From an uncultured Schumannella sp. (GTDB lineage Bacteria; Actinomycetota; Actinomycetes; Actinomycetales; Microbacteriaceae): a stretch of DNA of 64,000 nt. The stretch lies in assembly GCF_905479755.1 (NCBI RefSeq), contig NZ_CAJQNT010000027.1:1-64000 (forward strand), given 5' to 3'. Shown here in pieces: positions 1 through 64,000 of this stretch. A program made the position numbers and the translations under genes. The notes beneath the pieces were generated by a model that did no database searches, had not been told where the DNA came from, and worked only from the letters and a program-made list of their open reading frames with translations. Within the stretch, counting starts at the first letter, position 1, and every line of letters starts with the position of its first letter.

Positions 1-117
1 GCGCGCCCTGCGCGTCCTGCGCGCCCCGCGCGCACCCTGCGCGCCCCTGCGCGCCCCGCGCGTACCCCCGCACCCTGCGCGCCCCGCGCACCCCGCGCGT
101 ACCCCCGCCCCCCTCCC
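1..117. repeat. GC-only low-complexity tract
   Basis: Simple-sequence DNA made almost only of G and C, built from imperfect units such as CCTGCGCGCCCCGCGCG and CGCGTACCCCCGC that recur several times. No start codon with a ribosome binding site and no recognisable protein is seen. It leads straight into the palindromic repeat cluster that follows. The left edge is cut by the window, so the tract may be longer. Confidence 0.6.
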
Positions 118-180
118 CGCGAGCGGTGCCAAAAGTGCAATCCCGGCGCCCTACATCGCACGTTTCGCACCGCTCACGGG
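118..180. repeat. Palindromic repeat family A, copy 1
   Basis: Imperfect inverted repeat of about 63 bp. The left arm begins CGCGAGCGGTGCCAAAAGTG; the right arm reads GCACGTTTCGCACCGCTC. Arms of about 20 nt enclose a 19-nt loop. The same design recurs eight more times in the window. Both strands could fold into a long stem-loop. Confidence 0.85.
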
Positions 181-270
181 GTTCGGGGTGACGAGCACTG
201 CGCACGACTGCGCGACACCGCGCGACCCGCGCATCCCCGTGATCCCGCGCCCACGTCGCCCACACACCCA

Positions 271-334
271 CGCGAGCGGTGCCAAAAGTGCGATCCCGCA
301 GCCGCGCACCCCACGTTTTGCACCGCTCGCGGGG
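271..334. repeat. Palindromic repeat family A, copy 2
   Basis: Second copy: left arm CGCGAGCGGTGCCAAAAGTG, right arm CACGTTTTGCACCGCTCGCG. The loop differs from copy 1, which argues for conservation of the arms rather than of the whole unit. Confidence 0.85.
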
Positions 335-365
335 CACGAGGGAACGCACCCCGCGCACCCCGCGC

Positions 366-429
366 CGCGAGCGGTGCCAAAAGTGCAATCCCGGCGCCCT
401 ACATCGCACGTTTCGCACCGCTCGCGGGG
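366..429. repeat. Palindromic repeat family A, copy 3
   Basis: Third copy, nearly identical to copy 1 including its loop. It lies 248 bp downstream of copy 1 as part of a larger local duplication (118-334 against 366-580). Confidence 0.85.
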
Positions 430-518
430 TTCGAAGTGACGAGCACTGCGCACGGCTGCGCGACACCGCGCGACCCGCGCATCCCCGTGATCTCGCACCC
501 ACGTCGCCCGCACACCCA

Positions 519-580
519 CGCGAGCGGTGCGAAAAGTGCGATCCCGCAGCCGCGCACCATACGTTTCGCACCGCTCGCGG
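519..580. repeat. Palindromic repeat family A, copy 4
   Basis: Fourth copy: left arm CGCGAGCGGTGCGAAAAGTG, right arm ACGTTTCGCACCGCTCGCGG. It corresponds to copy 2 in the 248-bp duplication. Confidence 0.85.
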
Positions 581-643
581 AGATGTGGGGGCGGAAGCGG
601 GCGCGGGTGTGCGCGCAGCTCGCGGGCCGGTGCGGGGGTGCAA

Positions 644-707
644 CGCGAGCGGTGCCAAAAGCACGATCCACACGCCCCACACCCCACGTTTCGCACCGCT
701 CGCGGGG
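644..707. repeat. Palindromic repeat family A, copy 5
   Basis: Fifth copy: CGCGAGCGGTGCCAAAAGCA on the left, ACGTTTCGCACCGCTCGCGG on the right. It is the copy closest to the 3' end of the leftward acetyltransferase gene, where a long stem-loop could stop or stabilise the transcript. The remaining 58 bases to position 765 hold nothing I recognise. Confidence 0.85.
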
Positions 708-765
708 GTTCGTGGGGCATGCGGCGTGTTCGGAAGAGCGCGCCGGCGAGACCGTGCAGCCGCGC

Positions 766-1248
766 TCAGCGCGCCCAGCGCTCGATGAGCATCGTCGTGC
801 CGAGCGTCGCGTACTCGCTCGTCGCACCGTCGGGCGCGAAGCCATGCTTGCGATAGAACGCGGCCGCGCGTGGGTTGTTCTGCGCGATCCACAAGAATGC
901 GGGGGAATCCGCGAGCGCGGCCTCGAACAGCGCGGCTCCTGCGCCCGTGCCGTGATGCGCCGCCAGCAGGTACAGCCCGTTCAGCTCACGGCCACGCGGA
1001 TGCCGCGAGGCATCCCGACCGGATGCGGCGGCCCACCCGACGACCTCGTCGCCGTCGGTCGCGACCCACACCTCTTCCTCGGAACCGGTGATGATCTCGC
1101 GCCAGCGTTCGACACGATCCTCGGCCTGCAGCGCGTCGAGTTGCTCGGGCGCCACCAGATGGCGGTAGGTCTCCTGCCACGAGCGCACGTGGACGTGCGC
1201 AACTCCGTCCGCATCCGCTGCCGTCGCGCGGCGAATCAGCGGAGGCAC
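766..1248 (-). CDS. GNAT family N-acetyltransferase
   Basis: Probable GNAT acetyltransferase, passing an acetyl group from acetyl-CoA to an unknown amine. The 160 residues cover one GNAT fold: an N-terminal strand (LIRRATAADADG), central WVATDGDEVVGWAA, an acetyl-CoA loop around HHGTGAGAALF, and a C-terminal NNPRAAAFYRKHGF block typical of the family. I chose the GTG at 1248 rather than an upstream ATG at 1311: it lies 4 nt after the rbfA stop and has GAGGA about 8 nt before it, whereas the ATG would overlap rbfA by 59 bp. The gene occupies the place where truB often follows rbfA in other bacteria. The substrate cannot be told from sequence. Confidence 0.85.
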   Translation of the reverse strand: MPPLIRRATAADADGVAHVHVRSWQETYRHLVAPEQLDALQAEDRVERWREIITGSEEEVWVATDGDEVVGWAAASGRDASRHPRGRELNGLYLLAAHHGTGAGAALFEAALADSPAFLWIAQNNPRAAAFYRKHGFAPDGATSEYATLGTTMLIERWAR

Positions 1249-1252
1249 GGAT

Positions 1253-1693
1253 TCAGTCCTCGTCGTCGTCGAGCTCGCGCGGCTTGACGTACGGGTCCTC
1301 GTCGCCGGCATACGCCGCGCCGACCGAGGACTGCCGCGCCACCTCGTCGCGCTCGTGCGCCGTCTTCAGCAGCGAGTCGAGGGCGGCCGCGTTCTCGGGG
1401 AGGGCATCCGGAATGAATTCCAGGCTCGGCGTCAGACGCGCCGTGATGTTCTTGCCCACCTCGGTGCGCAGCAACCCGGTCGCCGACTTGAGGGCGGCCC
1501 ACGAGTCGGCGCGCTCCTCGTCGGAGCCGTACACGGTGAAGAACACGCTCGCGTGCTGCAGGTCACCGGTGACGCGCACGTCGGTGATCGTCACGAATCC
1601 GAGACGCGGATCGCGCAGCCCCTTTTCGAGCCGACGCGCGATGATCTCCTTGATGCGGTCCGCCATCTTGGCGGCGCGATCTCCAGCAGCCAT
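1253..1693 (-). CDS. rbfA: Ribosome-binding factor A
   Basis: Binds the 30S subunit and helps mature the 5' end of 16S rRNA. The protein has 146 residues, normal for an actinobacterial RbfA. It shows the family pattern ADRIKEIIARRLEKGLRDPRLG near the N-terminus, then VTITDVRVTGDLQHASVFFTV, the KH-type fold core, and a C-terminal acidic tail ending in DDDED. The ATG is preceded by GAGGGAGAG. It is the last classical member of the nusA-ylxR-infB-rbfA order, and the acetyltransferase gene begins 4 nt after its stop, so the two are probably co-transcribed. Confidence 0.95.
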   Translation of the reverse strand: MAAGDRAAKMADRIKEIIARRLEKGLRDPRLGFVTITDVRVTGDLQHASVFFTVYGSDEERADSWAALKSATGLLRTEVGKNITARLTPSLEFIPDALPENAAALDSLLKTAHERDEVARQSSVGAAYAGDEDPYVKPRELDDDED

Positions 1694-1775
1694 CTCTCCC
1701 TCACCTGTCTTCTTCGCCGGCCGTCAGCTTGGGAGCGGTCGGGGTATTTCTCCGGGCCGCTGGTTGGGCCTGGCA

Positions 1776-1838
1776 GCGACCACCTCGAAGGGGTGGTCGC
1801 CGGATGCGGCTCGGAGGAATGCCCCGGCCGCATCCGGC
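1776..1838 (-). terminator. Two overlapping hairpins between infB and rbfA
   Basis: Read on the transcribed strand, a perfect 12-bp stem (GCCGGATGCGGC at 1827-1838 pairing with GCCGCATCCGGC at 1799-1810, 16-nt loop) is followed by a perfect 9-bp stem GCGACCACC/GGTGGTCGC (1776-1784 with 1792-1800). The two stems share bases 1799-1800, so they cannot both form fully. No U tract follows. It could be a partial terminator, an RNA-processing site or a stability element between infB and rbfA. Confidence 0.55.
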
Positions 1839-1845
1839 ACCAGAC

Positions 1846-4548
1846 CTACGCCCGGACCTTTTCCTTCATTTCAATCGTCTCGATCTCGTCACCGATCTGG
1901 ATGTCGTTGAACTTGCCGAGACCGATACCGGCCTCGAAGTCCGTCCGCACCTCGGTGACGTCGTCCTTGAAACGACGCAGCGAGTCGATGGCGAGGTTGT
2001 CGCCGACGACCACACCGTCACGGATGACCCGCGCCTTGGCGTTGCGCGTGATCGTGCCGGAGCGGACGATGACACCCGCGATGTTGCCGGCCTTGGAGGA
2101 GCGGAAGATTTCGCGGATTTCCGCGACACCCGACTGAACCTCTTCGTATTCCGGCTTGAGCATGCCCTTGAGCGAGCCCTCGATGTCGTCGAGCGCCGCG
2201 TAGATGACCGAGTAGAACCGCACGTCGATTCCCTCGCGGGCGGCACGCTCGCGCGCCTTGACATCCGGTCGCACGTTGAAGCCGATGACGATCGCGTTGT
2301 CGATCGTCGCCAGGTCGATGTCCGACTCGGTGACGGCACCCACACCGCGGTGCAGGATGCGCAGCTGGACGCTGTCGTCGACCTCGATCTTGAGCAGGGC
2401 CTCCTCGAGCGCCTCAACGGCACCGGAAACGTCACCCTTGATGATGAGGTTGAGGCTTTCGACCTTGCCGTCTTCGAGGGCCTTCGTGAAGTCTTCGAGC
2501 GAGATGCGCTTGCGGGCCTTGGCCAGCAGGGCGTTGCGCTCGGCCGCTTCACGCTTTTCGGCGATCTGACGGGCGGTGCGGTCTTCCTCGGTGACGAGGA
2601 AGGTGTCACCGGCGCGGGGCACGGTCGACAGACCCTGCACCTGCACGGGGCGGGCCGGGTAGGCCTCCTCCACCGGGTCGCCGTTCTCGTCGTGCATCGC
2701 ACGGACGCGGCCGTAGGCCGTACCCGCGACGATCGCATCACCGACGCGCAGCGTTCCCGACTGGATGAGCACCGTCGCGACGGCACCGCGTCCCTTGTCG
2801 AGCTTCGCTTCGATCGCGACGCCGCGCGCGTCCTTGTTGGGGTTCGCGCGCAGGTCGAGTCCGGCATCCGCCGTCAACAGCACGGCATCGAGAAGTTCGT
2901 TGATGCCCTTCTGCTTGAGCGCGCTGACGTCGACGAAGAGCGTGTCGCCACCGAACTCTTCGGCCACCAGGCCGAACTCGGTGAGCTGCTGACGCACCTT
3001 CGAGGGGTTGGCGCCTTCCTTATCGACCTTGTTGACCGCGACCACGATCGGCACGTTGGCCGCCTGCGCGTGGTTCAAGGCTTCCACCGTCTGCGGCATG
3101 ATGCCGTCGTCGGCGGCAACCACGAGGATCGCGATGTCGGTCACCTGCGCACCACGAGCACGCATGGCGGTGAACGCCTCGTGACCCGGGGTGTCGATGA
3201 AGGTGATGGCACGCTCGTTGCCTTCGTGCTCGGTCCAGACCTGGTACGCACCGATGTGCTGCGTGATGCCACCGGCCTCGCCCGCGACGACGTTCGCCTC
3301 GCGGATCGCGTCGAGCAGCTTGGTCTTACCGTGGTCGACGTGACCCATGACGGTGACGACCGGGGGCCGGATCTCGAGCTCGTCGTCCGACTCGTCTTCG
3401 AGCTCCTGCTCGAGGTCGAGATCGAAGGCGGCGAGGAGTTCCTTGTCTTCGTCTTCGGGGCTGACGATCTGGATCTTGTAGCCCAGCTCTTCACCGAGGA
3501 TCTGGAAGGTGGCCTCGTCGAGCGACTCGGTCGCCGTCGCCATCTCACCGAGGTGGAACAGCGCCGTGACGAGCGCGCCCGGCTGCACCGAGTACTTCGT
3601 CAGCGTCTCGAGCTTGTCGGCCAGATCCGAGATGGATGCGCCGCGGCGCAGGCGAATGACCTTGCTGCCATCGCCGCGCGGGATCGCGACGCCACCGAGC
3701 GTCGGGGCCTCCCGCATCTCGAATTCGGCGCGCTTCGTGCGCTTCGACTTGCGGGCTTTGCTCTTGCCGCCACCGCGACCGAAGGCACCCGCGGTGCCAC
3801 CGCCGGGACCACGGCCACGACCGCCGCCGCCACCGGGACGACCGGCGAAGCCGCCACCACCGGGGCCGCCGCCGGGGCGCTGGAAGCCGCCACCGGCACC
3901 GCCGGGACGACCGCCACCGCCGGGGCGCTGCTGGAACGGGGCGCTACCACCGGGGCGCGGGGCACCCGGACGGGGCGCTCCGGGGCGCGGGGCACCCGGG
4001 CGCGGAGCACCGGGACGCGGCGCCGCGGGGCGCGGAATGTTGCCGCCACCGCCACCGGGCCGAGGCATCCCCTGCGAGCTGGAGTACGGGTTGTTGCCGG
4101 GGCGCGGGGCGCCGGGGCGCGCCATGCCCTGCGAGCTGGAGTACGGGTTGTTGCCCGGACGCGGGGTGCCGGGGCGCGGCGCGTCGCCCGAAGGCTTCGC
4201 TGCGGTCGGCTCGGCGGCCGGCTTCTCGGCGTCGGCGGCGGGCGCCGGCGCGGGAGCGGGCTTCTCCGCCTCCGGAGCCGGGGCGGGTGCCGCGGCTTCC
4301 GGCGCGGCGGGAGCCGGCTTCGGGCCGGGCTTCGGCGCGGGCTTGGCAGCCGGCTTCGCCGCGGGCGCGGCAGCGGGCTTGGCGACGCCTTCGGCTTCGA
4401 GCGCCTGCTTCAGGCGTCGAGCGACCGGCGGGGCGATCGAGGATGAGGCGCTCTTGACGAACTCACCCATTTCGGTGAGTTTCGCGAGAGCGATCTTGCT
4501 GTCGATGCCGAGTTCGTTCGCGATCTCGTGCACGCGGGGGTTAGCCAC
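1846..4548 (-). CDS. infB: Translation initiation factor IF-2
   Basis: GTPase that brings fMet-tRNA to the 30S subunit. The 900-residue protein starts with an IF2 N-terminal helix module ([12 protein letters not shown]). A very long Ala/Pro/Gly/Arg linker follows (about 55-265), which includes [12 protein letters not shown] twice and several GAPRP units. After a conserved basic stretch come the G domain with GHVDHGKT at 402-409, DTPGHE, and NKVD, then beta-barrel domains to the C-terminus. The start is GTG at 4548 because AGGAG lies 5 nt upstream; seven further in-frame codons before it lack support. It lies 97 nt downstream of ylxR. Confidence 0.97.
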
Positions 4549-4645
4549 AATTCTCCTGTCTGGGTCCACTCCAGGCAGGAGCGGACATCAAAGGGTGAGG
4601 GAACTCATTTCGAGTTGCTCATTACTTGTCCATGTGCTTTTCGGC

Positions 4646-4924
4646 CTATTCAGTCCGTTCGGTTCCGGGGCGGTCATTCGCGCCGGATTCCAGCATGTTC
4701 AGACTCGAGGTGTCGAGTCCGGTTGTGACCCGCAGCGCCCGCCCGAAGGCCCGGCGACGGATCGCGGTGTCAATGCACTCGGGGCTGTCATGCACCCAGG
4801 CGCCCCGGCCCGGAAGTCGTGCCGCCGCATCCGCGACGACCCGTCCGTCGCGCGCGACCACCCTCAATAACGAGGAGCGGGGAGCGCGCTGTCGGCAACC
4901 CAGGCAGGTTCTGACGGCTTCCAT
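4646..4924 (-). CDS. ylxR: YlxR family RNA-binding protein (DUF448)
   Basis: Small 92-residue protein of the YlxR/RnpM family, an RNA-binding protein that almost always lies between nusA and infB. The signature [17 protein letters not shown] and the [16 protein letters not shown] block are present. The C-terminal 20 or so residues (from about [11 protein letters not shown]) are less conserved and may be disordered. It starts 11 nt after the nusA stop, so the two are surely one transcription unit. In Bacillus the family has been linked to RNase P modulation; whether this holds here is not shown. Confidence 0.93.
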
Positions 4925-4935
4925 CCTACCCCGGC

Positions 4936-5916
4936 TCAGGACTCCATCACCGAATCAGGCTGGATGTCGATGCGTGCACCCGTCAATTTGGCGGCCAGTC
5001 GGGCGTTCTGGCCCTCCTTGCCGATGGCGAGTGAGAGCTGGTAGTCGGGCACCAGCGCGCGGACCGCCTTGAGCGACTCGTCGACGACGAACGCGCTCGT
5101 GACCTTCGCCGGGCTGAGGGCGCTCGCGACGAACGTCGCCAGGTCATCCGAGTAGTCAACGATGTCGATCTTCTCGTTGCCGAGTTCCGCGGTGACCGCA
5201 CGCACGCGCTGGCCGAGTTCGCCGATGCAGGCGCCCTTGGCGTTGATCCCCGGCTCGAGGGCGCGCACCGCGATCTTGCTGCGGTGGCCGGCCTCGCGGG
5301 CGAGGCTCGCGATCTCGACGATGCCGCTGGCTATCTCGGGAACCTCGAGCGCGAACAACTTGCGCACGAGCCCCGGGTGGGTGCGGCTGACCGTGATCGC
5401 GGGACCCTTCGGGCCCTTGCTGACGCTCGTGACGTAGACGCGGATGCGCGAGCCGTGCGCGTAGTCCTCGCCCGGCACCTGCTCCTCGGGCGGCAGAATC
5501 GCCTCGACCGCGCCGAGGTCGACGTGGATCATGCGCGGGTTGGGGCCCTGCTGGATGACGCCGGCGACGATGTCGCCCTCGCGACCCTTGAATTCGCCGA
5601 GAACCTTGTCGTCGCCGATGTCGCGCAGGCGCTGCGAGATGACCTGTTTGGCGGCGAAGGCCGAGATGCGCCCGAAGTCGGCGGGGTTGTCGACGGCCTC
5701 GCCGATGATCTCGTCGTTTTCGTCGCGCTCCGGGACGTACACGGTGATGTGGCCGGTCTTGCGATCGAGTTCGACGCGCGCGCCCAGTTCGGGGCCCTGG
5801 TCGGTGTGCTTGAGGTAGGCGGTCAGGATGGCCTGCTCGATGATTCCGACCAGTTCGTCAAACGGAATCTCTCGCTCGCGCTCCATGAGCCGCAGCATTC
5901 CGAGGTCGATGTCCAT
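4936..5916 (-). CDS. nusA: Transcription termination/antitermination factor NusA
   Basis: RNA polymerase-associated pausing and termination factor. At 326 residues it has the actinobacterial architecture: an N-terminal polymerase-binding domain ([20 protein letters not shown]), an S1 domain (about 105-200, [22 protein letters not shown]), then KH1 and KH2 ([37 protein letters not shown]), without the C-terminal acidic repeats of E. coli NusA. GGAGG lies 5 nt before the ATG. A candidate -10 box TAGACT lies at 5970-5975. In most genomes rimP sits directly upstream; here the upstream DNA is non-coding and repeat-bearing. Confidence 0.96.
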
Positions 5917-5969
5917 CTAGGCCTCCGCTATTCAGATTGTGGGCGGCCCAGCTGCGGCCGCATCGATGC

Positions 5970-5975
5970 AGTCTA
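5970..5975 (-). promoter_or_regulatory. Candidate -10 box for nusA
   Basis: TAGACT on the minus strand, about 54 nt before the nusA ATG, leaving room for a leader with GGAGG. No convincing -35 box is seen. With rimP absent upstream, nusA must have its own promoter near here. Confidence 0.4.
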
Positions 5976-6033
5976 ACCGAGCGTCGCCGCGGCGTGGACG
6001 CGCTGTGGACGCGCTGGACCCCGCGCCATCCCC

Positions 6034-6113
6034 CGCGAGCGGTGCGAAAAGTCGGATGCGCGCGGCCAGCATCGCGCTTTTGGCACCGCTCGCGCGTTTG
6101 GCACCGCTCGCAG
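6034..6113. repeat. Palindromic repeat family A, copy 6 plus extra half
   Basis: Left arm CGCGAGCGGTGCGAAAAGTC and right arm GCTTTTGGCACCGCTCGCG (6034-6094), followed at once by a second copy of the right arm only (CGTTTGGCACCGCTCGCAG, to 6113). The extra half shows that partial units exist. The copy lies between the 3' end of the DUF559 gene and nusA. The rest of 5917-6144 shows only the nusA promoter region. Confidence 0.8.
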
Positions 6114-6144
6114 GCTCCGGCGCGCGCGCGGCGCGGCGCGCGCG

Positions 6145-7047
6145 TCAGCGCGACGCAAGGATGCGCCGCACACGCGCAACGAAGAGCTCCGGGTGCGCGT
6201 ACACATCCGCCGCCGTCACGCGAATCACCCGCCACCCGGCGGCTTCCATTCGTTCGCGGCGGGAGATGTCGCGCATCCACGTCGCTCGATCGATGCGATG
6301 GACATCGCCCTCGTATTCGAAGGCGACTCGCGCATCCGGATAGGCGAGGTCAGGATGCATGACTCCCTCGGCATCCACGATCTCGACACCGAGGGATGGT
6401 TCCGGCAGTCGCGCGGCGACCAGGAGCAGCCGCATGTGCGTTTCGGGGCGCGAGTCGACACCTTCGCGCACGCGCGGGAGCGCCCACTGCACGGTCTGCG
6501 CGCCGCGCTTGCCGGCGTGACGGGCCGCGGCCGCAGCGAGCTCGTCGAGGGTGCACGCGGGAGGGATGCGCGGGGTGCTCCGCCGACGCGAAACGAGGGA
6601 GTCCCCGACCGCGACGGCGTCCCGCCGACCCAGGGTCGCAGCCGCGTGGCACCACGCATCCGCCGGATCGAGCACCGGGAGACCGTGCACGAAACCGACG
6701 CCGACCTGCGAAACCCGGTGCCCGTGCACCCCGCGAGCGCGCGGCGGCGTGCGCGGGTCGAGGACCGCGAGGTGCAGCGGCTCGTCGGCGCTCTCGCCCG
6801 GCAGCGACGCCCCGATGAGCCTCAACGCGGTGCGATGTGCGAAGAATTGGCCCGGCGCGAGCCGCGTCGCATAGGCACGACACCGCTCGAGAAGGTCGCT
6901 CGGCGCGGCGCCGAAGATCACCACGCCATGGAAGGGATGCGCGACATCCGCACACCGGAGCCGTCCGGCCGTGACGCCGGCGGCGAGCGCCTCTCCCGTC
7001 GTGGCGGGGCCGAGCCTCAGTTCAGTGGGGATCGCAGCGCGGCGCAT
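6145..7047 (-). CDS. DUF559 domain protein with AbiEi-like N-terminus
   Basis: 300-residue protein. The C-terminal third matches the DUF559 style (MHPDLAYPDARVAFEYEGDVHR, then WMRDISRRERMEAAGWRVIRVTA), a fold related to Vsr and restriction-type endonucleases; the Asp/Glu pattern of EYEGD is the putative metal site. The N-terminal part (TTGEALAAGVTAGRLRCADVAHPFHGV) recalls the winged-helix region of AbiEi antitoxins, but no AbiEii toxin gene is adjacent. The ATG at 7047 directly follows GGAGGA, an unusually short spacing, so the start is uncertain. An open frame continues upstream to 7437, but it runs through repeat DNA and is not believed. Function unknown. Palindromic repeats flank it on both sides. 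Confidence 0.75.
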   Translation of the reverse strand: MRRAAIPTELRLGPATTGEALAAGVTAGRLRCADVAHPFHGVVIFGAAPSDLLERCRAYATRLAPGQFFAHRTALRLIGASLPGESADEPLHLAVLDPRTPPRARGVHGHRVSQVGVGFVHGLPVLDPADAWCHAAATLGRRDAVAVGDSLVSRRRSTPRIPPACTLDELAAAAARHAGKRGAQTVQWALPRVREGVDSRPETHMRLLLVAARLPEPSLGVEIVDAEGVMHPDLAYPDARVAFEYEGDVHRIDRATWMRDISRRERMEAAGWRVIRVTAADVYAHPELFVARVRRILASR

Positions 7048-7117
7048 TCCTCCATGCTCGCGAACCGTGTGTCGCTGCGGCTGTCCGCGCGTGCGGTTGG
7101 GGAGGAATCCCGCTCGC

Positions 7118-7179
7118 CGCGAGCGGTGGAGAACGTGCGAACGCTGGGTTGCACATCGAACGTCTCGCACGCTCGGCGG
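7118..7179. repeat. Palindromic repeat family A, copy 7 (diverged)
   Basis: Diverged copy: left arm CGCGAGCGGTGGAGAACGTG, right arm GAACGTCTCGCACGCTCGGC. It lies 70 bp upstream of the DUF559 start. The substitutions are partly matched between arms (GAGAACGTGCGA against TCGAACGTCTCG), which hints that pairing is kept. Confidence 0.65.
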
Positions 7180-7222
7180 TCGCGGGCGGGCGCTTCGCAC
7201 CCCCGCGAGCCTCCGCCCACCC

Positions 7223-7285
7223 CGCGAGCGGTGCGAAACGTGCGATTGCAGGCTCTCACACCCCACGTTTGGCACCGCTCGGCGG
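7223..7285. repeat. Palindromic repeat family A, copy 8
   Basis: CGCGAGCGGTGCGAAACGTG on the left, CACGTTTGGCACCGCTCGGC on the right. Repeated almost identically 162 bp further on. Between copies 8 and 9 lies GGGAGCGGGC-type simple sequence. Confidence 0.85.
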
Positions 7286-7384
7286 GAGCGGGCGGGAGCG
7301 GGCGGGAGCGCAGCGTGCGCGGGAGGGAGCGAGCGTGCAGCGTGCGGCAGGTCGGCGGGAGTGCGGGCGAGCCCTCCGCACACC

Positions 7385-7448
7385 CGCGAGCGGTGCGAAA
7401 CGTGCGATTGCAGGCTCTCACACCCCACGTTTGGCACCGCTCGGCGGG
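7385..7448. repeat. Palindromic repeat family A, copy 9
   Basis: Same arms and loop as copy 8. It lies 82 bp beyond the 3' end of the leftward proS gene and could act as its transcript end. The whole stretch 7048-7529 holds copies 7-9 and GC-rich simple sequence (GGCGGGAGCG, GCAGCGTGCG units) and no gene I can support. Confidence 0.85.
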
Positions 7449-7529
7449 AGAGAGGGAGCGCGCGAGCGTGCAGCGTGCGGCGGGGGCGCGCGGCAGGGCG
7501 GCGTGCAGCGCGCAGCGCAGCGCGGCGCG

Positions 7530-9293
7530 CTAGCCGAGACGCGCGAGCAACTCGGCGGCGGGCACCTCGGTGCGCTCGTTGCTGCGGCGATCCCAGAGCT
7601 CGACGAGCCCGTCGGCGGCACCGCGTCCCACGATCACGATCGTCGGCACACCCAGCAGCTCGGCGTCGCCGAACTTGACCCCGGGCGAGACCTTCGGGCG
7701 GTCGTCGTAGAGCACGTCCCGGCCGGATGCCTCCAACTCCCCCGCGACCGAGGCGGCCAGTTCGAACGCGGCGGCGTCGCGGCCCGTGGCAACGACGTGC
7801 ACGTCGAAGGGCGCCACCTCCGCCGGCCAGAGCAGTCCGCGGTCGTCGGCGGTGGTCTCGGCGATGGCGGCGAGGATGCGGGTCACGCCGATGCCGTAGG
7901 AGCCCATGGTGACGGTGACGAGCTTGCCGTTCTCGTCGAGCACCTTGAGCCCGAGGGATTCCGCGTACTTGCGCCCGAGCTGGAAGACGTGCCCGATCTC
8001 CATGCCGCGCAGCAACTCGACGGGCCCGGAGCCGTCGGGGGCGGGGTCACCTTCGCGCACGTCGGCGACCTCGACAGTGCCGTCGCCGACGAAGTCGCGC
8101 CCGGCGACGAGGCCGAAGACGTGCTTTCCGTCGGCGTTGGCCCCGGTGATCCATTCGGTGCCGTCGACGATGCGCGGGTCGAGCAGGTATCGGATCTCGG
8201 TGGCCGATTCGGCGCCGAGCACCGCCCCGGTGGGGCTCCACGGTCCGATGTAGCCCTTGACGAGGAGCGGCTGCTTCTCGAAGTCGTCGGGCGTGGCGGC
8301 TTCCACTTCGGCGGGCGAGAACGCCGCCTCGGCGCGCTTCATGTCGACGTCCCGGTCGCCGGGCACCGCGACGATGACGAGTTCGCGCGAGCCGTCCACG
8401 TGGGTGAGGGCGAGCACGACGTTCTTGAGCGTGTCGGCGGCGGTCCAGTCGCGTCCATCGGGGCGCGGGTGGTTCTGGTTGGCGACGTCGACAAGGGTGG
8501 CGATCGTCGGGGTGTCGGGCGTGTCGTGCACGACCGCGGGCGCGAGGCCGTCGATCGGGCGGGCGGGCGGCGCGGTGGTCGTGTACGCCTCGACGTTGGC
8601 GGCATACCCGCCCGCCGAGCGCACGAAGGTGTCTTCGCCGATCGGGGTGGGGTGCAGGAACTCTTCGGAGCGGGATCCGCCCATCGCGCCGGCGTCGGCC
8701 TGCACGATCTCGTATTCGAGTCCGAGGCGGGTGAAGATGCGCTCGTAGGCGTCGCGTTGCGCCTGGTAGGAGGCGTCGAGTCCCGCATCCGTGTAGTCGA
8801 AGGAGTACGCGTCTTTCATCGAGAACTCGCGCCCGCGCAGCAGGCCGGCACGCGGCCGGGCCTCGTCGCGGTACTTGTCCTGGATCTGGTAGATCGACAG
8901 CGGCAGGTCTTTGTAGCTCGAGTAGAGGTCCTTCACCAGCAGGGTGAAGACCTCTTCGTGCGTGGGCGCGAGAAGGTAGTCGGCGCCCTTGCGGTCCTTG
9001 AGTCGGAAGATGCCGTCGCCGTACTCCTCCCACCGGCCGGTGGCCTCGTAGGGCTCGCGCGGCAGCAGCGCCGGGAAGTGCACCTCTTGCGCGCCCGCGC
9101 GCTCCATCTCTTCGCGGATGACCGTCTCGATCTTGCGGCGGACCTTCAGTCCCAGCGGCAGCCAGGCGAAGATGCCGGGCGCCTGGCGGCGGATGTAGCC
9201 GGCGCGCACGAGGAGTCGGTGGCTCGCGACCTCGGCATCGACCGGGTCTTCGCGGAGGGTTCGGACAAACAGCTGAGACAGGAGCGTAGGCAC
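7530..9293 (-). CDS. proS: Prolyl-tRNA synthetase
   Basis: Charges tRNA-Pro with proline. The 587 residues fit the bacterial type with an editing insertion: class II motif 1 region ([19 protein letters not shown]), motif 2 ([14 protein letters not shown], then [22 protein letters not shown]), an inserted YbaK-like editing domain (about 220-400), motif 3 near [16 protein letters not shown], and a C-terminal anticodon-binding domain. The start is GTG at 9293. A -10-like TAGGCT ends 7 nt before it, so the mRNA is probably leaderless. Its usual downstream neighbour rimP is not present. Confidence 0.96.
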
Positions 9294-9300
9294 GGCGAAC

Positions 9301-9306
9301 AGCCTA
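9301..9306 (-). promoter_or_regulatory. -10 box of a probably leaderless proS promoter
   Basis: TAGGCT on the minus strand followed by 7 nt and then the GTG start of proS, so the start codon falls at the expected +1. No ribosome binding site is seen. The rest of the 144-nt gap to ispG (9294-9437) shows no gene. Confidence 0.6.
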
Positions 9307-9437
9307 AACCCGCGCCCGTGCTCGTCGCGCCGCGCTCACGCGTCGGCAGCACCGCGGATGGGCGCCTCGCCCGCGACCGCAAGAACCTCGACGTTGACCG
9401 TGCGGCGCGTCACGGCCGCGACCGCGACCGCGTCGAG

Positions 9438-10589
9438 TTAGACCGTGACGACCTCGGGCGTGCCGCTCTCACCCGGCGGCATCTCGGCCGCGATGCGGTT
9501 GGCCTCTTCGATGAGCGTGGCGACAATCTCGGACTCGGGCACGGTCTTGATGACCTCGCCCTTGACGAAGATCTGGCCTTTGCCGTTGCCGGAGGCGACG
9601 CCGAGGTCGGCCTCACGCGCCTCGCCGGGCCCGTTGACGACACATCCCATGACGGCCACGCGCAGTGGCACGCTCATGCCTTCGAGGCCCGCGGTGACGT
9701 CGTCGGCGAGCGTGTAGACGTCGACCTGGGCGCGGCCGCAGGAGGGGCACGACACGATTTCGAGCTTGCGTTCGCGCAGGTTGAGCGACTGCAGGATCTG
9801 CAGGCCCACCTTGACTTCCTGGGCGGGCGGCGCGGACAGCGAGACGCGGATGGTGTCGCCGATTCCTTCGGAGAGCAGGATGCCGAAGGCGGTCGCGCTC
9901 TTGATGGTGCCCTGGAACTCGGGGCCCGCCTCGGTCACACCGAGGTGCAGGGGCCAGTCACCGCGTTCGGCGAGCTGACGGTAGGCCTTGACCATCACGA
10001 TCGGGTCGTTGTGCTTGACCGAGATCTTGAAGTCGTGGAAGTCGTGCTCTTCGAAGAGCGACGCTTCCCACACGGCGCTTTCGACGAGCGCCTCCGGGGT
10101 GGCCTTGCCGTACTTTTCAAGCAATCGCGGGTCGAGGCTGCCGGCGTTGACGCCGATGCGCAGGCTGACGCCCGCATCCTTGGCGGCTTTGGCGATGGCG
10201 CCGACCTGGTCGTCGAATTTGCGGATGTTGCCGGGGTTGACGCGCACGGCCGCGCAGCCGGCGTCGATCGCCTGGAACACGTACTTCGGCTGGAAGTGGA
10301 TGTCGGCGATGACCGGGATCTGGCTCTTCTTGGCGATGATGTGCAGCACATCCGCGTCGTCCTGGCTCGGCACGGCGACGCGCACGATGTCGCAGCCGGA
10401 GGCGGTGAGTTCGGCGATCTGCTGCAGGGTGGCGTTGATGTTCGTCGTCGGCGTGGTCGTCATCGACTGCACGCTGACGGGTGCGTCACCGCCGACGAGC
10501 ACCTTGCCGACCTTGATCTGACGCGATTTGCGTCGCGGAGCAAGGGTCTCAGGGGCGGATTTCGGCATCCCAATGTTCAGTGCAGGCAC
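9438..10589 (-). CDS. ispG: 4-hydroxy-3-methylbut-2-enyl diphosphate synthase (GcpE)
   Basis: Penultimate step of the MEP isoprenoid pathway, converting MEcPP to HMBPP with a [4Fe-4S] cluster. 383 residues. The N-terminal TIM barrel begins [20 protein letters not shown] and QSMTTTPT; the C-terminal cluster domain has [12 protein letters not shown] and [12 protein letters not shown], carrying the three cluster cysteines. I chose GTG at 10589 ([10 protein letters not shown]), since a TAGGCT box ends 7 nt upstream and the family usually begins with this sequence; an ATG at 10568 is the alternative. With dxr it marks two MEP-pathway genes in the window. Confidence 0.95.
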
Positions 10590-10596
10590 AGACCCC

Positions 10597-10602
10597 AGCC
10601 TA
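10597..10602 (-). promoter_or_regulatory. -10 box of a probably leaderless ispG promoter
   Basis: TAGGCT on the minus strand, 7 nt before the GTG of ispG, the same geometry as at proS. It lies just past the hairpin at 10626-10656 that probably ends the upstream operon, so ispG would be transcribed independently of it. Confidence 0.55.
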
Positions 10603-10625
10603 CGGGTCGAAGCGTGGGTGTCGCT

Positions 10626-10656
10626 GTGGCGGGGCCGCGCGTCTCGGCCCCACCAC
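10626..10656 (-). terminator. Hairpin ending the 12-gene catabolic operon
   Basis: Minus-strand stem GTGGTGGGGCC / GGCCCCGCCAC (11 bp, one non-Watson-Crick position) with a 9-nt loop, 12 nt after the stop of the last alpha/beta hydrolase gene. There is no U tract, as is common in actinobacteria. Position and stability suggest a transcript end. Confidence 0.55.
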
Positions 10657-10667
10657 GACACCTGCCG

Positions 10668-11729
10668 CTAGTTCGCCGCCGCGAGGTGGGCCGCGAAAGC
10701 GGATGCGAACTCGGCGGGCTGTTCGAGGTGCGGCGAGTGCCCGCAGTCGTCGAAGACGAGTTCTTGATACGAGCCGCCGGCGGCGGCGTAGCGGTCCATC
10801 ACCTCGCGCATCTGGCTCACCATCGGCTGCGGCGGCGCAACGTCGGAGCCCGGCCAGCCGGGGATCGCGCCGACCTGTCCGAGCATGTTGAGGTCGAAGA
10901 AGGAGCCGTCGGAGACGATCGCGTCGGCGGTGCCGCGCACCCAGAGCACGGGGGGCTTATTCGCCAGGTCGACGATTCCGGTGGTGTCGAAGTGCTCGGG
11001 CGACATCGTGTTGAGCACGCCGCGCCCGCCGGGGGCGAAGCCGGGCCAGGCCTCGACGACGCGAGCATCGCCCGGGTAGTTGTCGACGCCGGTCTTGGTG
11101 GTGAGCATCGAGGCGACCCAGAGGTCTTCGTTGTCGATCTTCTCCGGGTGCGCGACGTACGCCGTGCGGTACACCGATCGCGGCGAGGTCTGCTCGTCGG
11201 CGCTGGTGTCGCCCGCGTCGAGGCGTCCGACGAAGTCGGGGTTCGCTCCCCCGCCGCCGGTGCCGGCGGCGTCGGGGTCGAGGCGCTTTCCGCCTGCGCC
11301 GGTGCCGCCGAAGCCGTAGGGCGAGATCGGCGATTCGAGCGTCAGGCTCTGCACCAGTTCGGGTCGGTCGAGCACGAGCTGCATGACGACGCCCGCGCCC
11401 ATGCTCCAGCCGAGCAGGTGCGCGCGGGTGACGTCGAGCGCGTCGAGCACGCTGGCCACGTCGTCGGAGAAGTCGCGCACGCCGCGCGTCGCGTCCACGG
11501 GGAGGGTCTGGCTCTCCCCGAATCCGCGCAGGTCGATGGCGAGCGCCCGGTATTCGGCGGGCAGGTCGAGCATCGTCGGCTGGAAGAACAGCGAGGAGGA
11601 GACGTTGCCGTGGATCAGCACGACCGTTCCGGCGGCCGCGCCGGTCGCGGCGCGCTCCAGCACGCGAGCGGTCAGGCGCGGCGTCGTCACGTCGTGGGCG
11701 ACGATTCCGGCGAAGAGGGACTGCGACAT
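10668..11729 (-). CDS. Alpha/beta hydrolase, last gene of the catabolic operon
   Basis: 353-residue hydrolase of unknown substrate. It has the oxyanion stretch VVLIHGNVSSS, the nucleophile elbow GWSMGAG (Ser about 110), a late acid in LWVRGTADAIVSDGS and the catalytic His in DDCGHSPHLE. A Gly-rich insertion (GFGGTGAGGKRLDPDAAGTG) sits in the cap region, where substrate choice is usually made. The ATG at 11729 has GGAG 7 nt upstream; a TTG one codon earlier is possible. It lies 37 nt after the CoA-transferase B subunit gene, so it likely frees or prepares the acid that the operon degrades. Confidence 0.85.
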   Translation of the reverse strand: MSQSLFAGIVAHDVTTPRLTARVLERAATGAAAGTVVLIHGNVSSSLFFQPTMLDLPAEYRALAIDLRGFGESQTLPVDATRGVRDFSDDVASVLDALDVTRAHLLGWSMGAGVVMQLVLDRPELVQSLTLESPISPYGFGGTGAGGKRLDPDAAGTGGGGANPDFVGRLDAGDTSADEQTSPRSVYRTAYVAHPEKIDNEDLWVASMLTTKTGVDNYPGDARVVEAWPGFAPGGRGVLNTMSPEHFDTTGIVDLANKPPVLWVRGTADAIVSDGSFFDLNMLGQVGAIPGWPGSDVAPPQPMVSQMREVMDRYAAAGGSYQELVFDDCGHSPHLEQPAEFASAFAAHLAAAN

Positions 11730-11766
11730 CAAGGAACTCCTTTGTTCTCGAGGGTGGTGCGGGGAT

Positions 11767-12408
11767 CTACTCGGTGAGTGCGACGCGCAGCTCCGGTTCG
11801 GTGGCGGCGCGCACCTCGTCGACGGTGACGCCGGGGGCGAGTTCGCGCAGCACGAGTCCGTCCGGCTCGACGTCGATCACGGCGAGGTCGGTGATGATCC
11901 GGTGCACGACGGCGCGCCCGGTGAGCGGAAGCGAGCACTGGCGCACGATCTTGGCCGAGCCGTCTTTGGCGACGTGTTCCATCAGCACGATGACGCGCTG
12001 CACCCCGTGCACGAGGTCCATCGCCCCGCCGGGGCCTTTGACCATCTTTCCGGGGATCATCCAGTTGGCGAGGTCGCCGTGTTCGGAAACCTGCATGGCG
12101 CCGAGGATCGCGGCGTCGATCTTGCCGCCGCGGATCATGCCGAAGCTCGTGGCGGAGTCGAAGAATGCCGAGCCGGGCAGGGTTGTGACGGTCTCCTTGC
12201 CCGCGTTGATGAGATCGGCGTCCACCGCGTCCTCGTTCGGGTAGGGGCCGACGCCGAGGATGCCGTTCTCGGACTGCAGCACGACGGTGCGCCCTTCGGG
12301 CAGGTAGTTCGGCACGAGCGTCGGCAGCCCGATGCCGAGGTTGACGTAGGCGCCGTCGGGGAGTTCGAGCGCCGCCCGCGCGGCCATTCCAATGCGATCC
12401 AGGGGCAT
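11767..12408 (-). CDS. scoB: 3-oxoacid CoA-transferase, subunit B
   Basis: Beta subunit of an acetoacetate/3-oxoadipate-type CoA-transferase that moves CoA from succinyl-CoA to a 3-oxoacid. The 213 residues contain the catalytic motif [10 protein letters not shown] (Glu forms the CoA thioester), [13 protein letters not shown] before it and [18 protein letters not shown] after it. It starts 1 nt beyond the A-subunit stop, typical of the translationally coupled pair. Co-location with 3-hydroxybutyrate dehydrogenase favours acetoacetate as substrate (ScoB) over 3-oxoadipate (PcaJ), since no aromatic-pathway gene is near. Confidence 0.93.
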
Positions 12409-12409
12409 C

Positions 12410-13189
12410 TCAGGACTCCTTCGCCGAGCTGACGGTGCGCTTTTCGATGCGTTTTTCGATGTCGCCGCCGACCTCGAGGATGCGCGAGACGTAGACGCCC
12501 GGCAGGTGCACCGAGTCCGGGTCGATGGTGCCCGGTTCGACGAGTTCTTCGACCTGCACGATGCAGGTGCGGCCGGCCATGGCGGCGAGGGGGGAGAAGT
12601 TGCGGGTCGCCTTGCGGAAGACGAGGTTGCCGTGCCGGTCGCCGCGCCAGGCGTGCAGCAGCGCGAAGTCGGTGGTGATCGATTCTTCGAGCACGAAGTC
12701 GCGCTCGCGGCCGGCGTAGGTCATCCGCCGCACCTCTTTGGGAGGCGAGGCGACGGCGATGGTGCCGTCGGGCGCGTAGCGGCGCGGTAGTCCGCCCTCC
12801 GCCACCTGCGTGCCGACGCCGGTCTGGGTGAAGAACGCGGCGATGCCGGAGCCGCCCGCGCGGAGCTTTTCGGCAAGTGTTCCCTGCGGGGTGAGCTCCA
12901 GCTCCAGTTCGCCGCTCAGGTACCGGCGCTCGAATTCCTTGTTCTCGCCGACGTAGGACGAGGTCATTTTGCGGATGCGTCCAGCCGCGAGCAGGAGCCC
13001 CAAGCCCCAGTCGTCGACGCCGCAATTGTTGCTGACGATGTCGAGTTCGTCGGCCCCCTGGGCGAGCAGTGCTTCGATGAGAGCCATCGGCGCTCCGCTC
13101 AGGCCGAACCCGCCGACGGCAATGGATGCCCCGGAGGGAATATCGGCGACCGCGTCGGCGGCGGTCGCCACCGTCTTGTCGATGCTCAT
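12410..13189 (-). CDS. scoA: 3-oxoacid CoA-transferase, subunit A
   Basis: Alpha subunit partner of the downstream B subunit. 259 residues, with the CoA-binding glycine motif [19 protein letters not shown] near the N-terminus, [19 protein letters not shown], and FFTQTGVGT(Q)VAEGG, a conserved block of the family. The ATG at 13189 has AGGAG 7 nt upstream and overlaps the stop of the preceding alpha/beta hydrolase gene (ATGA). Together the two subunits would turn acetoacetate into acetoacetyl-CoA; a thiolase to split it is not in the window. Confidence 0.93.
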
Positions 13190-14091
13190 CCGGTGCTCCT
13201 TGTGTGTGTCTCGACGAGCCGTCGCGCGACGAGGTCGGCGACGGCATCGGCGCCGCGCTCGCCCATGACGATCGTGTAGTGGTTGACGTCGGCGATTTCG
13301 TGAGTGGCGAGCTTCGGCAACGCCGCGCTCCAGCGCGCGATTTCGGTGTCGGGGTAGAGCGGCGGAACCTGATTCAGCAGCCCGCGCGGGGCCCGGAGGA
13401 AGTCGACGCCGACGGGCAGCGCGGCGAGCGCCGCGGCGTATTCGGTGTCGCCGTCCAGTTGCAGGGAGTCCTGTTGCACCGCTTCCAGACGCGTCGCGGG
13501 GTGCAGGGCGGGCACCTCCCCGACGAGGTCGTAGTCGATGTATTGCTCGATCGTGGGGCTCCACTCCGCGGCGAAGGCGGGGTGGTCGCGCCAGTAGTCG
13601 CGGTAGGCGGCGTGATCGGGGAACGTCATTGAGAGCCGCGCCGCCGCGGGGCCGATGAGGGCCGCGGCGAGCTCGTCGTCGCTGATGCCGATGGGGCGCG
13701 GGATCGGCAGCCCGCCGTCGACGAGCACGAGGCCCGTCACGCGGTCGGGGTGGCGCCGGGCGAGTTCGACGGCGACGAAGGCTCCCATGGAGTGCCCGAG
13801 CACGAGGCACCGGTCGATTTCGGCGGCATCCAGCAGCGCCGCGAGGTCGTCGGCGTGCTGCGGCATGCCCCAGGGCCCGGGGAGGTCGCGACTGCGACCG
13901 CGCCCGCGCAGGTCGGGGGCGAGGATGCGCGTCCCGGGAAGTCGCTCGGCGACGAGCGGCCAGGCCCGGTGGGAGGCCGTGATGCCGTGCACCGCAAGCA
14001 CGGGGGCGAGGGGTTCGGCGCCGGTGCGCCACTCCCCCGCCGCCAGCTCCCCGCCGCGCACGGGCGCGGTGAGAGGTCGGTACTCGGTCAT
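13186..14091 (-). CDS. Alpha/beta hydrolase, between bdhA and scoA
   Basis: 301-residue alpha/beta-fold hydrolase. VLAVHGITASHRAW gives the HG oxyanion motif, ILAPDLRGRGRS the usual strand, GHSMGAF the nucleophile elbow (Ser about 112), and VNHYTIVMGERG near the end carries the likely catalytic His. The start at 14091 forms an ATGA overlap with the dehydrogenase stop. In this operon an esterase that releases 3-hydroxybutyrate from an ester or dimer is plausible, but the sequence alone does not show the substrate. Confidence 0.87.
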   Translation of the reverse strand: MTEYRPLTAPVRGGELAAGEWRTGAEPLAPVLAVHGITASHRAWPLVAERLPGTRILAPDLRGRGRSRDLPGPWGMPQHADDLAALLDAAEIDRCLVLGHSMGAFVAVELARRHPDRVTGLVLVDGGLPIPRPIGISDDELAAALIGPAAARLSMTFPDHAAYRDYWRDHPAFAAEWSPTIEQYIDYDLVGEVPALHPATRLEAVQQDSLQLDGDTEYAAALAALPVGVDFLRAPRGLLNQVPPLYPDTEIARWSAALPKLATHEIADVNHYTIVMGERGADAVADLVARRLVETHTRSTG

Positions 14092-14846
14092 CGCGCCGAC
14101 CACCCGCCGTCCATCGTGTGGCTCGTGCCGGTCACCATGCCCGCCGAGTCACCGCACAGCCAGACGACGAGGTCGGCCACTTCGGACGGTTCGAGCAGAC
14201 GTTTGATTGCGGATTCGGTGAGCATCACCTTTTCGACGACCTCGGATTCGGGGATGCCGTGCACCCGCGCCTGGTCGGCGATCTGCTTCTCGACGAGCGG
14301 CGTGCGCACGTAGCCGGGGTTCACGCAGTTGCTCGTGACCCCATGCTCGGCGCCTTCGAGCGCCGCGACCTTCGAGAGCCCTTCGAGGCCGTGCTTGGCG
14401 GCGACGTAGGCGGATTTGAACGGCGAGGCGCGCAGCCCGTGCACGGAACTGATGTTGACGATGCGCCCGAAGTTCTGCGCGTACATGTGCGGCAGGCTCG
14501 CGCGGATGAGCAGGAACGGCGCCTCGAGCATGATGCGCAGCATGCGCGCGAAGAATTCGGGGTCGAAGTCTTGGATCGGGCTCACCCGTTGGATGCCGGC
14601 GTTGTTGACGAGGATGTCGGCATCGAGGCTCAGGTCGGCGAGCGCGGCGGTGTCGGCGAGGTCGACCTGCCAGGCCGCTCCGCCGAGGTCGCTGGCAACG
14701 CGCTCCGCGGCGGCGAGGTCGATGTCGGCAACGGTGACGCGCGCGCCGGCGGCGGCGAGGGCCCGCGCACACGCCTCACCGATTCCGCTTCCGCCCCCGG
14801 TGACGATCGCGTGGCGTCCGCTCAGTGGCGCGGTGTGCTCGGTCAT
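14088..14846 (-). CDS. bdhA: 3-hydroxybutyrate dehydrogenase
   Basis: Short-chain dehydrogenase oxidising (R)-3-hydroxybutyrate to acetoacetate with NAD+. 252 residues. The cofactor motif is TGGGSGIG (17-24) and the catalytic set is NNAG...SSVHG...YVAAKHG (Ser, Tyr, Lys). The stretches NNAGIQRVSPIQDF and CVNPGYVRTPLVEKQI are those seen in the 3-hydroxybutyrate dehydrogenase subgroup rather than in generic SDRs, and the neighbouring CoA-transferase fits. Overlapping starts and stops on both sides (ATGA) show tight coupling. Confidence 0.92.
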   Translation of the reverse strand: MTEHTAPLSGRHAIVTGGGSGIGEACARALAAAGARVTVADIDLAAAERVASDLGGAAWQVDLADTAALADLSLDADILVNNAGIQRVSPIQDFDPEFFARMLRIMLEAPFLLIRASLPHMYAQNFGRIVNISSVHGLRASPFKSAYVAAKHGLEGLSKVAALEGAEHGVTSNCVNPGYVRTPLVEKQIADQARVHGIPESEVVEKVMLTESAIKRLLEPSEVADLVVWLCGDSAGMVTGTSHTMDGGWSAR

Positions 14847-15502
14847 GGTGTCGCCGTCCCCTCGGTCTTGGGCGCCGTCAGGGCGCCCCGAATGAAGCGC
14901 ATCATCTCGTCGAAGACATGGTCGGGCACCTCGGAGGTGCCGCTCGCGGTCGGGTCGGCGTCGTCGCCCGCCGCATCGCCGTCGCCCCAGAGCACCCAGC
15001 GCATCCCGATCATTTCGCCGACACCCATCAGGGCCCAGGCGGCGACGACCGGGTCGATGTCGCTGATCTCGTCGTCGGCCTGCGCCTGGGTGAGCCCATC
15101 GATGTAGCCCTCGACGATGCGCGTGTAGTGCAGACGCAGCGAGCGGGGCGAGACGAATTCCGCCTCGCGGATGATCCGGTAGAGGGCGGGGTGTTCGGCG
15201 GTGAATCGGAAGAAGGCCCGGAATCCGGCGCGTTCCGCTTCGATGCGCCCGGCGGCTCCACGGGCCCCCTCGCTCATAGCGAGTCGGACGCGGTGGTTGA
15301 GGTCTTCGACGAGTTCTTCGAAGATCTGCAGTTTGCTCTCGAAGTACAGGTAGAACGTGCCCTGGGCGACGCCCGCGCGCTCGGTGATGCGCACCACGGA
15401 GGCGTCGGCGTAGCCGAACTCGGAGAAGACGTGCTCGGCGGCCTCGATGAGTTTGGCCCGGGTGCGCGTTCCGCGCGGGGTGCGCGGCGGCGTGATCGTC
15501 AT
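14843..15502 (-). CDS. TetR family regulator of the operon
   Basis: 219-residue TetR repressor. The N-terminal helix-turn-helix reads RAKLIEAAEHVFSEFGYADASVVRITERAGVAQGTFYLYFESK in pattern; the rest is a helical ligand domain. I chose the ATG at 15502 because it overlaps the ligase stop as ATGA; 25 upstream in-frame codons are discarded. It lies inside the operon it probably controls. A palindromic site at 21746-21768, just downstream of the operon promoter, is the likely operator. An acyl-CoA, 3-hydroxy acid or 3-oxo acid is a plausible inducer. Confidence 0.9.
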   Translation of the reverse strand: MTITPPRTPRGTRTRAKLIEAAEHVFSEFGYADASVVRITERAGVAQGTFYLYFESKLQIFEELVEDLNHRVRLAMSEGARGAAGRIEAERAGFRAFFRFTAEHPALYRIIREAEFVSPRSLRLHYTRIVEGYIDGLTQAQADDEISDIDPVVAAWALMGVGEMIGMRWVLWGDGDAAGDDADPTASGTSEVPDHVFDEMMRFIRGALTAPKTEGTATP

Positions 15503-17097
15503 GACCGTCGCTCCGGGGCGGTGTCGGCGGGCGCCTCGGCCCCGTCGACCACGTTGAGAGCGCTCTCGGCAAGCCACTCGGCGACGAGCGCGCGGCGCAA
15601 AGACTTGCCCGCGGCGGACCGCGGGACGGCCGCAACGAAACGCACATGCTTGGGCACTTTGAATCGCGCGAGCGCGCCTTCGCAGTGCTGCAGCAGGTCG
15701 TGCTCATCGGTCGCGACACCGGGCCGTGCCACCACCCAGGCCACGGCGACCTCGCCCCAGGTGTCGTCGGGCACCCCCGCGACGGCGACGTCCGCGACGG
15801 CCGGATGCTGGAACAGCACGCTCTCGATCTCGGCGGGAGCAACCCCCTCGCCTCCGGTGATGAAGATGTCTTTGAGCCGGTCGATGACGCGGTAGTAGCC
15901 CTCGGAGTCACGGCGCGCGAGGTCGCCCGTCGCGAGCCAGCCCCCGCGCATCGTCGCGGCGGTCTGCGCCGGGTCGCGGAAGTAGCCGGCGAAGACGCCC
16001 GGTCCGCGCACGAGCAGTTCCCCGGAGCCGGGCCCGGTGACGTGTTCGCCGGTCACGGGGTCGGCGAGCGCGACCTCGACGTGCGGGTAGGGTTTGCCGG
16101 CGGAGCCGACCTTGCGCCGCGCATCCTCGTCGGGCAGGCACAGTACGTTGGGCGCCGCCTCGGTGAGTCCGTAGCCCTGGGTGAGCGCGACGCCGCGGCC
16201 GTGCCACACGCGCAGCAAGGGCTCGGGCATGGGCGCCCCGCCGACGATGGCGTGTCGCAGGCTCGTCAGATCGGTCGAGGCGAAGGCCGGGTGCTGCGCG
16301 AGAAACAGGTAGTTCGCGGGCACGCCCATCATCGAGGTGATCTGGCGATCCTCGATGAGGTGCAGCACGCGTCCGGCGTCGAAGGTGCGCTCGAGGACGA
16401 CCGTCGCGCCCATCCACCAGGCCAAGAGCGGCTGGATGTTCCACCCGCCCACGTGGTACTGCGGCATCACCGCGAGCACGACGTCGGAGCTCGTGAGTTC
16501 GGCGGTGCGCGAGAGCGACAGGTTGGTCCAGAAGCAGTTGGCGTGCGTCAGGATCGCGGCGCGCGCACGGTCGAGGGTTCCCGAGGTGAAGATCAGCAGG
16601 AGGGCGTCGTCGTCGCGCACGGCTCGGCGCGCAACCGGATCCGAGTTGCGTCGCACGGGCGGGATGACGGTGCGTTCGATGCCCGTCATGCCGAGCGCGC
16701 CCACGGCGATCGGGGCGGCCAGTCGCTCCCGGGCCGCGTCGGCGACCGAGGCGAACTCCTCCTCCACGAGCAGGAGCGCGGGATCGGCGAGTTCGAGTTG
16801 CTCGGCGAGTTCGCGCGGCGAGAGCCGCCACGACAGCGGCACGAGTACGAGCCCGGCCTTGGCGCAGGCGAAGAACAGCACGACGTGATCGGCGCTGTTG
16901 CCGGTGATCGTGGCGATGCGGTCGCCGACCCCGTAGCCGCCGTCGAGCAGCGCCTGAGCGAGCGCGGCGGCGCGCTCGTCGAGGGCGCGGTAGCTGAGCA
17001 CGACACCGCGATCGTCGATCGCCACGCGATCCGGGGTCGCCAGCGCGCGATCCGCTGTCCACCGCCCGAGCGTGTGCAGTCCATCGCCCTGGTTCAC
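15499..17097 (-). CDS. AMP-dependent acyl-CoA ligase-like protein with altered P-loop
   Basis: 532-residue member of the acyl-adenylate-forming family, expected to make an acyl-CoA from acid, ATP and CoA. The motifs YGLTEAAP, GWLATGDLARRD, DRLKDIFITGGE and SAAGKSLRR (the C-terminal catalytic Lys) are present. The phosphate-binding A3 motif is not normal: where the family has TSGTTGxPKG, residues 171-180 read TSGTLDRARA, losing the second Gly, the Pro, the Lys and the last Gly. Activity may be reduced or changed. The start is GTG at 17097, overlapping the livM stop (GTGA). The substrate is probably the acid brought in by the adjacent importer. Confidence 0.88.
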   Translation of the reverse strand: MNQGDGLHTLGRWTADRALATPDRVAIDDRGVVLSYRALDERAAALAQALLDGGYGVGDRIATITGNSADHVVLFFACAKAGLVLVPLSWRLSPRELAEQLELADPALLLVEEEFASVADAARERLAAPIAVGALGMTGIERTVIPPVRRNSDPVARRAVRDDDALLLIFTSGTLDRARAAILTHANCFWTNLSLSRTAELTSSDVVLAVMPQYHVGGWNIQPLLAWWMGATVVLERTFDAGRVLHLIEDRQITSMMGVPANYLFLAQHPAFASTDLTSLRHAIVGGAPMPEPLLRVWHGRGVALTQGYGLTEAAPNVLCLPDEDARRKVGSAGKPYPHVEVALADPVTGEHVTGPGSGELLVRGPGVFAGYFRDPAQTAATMRGGWLATGDLARRDSEGYYRVIDRLKDIFITGGEGVAPAEIESVLFQHPAVADVAVAGVPDDTWGEVAVAWVVARPGVATDEHDLLQHCEGALARFKVPKHVRFVAAVPRSAAGKSLRRALVAEWLAESALNVVDGAEAPADTAPERRS

Positions 17098-18185
17098 GAG
17101 ACCTCCTCGAGCTCGTCGCGGTCCTTGCGGAGCGAGCCTCGACCGGTGACCGCGCTGCGCGCGATTCCGGCGATGCCCCCGGGCAGGAACAGCACGACCA
17201 GGATAAACAGGGTGCCGAGGATGAAGAGCGGTTCGGAGAGCGGAATGCGCAGGATGTCGGGCAGCCCCGCGATCGCGTCGGAGCCCGCGAGCGAGGTCAG
17301 CCGCTGATCGAGCAGTGTGTAGACGACCCCGCCGACGATGGCCCCCCAGCGCGAGCCGACACCGCCGAGCACGACGATGACCAGCAGCGTGAGGGTGAAG
17401 TCGGCCGAGGTTGCCCTCGGGGTGGCACCGCTTTGCAGCAGCAGGTAGGCCATGCCGACGAGCGCGGCGAGCGCCGAGGCGAGCACGAAGGCGGCGAGCT
17501 TGATGACGATCGGGCGCAATCCGATGACGCGCACACGCAGCTCGTTCTCGCGCGTCGCCGCGGCCACCCGGCCCCCGCGCGACTTCTCGAACCACAGCAC
17601 CGCGAGGTAGACGATCACGAGCAGCACGAGGGTGAGCCAGTAGAGGTTCCGCGTGTTGAGCACGCCGACGAGGAAGTCGGGCACGTGCTCGATGTCGAGA
17701 CGGATGCCCTCCTCGCCGCCGGTGATCGCCGGGTTGCGCCGCACGATCACGTTGCCGGCCTGCGCGAAGGCGAGCGTGACCATGGCGAACGAGATGCCGG
17801 TCACTCGGAGGCTGACGGCACCGATCAGCGACGCCGCCACGATCGCGGCCGCGAGCGCCAGCCCGACGGCGGGAAGCAGCTCCAGCTCGGTGTTCTCGAG
17901 AATGATCCCGAGCCCGTAGGCACCAACCGCGAAGTAGAGCGCGTGGCCGAACGACAGCAGCCCGACCGTGCCGAACAGCAGGTGGTAGCTGAGCGCGAGC
18001 GAGGCGAAGAGCAGACACAAGGCCAGCAGTTGCAGGGTTCCCGGCGTGTAGCTGGCCCCCGGGAAGACGCCCGGGATCTCGATCGCGAGCAGCGGCAGGA
18101 TCGCGGCGAAGGCGAGGAACGCCCCACCGACGGCCCAGGGCAGCCACGAACGGTTCGCGGTGATGAATGCGCGCACGCGGTTCAT
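17094..18185 (-). CDS. livM: HAAT-family ABC permease, LivM type
   Basis: Inner-membrane permease of a branched-chain-amino-acid-type importer. 363 residues with about ten hydrophobic segments. The family stretch is YHLLFGTVGLLSFGHALYFAVGAYG, followed by GVVYTLLDQRL and the loop GLRPIVIKLAAFVLASALAALVGMAYLLLQSG. The ATG at 18185 overlaps the livH stop (ATGA), and a ligase gene overlaps its end. The ABC class is clear; that it carries an organic acid instead of an amino acid is inferred from the catabolic genes in the same operon. Confidence 0.92.
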   Translation of the reverse strand: MNRVRAFITANRSWLPWAVGGAFLAFAAILPLLAIEIPGVFPGASYTPGTLQLLALCLLFASLALSYHLLFGTVGLLSFGHALYFAVGAYGLGIILENTELELLPAVGLALAAAIVAASLIGAVSLRVTGISFAMVTLAFAQAGNVIVRRNPAITGGEEGIRLDIEHVPDFLVGVLNTRNLYWLTLVLLVIVYLAVLWFEKSRGGRVAAATRENELRVRVIGLRPIVIKLAAFVLASALAALVGMAYLLLQSGATPRATSADFTLTLLVIVVLGGVGSRWGAIVGGVVYTLLDQRLTSLAGSDAIAGLPDILRIPLSEPLFILGTLFILVVLFLPGGIAGIARSAVTGRGSLRKDRDELEEVS

Positions 18186-19057
18186 GCCTTCCTCCCGAGC
18201 AGTCCCGACGGTCGCACGAGCAGGACGCCCGCGAGCAGCAGCACGACGACGAGGTCGCCCGTGCCACCGAGATAGAAGTTGGCGAACTGCTGCAGCACGG
18301 CGACGATGACCGACGCGATGGCGGCGCCCGCGAGTGAGCCGAGCCCCCCGATCACCGTGACGATGAAGGCGAAGATCAGCAGCGATCCGCCCAGGTGGGG
18401 CGAGACGTACCCGAAGTAGTGCGAGGCGAGCACCCCGCCGAGCCCGGCCGCGGCCCCGCCGATCGCGAAGACGACGGTGAAGGCCTTGCGCACGTCGATG
18501 CCGAGCGCGGTGACCATCGAGCGGTTTTCGACCCCGGCGCGGATGACGAGGCCGAAGCGCGTGTAGCGCAGGAAGAACACGATGCCGAGCAGCACGATCA
18601 CAGCCGCCGCGATCAGGATGAAGCGGTCGTTGGGGATGCGCGCCCCGAGGATCTCGGTGGTCTGCGAGAACCATTCGGGTGCCGAGACGTAGATCGGGTC
18701 GGTGCCCCAGATGCCTTCGAAGAGGGCGACGCTCGCGAGCGCAAGACCGACCGTGACGAGCACTTGTTCGATGTGCCGGTTGTACAGCCGTCTGATGAGC
18801 AGCAGTTCGGTGAGCGCCGCGACCGCGGCGCCGACGAGCGCTCCGAGGATCACGGTGAGGAAGAAGGTGCCCCAGCTCGCGCCGTCGAGTCGCCGCGCGA
18901 GTTCGAAGCCGGCGAAGGCCCCCAGGGTGAGGAAGCTGCCGTGGGCGAAGTTGAGCACGCCCATGAGTCCGTAGATGAGGGAGAGACCGGAGGCGATGAG
19001 GAAGTACAGCGCCCCTAGGCCGAGCCCGGTGATGAGCAGCAGGACGACGGTGCTCAT
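18182..19057 (-). CDS. livH: HAAT-family ABC permease, LivH type
   Basis: Second membrane subunit of the importer. 291 residues, N-terminal LGLGALYFLIASGLSLIYGLMGVLNFAHG, the hallmark of LivH-like permeases, and a central region (VRAGVENRSMVTALGIDVRK) matching the coupling loop that contacts the ATPases. About eight membrane segments. It overlaps the livF stop and the livM start by 4 nt each. Confidence 0.92.
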   Translation of the reverse strand: MSTVVLLLITGLGLGALYFLIASGLSLIYGLMGVLNFAHGSFLTLGAFAGFELARRLDGASWGTFFLTVILGALVGAAVAALTELLLIRRLYNRHIEQVLVTVGLALASVALFEGIWGTDPIYVSAPEWFSQTTEILGARIPNDRFILIAAAVIVLLGIVFFLRYTRFGLVIRAGVENRSMVTALGIDVRKAFTVVFAIGGAAAGLGGVLASHYFGYVSPHLGGSLLIFAFIVTVIGGLGSLAGAAIASVIVAVLQQFANFYLGGTGDLVVVLLLAGVLLVRPSGLLGRKA

Positions 19058-19767
19058 GCGGCATCCTCCGCCGAGTGAACGCCCAGCAACGACATCGTCT
19101 TCTCCTCGTCGTCGAGCAGGTCGGCCGCCCTCCCGGCGAAGACGACGCGTCCCGCTTCGAGCACGACCACGGTCGAGGCGAGACGGCGCACGACCTGCAG
19201 ATTTTGTTCCACCAGCAGGATGGGCGTGGCTTCGGCCATCTTTTCGAGTGCGACCGCGACCTCGCTCACGATGCGCGGCGCGAGCCCCTTGGTGGGTTCG
19301 TCGACGAGCAGCAGGCGGTTGTCGTTGAGCAGGGCGCGCGCGAGCGAGACCATCTGCTGTTGGCCGCCCGAGAGGGTGCCGGCTTGTTGCGCCGAACGGG
19401 CGTGGATGTCGGGGAAGAGTTCGGCGACCAGTTCGCGCCGCGGGGCGCGGTCGCGCTCGGCGAGGCGCAGGTTCTCGGCGACGCTGAGGCTCGCGAAGAC
19501 CTCACGGTCTTCGGGCACGTAGCCGATGCCGCGCTGCACGATGCGGTGCGTGGGCTCGCGGTCGATGCGGTCGCCCGCGAATTCGACCTCACCGCTGCGC
19601 TCGATCAGCCCGAGGATGCCTTTGACGGTGCTCGTCTTGCCGACGCCGTTGCGACCGAGGAGCGCCGTAACTCCGGTGGCGGGAACCTCGAGGCTGACGT
19701 CTTCGACGACCTGCTGTCCGGCGATCTGCGCGCGCAGACCGGCCACGCGCAGGATGGGCTCGCTCAC
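19054..19767 (-). CDS. livF: HAAT-family ABC ATPase, LivF type
   Basis: One of two ATPases of the importer, 237 residues. Walker A is GRNGVGKTS (38-46), the ABC signature LSGGQQQMVSLARAL, and Walker B LLLVDEPTKGLAP. The short length and the absence of a C-terminal extension are typical of LivF. It overlaps livG and livH by 4 nt each. Confidence 0.93.
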   Translation of the reverse strand: MSEPILRVAGLRAQIAGQQVVEDVSLEVPATGVTALLGRNGVGKTSTVKGILGLIERSGEVEFAGDRIDREPTHRIVQRGIGYVPEDREVFASLSVAENLRLAERDRAPRRELVAELFPDIHARSAQQAGTLSGGQQQMVSLARALLNDNRLLLVDEPTKGLAPRIVSEVAVALEKMAEATPILLVEQNLQVVRRLASTVVVLEAGRVVFAGRAADLLDDEEKTMSLLGVHSAEDAA

Positions 19768-20519
19768 AGTGACTCCCCCAGGTAGGCAGATTGGACGGTG
19801 GCGTCGGCCATGACCTTGTCGGGGGTATCACAGGCGAGGACGCTGCCGTGGTGCATGACCGCGACGCGGTCGACGAGGCCGAGCACGACATCCATGTGGT
19901 GTTCGACCATGAGGACGGTGCGGCCGCTCTTGTGAACGGTGCGGATGACTTCGACGAGACCGGCGACGTCGCCCGAGCTCACCCCGGCCATCGGCTCGTC
20001 CAGCAGGATGACGCGCGGTTCTTGGGCCAGCAGCATCGCGATTTCGAGTTTGCGCTTGTCACCGTGCGAGAGCACTCCCGCGTCGGTGTCGGCGTAGTCG
20101 GCGAGTCCGACTTCGGCGAGTCGTTGCTGGGCGATCTCGGTCGCCGCGTCCCGCGAGCGCGGGAAGCGGACGACCGAGAGGGCACCGCCCAGTTTTGATT
20201 GGGCGGCCAGCCGCGCGTTCTCGAGCGCCGTCAAGCCGCCGAAGAGGCTCGAGGTCTGGAACGTGCGGCCCAGACCGGCCCGTGCTCGTCGTGGGATGGA
20301 GTGCGACGTGACGTCGACCCCTTCGAGTTCGACGCGTCCCTCGGTGGGGACCATCAGACCCGAGATGAGGTTGAACAGTGTTGTCTTGCCGGCCCCGTTG
20401 GGGCCGATCACTCCGAGCATCTCTCCCTCGGCGACCGAGAGCGACACGTCATCGATGATGCGTGCGCCCCCGATCGAGAGGCCGAGGTGCTCGACGGTGA
20501 GCACGGGCCGATCTGTCAT
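19764..20519 (-). CDS. livG: HAAT-family ABC ATPase, LivG type
   Basis: Second ATPase, 251 residues. Walker A GPNGAGKTT, Walker B VILLDEPMAGVSSGD, and a signature in the variant form LSHGDKRKLEIAMLLA, as is usual for LivG (LSyGxqr). It begins 3 nt after the binding-protein stop and overlaps livF as ATGA. Confidence 0.93.
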   Translation of the reverse strand: MTDRPVLTVEHLGLSIGGARIIDDVSLSVAEGEMLGVIGPNGAGKTTLFNLISGLMVPTEGRVELEGVDVTSHSIPRRARAGLGRTFQTSSLFGGLTALENARLAAQSKLGGALSVVRFPRSRDAATEIAQQRLAEVGLADYADTDAGVLSHGDKRKLEIAMLLAQEPRVILLDEPMAGVSSGDVAGLVEVIRTVHKSGRTVLMVEHHMDVVLGLVDRVAVMHHGSVLACDTPDKVMADATVQSAYLGESL

Positions 20520-20522
20520 GAC

Positions 20523-21710
20523 TCAGCCTGCGACCGGCGGGGCGACCGTGTCGGCGTCAACGACGTCGACCAGCTCCGGGATCCAGCTGTCACCGTCGGC
20601 GACGAGGCGGGCCTGGAACATCGGCTGGATGACCGCGTGGTCGTCCGCCCGGATGGTGGTGCTGCCCTTCGGGCCGTCGAAGGTCCAGCCTTCGAGCGCC
20701 GCGATCATGGCGTCGACGTCGTCGCCGCCTTCGCGGATGGCCTGAACGATCATCTGCGCCGCAACGAATCCGTCGGGGCTGAACAGGTCCGGCGTCTCGC
20801 CCGCGGCCTCGATGCTCGCGATCATCGCCGCTTCGACGTCGTTGCCTGCGGCTCCGGCGAAGTAGTGGTTCAGGAAGTTGAGCTGGTCGCTCGCGGCGCC
20901 GTAGGCACCGTAGGTGGAGACGTCACCGAGACCGGTCACGACGGTGGTTGCCTCGAAGACGCCCTGCTGGGTGAGGGCTTCCCACATCGCACCGGAGGTG
21001 GCACCGGCCCACGCGACGAACACGAGGTCCGGGGAGGCGTCCACGATCTGCTGCGCGAACGGCGTGAATTCGGTGGCGTCTTCGGGAACGAGGACGCTGG
21101 AGACGTTCGCCCCGGCGGCACCGAGCACGGCGTCGACACCGGCGAGGTTTCCCTGGCCGAAGGCGGTGTCCTGTGCGAAGACCAGGATGTCCTGGCCGGC
21201 CGGGTCACCGATGAAGGTTCCCGCGGTGGCGACGTCCTGGTAGGTCTGGCGACCCGAGCGGAACGTGTAGTCGTTGACGCCGGTGATGGCGTCGGCGGCG
21301 GCGGGGCCCGAGATGTAGAGCACCTGGTTCTGGTCGGCCTGCTCGGCGACCGCGAGCGCGACACCCGAGGAGACCGTGCCGGCGATGATCTTGAAGCCTT
21401 GACCGATGAAGTCCTTGGCGGCGCTGACCGCCTTGTCGGCGTCGGCGGCGTCGTCCGCGTACTCGATGTTGAGTTCGCGGCCGTCGACCGTGCCGGTTCC
21501 GTCGCTCGCGTAGTCGAGGCCTGCCTCGAATCCGGCAAGGTACGACGCACCGTAGGCCGCGAGCGGCCCGGTCTCGGAGGTGATGATGGCGATGTCGATC
21601 GGGGCTTCGCCCGAGTTGTCCGGAGTGTCGGACGTGGGCGCACAGCCCGCGAGAGCCAGGGCGGCGATGCTGATGATCGCCGGCGCTAGCAACTTCTTCG
21701 TTACTCGCAT
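20523..21710 (-). CDS. HAAT-family substrate-binding lipoprotein
   Basis: Extracytoplasmic receptor of the importer and first gene of the operon. 395 residues; a lipoprotein signal ends at LALAGC (Cys23). The mature part is a periplasmic-binding-protein type I fold of the LivK/leucine-receptor group (IDIAIITSETGPLAAYGASYLAGFEAGLDYA; IIAGTVSSGVALAVAEQADQ). Homologues bind amino acids, amides or aromatic and aliphatic acids, so ligand identity must come from context; the downstream genes point to a 3-hydroxy or 3-oxo acid. The leader and promoter at 21711-21804 carry a palindromic operator. Confidence 0.9.
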   Translation of the reverse strand: MRVTKKLLAPAIISIAALALAGCAPTSDTPDNSGEAPIDIAIITSETGPLAAYGASYLAGFEAGLDYASDGTGTVDGRELNIEYADDAADADKAVSAAKDFIGQGFKIIAGTVSSGVALAVAEQADQNQVLYISGPAAADAITGVNDYTFRSGRQTYQDVATAGTFIGDPAGQDILVFAQDTAFGQGNLAGVDAVLGAAGANVSSVLVPEDATEFTPFAQQIVDASPDLVFVAWAGATSGAMWEALTQQGVFEATTVVTGLGDVSTYGAYGAASDQLNFLNHYFAGAAGNDVEAAMIASIEAAGETPDLFSPDGFVAAQMIVQAIREGGDDVDAMIAALEGWTFDGPKGSTTIRADDHAVIQPMFQARLVADGDSWIPELVDVVDADTVAPPVAG

Positions 21711-21745
21711 GGTGGAACCTTTCCTGCTGCCGTAGAAGGATTGCG

Positions 21746-21768
21746 TGAACCTGACAGGTGGTTCAGGT
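21746..21768 (-). promoter_or_regulatory. Likely TetR operator of the catabolic operon
   Basis: Overlapping inverted repeats: TGAACC (21746-21751) with GGTTCA (21760-21765), ACCTGA (21749-21754) with TCAGGT (21763-21768), and an ACCTG-A-CAGGT core at 21749-21759. It lies just past the predicted start of transcription, where a bound repressor would block polymerase. The TetR gene inside the operon is the obvious candidate to bind. Confidence 0.6.
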
Positions 21769-21775
21769 ATCAGTC

Positions 21776-21804
21776 AGCCTAGGAATCGTCCTCACCTAAG
21801 TCAA
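21776..21804 (-). promoter_or_regulatory. Promoter of the 12-gene catabolic operon
   Basis: Minus strand: -35 TTGACT (21799-21804), a spacer of exactly 17 nt, -10 TAGGCT (21776-21781). This is the best housekeeping-type promoter in the window. It would start transcription near 21769 and leave a leader of about 60 nt before the binding-protein ATG at 21710, with GGAAAGG as a weak ribosome binding site. Confidence 0.7.
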
Positions 21805-21815
21805 GACGGCGCGCC

Positions 21816-21852
21816 AAAAGAAGCGGCGGATCGCCGCCCGGCGGCCGCCGCT
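21816..21852 (-). terminator. Rho-independent terminator after rseP
   Basis: Minus strand stem AGCGGCGG / CCGCCGCT (8 bp, 21845-21852 with 21822-21829), with additional pairing possible in the loop, followed by TTCTTTT. It is 13 nt after the rseP stop and just upstream of the operon promoter. It is the clearest stem-plus-U-tract terminator in the window. Confidence 0.75.
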
Positions 21853-21865
21853 GTCGAGCCCGCGA

Positions 21866-23233
21866 TTAGAGAATGCTCACCGGGTTGACGATGTCGGCGA
21901 AAATCAGGAACACGCTCATGAGCGCCAGCACCGTGGTGATCGTCAGGGTCACCGGGATGAGCTTGGCCGCATCGACGGGGCCCGGATCGGGGCGCCCGAC
22001 GAGCTTGGCGATGCCGCGCCGAATCGATTCGACGATCGCGCCCGCGACGTGGCCGCCGTCGAGCGGCATGAGCGGAATCAGGTTGAACAGGAAGAGCGCC
22101 AGGTTCAGCCCGCCGAGCAGTTCGATCATGCCCGCGGCGCGATCGACCACCGGGATCGTGTCGAGGCTCGCGATCTCCCCCGCGATCCGGCCGACGCCGA
22201 CAATGCCCACCGGCCCGTTCGGGTCGCGCTCGGTGCCCGAGAACGTCGACACCGCCAGCTCGTACAGGCGGCCCGGCAGGGTGATGATGACTTCCCCCAC
22301 CGCGACGGCGCGATCCCAGACCGCCGGAATGACGGCGGTGACCGGCTCGGTCACCCGTTCGTAGGCGGGCGCGATGCCGACGAAGCCGACCGGCTCCAGC
22401 ACCGGATCTCCGCTCGCATCGAGCACCATATCACCCGCGTCATCGAAGGTGTAGCGCTCGGTGAGGATCGGCGTCACGCTCAGCTCAGTCTCGGCGCCGT
22501 CGCGCAGCACGACGAACGAGATCGTCTCGTCGGGGTGCGCGCGGATGATCTCGGTCGCCTCGGTCCAGCCGGCGACCGCAACCCCGTCGACTTCGACGAT
22601 CTGGTCCCCGGGCAGCAGACCGGCCGCCGCGCCGGGCGCCGCCGGATCGGTGTCGAGGCACTCCTGGCGCTCGCTCGTGATGGGTAGCACACAGGCGGAA
22701 ACGCTGCCCACGGTGGTGCTCACCTGCGGGATTCCAAAGCCGCTGTAGACGATCCCGAAGAACAGGATCGCCAGCAGCAGGTTCATCGCCGGCCCGCCGA
22801 GCATGATGATGATGCGCTTCCAGGTCGCCAGCTTGTAGAAGGCGCGATTGTGCCCCTCTTCGAGTCCGTCCAGGGAGGCCTCGCGCGCCTCGGCGATCAT
22901 CGTGCTGCCGCGGCGTGCGGGGGCATCCGCCTCCTGCATGACGGTGTCGAAGAAGCCGGTGCTCGCCGTGCGCGCCTTGCCTCCGGGCTTGGCCGGCGGG
23001 AACATCCCCGCCATGGAGATGTAGCCGCCGAGCGGGATCGCCTTCACGCCGTACTCGGTCTCGCCGAACTTCTTCGACCACAGCGTCGGCCCGAAGCCGA
23101 TCATGTACTGGCCGACCTTGACGCCGAACTTCTTCGCCGGAACCAGGTGGCCGACCTCGTGCAGGCCGATCGAAAGCATCAATCCGACGAGCAGGATCAG
23201 CACGCCGAGCGCGTAAAGCAGGACCGTTTCCAC
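21866..23233 (-). CDS. rseP: Site-2 membrane metalloprotease, M50 (RseP/Rip1-like)
   Basis: Intramembrane zinc protease that cuts membrane-bound regulators such as anti-sigma factors. 455 residues. The zinc motif HEVGH is at 25-29 in the first membrane helix; GYISMAGMFPP and GGPAMNLLLAILFF follow; a PDZ domain occupies about 185-275 (PGDQIVEVDGVAVAGWTEATEI); and the third ligand sits in NLIPLMPLDGGH. The start is GTG at 23233, with TAGCCT ending 6 nt upstream. In relatives it normally follows dxr directly; here two unrelated genes on the other strand lie between. Confidence 0.95.
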   Translation of the reverse strand: METVLLYALGVLILLVGLMLSIGLHEVGHLVPAKKFGVKVGQYMIGFGPTLWSKKFGETEYGVKAIPLGGYISMAGMFPPAKPGGKARTASTGFFDTVMQEADAPARRGSTMIAEAREASLDGLEEGHNRAFYKLATWKRIIIMLGGPAMNLLLAILFFGIVYSGFGIPQVSTTVGSVSACVLPITSERQECLDTDPAAPGAAAGLLPGDQIVEVDGVAVAGWTEATEIIRAHPDETISFVVLRDGAETELSVTPILTERYTFDDAGDMVLDASGDPVLEPVGFVGIAPAYERVTEPVTAVIPAVWDRAVAVGEVIITLPGRLYELAVSTFSGTERDPNGPVGIVGVGRIAGEIASLDTIPVVDRAAGMIELLGGLNLALFLFNLIPLMPLDGGHVAGAIVESIRRGIAKLVGRPDPGPVDAAKLIPVTLTITTVLALMSVFLIFADIVNPVSIL

Positions 23234-23239
23234 GCGCTC

Positions 23240-23245
23240 AGGCTA
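23240..23245 (-). promoter_or_regulatory. -10 box of a probably leaderless rseP promoter
   Basis: TAGCCT on the minus strand, 6 nt before the GTG of rseP. The start codon falls at the expected transcription start and no ribosome binding site is visible. Because dxr is now separated, rseP needs this own promoter. Confidence 0.6.
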
Positions 23246-23281
23246 ATGCGCCCGAGCCGCGAATTGCCCGCAAACGCGCCC

Positions 23282-23317
23282 ATACCTTGCTGTGCAATGT
23301 ATAGTTCCCCAAGGTAT
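23282..23317 (+). promoter_or_regulatory. Candidate PadR operator and promoter
   Basis: Inverted repeat ATACCTTG (23282-23289) and CAAGGTAT (23310-23317), perfect 8-nt arms 20 nt apart, bracketing a -10-like TATAGT at 23300-23305. The arms contain the ATAC/GTAT ends often seen in PadR-type operators. Autorepression of the downstream regulator gene is the simplest reading. Confidence 0.6.
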
Positions 23318-23329
23318 CGAGGGAGTGTC

Positions 23330-23689
23330 ATGCGAATCGACAAGGACCTGGTGGCGGCGATCGCCACCCCGCTCGTGCTCGCGATCCTGAGCGAGGGCGA
23401 GAACTACGGCTACGCCATTCTCCGCCGGGTGACCGAGCTCTCCGGCGGCGAACTCGAATGGACCGACGGCATGCTCTATCCGTTGCTGCATCGCCTGCAC
23501 CGGCTGGGCTACGTCACCACCGAGTGGCGCAGCTCCGACGAAGGCCGGCGGCGCAAGTACTACGCGATCACCCCCGACGGCCGCCGCGCCCTGGGCGAAC
23601 AGCGCTCGCAGTGGGCGACCGCCTCGGGCGCGCTGGAACGTGCCTTCGGCCGCCTCGACTTCGGCCTCGGGTCGGCGGTGACCGCGTGA
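23330..23689 (+). CDS. PadR family transcriptional regulator
   Basis: 119-residue winged-helix regulator. The sequence runs IATPLVLAILSEGENYGYAILRRV, then GELEWTDGMLYPLLHRLHRLGYVTTEW and RRKYYAITPDGRRALGEQ, the full PadR-N domain, with a short C-terminal helix for dimerisation (the small PadR-s2 type). The ATG has GGGAG upstream. The stop overlaps the GTG of the next gene, so regulator and membrane protein are translated together. Such pairs often respond to antibiotics or envelope stress; the signal is unknown here. Confidence 0.92.
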   Translation: MRIDKDLVAAIATPLVLAILSEGENYGYAILRRVTELSGGELEWTDGMLYPLLHRLHRLGYVTTEWRSSDEGRRRKYYAITPDGRRALGEQRSQWATASGALERAFGRLDFGLGSAVTA

Positions 23690-25068
23690 GCGCCGCACTC
23701 GAGGCCCGGATCGCCGAGTGGCGCGCCTTCGCCACCCGCAGCCGCGCCGTCGACGCGGTCGATGCCGACGAGCTCGAGTCGCACCTGCGCGACTCGATCG
23801 ATGCACTTCGCACGGCCGGGCTCGACGACGATGAGGCGTTCCTGGTCGCCGCGAAGCGCCTCGGCGCGCTCGACCCGATCTCCCGCGAGTTCGCGCGCGT
23901 GCACAGCGCCCGGCTCTGGAAGCAGCTCGTGCTCTCTGGGGTGGGACCGGAGGCGGCAGAGTCCGGTCGTGTGCGGCGACACGAGCTTTTCGTCGTGGTG
24001 GCTTTCGCCCTTGGCGCGGCGGTACTCGTGCAGCTTCTTCGCCTCGGAACCGGCGCCGTGAGCGCGGACTCCCCGTATGGCGCCGAGGGGTTCCGATGGT
24101 TCAGCGGACTGTTGCCCGCGGTGCTCGCGACGCCCGTCATCGGATACCTCGCCTGGCTGCGGCGTCTGAGCCTCGCCGAGATTGCGGCGCCCGCGGCGCT
24201 CGTGACGGTGACCACCCTCGCTCTGCTCATCCCGCCCTTCGATCTCGGCGGCCTCACAGCTCCGGTCGCCGCGCTCCACTCCCCGGTCGTGCTCTGGTTC
24301 GCGGTCGCGCTGACCTATCTCGGAACCGAGTGGCGGTCGTCAGAGCGCCGCATGGATGTTGTTCGCTTCACCGGCGAGTTCGCGATCTACGTCGTCCTCA
24401 TCGTGCTCGGCGGCGGAGTGTTGTTCGGCCTGACGAGTGTCATCATCGGGGCGATCGCGCCAGACGCGGTGTCCGAGCTGGCGGCGTGGATCCTCCCCTC
24501 CGGGGGCGCGGCCTCGCTCGTGGTGGCGGCCTGGCTGGTGGAATCGAAGCAGAGCGTGATCGAGAACATCGCGCCCGTGCTGACGGCCATCTTCACGCCG
24601 CTGTTCGCGGTCATGCTCGCCATCTCGGCGGCGCTTTACGCCGCCTTCGGGATCGGCCGCGACTTCGACCGCGAGCTGCTCGCCACCTTCGACGTCGTGT
24701 TGGTGGTGGTGCTCGCTCTGCTGCTCTACGGCCTCTCGGCCCGGCGCCCTGAGACAGCCTCGAGGGTGATGGATGTGCTGCGGCTTGTCGCGATCGCGGC
24801 AGCCCTGGCGCTCGACGCTCTCGTATTGGGGTCGATGTTCGCGCGCATCGGTGAGTTCGGCTTCACGCCCAACCGAGTTGCGGCGCTCGGACTCAACGTG
24901 CTGCTCTTCGCCAACCTGGCGGTCGCGGCGGCCCTTGGAGTTCGCGCACTGCGAGGCCGCGGCACCCCCGCTGCCCCCGAGAGCTGGCAGACGCGCTACC
25001 TGCCCGTGTTCGGCGGCTGGGCGCTGCTCATGGTCGTCGCGCTCCCGCCGATGTTCGGCTACGCGTAG
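23686..25068 (+). CDS. Membrane protein with permease prefix domain
   Basis: 460 residues. The first 75 form a soluble helical domain (ALEARIAEWRAFATRSRAVDAVDADELESHLRDSIDAL, then DEAFLVAAKRLGALDPISREFA) of the permease-prefix or HAAS type that commonly accompanies PadR regulators. The remainder is about ten hydrophobic helices with no ATPase or catalytic motif. GTG at 23686 overlaps the regulator stop. The pairing suggests a small stress-response module. The membrane part is not assigned to a transporter family. Confidence 0.8.
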   Translation: MSAALEARIAEWRAFATRSRAVDAVDADELESHLRDSIDALRTAGLDDDEAFLVAAKRLGALDPISREFARVHSARLWKQLVLSGVGPEAAESGRVRRHELFVVVAFALGAAVLVQLLRLGTGAVSADSPYGAEGFRWFSGLLPAVLATPVIGYLAWLRRLSLAEIAAPAALVTVTTLALLIPPFDLGGLTAPVAALHSPVVLWFAVALTYLGTEWRSSERRMDVVRFTGEFAIYVVLIVLGGGVLFGLTSVIIGAIAPDAVSELAAWILPSGGAASLVVAAWLVESKQSVIENIAPVLTAIFTPLFAVMLAISAALYAAFGIGRDFDRELLATFDVVLVVVLALLLYGLSARRPETASRVMDVLRLVAIAAALALDALVLGSMFARIGEFGFTPNRVAALGLNVLLFANLAVAAALGVRALRGRGTPAAPESWQTRYLPVFGGWALLMVVALPPMFGYA

Positions 25069-25077
25069 CGAACCAGC

Positions 25078-26157
25078 TCAGCCCGCGAGCAGGGCGTCGG
25101 CGCACTCGCGCGCCCACCGCTCCGCCTCGAGCACCGTCTCCAGGCTCAGCTCGGACTCCGGCTGGTGCGCCTCGACGACGCGCTCGACGGTCTCGAGGAT
25201 GTCGAGGAACCCGATGGCGCCCGCATGGAACGCCTCGACCGCCTGCTCGTTGGCGGCGTTGAATACTGCGGGGAACGTGGCCCCGGCCGCGCCGACGCGC
25301 TTGGCGAGCGCGACGGCCGGGAACGCCTCCTCATCAAGGGGCGCGAACTCCCAGGCGGATGCCGCCGTCCAGTCGAGCGGAGCCCCGACGCCCGCCACCC
25401 GGTGCGGCCAGTCGAGGCCGAGCGAGATCGGCAGTCGCATGTCGGGCGGCGAGGCCTGGGCGATCGTCGAGCCGTCGACGAACTCGACCATCGAGTGCAC
25501 GATCGACTGCGGGTGCACCGTCACCTCGATCCGCTCGTACGGCACGTCGAAGAGCAGGTGCGCCTCGATCACTTCGAGGCCCTTGTTGACGAGCGTCGCC
25601 GAGTTGGTGGTGATGACCTTGCCCATGTCCCAGGTGGGGTGGGCGAGCGCCTCCGCGGGCGTCACCTCGCGCAACTGCTCGCGGCTGCGACCGCGAAAGG
25701 GCCCCCCGGATGCGGTGAGCACCAGGCGGGCGACCTCGGCATCCGATCCGGCCCGCAGTGCTTGCGCGATCGCGGAGTGCTCGGAGTCGACCGGCACGAT
25801 CTGCCCGGGCCTCGCGAGCGCCTTCACGAGCGGACCGCCGACGATCAGGCTCTCCTTATTGGCAAGCGCGAGCGTCGCCCCGGTCTCGAGCGCGGCGAGC
25901 GTCGGCGCGAGCCCGACCGAGCCGGTGATGCCGTTGAGCACGACGTCGGCGGGGGTGTCGCGCACCAGCTGCACCGCCTCGTCGACCCCGAGCGCGGTGC
26001 GCTCAACGCCGGTCGCGAGCACCTGTTCGGCGAGCTTCTCCTTGTTGCGGCCGGCGGCGAGCCCAACCAACTCGAAGCGGTCGGGGTTCGCGGCGATCAC
26101 CTCGAGCGCCTGGACTCCGATGGAGCCGGTGGACCCGAGGACGATCACGCGACGCAT
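25078..26157 (-). CDS. dxr: 1-deoxy-D-xylulose 5-phosphate reductoisomerase
   Basis: Second enzyme of the MEP pathway, making 2-C-methyl-D-erythritol 4-phosphate with NADPH. 359 residues, slightly short because of a compact C-terminus. NADPH-binding [14 protein letters not shown] at the N-terminus, catalytic [12 protein letters not shown], metal-binding DSEHSAIAQ, and the substrate loop [12 protein letters not shown] followed by [31 protein letters not shown] are all present. The ATG at 26157 lies 7 nt after a TAACCT box. It ends 10 nt from the convergent membrane-protein gene. Confidence 0.96.
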
Positions 26158-26164
26158 GTGCGCC

Positions 26165-26170
26165 AGGTTA
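26165..26170 (-). promoter_or_regulatory. -10 box of a probably leaderless dxr promoter
   Basis: TAACCT on the minus strand, ending 7 nt before the dxr ATG. It directly follows the hairpin at 26171-26193, so one transcript seems to end where the next begins. Confidence 0.5.
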
Positions 26171-26193
26171 CGCGCTGCGAACTCCGCAGCGCG
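26171..26193 (-). terminator. Hairpin after the FKBP gene
   Basis: Perfect 9-bp stem CGCGCTGCG / CGCAGCGCG with a 5-nt loop, 21 nt after the stop of the peptidyl-prolyl isomerase gene and before dxr. No U tract. A likely terminator of actinobacterial style. Confidence 0.5.
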
Positions 26194-26214
26194 AAACCCG
26201 GGCAGTGCGTCGGA

Positions 26215-27192
26215 CTAGACCGCGGGCGTCGTGGCGAGGATGTCGACCACGAAGACGATCGTGTCGTCCTCTTCGATGCCGGCAGTCTCGTTGCCGCCGC
26301 TCGGGCCGTAGCCGAGGTCGGCTGGGATGATCACGACAACCTGCGAGCCGACGGCCTGGCCGACGAGCGCGTCACCGAAGCCCTCGATCACGCCCTCCGT
26401 CGAGAAGCTCGTCGGGCCGCTGCCCCAGCTCTCGTCGAAGATCTCGCCGGTGCGCCAGTTGATGCCCTGGTACTGCACCGTGACGGTGTCGCCGGCGGCA
26501 ACGACGTCACCGTCGCCGACACGCGTGAGCGCGAGCGTGAGCTCGTCGGGGGCGTCCTCATCGGGAATGGTGACCGTCGGGCGGCCATCCGCGTCGAACT
26601 CGACCGAGAGCGGGAAGTCATCCGGCAGGTCCTGCTCTTCGCCATCCGCCGCGGTCGCCACGACATCCACGACATCAACGACGAAGATCACCGAATCGCC
26701 GGCCTCGATTCCGAAGTCCGCGTAGCCGAGGTCGCCGAAGGCATCGACGGATGCGACAACACTTGCGATCCGGTCGCCGACGCTCGCGCACTCCACGGTC
26801 TTCACGATCCCGGGAAGCGTGACCGCCTCATCGACAGTGAGCTGGATCGACCCGCCGGTCCCGAATCCGGTCGAGGTGGCGAGCTCACCCGTCACCGCGT
26901 TGTAGAGCGTGAAGTCGAGCAGCGCGAGGCTGCCGGCCTCCACCTGCTCGCCGTCACCCTCACTGACGATCGTGCGCTGCGTCTCCTCCACCGAGACGGG
27001 CGCGTCGATCGTGACAGTGGGCTCCTCGCCGAACGCCCCGACGACCGAAATGGCCTCCGACGTCGAGCCGGACGCGATCCCGACGCACGAACCGTCGCCG
27101 GTCGCGGTGTCAGTCTCGGTGCTCGTCGCGGTGCAACCCGCGAGGATGAGCGCGGCAGCGGTCACAGACAAAATGGGCAAGGCGGAACGCAC
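26215..27192 (-). CDS. FKBP-type peptidyl-prolyl isomerase lipoprotein
   Basis: Secreted, lipid-anchored prolyl isomerase helping fold exported proteins. 325 residues. The signal ends at LILAGC (Cys20), then a linker. A first FKBP-like domain (about 50-185) is degenerate, and a second canonical one (about 215-325) has VTVQYQGINWRTGEIFDESW, VIEGFGDALVGQAVGSQVVVIIPADLGYG in pattern. I chose GTG at 27192 because GAGGAG lies 5 nt upstream and it leaves a clean signal peptide; an ATG at 27219 is less likely. A -10-like TAGCTT at 27231-27236 may start the transcript. Confidence 0.9.
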   Translation of the reverse strand: MRSALPILSVTAAALILAGCTATSTETDTATGDGSCVGIASGSTSEAISVVGAFGEEPTVTIDAPVSVEETQRTIVSEGDGEQVEAGSLALLDFTLYNAVTGELATSTGFGTGGSIQLTVDEAVTLPGIVKTVECASVGDRIASVVASVDAFGDLGYADFGIEAGDSVIFVVDVVDVVATAADGEEQDLPDDFPLSVEFDADGRPTVTIPDEDAPDELTLALTRVGDGDVVAAGDTVTVQYQGINWRTGEIFDESWGSGPTSFSTEGVIEGFGDALVGQAVGSQVVVIIPADLGYGPSGGNETAGIEEDDTIVFVVDILATTPAV

Positions 27193-27271
27193 GGGACTCC
27201 TCGGGGTTGTTTCGACCATCCTCGTGCACAAAGCTATGCCCGCGCTGTACGCCCCGCTGTCGGGTGCGAAC

Positions 27272-27277
27272 TACTCT
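27272..27277 (+). promoter_or_regulatory. -10 box of a probably leaderless gabT promoter
   Basis: TACTCT ending 6 nt before the ATG of the first GABA aminotransferase gene. No other ribosome binding site fits well. Same geometry as at several other genes in the window. Confidence 0.5.
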
Positions 27278-27283
27278 GGAGTC

Positions 27284-28609
27284 ATGGAATTCAGCGTCCC
27301 GCAGGAGCGCAAGCTCGTCAGCGAACTCCCCGGCCCGAAGTCGATCGCCTTGCAGGAGCGTCGGGTCGCGAGCGTGTCGCGCGGCGCGGGAACCCTCGCC
27401 AACATCTACATGGACCACGGTGCCGGCGCGATCCTCGTCGACGTCGACGGCAACCAGCTCATCGACCTCGGCTGCGGCATCGGTGTGACCACCATCGGGC
27501 ACGCCAACCCCGAGGTCGCCGAGGCCGCCTACGAGCAGTCCAAGAAGCTCACCCACACACTGTTCACCGTGACGCCGTACGAGAACTACGTGGCCGTCGC
27601 CGAGAAGCTCGCCGAGATCACCCCCGGCGACTTCGAGAAGCGCTCCGTCCTCGTCAACTCGGGCGCCGAAGCCGTCGAGAACGCGGTCAAGATCGCCCGC
27701 AAGTTCACGGGCCGCCGGGCGATCGTCTCCCTCGACCATGCCTTCCACGGCCGCACCAACCTGACGATGGCGATGACCTACCGCCCCTGGCCCGAGCGCG
27801 CCGGCATGGGCCCGTTCCCGGGCGAGTTGTACTCGGTGCCCGTCAGCTACCCGTTCCGTGACGGCCTCTCCGGCGAAGACGCCGCCGCGAAGACCATCGA
27901 CTACATCACCACCCACATCGGCGCGAGCGAAGTTGCCGCGTTCTTCGTCGAGCCGATCCAGGGCGACGGCGGCATCGTCATCCCCGCGCCCGGCTACTTC
28001 GCCGCGATCAAAAAATTCTGCGACGACAACGGCATCGTCTTCGTCGCCGACGAGATCCAGGCGGGCATCGCCCGCACCGGCACCTGGTACTCGATCGAGC
28101 ACCACGGCGTCGTGCCCGACCTCGTCACCACCGCGAAAGGCATCGCGGGCGGATTCCCCCTCGCCGCCGTCACCGGCCGCGCCGACATCATGGATGCCGT
28201 CCAACCCGGCGGCATCGGCGGCACCTTCGGCGGCAATCCGGTCTCGACCGCGGCCGCCCTCAAGGTGTTCGAAATCATCGAACGCGACAACCTGCTCGGC
28301 GAGGCGCTCCGCGTCGAGCGCGCGCTGCAGGCGCGCATCGGCGACTGGGCCGAAAGGTTCGACATCGTCGGCGAAGTGCGGGGCAAGGGCGCCATGTTCG
28401 GCGTCGAACTCGTCAAGCCCGGCACCCGCGATCCGAACCCGGAGGCGCTCAGCGCGGTGCTGAAGTTCGCGCTCGAGCGCGGAGTCATCCCCCTCGACGC
28501 GGGAAGCTGGGACTCGGTGCTGCGCATCATGCCGAGCGTCGTGATCAGCGAAGCGCTCATCGACGACGCGGCGACGGTGCTCGAAGAGGCCTTCGCCTCG
28601 CTCGGCTAG
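27284..28609 (+). CDS. gabT: 4-aminobutyrate aminotransferase, copy 1
   Basis: PLP enzyme moving the amino group of GABA to 2-oxoglutarate, giving succinate semialdehyde. 441 residues, class III fold. It has VNSGAEAVENAVKIARK (phosphate binding), the FHGRTNLTMAMTYRPWPE block, EPIQGDGG, the PLP aspartate in VADEIQAGIARTG (Asp256) and the Schiff-base lysine in TTAKGIAGGFP (Lys285). A paralogue lies 1.9 kb downstream. Four bases separate its stop from the next gene. With the PotABCD importer and the aldehyde dehydrogenase cluster it fits putrescine-to-succinate breakdown. Confidence 0.93.
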   Translation: MEFSVPQERKLVSELPGPKSIALQERRVASVSRGAGTLANIYMDHGAGAILVDVDGNQLIDLGCGIGVTTIGHANPEVAEAAYEQSKKLTHTLFTVTPYENYVAVAEKLAEITPGDFEKRSVLVNSGAEAVENAVKIARKFTGRRAIVSLDHAFHGRTNLTMAMTYRPWPERAGMGPFPGELYSVPVSYPFRDGLSGEDAAAKTIDYITTHIGASEVAAFFVEPIQGDGGIVIPAPGYFAAIKKFCDDNGIVFVADEIQAGIARTGTWYSIEHHGVVPDLVTTAKGIAGGFPLAAVTGRADIMDAVQPGGIGGTFGGNPVSTAAALKVFEIIERDNLLGEALRVERALQARIGDWAERFDIVGEVRGKGAMFGVELVKPGTRDPNPEALSAVLKFALERGVIPLDAGSWDSVLRIMPSVVISEALIDDAATVLEEAFASLG

Positions 28610-28614
28610 GCGCG

Positions 28615-29640
28615 ATGAGCGTGACTTCGCCGCCGGAGACGGGGCGGCACCGACAACCGCGGCGGCGCCCGTGGGTGTCGCTCCTCGCCTCGCTGACCGT
28701 CATCGCGGTCGCCGCGATCGTGATCGCGCCCTGGGACGCGCAGCGCCGCCAGGTGATCGCCGACCAGATCACCGTCTGGACGAATCCGCCGAGCGCGGAG
28801 ATCGAAGCGATCGCCGACGCGACGCTGCTCACCGAGGACGCCCGACGCGTGTTCTTCGCGAGCCTGCCCGTCATCGAGGAGGCCGAGACCTTCAACGAGC
28901 ACTGCTCCATCGAGGGCGCGACCGTGCTCGGCTGCTACGCGGCGGAACGCATCTACGTCTTCAACGTCACCGACGACCGGCTCGCCGGGACGGTCGAAGT
29001 CACCGCCGTGCACGAGCTCATGCACGCGCTCTACGACCGGCTCTCGAGTTCGGAGCGGGAACGCGTGGATGCCCTGGTCGCCGCAGCGGTCGCCGAAATC
29101 CCCGACGACGACCCGGTGCGCGACGTGCTCGCCACCTACCCCGAATCGCAGCAGGCCGACGAGTGGCACGCACGGCTCGCGACCGAGTTCTCCGATATCG
29201 GCACCGAACTCGAAGAGTATTTCGCGCAGTATTTCGGCAACCGGCAGCTCGTCGTCGAACTCACCGCCCAATCGCGCGCCGCACTCACCGAACTGGAGAG
29301 CGAAATCGCCGCCCTCGTCGCGCAGATCGACGAGCTCGGCGCCGACCTCGAGAGCCGCGGAAACCGCTACGAGCAGCAGCTCGCGACACTCAACACGGAG
29401 ATCGCCGACTTCAACCGGCGCGCCGACGCCGACGAGTTCGACAGCGCCGAACAGTTCAACTCGGAGCGCGCCGCCCTCCTCGCACGCAGCGACGCGCTCG
29501 AGGCCGACCGCATCGACCTCAACGCCGACACCGCCCGATACAACGAACTGGTCGCCGAGCTGAACGCCCTCGATGCGCGCTACGCCGACCTGTACTCGCA
29601 ACTCTCCAGCACACAAGCCCCCTCGAACGTCGAGGATTAA
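28615..29640 (+). CDS. Membrane-anchored protein with HEXXH motif and coiled coil
   Basis: 341 residues, no family recognised. A basic cytoplasmic tail is followed by one membrane helix (about 21-39), then an extracytoplasmic region with HELMHALYD (HEXXH at 133-137), two nearby cysteines (97 and 107) and, about 60 residues on, the acidic stretch TELEEYFAQYFGN that could supply a third zinc ligand. From about 215 to 330 it is a long coiled coil rich in Leu, Glu and Ala. This looks like a membrane-bound zinc peptidase or an inactive relative; the metal site is inferred from the motif only. It starts 5 nt after the gabT stop. Confidence 0.75.
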   Translation: MSVTSPPETGRHRQPRRRPWVSLLASLTVIAVAAIVIAPWDAQRRQVIADQITVWTNPPSAEIEAIADATLLTEDARRVFFASLPVIEEAETFNEHCSIEGATVLGCYAAERIYVFNVTDDRLAGTVEVTAVHELMHALYDRLSSSERERVDALVAAAVAEIPDDDPVRDVLATYPESQQADEWHARLATEFSDIGTELEEYFAQYFGNRQLVVELTAQSRAALTELESEIAALVAQIDELGADLESRGNRYEQQLATLNTEIADFNRRADADEFDSAEQFNSERAALLARSDALEADRIDLNADTARYNELVAELNALDARYADLYSQLSSTQAPSNVED

Positions 29641-29687
29641 CCGCCGAACAGTCGTACGATCGGGTCACGAACTTCGAAGGAGAAGCG

Positions 29688-29924
29688 ATGAGCGACACGA
29701 TCTTGGGCAAACTCAGCGGCGGACCGCTCGGCGGCCAGACGCTGCCGCTCTCGGCGACCACGCTCGCCGAGGTCGACGACGAACTGATCCTGCCCTGGGA
29801 ACAGGGACAACTGATCTACCGTCGCGCTGGCGAAGCCGAAAACACCGGCCCGCACGACGGGCCGACGATGGTGCCGTTCCGCTACGACGCCGAACACTCC
29901 GCCAACTCGGCCCCCGAAGACTAG
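29688..29924 (+). CDS. Small conserved-looking protein, unknown function
   Basis: 78 residues beginning MSDTILGKLSGGPLGGQTLP and ending in an acidic tail. No membrane helix or metal motif. The ATG has a good ribosome binding site (GAAGGAGAA, 5 nt spacing) and a TACGAT box lies at 29655-29660, so it is probably expressed on its own. A middle WEQGQLIYRRAGEAE and TMVPFRYD suggest a small beta fold. Its stop codon TAG overlaps the stop of the opposite OsmC-like gene in a shared CTAG. I do not recognise a function. Confidence 0.7.
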   Translation: MSDTILGKLSGGPLGGQTLPLSATTLAEVDDELILPWEQGQLIYRRAGEAENTGPHDGPTMVPFRYDAEHSANSAPED

Positions 29925-30391
29925 GCGCGCACGACCAGTTCGGGCTCGTGCCGCACGGGGAAGTTCACCGAGTTGGCGATGAAGCAGAGCGCTCTCGCCT
30001 CGGCGTGGAGTTCGCGGGCCCGGTCCCGGTCCCCCGCCGAGATTGTGACGACGGGGCGCAGCACGGCCTCGCGAAAGCGGCCCGCGCCGTCCGCATCCAC
30101 GACGAGGATGCCCGAGGCGGCATCGCGGTACTCCTCGACGACGACGCCCGCCGCCGTCGCCACATACAGATAGCTGAGCATGTGGCACTGGCTGAGCGCC
30201 GCGATGAGTTCCTCCTCCGGGTTCCAAAGCGCCGCATCCCCGTGAAAGACGCGCGCGCTCGACGCGCGGATCGCCTCTTTTCCGGGTGCGGAGATGATGT
30301 GCTCGCGACCGAAGCCCCGCGCGGTGCGGGTTCCCTCACCGCGGTTTCCCGTCCACTCGACGGAAACCGCAAACTCATGCGTGCTTTTCAC
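29921..30391 (-). CDS. OsmC family peroxiredoxin-like protein
   Basis: 156-residue OsmC/Ohr-type protein that would reduce organic or fatty-acid hydroperoxides using two cysteines. The first Cys lies in ELIAALSQCHMLSYLY, the second in EARALCFIANSVNFPV, with an Arg-bearing N-terminal beta region (SVEWTGNRGEGTRTARGF). The SQCHM context points to the OsmC/YhfA side of the family rather than Ohr. I chose GTG at 30391 because GAGGG lies 7 nt upstream; an in-frame start 15 codons earlier lacks a site. It is divergent from the second gabT. Confidence 0.88.
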   Translation of the reverse strand: MKSTHEFAVSVEWTGNRGEGTRTARGFGREHIISAPGKEAIRASSARVFHGDAALWNPEEELIAALSQCHMLSYLYVATAAGVVVEEYRDAASGILVVDADGAGRFREAVLRPVVTISAGDRDRARELHAEARALCFIANSVNFPVRHEPELVVRA

Positions 30392-30456
30392 CGGATTCCC
30401 TCTTTTCGGCGCGATCTTATTGCGCTTTTCGTCCAAATTCGTTGCACCCGGAGTCG

Positions 30457-30462
30457 TAGGAT
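30457..30462 (+). promoter_or_regulatory. -10 box of a probably leaderless second gabT promoter
   Basis: TAGGAT ending 6 nt before the ATG at 30469, in a comparatively AT-rich divergent gap with the OsmC-like gene (30392-30468). Confidence 0.55.
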
Positions 30463-30468
30463 CTGAGC

Positions 30469-31815
30469 ATGAGCGACACGCTGACCTCCCCCACGCTAGC
30501 CCCGGTCCCGACGATGCGTCGCGTCGTCACGGCCATCCCCGGGCCGAAGTCGGCGCAGCTGGAGGAGCGCCGACGCGCGGTCGTTTCGACGGGGGTCTCC
30601 TCCGCGCTCCCCGTCTACATCGCGCGCGCCCACGGCGCGATCCTCGTCGACGTTGACGACAATGCTCTGCTCGACCTGGGCGGCGGCATCGGCGTCACCA
30701 CGATCGGTCACACCGACGACGCCGTCGTCGCTGCGGCGCGCGAACAGCTCGGCGATGTGACCCACACACTCTTCACGATCACGCCGTACGAGGAGTACAT
30801 CCGCGTCGCAGAGCTGCTTGCCGAGCACACCCCGGGCGACTTCGCCAAGAAGACCGTGCTCGTCAACTCGGGCGCCGAAGCCGTCGAGAACGGCGTCAAG
30901 ATCGCCCGCAAGTACACCGGGCGCTCCGGCGTCGCGGTGCTGGAACACGCCTATCACGGGCGCACCAACCTGACCATGGCGATGAACTTCAAGGCCATGC
31001 CCTACTCGCTCGGTTTCGGTCCCTTCGCCGGCGACGTCTACCGCGCCCCGAACTCCTACCCGCTGCACGACGGACTCACCGGCGAGCAGGCGGCGGCGCG
31101 CACGATCGCCTACCTGGAGAAGACCGTCGGCGCGGCCGATCTCGCCTGCCTCGTCGTGGAGCCGATCCAGGGCGAAGGCGGCTTCATCGTGCCCGCCGCG
31201 GGCTATCTGCCGGCGCTGCAGGAGTGGTGCACCGCCCACGGGATCGTGTTCATCGCCGACGAGATCCAGTCCGGCATGGCGCGCACCGGCCGCTACTTCG
31301 CGAGCGAACACTTCGGGTTGGTGCCCGACCTCGTGCTCTCGGCCAAGGGCATCGCGGGCGGCCTGCCGCTCGCGGGCGTCACCGGCCGGGCCGAGATCAT
31401 GGATGCCGCCCAGCCCGGCGGCCTTGGCGGCACCTTCGGCGGCAACCCGGTCGCCTGCGCCGCCGCGATCGCCGTCTTCGAGCGCATCGAGAGCGACGAC
31501 CTGCTCGCCGAGGCGACCCGTATCGAGGGTGTGCTCGTGCCCGCGCTCCGCGAGCTGCAGGCGCGCTTCCCCGTCATCCGCGAGGTGCGCGGCATCGGCG
31601 CGATGATCGCGATCGAGCTCGCCGACCCCGAGACCGGCGCGCCGAACGCGGCCGCCGTCGGCTCGCTCGTCGCGTACGCCGCGCAGCAGGGTGTGCTGCT
31701 GCTTTCGGCCGGCACGTACGGCAACGTGCTGCGCATGCTGCCCTCGCTCGCGATCACCGACGAGCAGCTGCACGACGCGCTCGGCGTGCTCGAGTCGGGC
31801 CTCGCCGCGCTCTAA
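30469..31815 (+). CDS. gabT: 4-aminobutyrate aminotransferase, copy 2
   Basis: 448-residue paralogue of the aminotransferase at 27284, strongly similar along its whole length. It has VNSGAEAVENGVKIARKYTG, YHGRTNLTMAMNFKAMP, EPIQGEGGFIVPA, the PLP aspartate in IADEIQSGMARTG and the lysine in SAKGIAGGLP. Differences cluster in the N-terminal 25 residues and in the C-terminal domain, so the two may differ in amine choice (GABA, 5-aminovalerate, beta-alanine). It is followed by a convergent gap with two large palindromes. Confidence 0.92.
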   Translation: MSDTLTSPTLAPVPTMRRVVTAIPGPKSAQLEERRRAVVSTGVSSALPVYIARAHGAILVDVDDNALLDLGGGIGVTTIGHTDDAVVAAAREQLGDVTHTLFTITPYEEYIRVAELLAEHTPGDFAKKTVLVNSGAEAVENGVKIARKYTGRSGVAVLEHAYHGRTNLTMAMNFKAMPYSLGFGPFAGDVYRAPNSYPLHDGLTGEQAAARTIAYLEKTVGAADLACLVVEPIQGEGGFIVPAAGYLPALQEWCTAHGIVFIADEIQSGMARTGRYFASEHFGLVPDLVLSAKGIAGGLPLAGVTGRAEIMDAAQPGGLGGTFGGNPVACAAAIAVFERIESDDLLAEATRIEGVLVPALRELQARFPVIREVRGIGAMIAIELADPETGAPNAAAVGSLVAYAAQQGVLLLSAGTYGNVLRMLPSLAITDEQLHDALGVLESGLAAL

Positions 31816-31867
31816 CCCCCACACCGACACCCCCGCGCCGACACCCTCGCGCCGAAACCCTCGCGCG

Positions 31868-31932
31868 CAAACTCGGAGATTCGGCACGCTCGTCCACGAG
31901 TCGTGGACGAAACGCCGGATTCTCCGACTTTG
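31868..31932. repeat. Palindromic repeat family B, copy 1
   Basis: 65-bp near-perfect inverted repeat: arms of 32 nt start CAAACTCGGAGATTCGGC and end GCCGGATTCTCCGACTTTG, meeting in the core GTCCACGAGTCGTGGAC, which is palindromic around one base. Immediately after it the right arm is repeated once more (CGCCGCATTCTCCGAGCTTG, about 31942-31961). It lies downstream of gabT and downstream of the convergent aminotransferase gene, so it could end transcription from both sides. Confidence 0.85.
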
Positions 31933-32051
31933 CGGAGGGAGCGCCGCATTCTCCGAGCTTGCGGAGGAAGCGCCGCAGGCATCCGACTCCAACCGACACC
32001 ACTCAACCCCCCAAACAGGCCCGGCTCCCTCAGGCGCATCTCACCCGCGCG

Positions 32052-32116
32052 CAAACTCGGAGATTCGGCACGCTCGTCCACGAGTCGTGGACGAGACGCC
32101 GGATTCTCCGACTTTG
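32052..32116. repeat. Palindromic repeat family B, copy 2
   Basis: Second 65-bp copy, 184 bp after the first, identical in the core GTCCACGAGTCGTGGAC and with very few differences elsewhere. The remaining DNA of the gap 31816-32197 contains CACCGACACC-type tandem bits (31816-31860) and GGGCGCGGGGC simple sequence (32120-32190) and no gene. Confidence 0.85.
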
Positions 32117-32197
32117 CGGAGGAGGCGCGGGGTGGGCGCGGGGCGGGCGCGGGGCGCGGGACGGCGGCGCGGGGCGCCCCCGCGCGGCAACCGGCGC

Positions 32198-33565
32198 TCA
32201 GCCGAACAGCGAGGCGACCGCGTCGCGGAACGCGACCGTGTGACGCGCCACATCCTCGCTCGTGGTGGCCGGACACATGAGCGCCATGTTGTGAAACGGC
32301 GTGATCAGAATGCCGCGGTTCAGCGCGTGCAGGTGCAGGTACTGTTGCAGCTCGAAATCGTCGGCCTCGGCCGCCTCGCGACCGTCGCGCGGCGGCGTCG
32401 CGCGGAAGCTGTACTCGGCGCGGCACCCGAGCTGGGTGACCTGCCACGGCGCGTCGAACTCGTCGATGGAGGCCTGAACGCCCTCGGTCCACTCGCGGGC
32501 GCGCTCGATCATGCCCGGATACGCCTCGGCGGTGAGCACCTCGCCGAGCGTTGCTCGCACTCCCGCCATCGACAGGGCGTTTCCGGCGAGCGTGCCGCCG
32601 ACTCCCCCGACGTCGAGATCCTCGCGCCCCTCCCCGCGCCAGTGCAGGCTCTCGGCCACCCGTTCGGCGAGAGCGTCGGTCATTCCCCACGCCGCCGCCG
32701 GGATGCCGCCCCCGATCGTCTTGCCGACCACCACGACATCGGGTCGAAGCCCGTCGCGCGCGGTCATTCCGCCAGGGCCCGCGCACAGGGTGTGCGTCTC
32801 GTCGATCACGAGGAGCGTGCCGCTCGCATCGCACGCGGCGCGAACCGCCTCGTGCCAGCCCGGCTCCGGCAGCACGATCCCGATGTTGGTGAGTGCCGGT
32901 TCGATGAGCACCGCGGCGACCTCGTGCGAGGCGAGCGCCGCCTCCATTGCCGGGATGTCGTTGAACGGCACCACAACCGTCGTCTCCGCCGGGTCCACGG
33001 GCGGGCCGATGTTGCCGCGCCGCGACACGACACGACCTTCCTCGTCGAGCGTGGCGTACGCCTCGTCGACGGTGCCGTGGTAGCAGTAGTCGATCACGAG
33101 CACCTTGGCGCGCCCGGTCGCCTGCCGCGCGTAGCGCAGCACATGGCGGTTGGCGTCGGTGGCGCTCAGCGTGAACTGCCAGCGCGGCAGCCCGAAGCGC
33201 TCGGCCAGCAGACCGGCGGCGGACGCCGCATCCGCGGTCGGAAGCATGAAAGTGGATCCGCGACGCAACTGCGCGGTGATCGCGGCCACCGACTTCTCGG
33301 GAGCGTGCCCGACCATCGCGCCGGTGTCACCGAGGCACAGGTCGACGTGGTCGATCCCGTCAGCGCACTCGAAGTGCGCCCCCGCCGCGGCCACCACATA
33401 GGGAGGCCACGGGCCCGGCCACTTCGCCATCCAGAGCATCGGCACCCCGTCGGGCAGGTGTTCGCGCCCCGCCTCGAACAGCCGCCGGGATTCGGGGCGC
33501 GCCGCGGCGTAGCGCGCCAGTTCGTCCTCGAACAGTCGCGCGAGCCGCTGCCGGTCGGCGTACAT
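32198..33565 (-). CDS. Class III aminotransferase, encoded with a Pot-type importer
   Basis: 455-residue PLP aminotransferase related to glutamate-1-semialdehyde aminomutase and similar transaminases. It has LSATDANRHVLRYARQATGR in the phosphate-binding place, YHGTVDEAYATL, the PLP aspartate in LLVIDETHTLCAGPGG, and the lysine in VVVGKTIGGGIPAAAWG. The usual SGAEA phosphate motif is replaced by SATDA. The ATG at 33565 lies 4 nt after the potC stop, so it is the fifth gene of the importer operon and probably handles the imported amine. It is clearly more distant from the two GabT copies than they are from each other. The substrate is unknown; an amine or amino acid derived from polyamines is likely. 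Confidence 0.85.
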   Translation of the reverse strand: MYADRQRLARLFEDELARYAAARPESRRLFEAGREHLPDGVPMLWMAKWPGPWPPYVVAAAGAHFECADGIDHVDLCLGDTGAMVGHAPEKSVAAITAQLRRGSTFMLPTADAASAAGLLAERFGLPRWQFTLSATDANRHVLRYARQATGRAKVLVIDYCYHGTVDEAYATLDEEGRVVSRRGNIGPPVDPAETTVVVPFNDIPAMEAALASHEVAAVLIEPALTNIGIVLPEPGWHEAVRAACDASGTLLVIDETHTLCAGPGGMTARDGLRPDVVVVGKTIGGGIPAAAWGMTDALAERVAESLHWRGEGREDLDVGGVGGTLAGNALSMAGVRATLGEVLTAEAYPGMIERAREWTEGVQASIDEFDAPWQVTQLGCRAEYSFRATPPRDGREAAEADDFELQQYLHLHALNRGILITPFHNMALMCPATTSEDVARHTVAFRDAVASLFG

Positions 33566-33569
33566 TCTT

Positions 33570-34418
33570 CTAGCCGGACTTCGCGAGTTTCTTGCGCCGC
33601 GCCGCCGCCGAGAGCTGCGAGACCACGACAAGAACGATGGCCGCGAAGAACACCGCCGAGGCGATCACGTTCGCCTGCGCGGGGATGCCGCGGGCGGCCG
33701 CTGTGTAGACGTACTTCGGGAAGGTCACCGCCGCCCCCGAGTTGAAGTTCGTGATGATGAAGTCATCGAAGCTGAGCGCGAAGGAGAGCAGCGCCGCGGC
33801 GATGATGCCGGGAAGCAGCAGCGGGAAGGTGATCCGCCAGAACACCTGCCCGGGGCTCGCATACAGGTCGCGCCCCGCCTCTTCGAGCGCCGGATCAAGG
33901 CTCGCCACCCGGGCGCGCACCGTCACCACGACGAAGCTGATGCAGAACATCGTGTGGGCGATGATGATCGTCAGCAGGCCCTTCGGGATGCCCGCCGAGA
34001 GGAACTGAGCGGCAAGCCCGGCGCCGAGCACGACCTCGGGCGTCGCCATCGGCAGGAAAAGCAAGAGCGTGGTCGCGGCCCGGAACTTGAAGCGGTAGCG
34101 CACGAGCGCGATCGCCATCGCCGTGCCGAGCGTTGTCGCGGCGATCGTCGCGGCGCCCCCAACGAGGATGCTGTTGCCGAAGGCGACGCAGACCTCCGGC
34201 TGGTCGCAGATGTTCAGCCAGTTGTCGAACGTGAAGCCGCGCCAGACGATATTGGTGCGCCGCACGTCGTTGAACGAGAACACGATCGTGTAGGCGATCG
34301 GGATCAGCAAGAACACGAGCGCGAGGATCGAGTAGGCGCCGAGGCCCCACTTGCCCACGCCGAGACGGAACGGGGCACGCTTGGGCGCCGGACGCGTCGC
34401 CGTGACGGAATTGCTCAC
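33570..34418 (-). CDS. potC: Polyamine-type ABC permease, PotC
   Basis: Inner-membrane permease, 282 residues with six membrane segments. The coupling EAA loop reads LDPALEEAGRDLYASPGQVFWRITFPLLLPGI in pattern, as in PotC/YdcV. ATG at 34418 overlaps the potB stop. The N-terminal 17 residues are basic and precede the first helix. Confidence 0.92.
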   Translation of the reverse strand: MSNSVTATRPAPKRAPFRLGVGKWGLGAYSILALVFLLIPIAYTIVFSFNDVRRTNIVWRGFTFDNWLNICDQPEVCVAFGNSILVGGAATIAATTLGTAMAIALVRYRFKFRAATTLLLFLPMATPEVVLGAGLAAQFLSAGIPKGLLTIIIAHTMFCISFVVVTVRARVASLDPALEEAGRDLYASPGQVFWRITFPLLLPGIIAAALLSFALSFDDFIITNFNSGAAVTFPKYVYTAAARGIPAQANVIASAVFFAAIVLVVVSQLSAAARRKKLAKSG

Positions 34419-35332
34419 AACAGGTCCTCCGTTCCACTGCGGCGCACGTAGATGCTGACCAGCACGAGGATCGCCGCCATCAACACGATCGAGAGCGCGG
34501 CGGCCGCGGGGAAGTTCTGCAGCACCAGGAAGTTCGCCTCGATCACGTTTCCGATCATCACCGTGTCGGTCGATCCGAGGAAGTCGCGGCTCGCGTTGAT
34601 GTAGTCACCGGCCGCGGGGATGAAGGTCAGCAGCGTTCCGGAGATGACACCCGGCAGCGACAGCGGCACCGTCACCCGCAGGAAGGTGCTCGTCGGGCTC
34701 GCGTACAGGTCTCCGCCCGCCTCCACGTACCGCAGATCCAGCCGCTCCAGCGAGGTGTAGATCGGCAGCGTCATGAACGGGATGAAGTTGTAGGTCAGAC
34801 CGAAGATCACCGAGAACGGGGTGCCGGTGATGTAGTCGCCGGGGGCCATGAGCGAGAGCGCCTGCAGCGCCCCGACGACGACGCCCTCGTCGGAGAAGAT
34901 CTGCTTCCAGGCGAGCGTGCGCAGCAGGAAGCTGATGAAGAACGGCGCGATCACCAGGGTGAGCGCGAGCGCCTGCCAGAGCGGGAAGCGACGCAGTTTG
35001 ACGCCGATGAAGTACGCCAAGGGGTAGCCGATGATGAGAGCGAAGAACGTCGCCGTCGCCGCATACCCGAACGAGCGGATGATCACCGGCCAGTAGGTCT
35101 CGATGACCGTGACGTAGTTCTCCCACTTGAACGCGTAGTCGTACTGCCCGATATCCCCGAACTCTCGGGGCGCCTGCAGGCTCGTCAGGATGAGCGAGAA
35201 CAGGGGGACGAGGAAGAACAGCAGCAGGTAGAACGCGCCCGGCAGCAGCAGAAACAGCGCGACCGGGCTCCGCCGACGGACCGCCGGTTCCGTGACGGTC
35301 GCGGGCGTTCCGGCGAAGGCTCCGAAGGCCAT
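34415..35332 (-). CDS. potB: Polyamine-type ABC permease, PotB
   Basis: Partner permease, 305 residues, six membrane segments. The N-terminal helix VALFLLLPGAFYLLLFFLVPLFSL is typical of PotB, and the EAA loop is LRYVEAGGDLYASPTSTFLRVTVPLSLPGV in pattern. It starts 2 nt after the potA stop and overlaps potC. Confidence 0.92.
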   Translation of the reverse strand: MAFGAFAGTPATVTEPAVRRRSPVALFLLLPGAFYLLLFFLVPLFSLILTSLQAPREFGDIGQYDYAFKWENYVTVIETYWPVIIRSFGYAATATFFALIIGYPLAYFIGVKLRRFPLWQALALTLVIAPFFISFLLRTLAWKQIFSDEGVVVGALQALSLMAPGDYITGTPFSVIFGLTYNFIPFMTLPIYTSLERLDLRYVEAGGDLYASPTSTFLRVTVPLSLPGVISGTLLTFIPAAGDYINASRDFLGSTDTVMIGNVIEANFLVLQNFPAAAALSIVLMAAILVLVSIYVRRSGTEDLL

Positions 35333-35334
35333 CG

Positions 35335-36531
35335 CTAGGCCTTCCCGAGCTCCGCCTCGAGCCGCTGGCGTTGCTGCAGCGCGATCGATCGGGTGTCGTC
35401 ATCCGGGTCGAAGCGGCGCAGGTCGGCCGGGTCGTCGGCAAGCCCGAAGCCGTGCTCGACGTTCCAGGTCACCCACACCTCGGCGCCGTCGTGCACGGCG
35501 GGGCCGAATCCCATGTTCTGGGCGAAGGCGACGATGTTGCCGACCCCGGGGATGCCGATCTGGTACTGGGTGCTGACGCCCGAGAACGAGACGTCGTTCA
35601 CGCGCCCCGGCCCGAGCATGTTCACGCCCGCCTTCGCGGCAGGCTCCTTCGCATGCACCGTGAGCTTCTCCGGTCGCACGCCGATCGTCACCTCGCCGGA
35701 GTGGCGTTGGGCGCGCTCGGTCGGCGTCGCGATCTTCCGTCCGGCGACGTCGACGACGATGGTGTCGCCGGCACCGGCAACGACCGGACCCGAGAACAGG
35801 TTCGACTGGCCGAGGAAGTTCGCGACGAACGCGGTCTTCGGCAACTCGTAGAGCTCCTCGGGGGCGCCCATCTGTTCGATCCGCCCCTTGTTCATGACCG
35901 CGATCGTGTCGGCCATGGTCATGGCCTCCTCCTGATCGTGCGTCACGTGCAAGAAGGTCAGCCCGACATCATCCTGGATGTCTTTCAGCTCGATCTGCAT
36001 CTGCCGACGCAGCTTCAGGTCGAGCGCACCGAGCGGCTCATCGAGCAGCAGCAGCGCCGGACGGTTGACGACGGCGCGGGCGAGAGCGACGCGCTGTTGC
36101 TGACCGCCCGACAACGACGCCGGACGCCGCTGTGCGAGGTGATCGAGTTCCACCAGACGCAGTGCCTCGTGCGCGAGTCCCATCGCGTTGTCGATCTTGC
36201 GACGCTTCAACCCGAAGGCGACGTTGTCGATGATCGACATGTGCGGGAACAGGGCGTAGCTCTGGAACACCGTGTTGACTGGACGGCGGTACGTCTTGAC
36301 GTGGGTCACGTCGTTGCCGCCGATCAAGATCTGCCCGGATGTCGGATCCTCGAGCCCCGCAATGAGACGCAGGGTCGTCGTCTTGCCGCAGCCTGAGGGC
36401 CCCAGCAGGGCGAAGAACGACCCGGCCGGGATCATCAGATCGAGCTCTTCGATCGCGGTGAATCCGGGGAACCGCTTGCTCACGCCGACCAGTTCGAGGT
36501 CGGCACCCGATTCGGCGAAGGTGCTCGCCAT
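35335..36531 (-). CDS. potA: Polyamine-type ABC ATPase, PotA
   Basis: Importer ATPase, 398 residues. Walker A GPSGCGKTT, signature LSGGQQQRVALARA, Walker B LLLLDEPLGALD, and a C-terminal TOBE-type regulatory domain (about 290-375) that makes it longer than LivF/LivG. It begins 25 nt after the potD stop. The set potD-A-B-C is complete, so the importer should work. Confidence 0.94.
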   Translation of the reverse strand: MASTFAESGADLELVGVSKRFPGFTAIEELDLMIPAGSFFALLGPSGCGKTTTLRLIAGLEDPTSGQILIGGNDVTHVKTYRRPVNTVFQSYALFPHMSIIDNVAFGLKRRKIDNAMGLAHEALRLVELDHLAQRRPASLSGGQQQRVALARAVVNRPALLLLDEPLGALDLKLRRQMQIELKDIQDDVGLTFLHVTHDQEEAMTMADTIAVMNKGRIEQMGAPEELYELPKTAFVANFLGQSNLFSGPVVAGAGDTIVVDVAGRKIATPTERAQRHSGEVTIGVRPEKLTVHAKEPAAKAGVNMLGPGRVNDVSFSGVSTQYQIGIPGVGNIVAFAQNMGFGPAVHDGAEVWVTWNVEHGFGLADDPADLRRFDPDDDTRSIALQQRQRLEAELGKA

Positions 36532-36556
36532 GGTCGTCTCGCGCCCGTCCCTCGGC

Positions 36557-37765
36557 CTAGGCGCCCAGAAGAACAGCCTGGAACGCGCTGTCGAAGGACT
36601 GCTCCTCCGCGGAGGTGAGACCGCGGAAGACCTTGACCTGCGAGAGCGTCTCGGCGTTCGGGAAGATCAGCTGGTCGTCGGCGAGTTCGGGGTCGATGGC
36701 GAGCATCGCCTCCTGGGCTCCCTCGACGGGCGTGATGTAGTTCACCCAGGCCGCCACCTCGGCCGCGACCTCAGGCTCGTAGTAGTAGTTGATGAGCGTC
36801 TCGGCGTTGGTCTTGCGCGTCGAGCCGATCGGAATCATGTAGTTGTCGTTCCACAGGGTGCCGCCACCCTCGGGAATCATGAACTCCCACTTGTCGCCGG
36901 CCTCGTAGTTGATGACCGTGATGTCGCCCGACCAGCAGATCGCCACCAGGGTGTCCTCGTTGACGAGGTCGTCGAGGTAGGAGTTGCCGGCGACGTTGCG
37001 GATCTGACCGTTGGTGATCTGCTCGCGGAACACGTCGAGGGCGTTCTGGAACTGGTCCTCGGTGAAGTCGCCCGAGATGTCGACGCCCTGCTCGCTCATG
37101 ATGACGCCGATCGTGTCGCGCATCTCGCTCAGCACGCCCACGCGGCCCTTGAACTCCGGCTTCCACAGATCCGACACCGAGCGGATGCCCTCCGGCACGC
37201 GCTCCTTGTTCCAGGCGATCCCGGCGAAGCCGCCCTGCCACGGGAGGGAGTTCGTGCGCCCCGGGTCGAAGCTCACGTCGACCAGGCTCGGGTTGAGGTT
37301 GGACTTATTGGGGATGTTGGCGTCGTTCAGCGGCTGCGTGTAGCCGAGACGGATCCAGCGGTTGCACATCCAGTCGGTGAGGCAGACCAGGTCGGCGCCG
37401 ATGTCACGACCCAGCACCAGCTGGTCGCGCACCTTCGCGTAGTAGGTGTTGTTGTCGTCGATGTCGACGAGGTAGTTGACGGCGATCCCGGTCTCGGCGA
37501 TGAACGCATCGAGCGTGGGGTTGTTGCCGTCGTCGTCCTCATCGAGGTACGCGGGCCAGTTCGCCCAGTTGAGCGTCGGGTCGTTCGCGGAGTTGTCGGT
37601 CGCGGCGGTCGGCGCTTCGGTGCCCGAGGGGGTGCACGCGGCGAGTGCGAGGGCCGTCGCGCCCGCGCCGGCACCCGCAAGAACAGCACGTCGGCTGAGT
37701 TGGGAGCGTCGCGCCTGCGCAACGAGTTGGCGGATGATCGGATCTTCGGGAAGCTGCCGAGTCAT
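36557..37765 (-). CDS. potD: Polyamine-type substrate-binding protein, PotD
   Basis: Extracytoplasmic binding protein, 402 residues. The export signal has twin arginines (LSRRAVLAG, Arg25-Arg26) and ends in ALAAC (Cys44), so it may be both Tat-exported and lipidated. The mature domain begins LNWANWPAYLDEDDDG, the usual start of spermidine/putrescine receptors, and contains ANIPNKSNLNP and GFAGIAWNKERVPEG. I chose the ATG at 37765; GAGGAG lies about 9 nt before it. It is first in the operon and is divergent from alanine dehydrogenase. Confidence 0.92.
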   Translation of the reverse strand: MTRQLPEDPIIRQLVAQARRSQLSRRAVLAGAGAGATALALAACTPSGTEAPTAATDNSANDPTLNWANWPAYLDEDDDGNNPTLDAFIAETGIAVNYLVDIDDNNTYYAKVRDQLVLGRDIGADLVCLTDWMCNRWIRLGYTQPLNDANIPNKSNLNPSLVDVSFDPGRTNSLPWQGGFAGIAWNKERVPEGIRSVSDLWKPEFKGRVGVLSEMRDTIGVIMSEQGVDISGDFTEDQFQNALDVFREQITNGQIRNVAGNSYLDDLVNEDTLVAICWSGDITVINYEAGDKWEFMIPEGGGTLWNDNYMIPIGSTRKTNAETLINYYYEPEVAAEVAAWVNYITPVEGAQEAMLAIDPELADDQLIFPNAETLSQVKVFRGLTSAEEQSFDSAFQAVLLGA

Positions 37766-37877
37766 GACGGGGATCTCCTCACGGTCACGCGAATAGTTCC
37801 GGCTGTGGCGCCGTGTGTCGATACTGGCACAGCGGGTTCCCCGAGGGAACGGAAATCGCGCAAAACCTCCATCCCGA

Positions 37878-37906
37878 AACATAGATTTCACGAAATCCGC
37901 GTTGAA
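37878..37906 (-). promoter_or_regulatory. Candidate potD promoter with a palindrome in its spacer
   Basis: Minus strand -35-like TTCAAC (37901-37906), 17-nt spacer, -10-like TATGTT (37878-37883). The spacer contains the palindrome GATTTC-AC-GAAATC (37884-37897, plus strand), perfect 6-nt arms. A regulator bound there would control potD and perhaps ald, which starts 60 bp away on the other strand. Confidence 0.5.
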
Positions 37907-37944
37907 CTCCAAAAATAATTGCGGAATCCGTGGAGCGCCCGGGC

Positions 37945-37950
37945 TACGCT
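37945..37950 (+). promoter_or_regulatory. -10 box of a probably leaderless ald promoter
   Basis: TACGCT ending 6 nt before the ATG at 37957. No other ribosome binding site is visible. TTGCGG at 37919-37924 is a possible -35, although the spacing of 20 nt is long. Confidence 0.5.
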
Positions 37951-37956
37951 GAAAGC

Positions 37957-39072
37957 ATGAAGGTCGGGGTTCCGAGCGAGATCAAGAACAATGAGTTCCG
38001 CGTGGCCATCACCCCCGCGGGCGTCCACGAACTCAGCAGTCACGGCCACGAGGTCACGGTGCAAAGCGGCGCGGGCCTCGGCTCGTCCATCACCGATGAT
38101 GACTACCGCGGCGCCGGCGCACACATCGCCGATGAGGCGGCGACGGTGTGGAACGAGTCGGAACTCATCCTCAAGGTGAAAGAGCCGATCGAGTCCGAGT
38201 ACCGCTACTTCCGGCCCGACCTCACCCTCTTCGCCTACCTACACCTCGCCGCCGAGCGCGAGCTCACCGAAGCCCTGATGGCGAGCGGAATCACCGCGAT
38301 CGCCTACGAAACCGTGCAGCTGCCCTCGCGGGCGCTCCCCCTGCTGGCCCCGATGAGTGAGGTCGCCGGTCGGCTGGCACCGATCGTCGGCGCCAACGCC
38401 ATGATGAGCCCGAACGGCGGACCGGGGATCCTGGTTCCCGGTGTTCCGGGAACGCGCTCCGCCGAGGTGGTCATCCTCGGCGGCGGCGTCGCCGGAACCA
38501 ACGCGGCGGCCGTCAGCGTCGGCCTCGGCGCCCGAGTCACCATCCTCGACACCAACATCGCGCGGCTGCGTGAACTCGATGCCCTGTACGCGGGCCGCGT
38601 GCGCACGGTCGTGTCCAACCGTTTCGAGATCGAACTCGCGGTCTGCGAAGCCAACCTCGTCGTCGGCTCGGTGCTCGTGCCCGGCGCCAAGGCGCCCAAG
38701 CTCGTCAGCAACGAGCTCGTGTCGCGCATGAAGCCGGGCAGCGTGCTCGTCGACATCGCAGTGGATCAGGGCGGCTGCTTCGAAGACAGCCACCCGACGA
38801 CGCACGCCGACCCCACGTTCCGGGTTCACGACTCGCTGTTCTACTGCGTGGCGAACATGCCCGGGGCGGTGGCGCACACCTCGACCTATGCGCTCACCAA
38901 TGCGACGTTGCCGTACGCCGCGACGCTCGCAAATCTGGGGTGGCGCGAGGCGCTGCGCCGCGACCCGGCGCTCGCGCTCGGGCTCAACGTGCACGCGGGC
39001 GCCCTGGTCACCGAACCCGTCGCCCTCGCCCACGGACTGCCGTCGGCCCCGCTGGCCTCAGTTCTCGCCTAG
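37957..39072 (+). CDS. ald: Alanine dehydrogenase
   Basis: NAD-dependent conversion of L-alanine to pyruvate and ammonia. 371 residues, the usual length. N-terminal MKVGVPSEIKNNEFRVAITP (substrate-binding Arg and the later Lys in LILKVKEP), catalytic His in LFAYLHLAA, and NAD motif GGGVAGTNAA with Asp in ILDTN. I used the ATG at 37957, since the leaderless promoter fits and the protein then begins as the family does. Aminotransferases nearby would produce alanine from pyruvate, which this enzyme can recycle. Its last 15 bp overlap the 3' end of the opposite FtsK-like gene. Confidence 0.95.
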   Translation: MKVGVPSEIKNNEFRVAITPAGVHELSSHGHEVTVQSGAGLGSSITDDDYRGAGAHIADEAATVWNESELILKVKEPIESEYRYFRPDLTLFAYLHLAAERELTEALMASGITAIAYETVQLPSRALPLLAPMSEVAGRLAPIVGANAMMSPNGGPGILVPGVPGTRSAEVVILGGGVAGTNAAAVSVGLGARVTILDTNIARLRELDALYAGRVRTVVSNRFEIELAVCEANLVVGSVLVPGAKAPKLVSNELVSRMKPGSVLVDIAVDQGGCFEDSHPTTHADPTFRVHDSLFYCVANMPGAVAHTSTYALTNATLPYAATLANLGWREALRRDPALALGLNVHAGALVTEPVALAHGLPSAPLASVLA

Positions 39073-41964
39073 CCGCACCCGACGGATCTCGCCGGCCTCG
39101 ACGAGCCACCATTCCTCCGGCTCGTCGGCGGCACCCGGGGCGGCCAGCGGCGGAGGGATCGCCCGCACGCGGGTGAGGTGACGCAGTTCCGTCAGCGAGA
39201 CGCTCGCATCCACGAGAAAGCGCAACTCCCGCCGAGCGACGGCGAGCAGCGCCCAGGATGCGTTCCAGTCGTCGGCGTCGCCGATGAGCACCACTCCCCC
39301 GTCGCGCACCGTGAGGCCCGCGTCCGCGGCGGCCGACTGCTCGGAGAGCTCCCGCACCGCCCAGCCGCGCTCGCGCCACGCGGCGGCGCGCGCACGCACG
39401 CGCGCCGTGACCACCGCGATGCCGCCCTGGTCGGGGAGGTGGAGCGTCTCAGGGACGCGACGTCCGCGAGGGGCGAGGTCGCCGAGCACCCGATCGGCGT
39501 CGCCGTCCGGCCGGGCGACCTGCACCGAGACTCCGTGCCACCAGCCCGATCCCGGAGGTGCGGCGGCGGTGAAGAACTCGGAAGGAAGTCCGGCGAGAAT
39601 GTGCTCCTCGCGACTGGGCTGGCGCAGGATGAGTCGCGCCGACACCGCACCCACCACGCCGTGGGTCGCGCCGGTCACGCGCGATGCGGCGAGAACCACC
39701 CCCGTTCCGGTGCGCGCCGACTCGCGGACCAGGCGGCCGAGGCGCGCCACGAACTCGGCGGCCTGGTCGACCGGGAAGGAGTCGAGCAGCACATCGAGAT
39801 CGTCGATCACGATCAACCCGCCCGGTCGTGGCCGCTCGGTGCCGAGCGCCTCGAGGCGCGCCCACGCCTCCACGGGGTCGGGAGGAACCACGATGACGCC
39901 CCCCGGATGGAGCCGTTCCGCCTCCTCGGCGAGCGTCGCGAGCGCGCTGGTGCGGCCCGACCGCGGCGCCCCGGTCACCAGGAGCGCCCCGTGCTCGGCG
40001 GGAGCATACGCGGCGCGCTCGTGCCTCGCGAGTTCGACGCGATCGAGTAGCCCGAAGGCGAATACTCCCGCGCCGCTCGCCGCACCCGCCGCGCGGTCAA
40101 GGTCGTGCCTCGAGACCTCGGCGGGAAGAGGATCGCTCCACGGCTGCAGCTCCCCCGGGCGCGGGCTCGCGTCGCGACGGAGAGCCTCGACGTCGCGCCG
40201 GTCGGAGAGTGCGAGATGGATCTCGCGCTCTCCGCGCGCGTCTTTCAGGATGGCGCGGCCGTGTGCCGCCGCGGCGAGTCGCGCGGCGGAGTCCGTTCCG
40301 AGCACGGCCATCGACTCGGCGCGATCCGTCACCCGCAGCGCGATTTTCAACGTCACGTTGGCGAGGATGCCCTCGCGCACGACCCCGGTCGGCCGTTGGG
40401 TGCAGAGGATCAGGTGCACGCCGAGGGATCGCCCGCGCGCCGCGAGATCGCTGAACACCGCGTGCAGTTCGGGGTGATCCGTCACCACGGTCGCGTACTC
40501 GTCGACCGCGACGACGAGCCGCGGCAGTCGGCCCGGCGGCAGCTCGGCGATGCTTCGAGCACCGCACTCGGCGATCAGCCGCTCGCGCCGTTCCAACTCG
40601 GCGCGCAGGCCGCGCATCGCCCGACGCGCCCGGATCGCATCCAGATCGGTCACGATGCCCGCCACGTGCGGAACTCCGTCGAGCTGGCCGAAGGTCGACC
40701 CGCCCTTGAAGTCGATCAGCACGAACGCCACCTCGCGGGCCGTGTGGCTCGCGCACAACGCGAGCACCCACGACACGAGCGCTTCGCTTTTACCCGCGCC
40801 GGTGGTCCCGGCGATCAGGGCGTGCGGACCGTCTCGGTCGAGATCGATCTCAATCGGCCCCGAGTCGGCGACCGCGAACACCGCAGCTAGTCCGTGAGCC
40901 GCCGTCTCGTGTGTCGCGAGCGGCAGTTCGTCGAACGCCAGGGCCTCGGGCAGGCGCGCCGACTGGGGCATCAGGTCATGCCTCTCGGCGAGTGCCGTCA
41001 GCGCCCGCGCCCGAGCTCGGGCCTCGGGCTGTGTGAGCGCGTCGACGCGCAGTTGCCGCGACTCGGGCCCACCTCGCAGCAGCTCCGCGCCGCCGCCTCC
41101 GTCGATGCGCACGACACTCGCCACATCGCCCAGCAGAGCGACGCGACTCTCGGATGCGGACTCCCCGACCCAGCGCACCACGATCGGCGCTCCCGGCGGG
41201 GCGCTGCCCGCGGGCTCGAAGACGAACGCCGTCTCGTCGGCAACCCGCCACGCGTGCGGCAATTCGCCGGTCCAGCGCTCATCGGCCGGCGCGAGGACAG
41301 CCCAGTGCCGGGGCGAGAGCCGCGCGGCGATCTGGGTGGCCACCTCGCGAGCGTGGGCGCGCGCGAGCGCCTCCGGCCCGGCGATGCCGACTCCGCCGCG
41401 CGCGTCGAGCACCACGCTCGCGTCGACGATGCGCCGCGCGCGCTCACGGTCGGCCGCCAACTCGACGCCGAGCGCGTCCTCGGCCGCTGCGGTCGGCACC
41501 TCGCCCGCGATGTCGGCAGCTCGCACCTCCGCCAACCCGATGACGATGGGGAGCTCGGCCGGCTCGCCGTGCCAGTCGGTCACGACGGAGAGCGCGTCGT
41601 GCGCCCCCTCGACGCTCGGGCGCGCCCGGGCGAGCCGTGCCCGCGTCGCCGCGTGCAGCGCATCGACCTCGGCGCGCCACGCCGCGAGTTCGCGCTGGAA
41701 CGCGGCGGCGTCGCGCCGCGTCGCGCGACGGCGCTGCCGCCACCCGTCGGCCACGTTGGCGAGCGCCGCGAGCGGTCCGAGCGCGGCGAAGACGAGCACC
41801 AGCGCCGACCCGGTCACCAGCCACATCGTCAGCGACAGCACCACCGGGATGACCGCCATCGCGACGGGGAACGGCGCCCGCGGCGGCGCGCTCGGTAGCG
41901 TCGGAAGCGGGCGGCGCGTCGGAGTCTCGGGGTTCGGTTCGACGGGCATGCGGCCATTCGACAC
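39058..41964 (-). CDS. EccC/FtsK-like membrane ATPase
   Basis: 968 residues. Two close N-terminal membrane helices (about 33-70) precede a soluble region. An FtsK/SpoIIIE ATPase domain follows, with Walker A GTTGAGKS (386-393), LIDFKGGSTFGQLDG and Walker B VVAVDEYATV; then a second, weaker ATPase domain (GAPRSGRTSAL about 690-700, LIVIDDLDVLLDSF) and a degenerate third part. The layout and the DFKGG motif match the EccC/EssC branch that drives type VII secretion, not the chromosome-pumping FtsK, and there is no gamma DNA-reading domain. The start is GTG 41964 or ATG 41949; neither has a clear ribosome binding site. It is last in the nine-gene cluster. No WXG100 substrate gene is adjacent. Confidence 0.87.
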   Translation of the reverse strand: MSNGRMPVEPNPETPTRRPLPTLPSAPPRAPFPVAMAVIPVVLSLTMWLVTGSALVLVFAALGPLAALANVADGWRQRRRATRRDAAAFQRELAAWRAEVDALHAATRARLARARPSVEGAHDALSVVTDWHGEPAELPIVIGLAEVRAADIAGEVPTAAAEDALGVELAADRERARRIVDASVVLDARGGVGIAGPEALARAHAREVATQIAARLSPRHWAVLAPADERWTGELPHAWRVADETAFVFEPAGSAPPGAPIVVRWVGESASESRVALLGDVASVVRIDGGGGAELLRGGPESRQLRVDALTQPEARARARALTALAERHDLMPQSARLPEALAFDELPLATHETAAHGLAAVFAVADSGPIEIDLDRDGPHALIAGTTGAGKSEALVSWVLALCASHTAREVAFVLIDFKGGSTFGQLDGVPHVAGIVTDLDAIRARRAMRGLRAELERRERLIAECGARSIAELPPGRLPRLVVAVDEYATVVTDHPELHAVFSDLAARGRSLGVHLILCTQRPTGVVREGILANVTLKIALRVTDRAESMAVLGTDSAARLAAAAHGRAILKDARGEREIHLALSDRRDVEALRRDASPRPGELQPWSDPLPAEVSRHDLDRAAGAASGAGVFAFGLLDRVELARHERAAYAPAEHGALLVTGAPRSGRTSALATLAEEAERLHPGGVIVVPPDPVEAWARLEALGTERPRPGGLIVIDDLDVLLDSFPVDQAAEFVARLGRLVRESARTGTGVVLAASRVTGATHGVVGAVSARLILRQPSREEHILAGLPSEFFTAAAPPGSGWWHGVSVQVARPDGDADRVLGDLAPRGRRVPETLHLPDQGGIAVVTARVRARAAAWRERGWAVRELSEQSAAADAGLTVRDGGVVLIGDADDWNASWALLAVARRELRFLVDASVSLTELRHLTRVRAIPPPLAAPGAADEPEEWWLVEAGEIRRVRLGEN

Positions 41965-42008
41965 CCGCGACCGTCAACGTCCGCGGCGGTTGGCACGAGC
42001 GGTGGACA

Positions 42009-42028
42009 CCGCGCGGCGTGGCGCGCGG
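42009..42028 (-). terminator. Hairpin between the FHA/zinc-ribbon gene and the ATPase gene
   Basis: Perfect 7-bp stem CCGCGCG / CGCGCGG with a 6-nt loop in the 83-nt gap. No U tract. It could reduce readthrough into the ATPase gene, the only substantial gap in the second half of the cluster, or mean nothing in such GC-rich DNA. Confidence 0.3.
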
Positions 42029-42047
42029 CGGAGGACGCGACCCGCGC

Positions 42048-43049
42048 TCAGCTCACGACGAAGAACTGATCGCCGATGTCGACGCGGCAGCCGCGCTCGA
42101 TCCGGTAGCGGCGGCCCGGCTCGCAACGCCACGGATCCGCGTCCTGCGGCCGCACCACGGATCCGTTGGTCGCGTACCGATCGCTCACCCAGAGCACCCC
42201 CGCCTCCTGCCCGAATTCGAGGTGCGTCTTCGACACGGTCTTCGCGGGGTCGGCGACAGAGATCAACTGATCGACGAACTCGCCGGGTTGCACGACCGGG
42301 TTGCGGCCGATCAGCCCTGACCCCGAGACGGTCGCCGATTCGCCGGTGCTGAAGTGCAGCACGAAACGCTCGCCCGCGCCGCCGGCCGAATCCTCGCGAC
42401 GCGGCACCAGATCCAGCTGCGCCCGCACGGCGGGACGGTCGACGGACTCGGACTCGGACTCGGAGCCAGCCGCCGCCGGCACCACGTCCGGCACGGCGTC
42501 CGGCACCACGTCCGGCACGGCGTCCGGCACAGCGACCGGTTCGGCGTCCGCTTCGGCGTCCGCCTCAGCATCCGGCATGACCTCCGGCTCCGGTTCCGGC
42601 TCCGGTTCCGGTTCCGGTTCCGGTTCCGGTTCTTCCTGAACCTCCGGCTCCGGCTCCGCGTCACGCGCCGCCGCGGTGGCGGGCGGCTCGACGAGCTCGT
42701 CCACCTCGGCCGAGGGACCGGTGGTCGGCGGCATCAAATCCCCCTCGACGGCGACCGTGTCGCGCGCCGACGACAGCTCCGCCGAGCCGACGACGAATCC
42801 GCACTCCCGGCAGAACACATCCGTCGTCAGGGCGACTGCGCTGCACTGCGGGCAACGCGGAAGCGACGTGGAACGCGCGACGGAGAGGTCGAGTCCGTGC
42901 TCCTCACTCGGGAGTGGCATGATCTCCTCGGTCGAGCCGACCGGCTCGGACGGGCCGCGCAGGCTGCGTTCGCCGTTCACGGAACGTCCGCACTCCCCGC
43001 AGAACAGCGCTCCGACCCGAAGCGATGAGCCGCAATATCGGCAGTTCAC
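42048..43049 (-). CDS. Zinc-ribbon and FHA domain protein
   Basis: 333 residues. Two four-cysteine zinc ribbons at the N-terminus (Cys3/6/17/20 and Cys66/69/80/83) are followed by a long disordered acidic stretch built of repeats (EPEPEPEPEPE, DAEADAEADAE, PDAVPDVVPDAVPDVV). A C-terminal FHA domain (about 240-333) has IGRNP, SKTHLEF and ATNGS, the residues that read phosphothreonine. Start GTG 43049, with AAGGAG 8 nt upstream, overlaps the transglutaminase-like stop (GTGA). It is a likely target or reader of the kinase in the same cluster. Confidence 0.88.
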   Translation of the reverse strand: MNCRYCGSSLRVGALFCGECGRSVNGERSLRGPSEPVGSTEEIMPLPSEEHGLDLSVARSTSLPRCPQCSAVALTTDVFCRECGFVVGSAELSSARDTVAVEGDLMPPTTGPSAEVDELVEPPATAAARDAEPEPEVQEEPEPEPEPEPEPEPEPEVMPDAEADAEADAEPVAVPDAVPDVVPDAVPDVVPAAAGSESESESVDRPAVRAQLDLVPRREDSAGGAGERFVLHFSTGESATVSGSGLIGRNPVVQPGEFVDQLISVADPAKTVSKTHLEFGQEAGVLWVSDRYATNGSVVRPQDADPWRCEPGRRYRIERGCRVDIGDQFFVVS

Positions 43050-45361
43050 GAGTCCGTCTCCTTTCCGGGGCGCCACTCGCGCCAGCGCGCAGCGCCCAAC
43101 GAGCGCACTGACACCTTGGCGCGGATGCGCCCCCAGCGCGTCGTCGACTGATCGAGGCTCGCACGCAACTCGTCGACGGCGCTCCAGACGTGATCGGCGT
43201 CCTCGGCGTCGGCGCTCTCCGGGGCGAAGATCGATCGGTCGACGACGGCAGCGAGTACGCGCGACGGCAACGAACCGACCTGGTTCGCGAACTCGGTGCG
43301 GGTCGCGGCGGCGGGCGGAGAGATGCCATGGTCGAGCGCGGTATCGGCGAACTCATCCCAGCCGCCCTGGATCCGGTCAAGAGGCTCCGCGGCCTTTCGC
43401 CGCAGGCGTCGACGGCGCAGCTTCGCGGCAATCACCAGCATGAATGGCGCGAGCAGGATCGCCGCCACCACGAGGAGAACGCCGAGACCCTGCAGGACGG
43501 CAAGCAGCGCCGCCAGCACGGGGTCGATCGACTCGGGGTCTTCCCGGGTGCTCTCGGGAGGAGTCTGCTCCTCGTGGTCGTTCACCGCGTCCGTGGGCGG
43601 GGGAACCAGCGACTGCGGCCGCGCGATCTCCTCCACCTGGTCGAGATCCTCCTCCGGGATCGGCCGCTCCGCCGGCACCGGATCGACGGCGACCCAGCCG
43701 AACTCGGCCGTCTCGATCTCGATCCAGGCCGACACGTCGGAGCCGCGAACCGAGATCGTCTCGGTGGCGCCGTCGGATTCGGGGGCGAAGCCGAACACCA
43801 CGCGCGCCGGGAACCCGAGCTGGCGCGCCATGAGCGCGGCCGTGACCGCGTACTGCTCGGCATCGCCGATCATCTGGGGCGCCGTCAGCAGTTCGCTGAT
43901 CCGGTCGGCCCCGTGGCCCGAGCGGCTCGGCGGCTCGTCGACGCTGAGACCGTGGCTGATGTAGCCCACCTCGGCGAGCTGGTCGAGGGTGCGGGTCAAC
44001 TGCTCGCCGGGCTGGGTGACGCCGCGCACCCAGGAGTCCAGCAGTGCGGAGAGCCCATCGGGAACGGTGTCGATGCGCGGAAGGTCGCTCGAACCCGGGG
44101 TGAGCGTCACCAACGCGCTGAGGCCGAGCGTGGTCGTCGCAACCGAGGTGATGCGATAGCTGTCGCCGGAGGTGATCCCGCCGATCACGGCGGCGGTGTC
44201 GGTGTCGAGGTTGATGACGAGTTCGTCGCTCAACGCTGCCGCGTCGTCGCCCGCGAACTCCACGGTCTCGAGCCGGCCGAGGCTCGGAAGCCAGACCCCC
44301 TCGTAGTCGACGATCTCGACCTCGAGCTGCCTGCTCGGGAGTCCGAGCGCGCTTCGATCGATCGTTGCGGGGACGCGCACGAAGTCGGCCGAGCTGCCGC
44401 CGTCTGCCGCGCTGCCCACCGAGTACACAACACCGTCGTACTGGTCGAGCGTGGCGATGCGGATGCGTTCCCCGGCATCCAGGCCGGTCACCTGGAACTG
44501 CACCGAGTCGACCGTGTCCTCCTGGAGGTAGCGACGGAACGACGCCAGCGGGCTGGCGTACTCCCGCGGGTCGAAGGGTCGCTCGACGGTCTGCCGCAGC
44601 ACCTCGCGTTCGGTCGCCGGGGGCAGGGCCTCGGTCGCCACGACGGCGACACCCGCCGCAATGGCGAGAACGGCCCCGGCCGCGACGAAGGCGCGGGCCC
44701 CTCCCGACTTCACGGCGGATCGCGCCCGGCGCGACTGCATCGGGCCGCTCAGGGCGCGCAGGGCCGCGCGACGCCGACGAATTCGCCGCCAGACATGCCA
44801 GGCCAGTCCCACTGCCAGGAGCGACAACGCGATCGGCACCGGCCACACCGGATTGGCCGGTCCGAAGGCGATGCCCGCGATCGCGGTGGCGATCGGGCCG
44901 AGCATGCCCCACTCACCGCCGCGCTCGCGCGCGCCGATCCACACCCCGGTGAACATCGACAGCATGACCAGGAGGTAGATCGGCACGAGCAGCGCCTGGT
45001 AGTCCCCCACCGGGAGCGTGATCGTGAGCAGCTGCTTCCAGCCGAGCGCGACACCGCTGACCAGATCGACGATGCCTTCGACGCTCGGCAGCACGCCGTC
45101 GATCGCCCGCGACGGCACCGCGAGCGGGACACCGGCGAACACGAACACCACGAAGGCGACGAGCGCGAAGACCCAGCCGGGCCAGCGCAGAGTCACGGCC
45201 GTGGCCGAGAGGATCGCGGCGATCAGGATGCCCTGCACGACCACCGCGATGAACTGCGGGTGCTCGTAGATCGGCCACCACACCGCGGCGGCGATCGCGG
45301 TGGCGAGGCTCGCGAAGACCACCGTCAGCAACAGCGTGGGCGCCGAGGTGCGCGGCGTCAT
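43046..45361 (-). CDS. Transglutaminase-like membrane protein, catalytic residues lost
   Basis: 771 residues. About six membrane helices (10-190), a helix near 222-243, an external region holding a transglutaminase-like core (about 495-565), a Pro/Glu linker, a further membrane helix (about 605-635) and a cytoplasmic tail. In active relatives the core reads DCEQFA..., HAWVE..., VDPT. Here it reads GDAEQYA (Ala501 for the nucleophilic Cys), SDVSAWIE (Ser544 for His) and AVDPVP (Asp560 kept). It therefore looks like a pseudoenzyme with a binding or structural role. ATG 45361 overlaps the DUF58 stop; the end overlaps the next gene. DUF58-MoxR-transglutaminase is a recurring gene set. Confidence 0.9.
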   Translation of the reverse strand: MTPRTSAPTLLLTVVFASLATAIAAAVWWPIYEHPQFIAVVVQGILIAAILSATAVTLRWPGWVFALVAFVVFVFAGVPLAVPSRAIDGVLPSVEGIVDLVSGVALGWKQLLTITLPVGDYQALLVPIYLLVMLSMFTGVWIGARERGGEWGMLGPIATAIAGIAFGPANPVWPVPIALSLLAVGLAWHVWRRIRRRRAALRALSGPMQSRRARSAVKSGGARAFVAAGAVLAIAAGVAVVATEALPPATEREVLRQTVERPFDPREYASPLASFRRYLQEDTVDSVQFQVTGLDAGERIRIATLDQYDGVVYSVGSAADGGSSADFVRVPATIDRSALGLPSRQLEVEIVDYEGVWLPSLGRLETVEFAGDDAAALSDELVINLDTDTAAVIGGITSGDSYRITSVATTTLGLSALVTLTPGSSDLPRIDTVPDGLSALLDSWVRGVTQPGEQLTRTLDQLAEVGYISHGLSVDEPPSRSGHGADRISELLTAPQMIGDAEQYAVTAALMARQLGFPARVVFGFAPESDGATETISVRGSDVSAWIEIETAEFGWVAVDPVPAERPIPEEDLDQVEEIARPQSLVPPPTDAVNDHEEQTPPESTREDPESIDPVLAALLAVLQGLGVLLVVAAILLAPFMLVIAAKLRRRRLRRKAAEPLDRIQGGWDEFADTALDHGISPPAAATRTEFANQVGSLPSRVLAAVVDRSIFAPESADAEDADHVWSAVDELRASLDQSTTRWGRIRAKVSVRSLGAARWREWRPGKETDS

Positions 45362-46725
45362 CGTGTGGCCGCCGTTCGGGCGAGGGCGTGCTTCAGGTCG
45401 TCGAGAAGCCCGACCGAGAGGATGTCGATGCCCGCGACGCGACGCAGCCCCGGGAGCGCCTCGGGATCGCAGACGACCGCGATGACCGCGACGTCGGCGG
45501 GAAACGCCGCGGCGGCGGAACGCAACTGCGCGGGGGTCGTCATCGATCCGCTGATCAGGAACGCGAGCGACACTTGACCGACCTGATCGGCGACCGCATG
45601 CGCGACGTCGCGCAACCCGATGGCGCCCTCGGCGAGGTCGACGACGGCGAGATCGTCGAGGAGGCGTTCGGCACGATGGGTGGCGAGCGCCCGCACGCCG
45701 TAGCTGGGTCGTTTTGCGAACGCCGGGGTGATCGTCGAGACCACGACGGAGAGGCTGCGACCGTCGCGGATGGCGCGCACCCCGAGGCTCCCGGCGACGC
45801 TGACCGCGAGCTCGAACTCGTCGTCGTTCGCGAAGTCGCTCGGGGCGAGACTGAGGGCGACCGCGAGGTGGCTGCGCCGCGTCTGCTCGAACTGGCGCAC
45901 CATGTAGGTGCCGGTCTTCGCCGTCGACTTCCAATGGATGTAGCGGCGTTCATCGCCCGGCTGGTATTCGCGTAGCGCATGGAAGGCGAGGTCGTTCGAC
46001 GAGAGGTCGCGTGTCGTCACGCCCTCCAGATCGTGAATGAGTCCCGTGCTCGTGCTCGGCGCGGCGATCGTCACCGGATGCACGATGAGGGTCTCCTCGT
46101 CGCTCCAGACGAGCTCGCGTCGCACCATCCCGACCGGGTCCGCGCGCACCGTCCGGACCGGGCCGAGCGGGATCACGCCGCGCCGGCTCGTCGGGAGGGG
46201 AACCTCGTGCGAGTACTCGGCGTCGCCGCGAAGTCCCGGGATCGCCAACTCGACGAGTCCCTGCGCGACGGGCACCTCGACCGAGGTCGGCAGGCTGCGC
46301 TGCCCGCGCGGGTTGCGCGCGACGACCTGGAGCGCCGCGGGCTGGCCGGCGACGACGCGGTGATGCGGCAGGGTGAGCTCGATCTGAATGCGCGGTCGAC
46401 CGATCAGGTAGATGACCGCCACCACCGCGAGCGCGATCGTGGCCCAGCCGACGGCGACGAATTCGACCCAGCCGAGGGTGTAGCCGAGCACGAGGACAAC
46501 GGGCGCGGCGAGCAGCAGCCCCCAGCCCAGCGGCGTGACGACGGCGGCTGCGTGGCCGAACCAGCGCCCCGCCGCCCCCCGCACGGTGCCGAACACCCGC
46601 ACCACGAACACCACGGAGTCGGCAAGGACACCCGTGCGGGTTCCGACGATCCGCGCTCGGGTGTTGTGCAGGGTGTTCGTGTCGCTCGTGTGCGGCGACC
46701 CCCGGGACTCTTGGGGAATAGTCAC
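45358..46725 (-). CDS. DUF58 domain protein
   Basis: 455 residues. Two membrane helices (about 65-108) are followed by a beta domain and the DUF58 motif GVTTRDLSSNDLAFHALREYQPGDERRYIHWKSTAK in pattern, then a von Willebrand A-like region. DUF58 proteins nearly always accompany MoxR ATPases, which are thought to assemble or remodel them. GTG 46725 overlaps the moxR stop and its own stop overlaps the transglutaminase-like start, so the three are coupled in translation. Confidence 0.92.
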   Translation of the reverse strand: MTIPQESRGSPHTSDTNTLHNTRARIVGTRTGVLADSVVFVVRVFGTVRGAAGRWFGHAAAVVTPLGWGLLLAAPVVLVLGYTLGWVEFVAVGWATIALAVVAVIYLIGRPRIQIELTLPHHRVVAGQPAALQVVARNPRGQRSLPTSVEVPVAQGLVELAIPGLRGDAEYSHEVPLPTSRRGVIPLGPVRTVRADPVGMVRRELVWSDEETLIVHPVTIAAPSTSTGLIHDLEGVTTRDLSSNDLAFHALREYQPGDERRYIHWKSTAKTGTYMVRQFEQTRRSHLAVALSLAPSDFANDDEFELAVSVAGSLGVRAIRDGRSLSVVVSTITPAFAKRPSYGVRALATHRAERLLDDLAVVDLAEGAIGLRDVAHAVADQVGQVSLAFLISGSMTTPAQLRSAAAAFPADVAVIAVVCDPEALPGLRRVAGIDILSVGLLDDLKHALARTAATR

Positions 46726-47693
46726 ACGGCAAGCCGATCGCTCGGCGGGGCGATCTCGAGCAGCAGCTGCGAGATGACGCTCGTCGCCGTGACCCCGTCG
46801 AACTCGGACTCGGGGTCGAGCACGAGACGGTGCGCCAGCACCGGCTCGGCGAGCGACTTGACGTCGTCCGGGATCACGTAGTGCCGCCCGCTCGCCGCGG
46901 CGAGCGTCTTGGCGGCGCGCACGAGCGAGAGCGCCCCGCGCACGCTGACGCCCAGGCGGACCTCGCGCGCGGCGCGCGTCGCTTCAACGAGCCGCGACAC
47001 ATAGTCGTTGACGCTCGGGTCAACGTGGACTTCGCGCGCGTAGCCGATGAGCTCGCGCACCGCCTCCTCGGTCAGCACGGGCGACAGCACGGTGTCGTGG
47101 GCGCTGACACCGGCGCCGTCCAGAATCCGCAGCGTCGCCGCGCGGTCGGGGTAGCCGATCGAGGCCTTCAACATGAACCGGTCGAGCTGAGCCTCGGGCA
47201 GACGGTACGTCCCGGCCTGTTCGATCGGGTTTTGCGTGGCGACCACCATGAACGGCGACGGAACCGGATGCGGGACGCCGTCCACCGTGACGCGGTGCTC
47301 CTCCATGACCTCGAGAAGCGCCGCCTGGGTCTTCGGGCTCGCGCGGTTGATCTCATCGGCGAGGACGATGTTCGAGAACACCGGCCCGCCGTGGAACGAG
47401 AACTCGCCGCGGCGCTGATCGAACACGCTCACCCCGGTGATGTCGCCGGGCAGCAGGTCCGGTGTGAACTGGATTCGGGAGACCGAACCCTGCACGCTCT
47501 GGGCGATCGCGCGCGCGAACGAGGTCTTCCCGGTTCCCGGGTAGTCCTCCAGCAGCAGGTGCCCCTCGCTGAGCAGCGCGACGAAGCCGAGCCGAATCAC
47601 GAAGGTCTTGCCGACGAGAACGTTCTCGACATTGGCGACGAGCCGCCCGAAGGCGTCTTGGAACATGGTCGCCTGTTCCGGGGTGATACTCAT
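46722..47693 (-). CDS. MoxR family AAA+ ATPase
   Basis: 323-residue AAA+ chaperone-like ATPase. Walker A EDYPGTGKTS (Lys56), Walker B IVLADEINRA, sensor region MVVATQNPIEQAGTYRLPEAQLDRFML in pattern, and a C-terminal helical lid with SVRGALSLVRAAKTLAA. It follows the giant repeat protein by 33 nt, with AGAGGA before the ATG, and overlaps the DUF58 gene. It likely acts on DUF58 or transglutaminase-like partners in building an envelope complex. Confidence 0.94.
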   Translation of the reverse strand: MSITPEQATMFQDAFGRLVANVENVLVGKTFVIRLGFVALLSEGHLLLEDYPGTGKTSFARAIAQSVQGSVSRIQFTPDLLPGDITGVSVFDQRRGEFSFHGGPVFSNIVLADEINRASPKTQAALLEVMEEHRVTVDGVPHPVPSPFMVVATQNPIEQAGTYRLPEAQLDRFMLKASIGYPDRAATLRILDGAGVSAHDTVLSPVLTEEAVRELIGYAREVHVDPSVNDYVSRLVEATRAAREVRLGVSVRGALSLVRAAKTLAAASGRHYVIPDDVKSLAEPVLAHRLVLDPESEFDGVTATSVISQLLLEIAPPSDRLAV

Positions 47694-47726
47694 GGTTCGG
47701 GTCCTCTCGGGTGGAGTTGCTCGACG

Positions 47727-50700
47727 TCAGTCGAAGTCTTCCCAGTTGTAGGTTCGGTCGTATCTCGATCCGCCGTTGGCGGTGATGCGGATCTCGAGAT
47801 CGTCGGGGTGGAGCGCGCCGCTCGCGGTGCAGACGCCACCGCCGCTCGTGGGCATCGTCGTCCAGGTCGACGTGCCGCAGCGGTACTGGATCAGTTCGTA
47901 GGTGCCGGCCGGGGGCGCGCTCCAGCGCCACTCCCCCTCGACGCCGACTCCGGTCGAGGTCACCGTCGCGCTGAGGCCCGGAGGAGCGACGTTGGCGACG
48001 GGGGTTCCGATGGCGAAGGCCGCCGACCACTCGCTCGCGCACAGCGTCACTTCGGGCCACACCTTGCAGGCGAGGAATTCGGCGCTGATCGCGGTGCCGT
48101 AGTGGCTGCCGTTCTGCGTCGTGAGATACGCCGACCCGACCGGGACGAGTTCGCTCACGGTGCCGTCCACGCCGGCGCCGATCAAACGGTACTTCACGTA
48201 GTCGGCCGAGGCGGACTCGTTGGTGATTCTGGTGAGCCGGAAGTCCCAGCGGCCGTTGTCTCCCGGCGAGGTGGCATCGCTCGTGGTGATCGACGTGACG
48301 ACACCCGGCGTCGCCCGCGTGATCACCCGAGCGCTCGTCGCGGCCTCGCTGCACCCGCCGAGCCCGTTCTTCGCGTACACGACGACCATGTAGTCGCGGT
48401 TGGGCGATAGGCCCGTGAACTCGGTGCTCGTCGCGGTTCCCACGGAGGACGCCGACGAGCAGCTGGGGGCATTGCTGCCCTGCGTGATCGCGACAAGATA
48501 CTCGGTGATCGCGCGCCCGTTGCTGTTGAACACGTCGGCCCATTGCGCCGACACCGTCGTCCCCGAGGATGACGAAACCCCGGATGCGGTGGGAGTTCCC
48601 ACGACGAGCGGCGTCCAGGCGGGAGTCCCGGTCGACGAGGCCTGATTCCAGGTGGCCAGGCTGTTCGGGGCGCTGTTGCGCGCACTCACGCTGTACTGCA
48701 CCGAGCTCCCGTTGACGACACCGGCGATCGGCGCGACATCGAGGCTGTAGAGCGTGCCGACCGCGTCGCTCGAGTTCACCGTGACCTCGCGAGAAACATC
48801 CGCGACCGTGACGATATAACGCTCGATCGGGCTGGCGGTTCCGGAGCTCTCGGGCTTGCGCCAGGACACGCTCAAACCCTTGTCGAGGGAAGATGAGCTC
48901 AGTGACACGGGCGGCGGCGGGATGATGTCACTCCAGATCGCCCCGGCGGAGTTCGCGACCGCGGTCGAGGAGCCGACCTCGTTGATCGCGACGATCGAGA
49001 ACTTGACCGAGTTGCTGGGCCCGTTGCCGGGCGTCGCGATCGCGCAGTTCACGTTCGTCGTGCACGTGGTGGTCGAGTACGCGGCACCGCTCGACGCCAG
49101 CGTGGTGCGGATCTCGTACGCGGTGATCGGCGAGTTATTGGCGGCGCCGGGCGTCCAGGAGAGCTTCAGCACGCGATCGGCGAACTCGGTGACGCGGAAG
49201 TTGGTCACCGGATCGGGGACGTCCTGCACCGAGACCGTGACATTCCCCCACACGTAGCGGCTGGGGTTGCCGGTCGCGTCCGCCACCTGGTACTGGAAGT
49301 TCACCTCGACCGGGTCGGCGGTCTCGGACACCTGAACGGTGACGCGTGATCGATCCGCACTCGGCGTGATGGTGAGCCCCGCGGGGAGCTCCGCGCCGCC
49401 GAGGCCGCGAATCGCCACGACGGTCAGCGGGCTGGTCGGGAAGGGGTTGTTGACCTGGTCGTTGGCGAGGACGTCGACCACCGTCGTCTCCCCGCGCAGC
49501 GCGACCGCGCTGTCCGCGACCGGCTGCGCCAGCGGCGCCGTCGATTGGACGACCGAGAGACGAATCGTGCCGGGTTCACCTTCGTTGATCGCGTCGCGGA
49601 CGCCGATGCGGGCCACGGCGCTCGTGCCGGCCGGAGTCGACAGGGCGGCCGTGATCACCATGCGCTGACCGTTGACCTCGACGCTGAACCCCTCGGGGAG
49701 CGGATCGAGCGGCGTGTACGCGAGTTCGTCGATGTCGTCGTAGGGGTAGTTCGTGAGCCGAATCAGGTCGAACTCCCGCGACTGCCCCGGCTCGAAGTTG
49801 ACGTCGGCGCCGACGAAGATCGGGGGCTGGTTCTCACGGGGTTCGACCGTGATCGCCAGCGTCAGCACCGCTCGGCGGCCGTCCGGGTCGTCGGGGCTCG
49901 TGCCATCGGTCACCTCCACCGTGATCGAGGCGGGGCCGAAGTAGCGGTCGGCGGACGTGAAGGCGAGGTTCTGATCGTCGACGACGATCTCACTCCCATC
50001 GCTGTGGGTCGCGCGCACCGTGCTCGCGTCCACGAGGCGCACGCTCTGGCCGCCGAGCGCCACGATGTAGTCGTTGAGCGCGATCTGCAGCGTCTGCTCG
50101 CTCTCGATCACGAGTTCGGGGGCGGTCGGGTCGAGCTGCGGCAGCGCATCGTCGTAGCCGGGCACCCAGAGGAACGCGAAGGCGCGCACGTCGGCGTCCT
50201 CCGGATGCGCCACCGAGAACGGGATGATCTGCGACGCGCCCTCGATCGACACCCGCACGCTGCCGCCCGGAAGCACCTCGGCGGAGCTCGAGTAGCCCGG
50301 GACGAGACTGAGTTCGAGCTCGCTCACGGCCCCGTCGGCGAAGAACACGTTGCTGAGCACATCGACATCGAGCGTCGAGCGGTCCAGCACCTCGGCGACC
50401 GTCAGCACCGTGTCAGAGGCGACCGGCACAGCGAGCGGGGCATCCGGATCGACGGTCACCGTCACGAAGTTGGTGCTCGTGCCGCCGTACTGGTTCTCGA
50501 TCGTGTAGACGACCGAGTATCGGCCCGCCTCCGCGGGCGGGGTGATGCGCACGATCGACTCGTCGATCACCTCGACCGCGACCTCGGAGTCCTGGGCGTT
50601 GGGGAGCGCGGCGACGACGCGCAGCGGCGACCCATCCGGATCGGAGTCGTTGTTGAGCACCTGCACCGACACGGTGCGCCCCGGCCGGATCGACACGACG

Positions 50701-53639
50701 TCCTCGTTCGCGACGGGGTTCCGCGCTCCCTCGAGCCGGGGGCTGATGCCGATCCGGATGAGACCTTCGGCGCGCGCCCCGAGACCGTCCACGACGGTGT
50801 AGCTGAACTCATCCGTCCCGCTGGAGTATTCCCCCGCCTCGTAGACGATCGCCCCGCCCACGGTCGAGAGCACGGCGCCCTTCTCGGGGTTGGTGGCGAC
50901 GCCGATCAACTGCACGGCATCGCCGTCGGGGTCGACGGCGCTGAGCGGGATGTCGATCTGAACGCTCTCGCCGGCGATCACCCGCGCGGTGACGGTGCGT
51001 GGAACCGGGGCGCTGTTCGTCTCCTCGTCGACCTCGCGCACCGACAGCCGGACGGTCGCCTGCGCGATCTGCCCGTCCTCCCCGCGGATCGCGTAGACGG
51101 CCGAGTAGTTGCCGGCGTTCTCCGGTGCGAGGTAGCGGAGTTCGTCGCCTGAGGCGAACAACAGGCCGGAGTCCTCGGGAAGGTCCTGCGCGAGCGCCGA
51201 CATGAGTTCGAACTCTTGGCCGTCTGGTTGCTCATCGTTGTCGAGCACCGGAATGTCGACGACATCGCCGACCCGGACCGTGACCGCGTCATCATTCGCG
51301 ATCGGCGCCTGAACGCGGCTGGGCTCGGGAATCTCGACCACGGTGATCGTTCCCTCGGCATCCGCGACGCCGTTGCTGATGCGGTAGTGCAGCGTGATCG
51401 GGCCGTCGTCGAGGGGCGAGCGCAAGGTGATGCGCACCTCGCGCTGGTCGAGGATCTCCGCGGCCACGCCAGCGTCCTCGGGGACGTCGGTGACGCCGGT
51501 GACGACGAGCACGCCGCCGGCCGGGTCGATGTCGGTCAGCGTGGGGTCGACCGTGGCGCTCGCCAGGGTGCGCACGAAAACGGTCTGCGGAACGGTGATG
51601 GGCTTGGTGCCCGCGTCCGGCGGTGCCGAGACGTCGACGCGGACCAGCCCGGTCGAAGTCTCGTCGCCGTCCGTCACGGTGAAGCTCAGATATTGCGTCC
51701 CCACGCGAGTGGTCGCCACCGTGAACGTGCCGGCCTCAAAATTCGGGATGACCGTGACATCGGCCTTCTCGGCCACCGCGGTCAGACGGATCGTGCCGGT
51801 TCCGCCGCGGACGTGGTTGAGCGGACGCACCGTCACCTGTTCGCCCGCGGTCGCCACCACGACCCACGACTCGATCACGATCGGCACATCGCCGCGCGCC
51901 TGCACGTCGACCTCGAGCGTGCCGCTGGAGGATTCCCGCCCGTCGGTCATCGTGACCCCGACGACGGCGCGTCCGGTCGATTCGCCGGCGTCCGTGAAGA
52001 CGACGACACCGTCCGGCTTCGAGCTCACCGCGTTCGGCTCGGCGGTGCTCGCGTCCGTCAGATAGAACGGGTCCCCGTCCGGGTCGTACCAGTCGCCGAG
52101 GATCGAGGTCGAGACTCGCGAGCCGGAGGCGACGGTGGCAGTGGAGAACCGCACCTGCTGCGGTGGCGAGTTCTCCTGATCGCTGCGCACCTCGACGGTC
52201 AGGGTCGCGCTCGCCGTCCCGCCCCGGCCGTCGGTGATCGTGTAGCGCAGGTCAAAACTGCCGCGCGCACTCGAGTCGAGCGTCAGCTGGAGCTGCTGAT
52301 TGCGCGAAACCAGATCGACGCGCCCGATCGACTCATCGATCTGCTCGACCTCGCTGATCACGAGCACATCGCCGTTCGCGTCGTAGTCGTTCAGCAGGAC
52401 CGACATCACGGTGGCGCGACCCGGCCGCGCCCCGAACTCGTCGTCCAGGGCCACGGGCGGCTGCTGCTGCGGATCGATCTCCGGCGGGGTGTCCAGGTCG
52501 TTGACCACCTGCTCCTGCTGCTGGTCGGCCGCGATGAGGACATCCCAGTTGTTGATCAGTTGCCCGAGGTCGTCGATCGCCCAGCTCGCGCCGCCGCGAG
52601 CGTCGTTCAGGACGACGTGATCGGCGTTGCGCGCGAACGCGAGCGCCGCCTCGCTCGGCATCTCGGCGAGCGCCAGCTCGACCGGCTCCGCGCCGGCGCA
52701 GTCGCGCCATCCGAGCCCCCCGGCCCACGCCGCGAAGACGCACCCGTCGCTGACGAGCGGAGCCGCGGCGCTGCCGACGGCGCCCTCGACGATCGACTCG
52801 ATCGTCCCCGTCGCCAACACGATGCGGGCGAGCCCGGTCGCCGTCGCAAGGTACACCGCATCCCCGGAGACGCTCGGTGTCTGAACGACGGGAGCCGAAC
52901 CCAGCTCGAGAGCACCCCCGAGCGCGATGACGCCGGACTCCGAGATCAGGCGAGCGCCGGTCGGATCGAACACCACCCAGCGCCCGGAGACCGAGGTCAG
53001 CTGGTAGTTCGTCGCGGTCGCCTCCGACTCGAAGGTCCAGCTCTCGCTCGCCCGGGCGCCTTGAGCCAGATCGAGACGGTAGACCTCGCCGAGCTCGGGC
53101 GAGGCGGCGAAGACCTCGCCGGCGTCGTCGACCGTCACCAGAGACTGCTCGCCGAGCGTCAAGACCGAGGGGCTCGCGGGATCGAAGCTGCCGATCTCGC
53201 TGAGCGGAGTGAGCCAGACCTCACCGGTGCCGACGGCATGAATGATCACCCGGTCCCCCGCGATGAGCACCCGCGGGTCCTCGGATGGCAGCGCCACCCG
53301 CTCGGCGATCTGCGCCGTGCTCGGGTCGACGATGTCGAGGGTCGCGTTGACCGAGTCGACGAGAAAGACCGACTCACCCGACTGGATGATCTCGCCCGAG
53401 GCCACGTCGGTCTCGATGACGGTGTTCAATTCCAGAACGCCGGGGTTCGCGCGACCGATCGCCTGAGACTCGAGGTTCGTCACCCACACGGTGCCGTCAT
53501 TGAGCGACACGCGCTGAGTCGCGTATCCGGGCGAGACGATGGCGACGGTCACCACGACGGCCGCGATCACCACGCCGCTGATGCCGGCGGCGAACGCCGC
53601 GCGGTTCTTCCGGATCCACTCGCCCAGCACCCGACTCAC
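47727..53639 (-). CDS. Giant surface protein: beta-propeller-like, Ig-like and FN3 repeats
   Basis: 1970 residues, the largest gene in the window. A short basic tail and one membrane helix (about 17-36) put the rest outside. Residues about 43-370 resemble a WD/PQQ-type propeller. Then come about eleven Ig/cadherin-like modules of about 95-110 residues, many opening with PVAxDD or NxPPV and containing VLxNDxDPDGDxL (for example NDYDANGD, DNDEQPDG, NNDSDPDG). About four fibronectin type III domains follow near the C-terminus (DPVTNFRVTEFADRVLKLSW and its repeats), which ends RTYNWEDFD. No sortase motif. GTG 53639 overlaps the kinase stop. In Bifidobacterium the matching gene is called fn3. Confidence 0.9.
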   Translation of the reverse strand: MSRVLGEWIRKNRAAFAAGISGVVIAAVVVTVAIVSPGYATQRVSLNDGTVWVTNLESQAIGRANPGVLELNTVIETDVASGEIIQSGESVFLVDSVNATLDIVDPSTAQIAERVALPSEDPRVLIAGDRVIIHAVGTGEVWLTPLSEIGSFDPASPSVLTLGEQSLVTVDDAGEVFAASPELGEVYRLDLAQGARASESWTFESEATATNYQLTSVSGRWVVFDPTGARLISESGVIALGGALELGSAPVVQTPSVSGDAVYLATATGLARIVLATGTIESIVEGAVGSAAAPLVSDGCVFAAWAGGLGWRDCAGAEPVELALAEMPSEAALAFARNADHVVLNDARGGASWAIDDLGQLINNWDVLIAADQQQEQVVNDLDTPPEIDPQQQPPVALDDEFGARPGRATVMSVLLNDYDANGDVLVISEVEQIDESIGRVDLVSRNQQLQLTLDSSARGSFDLRYTITDGRGGTASATLTVEVRSDQENSPPQQVRFSTATVASGSRVSTSILGDWYDPDGDPFYLTDASTAEPNAVSSKPDGVVVFTDAGESTGRAVVGVTMTDGRESSSGTLEVDVQARGDVPIVIESWVVVATAGEQVTVRPLNHVRGGTGTIRLTAVAEKADVTVIPNFEAGTFTVATTRVGTQYLSFTVTDGDETSTGLVRVDVSAPPDAGTKPITVPQTVFVRTLASATVDPTLTDIDPAGGVLVVTGVTDVPEDAGVAAEILDQREVRITLRSPLDDGPITLHYRISNGVADAEGTITVVEIPEPSRVQAPIANDDAVTVRVGDVVDIPVLDNDEQPDGQEFELMSALAQDLPEDSGLLFASGDELRYLAPENAGNYSAVYAIRGEDGQIAQATVRLSVREVDEETNSAPVPRTVTARVIAGESVQIDIPLSAVDPDGDAVQLIGVATNPEKGAVLSTVGGAIVYEAGEYSSGTDEFSYTVVDGLGARAEGLIRIGISPRLEGARNPVANEDVVSIRPGRTVSVQVLNNDSDPDGSPLRVVAALPNAQDSEVAVEVIDESIVRITPPAEAGRYSVVYTIENQYGGTSTNFVTVTVDPDAPLAVPVASDTVLTVAEVLDRSTLDVDVLSNVFFADGAVSELELSLVPGYSSSAEVLPGGSVRVSIEGASQIIPFSVAHPEDADVRAFAFLWVPGYDDALPQLDPTAPELVIESEQTLQIALNDYIVALGGQSVRLVDASTVRATHSDGSEIVVDDQNLAFTSADRYFGPASITVEVTDGTSPDDPDGRRAVLTLAITVEPRENQPPIFVGADVNFEPGQSREFDLIRLTNYPYDDIDELAYTPLDPLPEGFSVEVNGQRMVITAALSTPAGTSAVARIGVRDAINEGEPGTIRLSVVQSTAPLAQPVADSAVALRGETTVVDVLANDQVNNPFPTSPLTVVAIRGLGGAELPAGLTITPSADRSRVTVQVSETADPVEVNFQYQVADATGNPSRYVWGNVTVSVQDVPDPVTNFRVTEFADRVLKLSWTPGAANNSPITAYEIRTTLASSGAAYSTTTCTTNVNCAIATPGNGPSNSVKFSIVAINEVGSSTAVANSAGAIWSDIIPPPPVSLSSSSLDKGLSVSWRKPESSGTASPIERYIVTVADVSREVTVNSSDAVGTLYSLDVAPIAGVVNGSSVQYSVSARNSAPNSLATWNQASSTGTPAWTPLVVGTPTASGVSSSSGTTVSAQWADVFNSNGRAITEYLVAITQGSNAPSCSSASSVGTATSTEFTGLSPNRDYMVVVYAKNGLGGCSEAATSARVITRATPGVVTSITTSDATSPGDNGRWDFRLTRITNESASADYVKYRLIGAGVDGTVSELVPVGSAYLTTQNGSHYGTAISAEFLACKVWPEVTLCASEWSAAFAIGTPVANVAPPGLSATVTSTGVGVEGEWRWSAPPAGTYELIQYRCGTSTWTTMPTSGGGVCTASGALHPDDLEIRITANGGSRYDRTYNWEDFD

Positions 53640-55057
53640 CCGTCCACGACGTCGACGCACTTTTCGGCGCTCGACGGTCCCGTCGTTCCCTGGCGGTAGA
53701 CGCGCACGGTGATGCACACCGTCTCCCCGGGCGATGCGGCGACAACGAATTGGGTCGAGGTCTGGAAGCTCTCGCTCCCGTCACGAACCTGGATCTGATA
53801 GCGGTCCTGCGGCTCGAGTCCCGGATCGGCCCAGCTGAACTCCACCGTTCCCGCGGACTGGCTCGCCTGCACGTCGCGCACCGTGGGGATGTCGCTGTCG
53901 CCGAGCGCGCTGAGCAGCACCGCGAGCGCCGCGACGCCGAGCGCGATCGCGAGTCCCGCGCTCGTGACGAGCAACCAGGTCAGCGACTTGGGCTGCGGCG
54001 GTGCGGCATTTCGCACATCGGAGGCACCCGAGGACGCGGGCCGCGACGACGGTGGCGCCTCGCTCACCGCGGTGCCCTGTCCCCGACGCCGCCGCTGACT
54101 CCGGGTCATCGGAAGCGCGCTCGCGACGGGCCGCAACTGGGTGCGCTCCTCGAAATCGGAGATGGTGCCGAGCGCCCAGTCATCGCGAGCCAACTCGACC
54201 GTCGTCTGCGCGACGCCGAGTTCGCTCTCGATCACTTGGAGTTCACGCGCCAACTCGAGTACGCTCGCCTGCCGGAGGGCGGGGTCGCGCGACATCGATC
54301 GTCGCAGGACGCGCTCCAGCGATGCGGGAACGTCCGGGCGTCCGATCGGCTGCGGCTTCGCGCGCGTGATGCGCGACATGAGTTCGCTCGCGCTGTTATC
54401 GGCGCCCTCAACCTCGAACGGCGAGCGCCCCGCGAGCAGCGAGTACACGGTGGCGCCGAGCGACCACACCTCGGAGGCGACCGAACCGGGCACCTCGTCG
54501 AGCAGCACCTCGGGCGCCGACCAGGGAATCGACAGACCGACGGACTCCTCCTGTCGCGCGCCGGCGAGCGTCGAGGCGATCCCGAAGTCCGACAGCACCG
54601 GATGCCCGTACGCGGTCGTCAGGATGTTGGAGGGCTTGATGTCGCGATGCAGGACACCCGCCCGGTGGGCGGTCTCGATCGCACTGCCGATCTTGATCGC
54701 GACGCGAAGCACCTCGGCGACCGGGATGCTCTCGCTGCGGTAGCGGGTCGCCAGACTCGGCGAACACAGCTCCATCACGAGGTACGGTCGCCCATCCGCC
54801 GACACGCTCGCCTCGTACACGGTCAGGATCGCCGGATGCGCGCTCAGCCGCGCCATCAGGTTCGCCTCGGCCTGGAACATCTGTCGGACCTGGTCGTTGA
54901 CGATTTCGCGCAGCATGACCTTGACGGCGACTTGCCGACGCGGCATATTCTGCTCATACAGGAACACATCGGCGAAGCCGCCCGACCCGAGCACGTGAAG
55001 GTAGGAGAATCCGGGCAGGATCGGAGGCGGTGAAGGCAGTCGTCGTGCCACGGTCAC
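53636..55057 (-). CDS. Transmembrane Ser/Thr protein kinase with FN3-like ectodomain
   Basis: 473 residues. The kinase domain has GSGGFADV (24-31), Lys46, HRDIKPSN (Asp139) and DFG (157-159), with activation end PWSAPE, so it looks active. A basic, Pro/Ser-rich juxtamembrane part (about 300-358) precedes one membrane helix (359-385). Outside, residues 390-473 form a single FN3-like domain (VQASQSAGTVEFSWADPG, ending VYRQGTTGPSSAEKCVD) with two cysteines. It lacks the PASTA repeats of PknB. GTG 55057 with GAGGGGGG upstream; a TAGAAT box at 55085-55090 may give it an extra promoter. Corresponds to pkb2 of the PFNA cluster. Confidence 0.93.
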   Translation of the reverse strand: MTVARRLPSPPPILPGFSYLHVLGSGGFADVFLYEQNMPRRQVAVKVMLREIVNDQVRQMFQAEANLMARLSAHPAILTVYEASVSADGRPYLVMELCSPSLATRYRSESIPVAEVLRVAIKIGSAIETAHRAGVLHRDIKPSNILTTAYGHPVLSDFGIASTLAGARQEESVGLSIPWSAPEVLLDEVPGSVASEVWSLGATVYSLLAGRSPFEVEGADNSASELMSRITRAKPQPIGRPDVPASLERVLRRSMSRDPALRQASVLELARELQVIESELGVAQTTVELARDDWALGTISDFEERTQLRPVASALPMTRSQRRRRGQGTAVSEAPPSSRPASSGASDVRNAAPPQPKSLTWLLVTSAGLAIALGVAALAVLLSALGDSDIPTVRDVQASQSAGTVEFSWADPGLEPQDRYQIQVRDGSESFQTSTQFVVAASPGETVCITVRVYRQGTTGPSSAEKCVDVVDG

Positions 55058-55084
55058 CCCCCTCGGCTGTCGAATGGTCGGTTC

Positions 55085-55090
55085 ATTCTA
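55085..55090 (-). promoter_or_regulatory. Candidate internal -10 box before the kinase gene
   Basis: TAGAAT on the minus strand in the 50-nt gap after the phosphatase gene, about 27 nt before the kinase GTG. It would give a leader of about 20 nt with a GA/G-rich ribosome binding site. No good -35 is visible. Confidence 0.4.
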
Positions 55091-55107
55091 GGGTCGCTCG
55101 TCGCGCG

Positions 55108-55962
55108 TCACCCCTGTTCAGCCCCCGAACTGGGGCGCGAAGTGGTACTGGGCTTCCGCGCCTGCCGGCGACCCCGCGCGGGGCTCTTCACCACATCGAG
55201 CACGATCACGGTGACGTTGTCGCGACCCCCCGCCTGAAGGGCGAGAGCAACGAGCGTCTCCGCCGTTTCGGCGGGTGCCGCCCGCTCAGCCAGGACCTGC
55301 GCGAGCCGCTCATCGTCGACCTCGCGGGTGAGTCCGTCGGAGCAGATCAGGATGCGCAAGCCGTTTCGCAGCGGTACGCCCCAGAGGTCGGGACGCGGGG
55401 TTTCGTGAAAGCCGAGCGCGCGCGTGATGACGTTGCTTTCGGGGTGGCTCTCGGCGGACGCGGCGTCGATCATCCCCGCGTCGACGAGCTCTTGCACGAC
55501 GCTGTGGTCGACCGTGATGCGCTCCATCCGGTCCTCCGCGAAGGCGTAAACCCGGCTGTCTCCGATGTTGAACACCAGCAGTCCCGGGGTCTCCTCGAAC
55601 AGCGCGAGCGCGACGCCCGTCACGGTCGTGCCCGCGCCCGCGGTGTACTCCTCGGCGATCACATCGATGTCGGAGACGGCGAGCCGAAGCGCGGCATCCA
55701 GTTCACTGACCTCGAGGAAGGTGTTCGACGTCGCTTCGGCCAGGCGCGACACGGCTGCCGCGCTCGCGCGGTCCCCGGCCGAGTGTCCGCCCATTCCGTC
55801 CGCGACGGCGAACACCGGCGGTTCGGCGAGCACCGAGTCCTCGTTGAGCTGGCGGCGGTGGCCGATGTCGGTGCGCGCGGCCCAGGACAGCACGAACGGC
55901 GATCCCGACCGACCGGGAACGGTGAAGCGGCGCTCGACCGCATCCGATCCGCGCTGGATCAT
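55108..55962 (-). CDS. PP2C-type Ser/Thr protein phosphatase
   Basis: 284 residues, soluble. It carries the PP2C metal motifs in order: RQLNEDS (40-42), VADGMGGHSAGD (55-64), NIGDSRVY, SDGLTREVDDERL and GGRDNVTVIV near residue 255, so it should be an active Mn/Mg-dependent phosphatase. It lies between an FHA gene (overlapping ATGA) and the kinase gene and is the natural opponent of that kinase. Corresponds to prpC in the PFNA set. The C-terminal 30 residues are basic and probably flexible. Confidence 0.94.
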   Translation of the reverse strand: MIQRGSDAVERRFTVPGRSGSPFVLSWAARTDIGHRRQLNEDSVLAEPPVFAVADGMGGHSAGDRASAAAVSRLAEATSNTFLEVSELDAALRLAVSDIDVIAEEYTAGAGTTVTGVALALFEETPGLLVFNIGDSRVYAFAEDRMERITVDHSVVQELVDAGMIDAASAESHPESNVITRALGFHETPRPDLWGVPLRNGLRILICSDGLTREVDDERLAQVLAERAAPAETAETLVALALQAGGRDNVTVIVLDVVKSPARGRRQARKPSTTSRPSSGAEQG

Positions 55963-56534
55963 GAGCCCGCTCCGTTCGACGCGGCCGGAGTGCCGGCGTG
56001 CGGCCCCGCCACGACGCGCAACAGGTTGCCGTCGCCGACATCGATGATCGTGCCCGGCACCACGACCGCCGAGTCGCCACCGAGGAGCACCTGCGGAGCG
56101 GCCCCCGGCGGAACGACCGTCGTGCCGTTGGTCGAGCGCAGATCACTCACCACGACCGTGTTGCCGATCCGACGGAACTCCAGGTGCGTCGACGAGACTT
56201 CGCGCGTCGGCGAATGAAGCGGGACCAGCCGCGGGACCGGGCCCACGTAGATTCGCGGCGTGCTCGGGCGCCGACCGAGGATGACCGTCGTATCCAGCGC
56301 GACCTCGGCCCCGGTGGGAAGCACCAGCTGCAACACCGCGGGATGCGGCTCGCGGTCACGGCTGACCTCGCGCGCGAGATCGGCGCTCAACCCTCCCGGC
56401 GACGCGCCCGCCCACGATGCCACCGGCCCGGAGACCGCCACCGTGTCGTCGAGCCGCTCGCGCTCGGTGAGTTCAGCGGGACTCAACTCGCGCGGCGGCA
56501 CGGCAACGGTGTCGTCGATCGAGTCGGAGGTCAC
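55959..56534 (-). CDS. FHA domain protein, first gene of the kinase cluster
   Basis: 191 residues. The N-terminal half is flexible and contains two similar short stretches, DDTVAVPPRE and DDTVAVSGPV; the threonines there are good candidates for phosphorylation by the adjacent kinase, as in other FHA partner proteins. The C-terminal FHA domain has ILGRRP, SSTHLEF, LRSTNGTTV. GTG at 56534 lies 6 nt after a GACAAT box and is preceded by GGGGGA. It overlaps the phosphatase start. Confidence 0.88.
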   Translation of the reverse strand: MTSDSIDDTVAVPPRELSPAELTERERLDDTVAVSGPVASWAGASPGGLSADLAREVSRDREPHPAVLQLVLPTGAEVALDTTVILGRRPSTPRIYVGPVPRLVPLHSPTREVSSTHLEFRRIGNTVVVSDLRSTNGTTVVPPGAAPQVLLGGDSAVVVPGTIIDVGDGNLLRVVAGPHAGTPAASNGAGS

Positions 56535-56540
56535 TCCCCC

Positions 56541-56546
56541 ATTGTC
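56541..56546 (-). promoter_or_regulatory. -10 box before the nine-gene kinase cluster
   Basis: GACAAT on the minus strand, then 6 nt, then the GTG of the first FHA gene. It is a candidate start of the about 17.5-kb transcript. The six intervening bases GGGGGA could equally serve as a ribosome binding site. Confidence 0.4.
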
Positions 56547-56563
56547 TCGCGTTCCGACCCGCT

Positions 56564-56589
56564 CGCCGACGCCGCGCGGCGCGTCGGCG
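56564..56589 (-). terminator. Hairpin directly after the aldehyde dehydrogenase stop
   Basis: Minus strand stem CGCCGACGC / GCGTCGGCG, perfect 9 bp with an 8-nt loop, starting at the base after the TAA stop. No U tract. It likely separates the dehydrogenase transcript from the kinase cluster downstream. Confidence 0.6.
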
Positions 56590-58026
56590 TTACTCGCCGA
56601 TAAACGACATCACGTGCTTGATGCGGGTGTAGTCCTCGAAGCCATACATCGAGAGATCCTTGCCATATCCGGAGTGCTTGAACCCTCCGTGCGGCATCTC
56701 GGCGACCAGCGGAATGTGGGTGTTGATCCACACGCAACCGAAGTCGAGGTGCTTCGCGAAGCGCATCGCGCGCGCGTGGTCGCGCGTCCACACGCTCGAG
56801 GCGAGCCCGTACTGCACGTCGTTGGCCCAGCCGAGCGCCTGCGCCTCGTCGGTGAACTTCTGCACCGTGATGACCGGGCCGAAGATCTCCGTCTGGATCA
56901 CGTCGTCCTTCTGGCGGAGGTTCGAGACCACGGTCGGCTCGATGAAGTACCCCGCCGAGTCCTGGCGCGTTCCGCCGGTCTCCACCTGCGCGTGCGAGGG
57001 CAGAGCCGAGATCATCCCCATGACGCGCTCCAACTGCGTCGCATTGTTGACCGGCCCGTAGAAGGTGGAGGCGTCCGACGGCATCCCGGTCGCGACGTTC
57101 TCCTTGACGTAGGCGACCATCGCCGCGACGAAGGCGTCGTGCACCTTCTCGTGAACGAGGACGCGGGTGGCCGCCGTGCAGTCCTGGCCCGCGTTGAAGT
57201 AGCCGGCGATCGCGATTCCCTCGACCGCCTTGTCGATGTCGGCGTCGTCGAAGACGATCACGGGGGCCTTGCCGCCGAGTTCCAGGTGAACGCGCTTGAG
57301 GTCGGAGGACGCGGCCTTGGCCACCTCCATGCCCGCTCGCACGGAGCCGGTGATCGACACCATCTGCGGTGTCGGGTGCTCGATCATGCGCGCGCCGGTC
57401 GTGCGGTCGCCGGTGATGACGTTGAAGACACCAGCCGGGAGGAACTCGGCCGCGACCTCGGCGAACAGGAGGGTCGACTGCGGGGTGGTGTCGGAGGGCT
57501 TCAACACGGTGGTGTTGCCGGCGGCGATCGCGGGCGCGACCTTCCAGACGGCCATGTTGAGCGGGTAGTTCCACGGCGTGACCTGGCCGATCACCCCGAT
57601 CGGCTCGCGGCGAATCCAGCTGGTGTGGTCCTTCATGTACTCGGCGCTCGCGCGGCCCTCGAGGTTGCGCGCCGCCCCCGCGAAGAAACGGAGCTGGTCG
57701 ACCGAGAGCAGGATCTCGTCTTCGACGAGGCTGGCGCGCGGCTTGCCGGTGTCCTGGCTCTCCAGATCGGCGAACTCCTCCGCGCGCTGCTCCATCGCGT
57801 CGGCGATTCGGAAGAGCGCGAGCTGACGCTCACCGGGGGTCGACTCGCCCCACTCGTCGAACGCGGTCGCCGCGGCGGCGAAAGCCGCATCGACGGCGGC
57901 GGCGTCCGAGACGGGCGACTGCGCATAGCCGCTACCGGTCGCCGGATCGATCACGTCGAAGCTGCTGTCTCCCGTCGCGTCGACGTACTCGCCGTTGATG
58001 AAGTTCTTCAGAGTCCGCTCAGCCAT
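56590..58026 (-). CDS. Aldehyde dehydrogenase, probably 4-aminobutyraldehyde
   Basis: 478-residue NAD(P)-dependent aldehyde dehydrogenase. N-terminal [22 protein letters not shown], cofactor region [12 protein letters not shown] and [16 protein letters not shown], general base Glu in [14 protein letters not shown] and nucleophile Cys in [14 protein letters not shown]. The sequence and the divergent Lrp gene with an aminotransferase suggest 4-aminobutyraldehyde to GABA (PatD/Prr type), feeding the GabT enzymes elsewhere in the window. The ATG lies 6 nt after a TAAGGT box. Confidence 0.9.
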
Positions 58027-58032
58027 GCCCTC

Positions 58033-58038
58033 ACCTTA
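58033..58038 (-). promoter_or_regulatory. -10 box of a probably leaderless aldehyde dehydrogenase promoter
   Basis: TAAGGT on the minus strand, 6 nt before the ATG at 58026. A palindromic element at 58048-58062 covers the -35 region, where a regulator would compete with polymerase. Confidence 0.55.
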
Positions 58039-58047
58039 CTTCGAGAT

Positions 58048-58062
58048 GTATTCGTAGGATAC
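58048..58062. promoter_or_regulatory. Candidate Lrp-type operator
   Basis: GTATTC-GTA-GGATAC, a palindrome with one mismatch, in the AT-rich 114-bp gap between the divergent dehydrogenase and Lrp genes. A related element, TATCTACGGATT, lies in the opposite orientation near 58091-58102. Lrp regulators usually bind several such sites and control themselves and the neighbouring gene. Confidence 0.45.
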
Positions 58063-58105
58063 TGCGGATTTCAGCACTTTCGCGGCTGGATATCTACGGA
58101 TTCGC

Positions 58106-58134
58106 TTGTGAAGGTCGCCCGGCACTGAGAGAAT
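58106..58134 (+). promoter_or_regulatory. Promoter of the Lrp regulator gene
   Basis: TTGTGA (58106-58111), 17-nt spacer, GAGAAT (58129-58134), then 6 nt and the ATG at 58141. Spacing is ideal and the start codon falls at the expected +1, so the mRNA is probably leaderless. Confidence 0.6.
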
Positions 58135-58140
58135 CGACGC

Positions 58141-58608
58141 ATGTCCGCCCGCCAGAAGCCCCCCGCGCTTGACGCCGTCTCGAAGGGCATCATCGAACAG
58201 CTTCAGGAGGACGGTCGCCGGTCCTACGCCGAGATCGGCAAGGCTGTCGGACTCAGCGAGGCCGCCGTGCGCCAGCGCGTGCAGAAGCTCAGCGATGCCG
58301 GCGTGATGCAGGTCGTCGCGGTCACCGACCCGATGCAGCTCGGCTTCGCCCGCCAGGCCATGATCGGCGTGCGGGTGACCGGCGACACCACGGTCGTCGC
58401 CGACGCGCTCGGGGAGATTCCGGAGATCGACTACGTCGTGTTGACGGCCGGCAGCTTCGACGTGCTGGCCGAACTCGTCTGCGAGGACGACGACACGCTC
58501 ATCACGATTCTCAACCAGCGCATCCGCAACATCCCCGGGGTGTTGTCGACCGAGACCTTCGTCTATCTCAAGCTGCACAAGCAGCACTACAACTGGGGCA
58601 CCCGCTAG
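58141..58608 (+). CDS. Lrp/AsnC family regulator
   Basis: 155 residues. N-terminal helix-turn-helix (IEQLQEDGRRSYAEIGKAVGLSEAAVRQRVQKLSDAGVMQVV in pattern), then the AsnC/RAM ligand domain (FARQAMIGVRVTG, VVLTAGSFDVLAELVCEDDD). Transcribed with the aminotransferase gene 12 nt later and divergent from the aldehyde dehydrogenase, it probably senses an amine or amino acid and controls both. It belongs to the group of short Lrp regulators that often sit beside polyamine catabolism genes. Confidence 0.93.
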   Translation: MSARQKPPALDAVSKGIIEQLQEDGRRSYAEIGKAVGLSEAAVRQRVQKLSDAGVMQVVAVTDPMQLGFARQAMIGVRVTGDTTVVADALGEIPEIDYVVLTAGSFDVLAELVCEDDDTLITILNQRIRNIPGVLSTETFVYLKLHKQHYNWGTR

Positions 58609-58620
58609 AAAGAGGCTCTC

Positions 58621-60024
58621 ATGAGCACGACCATTCCCACCCCGACCGCGATCGATGATGCGGCGCTGCAGCAGAAGGCGAAAGACCACCTCTGGATGCA
58701 CTTCTCGCGCCAGTCGGTGCTCGAAGAGCACGGCGCGCCCATCATCGTGAAGGGTGAAGGGCACCACATCTTCGACAGCCACGGCCGCCGCTACTTCGAC
58801 GGTCTCTCCGGGTTGTTCGTCGTCAACGCGGGGCACGGTCGCCGTCGTCTCGCCGAGACCGCGGCGCGCCAGGCGGAAGAGCTGGCCTTCTTCCCGATCT
58901 GGTCCTACGCGCATCCGGCGGCCATCGAACTCGCCGATCGTCTCGCCGACCACGCGCCCGGCGACCTCAACCGCGTCTTCTTCTCCACCGGCGGCGGTGA
59001 GGCCGTCGAAACCGCCTTCAAGCTCGCCAAGTACTACTGGAAGCTGCAGGGCCGCCCCACCAAGCACAAGGTCATTTCGCGCGCCGTCGCCTACCACGGC
59101 ACCCCGCAGGGGGCGCTCGCGATCACCGGCATCCCGGCGATGAAGGAGATGTTCGAACCCGTCACGCCGGGGGGCTTCCGCGTGCCCAACACGAACTTCT
59201 ACCGGGCCGCCGAGATGGGCGCCCCGGCCGACGACCTGGAGAAGTTCGGCATCTGGGCCGCCGACCGCATCGAGGAGATGATTCAGTTCGAGGGGCCGGA
59301 AACGGTCGCCGCGGTCTTCTTGGAACCGGTGCAGAACTCCGGCGGATGCTTCCCGCCGCCGCCCGGATACTTCCAGCGCGTTCGGGAGATCTGCGACCGC
59401 TACGACGTGCTGCTCGTCGCCGACGAGGTCATCACGGGCTTCGGGCGAATCGGGTCAATGTTCGCCTCCACCCACTACGGATTCCAGCCCGACATGATCA
59501 CCTGCGCCAAGGGCATGACAAGCGGCTACTCGCCGATCGGCGCGACGATCGTCTCGGATCGCCTCTACGAGCCCTTCCGCCACGGCACGACGGCGTTCTA
59601 TCACGGCTACACCTTCGGCGGGCACCCGGTCTCGGCCGCGGTCGCCCTGGAGAACCTCGCCATCTTCGAGGAGGAGAAGCTCATCGAGAACGTGCGCGAG
59701 AACTCGCCGGTGTTCCGCGCCACGCTCGAGAAGCTGCTCGACCTTCCGCTCGTCGGCGACGTGCGCGGCGACGGGTACTTCTTCGGGATCGAACTCGTCA
59801 AGGACAAGGCCACGCGCGAGACCTTCAACGACGCGGAGTCCGAACGGCTGCTGCGCGGGTTCTTGTCGAAGGCGCTGTTCGAGGCGGGGCTCTACTGCCG
59901 CGCCGATGACCGCGGCGACCCGGTGATCCAACTCGCGCCGCCGCTGACGATCGGACCCGCCGAGTTCGACGAGATCGAACAGATCCTGCGCTCGGTGCTG
60001 ACCGAAGCCACCTCGCACCTGTAA
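58621..60024 (+). CDS. Class III aminotransferase, putrescine/omega-amine type
   Basis: 467 residues. N-terminal DHLWMHFSRQSVLEEHGAPIIVKGEGHHIFD in pattern is typical of omega-amine:pyruvate and putrescine aminotransferases (SpuC-like). The phosphate loop is FSTGGGEAVETAFKLAK, the PLP aspartate is in VADEVITGFGRIGS and the lysine in ITCAKGMTSGYSPIG. It would convert putrescine (or a related amine) and pyruvate to 4-aminobutanal and alanine. The aldehyde goes to the divergent dehydrogenase and the alanine to Ald. AGAAAGAGG precedes the ATG. Confidence 0.9.
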   Translation: MSTTIPTPTAIDDAALQQKAKDHLWMHFSRQSVLEEHGAPIIVKGEGHHIFDSHGRRYFDGLSGLFVVNAGHGRRRLAETAARQAEELAFFPIWSYAHPAAIELADRLADHAPGDLNRVFFSTGGGEAVETAFKLAKYYWKLQGRPTKHKVISRAVAYHGTPQGALAITGIPAMKEMFEPVTPGGFRVPNTNFYRAAEMGAPADDLEKFGIWAADRIEEMIQFEGPETVAAVFLEPVQNSGGCFPPPPGYFQRVREICDRYDVLLVADEVITGFGRIGSMFASTHYGFQPDMITCAKGMTSGYSPIGATIVSDRLYEPFRHGTTAFYHGYTFGGHPVSAAVALENLAIFEEEKLIENVRENSPVFRATLEKLLDLPLVGDVRGDGYFFGIELVKDKATRETFNDAESERLLRGFLSKALFEAGLYCRADDRGDPVIQLAPPLTIGPAEFDEIEQILRSVLTEATSHL

Positions 60025-60039
60025 CACCGCGACGTCGTC

Positions 60040-61401
60040 GTGACCGCGTACCGCGAGCTGTCGTTCTGGCACGATTCGCTTGACGACGATGACCTCGTCG
60101 CGCGCGCGTCGCTTCCGGGCGACGCCGAGGTCGATGTGGCGATCGTCGGGGCCGGGCTCACCGGACTCTGGACGGCCTGGTATCTGCTGGATCGCGATCC
60201 GGGGCTTCGGATCACGATCCTGGAGAAGGAGATCGCCGGCTTCGGCGCGAGCGGGCGCAATGGCGGCTGGTGCAGCGCCCTGTTCCCGCGCTCGACGGCG
60301 TCGCTCGAGCGCACGCACGGTCGCGAGGCCGCACTGGCGATGCGACGCGCCATGATCGACACGATCGACGAGGTCGGCGAGGTCACCGAGCGCGCCGGAA
60401 TCGCGTGCGACTTCCGGCGCGGCGGCACGGTCGCCTTCGCCCGTTCGGCCGTGCAACTCGACGCGGCCCGCGCCGAGGTCGACGAGGCCCGCGCGTTCGG
60501 TGTCGACCAACTGGAGCTGTGGGGACCCTCCCGCGTGCGCGCCGCCGGCGCCCTCGGAGCGTCGTACGATCCGGCGTGCGCTCGGCTGCATCCGGCGAAG
60601 CTGGTGCGCGGTCTCGCGCGCGCCGTGGAGAGCCGAGGGGCGCAGCTCGCCGAGCACACCGAGGTGCTCGAGATCGCGCCGGGTCGCGTCACGACCGCGC
60701 ACGGAACGGTGCGCGCCGAGCGTGTCGTTCAGGCGACGGAAGGATACGGGGCGGGGTTGGCGTCGACGCACCGACGGATCCTGCCGCTGTATTCGTTGAT
60801 GGTGGCGACCGAGCCGCTGGCGGCGGATGTGTGGGAGGAGATCGGCCTCGCGCACGGCCAGACCTTCAGCGACTACCGCCACCTGCTGATCTACGGCCAG
60901 CGCACGGCCGACGATCGGATCGCGTTCGGCGGCCGGGGCGCGCGGTATCACTTCGGCAGCGCGATCCGCCCCGACTACGATCGGGTTCCGCACGTCTTCG
61001 AGCACCTGCGACGCGCCCTCGTCGACCTGTTCCCCGTGCTCGAGGGCACCCGGATCACGCATCGCTGGGGTGGTCCGCTCGGGGTTCCGCGCGATTGGCA
61101 CGCGCGCGTGAACTTCTCACCGGCGACCGGTCTCGCAAGCGCCGGCGGCTACGTCGGCGACGGACTCTCGACGACCAACCTGGCCGGGCGCACGCTCGCC
61201 GATCTGCTCACCGGGCACGCGTCCGAACTCACGCGCCTGCCGTGGGTGGGGCACACTGCGCGCGACTGGGAGCCGGAGCCGTGGCGCTTTCTGGGCGCCA
61301 ACGCGGGCCTGCTGGCGATGCAGGCCGCCGATGCCGAGGAACGGCTCACGCAGCGGCGCTCGATCATCGCGCGCGCGATGGGCCCGCTCGTCGGTCACTG
61401 A
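60040..61401 (+). CDS. FAD-dependent amine/amino acid oxidoreductase (DAO family)
   Basis: 453 residues. N-terminal dinucleotide fold VDVAIVGAGLTGLWTAWYLL, then EKEIAGFGASGRNGGWCSAL, a mark of the DAO group that includes gamma-glutamylputrescine oxidase (PuuB). The C-terminal FAD contact is GGYVGDGLSTTNLAGRTLADLL in pattern. GTG at 60040 is 15 nt after the aminotransferase stop, so the two are co-transcribed. No gamma-glutamylputrescine synthetase (PuuA) is in the window, so I do not name it PuuB; it may oxidise another amine. A T7 run follows its stop. Confidence 0.85.
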   Translation: MTAYRELSFWHDSLDDDDLVARASLPGDAEVDVAIVGAGLTGLWTAWYLLDRDPGLRITILEKEIAGFGASGRNGGWCSALFPRSTASLERTHGREAALAMRRAMIDTIDEVGEVTERAGIACDFRRGGTVAFARSAVQLDAARAEVDEARAFGVDQLELWGPSRVRAAGALGASYDPACARLHPAKLVRGLARAVESRGAQLAEHTEVLEIAPGRVTTAHGTVRAERVVQATEGYGAGLASTHRRILPLYSLMVATEPLAADVWEEIGLAHGQTFSDYRHLLIYGQRTADDRIAFGGRGARYHFGSAIRPDYDRVPHVFEHLRRALVDLFPVLEGTRITHRWGGPLGVPRDWHARVNFSPATGLASAGGYVGDGLSTTNLAGRTLADLLTGHASELTRLPWVGHTARDWEPEPWRFLGANAGLLAMQAADAEERLTQRRSIIARAMGPLVGH

Positions 61402-61451
61402 TTTTTTTCTGGGCTCGGGAATATCCCTGTCGTCCTGTTGTTTTAGGTGAC

Positions 61452-62009
61452 ATGACAACTACTCTTGCCGCCCACCCGCAGTACCGCGTGGGCACCTGGA
61501 CCCTCGACCCGACCCACTCGACGATCAGCTTCAGCGTGAAGCATCTCGCCATCAGCAAGGTGCGCGGCACCTTCGACACCTTCGACGTGACCGTCACCAC
61601 GGCCGACGACCCGAACGACAGCCGCATCGAGGCGACCATCGACATCGCCTCCGTCAACACCGGACAGCCCCAGCGCGACGCGCACCTGCAGTCCAGTGAC
61701 TTCTTCCTCGTCGCCGAGCACCCCACGGCGACCTTCGTCTCGACCTCCCTCGAGGCGGACGGCGACAACTTCACCCTCACGGGCGACCTCACGCTGCGCG
61801 GAGTCACGAAGCAGATCGTGCTCGCCGGCGAATTCGGAGGCGTCCTGACCGACGGCTACGGCCAGACCAAGGCGGGCGCGAGCGCCACCACCACGATCAA
61901 CCGTCACGACTTCGGCGTCAACTGGAACGCCGCGCTCGAAGCCGGCGGCCTCACCCTCGGCGACGACGTCGCGATCACGATCGAGCTCCAGGTCGTGCGT
62001 CAGCCGTAG
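61452..62009 (+). CDS. YceI family protein
   Basis: 185 residues, a lipocalin-like beta barrel that binds polyisoprenoid or other long lipids. It has GTWTLDPTHSTISFSVKHLAISKVRGTFDTF in pattern at the start, SVNTGQPQRDAHLQSSDFF in the middle and the C-terminal DFGVNWNAALEAGGLTLGDDV. No signal peptide is seen, so it is cytoplasmic here. AGGTGA sits just before the ATG with very short spacing. A strong hairpin follows the gene. Confidence 0.93.
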   Translation: MTTTLAAHPQYRVGTWTLDPTHSTISFSVKHLAISKVRGTFDTFDVTVTTADDPNDSRIEATIDIASVNTGQPQRDAHLQSSDFFLVAEHPTATFVSTSLEADGDNFTLTGDLTLRGVTKQIVLAGEFGGVLTDGYGQTKAGASATTTINRHDFGVNWNAALEAGGLTLGDDVAITIELQVVRQP

Positions 62010-62014
62010 CGCTC

Positions 62015-62046
62015 ACGTGGGGCGGGGAGGCATCCCCGCTCCACGT
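62015..62046 (+). terminator. Hairpin terminator after the YceI gene
   Basis: Stem ACGTGGGGCGGGGA / TCCCCGCTCCACGT, 14 bp with one G-U pair, and a 4-nt loop GGCA, starting 5 nt after the stop codon. No U tract follows, but it is the longest tight hairpin after a gene in the window. Confidence 0.65.
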
Positions 62047-62081
62047 TCCCTGGGAGTCGACCGCACGGCCGACGCACGCGT

Positions 62082-62087
62082 TAGCGT
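62082..62087 (+). promoter_or_regulatory. -10 box before the TspO gene
   Basis: TAGCGT ending 5 nt before the ATG at 62093; probably a leaderless start like the others, though the spacing is one base shorter. Confidence 0.4.
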
Positions 62088-62092
62088 GAAGC

Positions 62093-62623
62093 ATGGCTTC
62101 GACTCCTGAGACCGACTCGACCGTCCGGACGCGCGGACGCTCGGTGCTCGCGCTCATCCTGTTCTTGGTGATCTCCTTCGCCGTCGCCGCCTTCGGCGGG
62201 CTGTCCACCGCGGGCAACGTCGACGGCTGGTACGCGGAGGCGGCGCAGCCCGCGTGGACTCCCCCGAATGTCGTGTTCGGGCCGGTCTGGACGGTGCTCT
62301 ACACGCTCATGTCGGTCGCCGCCTGGCTCGTCTGGCGCACCCCCGACTCCGCAGCACGCGGCCGCGCGCTGCGGCTCTATGTCGCACAGTTGGCCGTCAA
62401 CGCAATCTGGACGCCCGTGTTCTTTGGGCTGGAACCGTTCCTCGGCGCGCCGGCGCTGTGGATCGCGCTCGTCATCATCGTCGTGCTCGACGTGCTCGTG
62501 ATCGCCACGATCGTGCGATTCGCTCCGCTGTCGCGGCTGGCCGCCGCCGCCCTCGTGCCCTACGCGCTCTGGGCGCTGTACGCGACCACGCTCAACGCGG
62601 GTCTCGCGGTGTTGAACTCGTAG
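62093..62623 (+). CDS. tspO: TspO/MBR family membrane protein
   Basis: 176 residues, five membrane helices. It has the family motif YAEAAQPAWTPPNVVFGPVWTVLYTLMSVAAWLVW in pattern (the PxWxPPxxxFxPVWxxLY core) and NAIWTPVFFGL later. TspO proteins bind porphyrins or other ligands and take part in stress responses. The first 16 residues are charged and precede the first helix. It is convergent with the aldo/keto reductase gene 12 bp away. Confidence 0.93.
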   Translation: MASTPETDSTVRTRGRSVLALILFLVISFAVAAFGGLSTAGNVDGWYAEAAQPAWTPPNVVFGPVWTVLYTLMSVAAWLVWRTPDSAARGRALRLYVAQLAVNAIWTPVFFGLEPFLGAPALWIALVIIVVLDVLVIATIVRFAPLSRLAAAALVPYALWALYATTLNAGLAVLNS

Positions 62624-62635
62624 CCGCCGCCAGTC

Positions 62636-63616
62636 CTACTCGCCGCGAGCCGCGGCATCCCCGAGCGGGAAGAGCGCGCCGATCTCGGCGAGCTCGGCCT
62701 CGCTCGCCCGCCACCCCGATCCGGCCGCCGCATTGGTGCGGATCTGCTCGGGCGACGTCGCGCCGGCGATGACGCTCGAGACGACCCCACGACCGAGGAA
62801 CCAGCCGAACGTCGCCTCCAGCAGCGAGATCTCGCGCTCGGCCGCGAAGCGCTCGAACGCCTCGATCGCGTCCCAGGGCGCCTCGTCGGCGATGTGCGGG
62901 CGCTGACGCGAGATGCGCGTGTCGGCGGGCCGCTCGGTGCGCGTGAACTTGCCCGTGAACAGGCCGTTGGCGAGCGGAAAGAAGGGCAGGAATCCGATAC
63001 CGACGTCCTCACTCGCGGGAAGCACCTCGCGCTCGACCTCGCGCGCCAACAGGTTGTACTCGTTCTGGGCGCTGACGAACGGCGCGACGCCGAGGCGTGT
63101 CGCGGCGTCCGCCGCCGCCCTGATCTGCGTCGCGTCGAAGTTCGAGTGCCCGAAGGCGGCGATCTTACCCTCCGTGACGAGTTCATCGAGCGCCGCGATC
63201 GTCTCCTCGATCGGCGTTGACGGGTCGGGCGTGTGCTGCTGGTACAGATCGATGCGTTCGATCCCGAGCCGGGTGAGCGATCCCTCCACGGCGGCGCGCA
63301 GGTAGCTGCGCGATCCCGGTGCGCTGTCGCCCGCGAGGGCGGGGGCGAACTGCGCATGCCCGAACTTGCTCGCGATCACGAGCTCGCCCTCGCGCCCGGC
63401 GAGCGCCTGGCCGAGCAGCGTTTCGCTCAATCCGAACTCGGCACCGTAGATGTCGGCGGTGTCGAACAGCGTCACCCCGGCACCGATCGCGGCATCGATG
63501 ACCGCGCGCACGCCGTCGAGCGTCGCGGTGCGGGTTCCGGCGCGGCCGAGGTTGTTGCAGCCGAGACCAATCGTGGAAACGAGGGGGCCGCGGGTACCGA
63601 GTCGACGAGATTCCAT
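62636..63616 (-). CDS. Aldo/keto reductase
   Basis: 326-residue NADPH-dependent oxidoreductase with a TIM barrel. The catalytic set is Asp and Tyr in LFDTADIYGAEFGLSE, Lys in VIASKFGHA and a His in LYQQHTPDPSTPIEET; the C-terminal cofactor loop is VIAGATSPEQIRTNAAA. It belongs to the AKR group acting on aldehydes and ketones with unknown natural substrate. The ATG lies 6 nt after TAGGCT (63623-63628). Confidence 0.92.
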   Translation of the reverse strand: MESRRLGTRGPLVSTIGLGCNNLGRAGTRTATLDGVRAVIDAAIGAGVTLFDTADIYGAEFGLSETLLGQALAGREGELVIASKFGHAQFAPALAGDSAPGSRSYLRAAVEGSLTRLGIERIDLYQQHTPDPSTPIEETIAALDELVTEGKIAAFGHSNFDATQIRAAADAATRLGVAPFVSAQNEYNLLAREVEREVLPASEDVGIGFLPFFPLANGLFTGKFTRTERPADTRISRQRPHIADEAPWDAIEAFERFAAEREISLLEATFGWFLGRGVVSSVIAGATSPEQIRTNAAAGSGWRASEAELAEIGALFPLGDAAARGE

Positions 63617-63622
63617 AGCGGA

Positions 63623-63628
63623 AGCCTA
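63623..63628 (-). promoter_or_regulatory. -10 box of a probably leaderless aldo/keto reductase promoter
   Basis: TAGGCT on the minus strand, 6 nt before the ATG at 63616, the same box and spacing as at proS and ispG within one base. Confidence 0.55.
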
Positions 63629-63711
63629 CGGCGACGCCTCCTCCCCCGCCCGCGCAGGAGTCCCGGCCACACGGTGTCCGATTTCCGCGCGTTGCGGCCG
63701 GGATCGCTGGC

Positions 63712-63717
63712 TACGCT
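63712..63717 (+). promoter_or_regulatory. -10 box of a probably leaderless ogt promoter
   Basis: TACGCT ending 6 nt before the ATG at 63724, identical in sequence and spacing to the box before ald. TTGCGG at 63692-63697 is a possible -35. Confidence 0.5.
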
Positions 63718-63723
63718 CGAACC

Positions 63724-64000
63724 ATGTCAGCCACGGATGCCCTCCCGCACTCACTGCGACGCCTCGATTCGCCGCTCGGTCGCATCGAACTCCTCGGCGA
63801 CGGTGCCGCCGTCACCTCGTTGTCGATCGAGTGCCGCGGCGCACTGCCGCACGACGACCTTCCGGAGTCGAGCGACGCCGTCCTCGACCGTGCCGCGACG
63901 CAACTCGCCGAGTACTTCGCCGGAACCCGCCACGCCTTCGATGTCCCCGTGTCGCTGGCGGGCACCGAGTTCCAGCGCGCCGTCTGGGAACAGCTCGTCG
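63724..64000 (+). CDS. ogt: Methylated-DNA--protein-cysteine methyltransferase, partial
   Basis: The first 92 codons of an O6-alkylguanine-DNA alkyltransferase, cut by the right edge. The N-terminal ribonuclease-like region LRRLDSPLGRIELLGDGAAVTSLSIE and the linker DRAATQLAEYFAGTRHAFDVPVSLAGTEFQRAVWEQL in pattern are characteristic. The DNA-binding helix and the PCHRV active-site cysteine lie beyond the window, so activity cannot be judged here. Confidence 0.88.
   Translation, partial: MSATDALPHSLRRLDSPLGRIELLGDGAAVTSLSIECRGALPHDDLPESSDAVLDRAATQLAEYFAGTRHAFDVPVSLAGTEFQRAVWEQLV

Follow-up and report, generated by a model that had tools for sequence, protein, structure and literature searches.

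Palindromic repeat families bracketing their own AbiEi-like/EDxHD nuclease genes in a Microbacteriaceae genome: candidate sites of a REPIN-like system

RAYTs are tyrosine transposases of the Y1/HUH type, MITEs combine inverted repeats with solo copies in the genome, and homing enzymes are as a rule carried by introns, inteins or phage genomes and target a single allelic site. Among these systems, the palindromic element described here works most like REPIN/RAYT. According to PMC3116915 and PMC3733652, REPINs are likewise extragenic palindromic repeats with two conserved arms and a variable centre, whose families adjoin their own single-copy nuclease genes, with several lineage-specific families per genome. 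Yet the element stands outside the REPIN/RAYT family because its enzyme class differs: an AbiEi-like module is combined with a Vsr/EDxHD nuclease instead of a Y1/HUH transposase. Moreover, its copies are few (8-24 per family, with exact-pattern counts for families A, C and D), long and almost fixed in length, and its centres are unpaired outside the core of family B. As for the GTAG or CGTC tag at one end of REPIN/RAYT repeats, inspection by eye revealed no GTAG at the consensus arm ends, and CGTC occurs internally, within the core of family B, rather than at an end. TIRtrons and TIRYTs, as described in PMC3733652, also flank a single gene with inverted repeats and have solo repeats elsewhere, but in contrast to these and to the similarly comparable MITEs, the genes bracketed here match no Pfam transposase and each end is a whole palindrome.

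Two further systems resemble the enzyme itself. The homing endonuclease I-Bth0305I dimerises on a target of nearly 60 bp, as stated in PMC3943268, which is close to the 57-89 bp sites found here. AbiEi, the antitoxin of the AbiE type IV toxin-antitoxin system, binds paired 23-bp inverted repeats in the promoter of its own system, as reported in PMC7319586. No report linking DUF559/AbiEi-nuclease genes to palindromes was found in the open-licence PMC literature, which does not prove that there is none; PMC12907096 deals with a DUF559 Vsr-like protein of Caulobacter, and its text contains no word beginning with 'palindrom'.

The window, i.e. the whole stretch of 64,000 nucleotides analysed, belongs to a Microbacteriaceae genome of 2.53 Mb in 54 contigs (G000). 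Here, a 382-bp gap (31816-32197) flanked by convergent class-III aminotransferase genes holds two copies of palindrome family B (Table 1), whose 83-nt repeated units are 96% identical. The earlier note, made from the sequence of the window alone, had reported both as 65-bp palindromes with 32-nt arms and a perfectly symmetrical core. The copies are real and beyond chance, since the 69-mers fold very stably (z about -8 relative to shuffled sequences). The size was slightly underestimated (69 nt with 34-nt arms), and perfect symmetry is limited to the centre GTCCACGA-G-TCGTGGAC, the arms being 76% and 79% complementary. Likewise, the huge hairpin envisaged at the end of either transcript survives as a strong predicted hairpin of the two window copies, not as the essence of the family. 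An assignment to an Rfam RNA family was dropped as no covariance model matched (0 matches in the window at the gathering score and 0 at E<=1 in 31500-32500).

Table 1. Positions of palindromes and associated genes in the window, and of family E copies in other loci.
Feature	Position	Strand	Remark
Five clustered family A palindromes	115..704		115-181, 268-334, 365-427, 505-593, 644-704
Family A palindrome, one side of P0002	6034..6094		
AbiEi-like/Vsr-EDxHD nuclease gene P0002, family A partner	6145..7047	-	between nusA and proS
Family A palindrome, other side of P0002	7225..7281		
Family A palindrome, second near-identical copy	7387..7443		
Class-III aminotransferase, left convergent neighbour	30469..31815	+	
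Family B copy 1, 69-bp fixed-spacing palindrome	31866..31934		83-nt repeated unit 31862-31944
Central core GTCCACGAGTCGTGGAC of family B copy 1	31892..31908		
Lone half-arm, related to right arm of family B	31942..31973	+	
Family B copy 2, 69-bp palindrome	32050..32118		83-nt repeated unit 32046-32128
Central core of family B copy 2	32076..32092		
Class-III aminotransferase, right convergent neighbour	32198..33631	-	alternative start 33565
Family E copies	L200 2010-2091; L202 3136-3230; L214 7831-7936		

In the genome, 15 sites of family B were retrieved, both by BLAST and with a sequence-only model (R1). This bears out the view that the genome carries a second genuine palindrome family, unrelated in sequence to family A, although the organisation of both is alike. 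Of 148 relatives, searched with model R1 and filters that lose some weak matches, three gave weak hits, each at one or two positions and at best with E 6e-6, and the single genome listed as the same genus gave no match. Given these counts against 15 own sites, the idea that family B is common to relatives was rejected.

The 14 distinct copies align in register and without gaps. Their outer arms (CGCAAAsTCGGAGA) and core (GTCCACGAnTCGTGGAC) are conserved, and the linkers vary in sequence while keeping a constant length. When only the arms were searched with the spacing left free between 30 and 60 nt, 11 sites were recovered, every one of them at 45 nt and with the core, and a control pattern yielded 0 matches in the same search. 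Across the dyad, 329 of 476 cells are Watson-Crick pairs, compared with a mean of 331 when the arms are permuted among copies; the linkers alone contribute 51 pairs versus 54 expected, and in many copies they are unpaired. With pairing at the permuted level and a fixed spacing, selection on family B thus acts on sequence and geometry, which suggests that its sites are double-stranded DNA to which a protein binds.

A plausible candidate for such a protein is encoded next to the palindromes. On contig C11, three of the 15 family B sites surround a gene at 9438-10322, between rimM and trmD; its product P0001 matches the Pfam families AbiEi_4 and DUF559 above and MTES_1575 below the cut-off. Family B is thus paired with a nuclease gene, and a further complete pair of this kind is present in the window itself, namely family A with P0002 (Pfam: MTES_1575, below cut-off). 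Two more nuclease genes lie on C3 and C14, with families C and D around them, and all four own nuclease genes are flanked on both sides by their own palindrome family. A profile built from the four proteins finds just these in the genome at E<=1e-8; an MTES_1575 match on C30, a 1325-aa open reading frame that by eye encodes a helicase-type protein, was placed outside the group. The families comprise 24 (A), 15 (B), 8 (C) and 13 (D) copies, counting exact patterns only for A, C and D; four of the five palindromes clustered at the start of the window fit the exact family A pattern. In Pfam, the bracketed genes match DUF559, MTES_1575, AbiEi_4 and AbiEi_3_N, but neither Y1_Tnp nor any other transposase family.

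The structure of the nuclease was approached via an AlphaFold2 model of the homologue from Pseudolysinimonas kribbensis (pLDDT 95). Its N-terminal two-thirds resemble the AbiEi fold, and the AbiEi antitoxin (6y8q) was the sole Foldseek hit with E<=0.001 (2e-5), followed by the catalytic domain of I-Bth0305I (E 0.012, probability 1.00). Using VIA-align, residues 186-280 matched I-Bth0305I with Z 11.0 and Vsr with Z 9.6, and the AbiEi match reached a Z of only 6.7, a level that the tool calls common. The protein hence combines an AbiEi-like winged-helix module at its N-terminus with a Vsr/EDxHD endonuclease domain at its C-terminus. In P0005 numbering, Glu190, Asp217 and Glu226 are present without exception in 83 of 83 sequences, and Asp228, His233 and Asp242 are kept in 98-99% of them; judging from the fold, these residues form a putative active site. 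The Vsr-like catalytic fold with conserved acidic residues is shared with EDxHD/Vsr-like homing endonucleases, from which the system differs in that the gene is chromosomal and the presumed sites are multi-copy and bracket the gene. Compared with AbiE, the nuclease domain is fused on, and none of the eight proteins adjoining the four genes is an AbiEii nucleotidyltransferase toxin.

Taking pairing and fold together, the best explanation, with a probability of about 60%, is that a dimeric AbiEi-EDxHD nuclease has the palindromes as its dedicated sites and that these disperse in a REPIN-like manner. Most likely, two protomers would bind the outer arms through their AbiEi-like modules and span the spacer of fixed length along the same side of the helix, so that the nuclease domains could meet at the centre. 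A cut or nick at the palindrome centre might then be followed by copying during repair, which would carry whole palindromes to other sites, near and far and mostly intergenic, as has been proposed for REPINs and RAYTs. Copies that land in convergent gaps may incidentally aid the ending of transcription. Such a dimer, its AbiEi-like parts at the arms and its nuclease parts close to the dyad, would fit the data, and the nuclease link accounts for both families, A and B.

The geometry of the other families can be read in the same light. Arm-to-arm lengths are 57 nt in 24 of 24 family A copies and 83-84 nt in the eight own copies of family C. Family D, for which 65-95 nt were allowed in four genomes, falls into groups of 75-78 nt (27 copies) and 87-89 nt (44 copies); the modes at 77 and 88 lie about one helical turn apart. 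The copies share descent and their lengths are hence not independent, but most central positions of family D are little conserved. The halves of family A differ in a systematic way and pair less well than permuted halves (321 vs 342, with one of 2000 permutations lower), including position 18 from the dyad with two of 16 pairs versus seven expected. A deficit is also seen for family D, although the six positions outside its arms form slightly more pairs than after permutation, a level reached in 115 of 2000 permutations. Sites of families A and D are hence not symmetric in their centre and may have an orientation. Selection on RNA structure was rejected as an explanation, because dyad pairing is no better than that of permuted arms in B, A or D.

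The fusion of a nuclease to an antitoxin-type module, together with matches of PADLOC AbiEi models to three of the four own proteins, could alternatively be taken to indicate defence or addiction, in which the chromosomal palindromes hold or tame a nuclease that attacks palindrome-free or foreign DNA. This is highly improbable, since the eight neighbouring proteins scanned all match housekeeping families, with 0 AbiEii toxins, DNA methylases or defence genes among them, and no confirmed relative was found among viral contigs. For the latter reason, a phage-borne element was also rejected; the query P0005 had matches in one of 50,697 phage and five of 72,556 plasmid records. Nucleases of this kind are now annotated as orphan AbiEi antitoxins or DUF559 proteins. 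Homologues in NZ_LR134468.1 and NZ_LR134454.1, for instance, are listed as type IV toxin-antitoxin AbiEi antitoxins, a name that may be misleading; the match also spans the nuclease part.

The pairing of palindrome and gene was also seen beyond the own genome. Including the latter, 44 of 59 genomes carry 1-11 such AbiEi_4 + DUF559/MTES_1575 proteins. From other genomes, 80 named loci were collected, mostly of Microbacteriaceae and some of Gordonia, Mycolicibacterium and others, of which 78 were scored, leaving out L130 (wrongly framed) and L101 (a run of N). Palindromes with shared arms flank the nuclease gene on both sides in 44 of these at a threshold of >=14 and in 51 at >=12, compared with none of 130 other genes in the same loci; the remaining 27 lack shared bracketing palindromes even at threshold 12. 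When flank similarity was tested separately, 46 of 80 loci were positive, one of them (L101) as an N-run artefact, versus three of 230 controls.

The position of the palindromes in the 44 loci bears on the possibility that they are operators, with the protein acting as a transcription regulator with many targets and a nuclease domain of minor relevance. The upstream palindrome, which ends a median of 110 nt before the start codon, would suit this reading, as would the above-mentioned binding of AbiEi to repeats in its promoter. However, the second palindrome begins just past the stop codon (median 8 nt), family B prefers convergent gaps, away from the promoters of its neighbours, copies of families C and D lie within coding sequence, and the putative nuclease residues are invariant in all 83 sequences. 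A role as operators is hence unlikely.

Related genomes offer several cases for comparing palindromes and enzymes. D-type palindromes (AAATGCAGGA...TCCTGCATTT) occur in four of 59 genomes, namely the own genome (13), P. kribbensis (G010, identified by coordinates; 7), G023 (17) and G030 (34). Among the loci compared, which represent part of all hits, the proteins closest to the D protein stem from the same genomes (G010 57.5%, G030 52.5%, G023 55% over an 83-aa contig-end fragment), the next showing 40% identity. In G030, a nuclease gene lies between two D palindromes, both bracketing palindromes of the G010 locus (L086) have D-like arms, and G023 has two gene fragments at contig ends with one D palindrome alongside each. 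The exact family A pattern was found in the own genome alone among those searched, and the family C pattern in the own genome and once, at another length, in G027.

Of 30 trmD loci, a nuclease gene adjoins trmD in three (G000, G001 and G010), rimM lies close to trmD without an intervening gene of this kind in 23, and four were unreadable. The palindromes on both sides of the G001 homologue at this position (46% identical) have other arms, AAsTCGGTACC; none of the 58 remaining genomes searched contains this pattern. The G010 homologue is associated with a different, shorter inverted repeat. Contrary to expectation, G001 has only the two bracketing copies and none dispersed; spread is therefore not universal. 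Over all pairs of 48 gene-arm sets, arm similarity correlates weakly with protein identity (rho 0.14, a value that none of 2000 permutations reached); the relation is clear only at identities beyond about 65% and weak below.

The earlier note had proposed to test whether copies favour convergent gaps. They do so in family B, with 11 sites in nine convergent and four sites in three divergent gaps, and none in tandem gaps or genes except for an overlap with the last 14 nt of P0001. These counts treat P0001 as a gene, which the automatic caller missed, so that it labelled the C11 sites tandem. Convergent gaps thus make up nine of 12 occupied gaps (11 of 15 sites), compared with about 9% of available positions as measured in a 460-kb sample (P about 7e-8 for the gaps). 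A general preference was rejected for families C and D on account of their tandem-gap copies, with two convergent, one divergent, four tandem and one in-gene copy for C (8 copies) and one convergent, one divergent, nine tandem, one in-gene and one at a sequence end for D (13). The 23 family A sites read comprise five convergent, one divergent, five tandem and 12 at sequence ends. The convergent preference is hence a trait of family B and not of the palindrome type. Copies inside genes, which the earlier note regarded as incompatible with its reading, exist for the repeat type, not for family B: among 59 copies examined for context, two lie inside a predicted gene, i.e. a family D copy in frame within smc (L290 2858-2934) and a family C copy in frame within an ABC-F gene (L214 10035-10117), both gene identities being supported by PDB alignments. 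A family E copy lies inside a gene that by eye is dnaX, and the segments that in-gene palindromes of families C, D and E encode look disordered.

These placements are also relevant to a possible function as bidirectional transcription terminators, according to which the likeness among copies would be incidental or result from duplication. The convergent share of occupied family B gaps and the stable folds of the two window copies speak for such a function, and a hairpin scan of the nine convergent gaps detected no further hairpin with a score over 11 in eight of them. Nevertheless, it is quite improbable as the basis of the repeats. In a test for intrinsic terminators, pairing equals (B) or falls below (A, D) that of permuted arms, compensatory changes are absent, and the linkers are unpaired in many copies. 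Furthermore, four family B copies occupy divergent gaps, family D resides mostly in tandem gaps, and the bracketing of nuclease genes is left unexplained. In the phoU-gpm gap of the own genome, the family B element adjoins a terminator-like hairpin that is already present; 27 further genomes, all with both genes read, show no such element there. The terminator reading is therefore secondary to that as nuclease sites.

Signs of dispersal come from neighbouring copies. Pairs of adjacent copies from one family were examined in 19 cases (16 in the own genome, three in G030), and 16 of these pairs are at least 91% identical and 146-272 bp apart. Five of the 16 (family B in the window, family A at 7225/7387, twice on C16 and once on C47) stop matching no more than 10 nt from either palindrome edge; in the other 11, the match continues for a further 18-171 nt on one side or both, as plain segment duplication would give. 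Gene conversion could also give rise to near-identical neighbours. The edge-ending pairs, the phoU-gpm copy and the in-gene copies point to copying as a unit, without amounting to proof; an empty site with target duplication was not found.

Whether these nucleases and palindromes represent an undescribed dispersing element of Actinobacteria is evenly balanced in our estimate: chromosomal AbiEi-EDxHD nucleases, each with its own fixed-length palindrome that brackets the gene and spreads, would form a convergent counterpart of REPIN/RAYT built on a homing-endonuclease fold. The proposal provides a testable role for a large group of uncharacterised proteins (AbiEi_4 + DUF559/MTES_1575) and accounts for a class of bacterial palindromes. 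If true, palindromic repeats tied to a chromosomal nuclease arose more than once, with unrelated enzymes, and genes labelled as type IV antitoxins can in fact encode nucleases that have DNA sites of their own. As each genome has its own site-enzyme pairs, their specificity could be read directly from sequence.

Many palindromes are located at contig ends (C24:343, C27:273-646, C28:10, C35:58824-59205, C39:40179 and C47:168-558), so the draft assembly probably under-counts them. A partner nuclease gene was not found for a fifth palindrome family, E (TTTCTCCGGAG...CTCCGGAGAAA; Table 1). Finally, a possible sixth repeat with common GGGATGCATCCC and CAACCGAGTG is present at L200 12040-12103 and L210 16427-16540.
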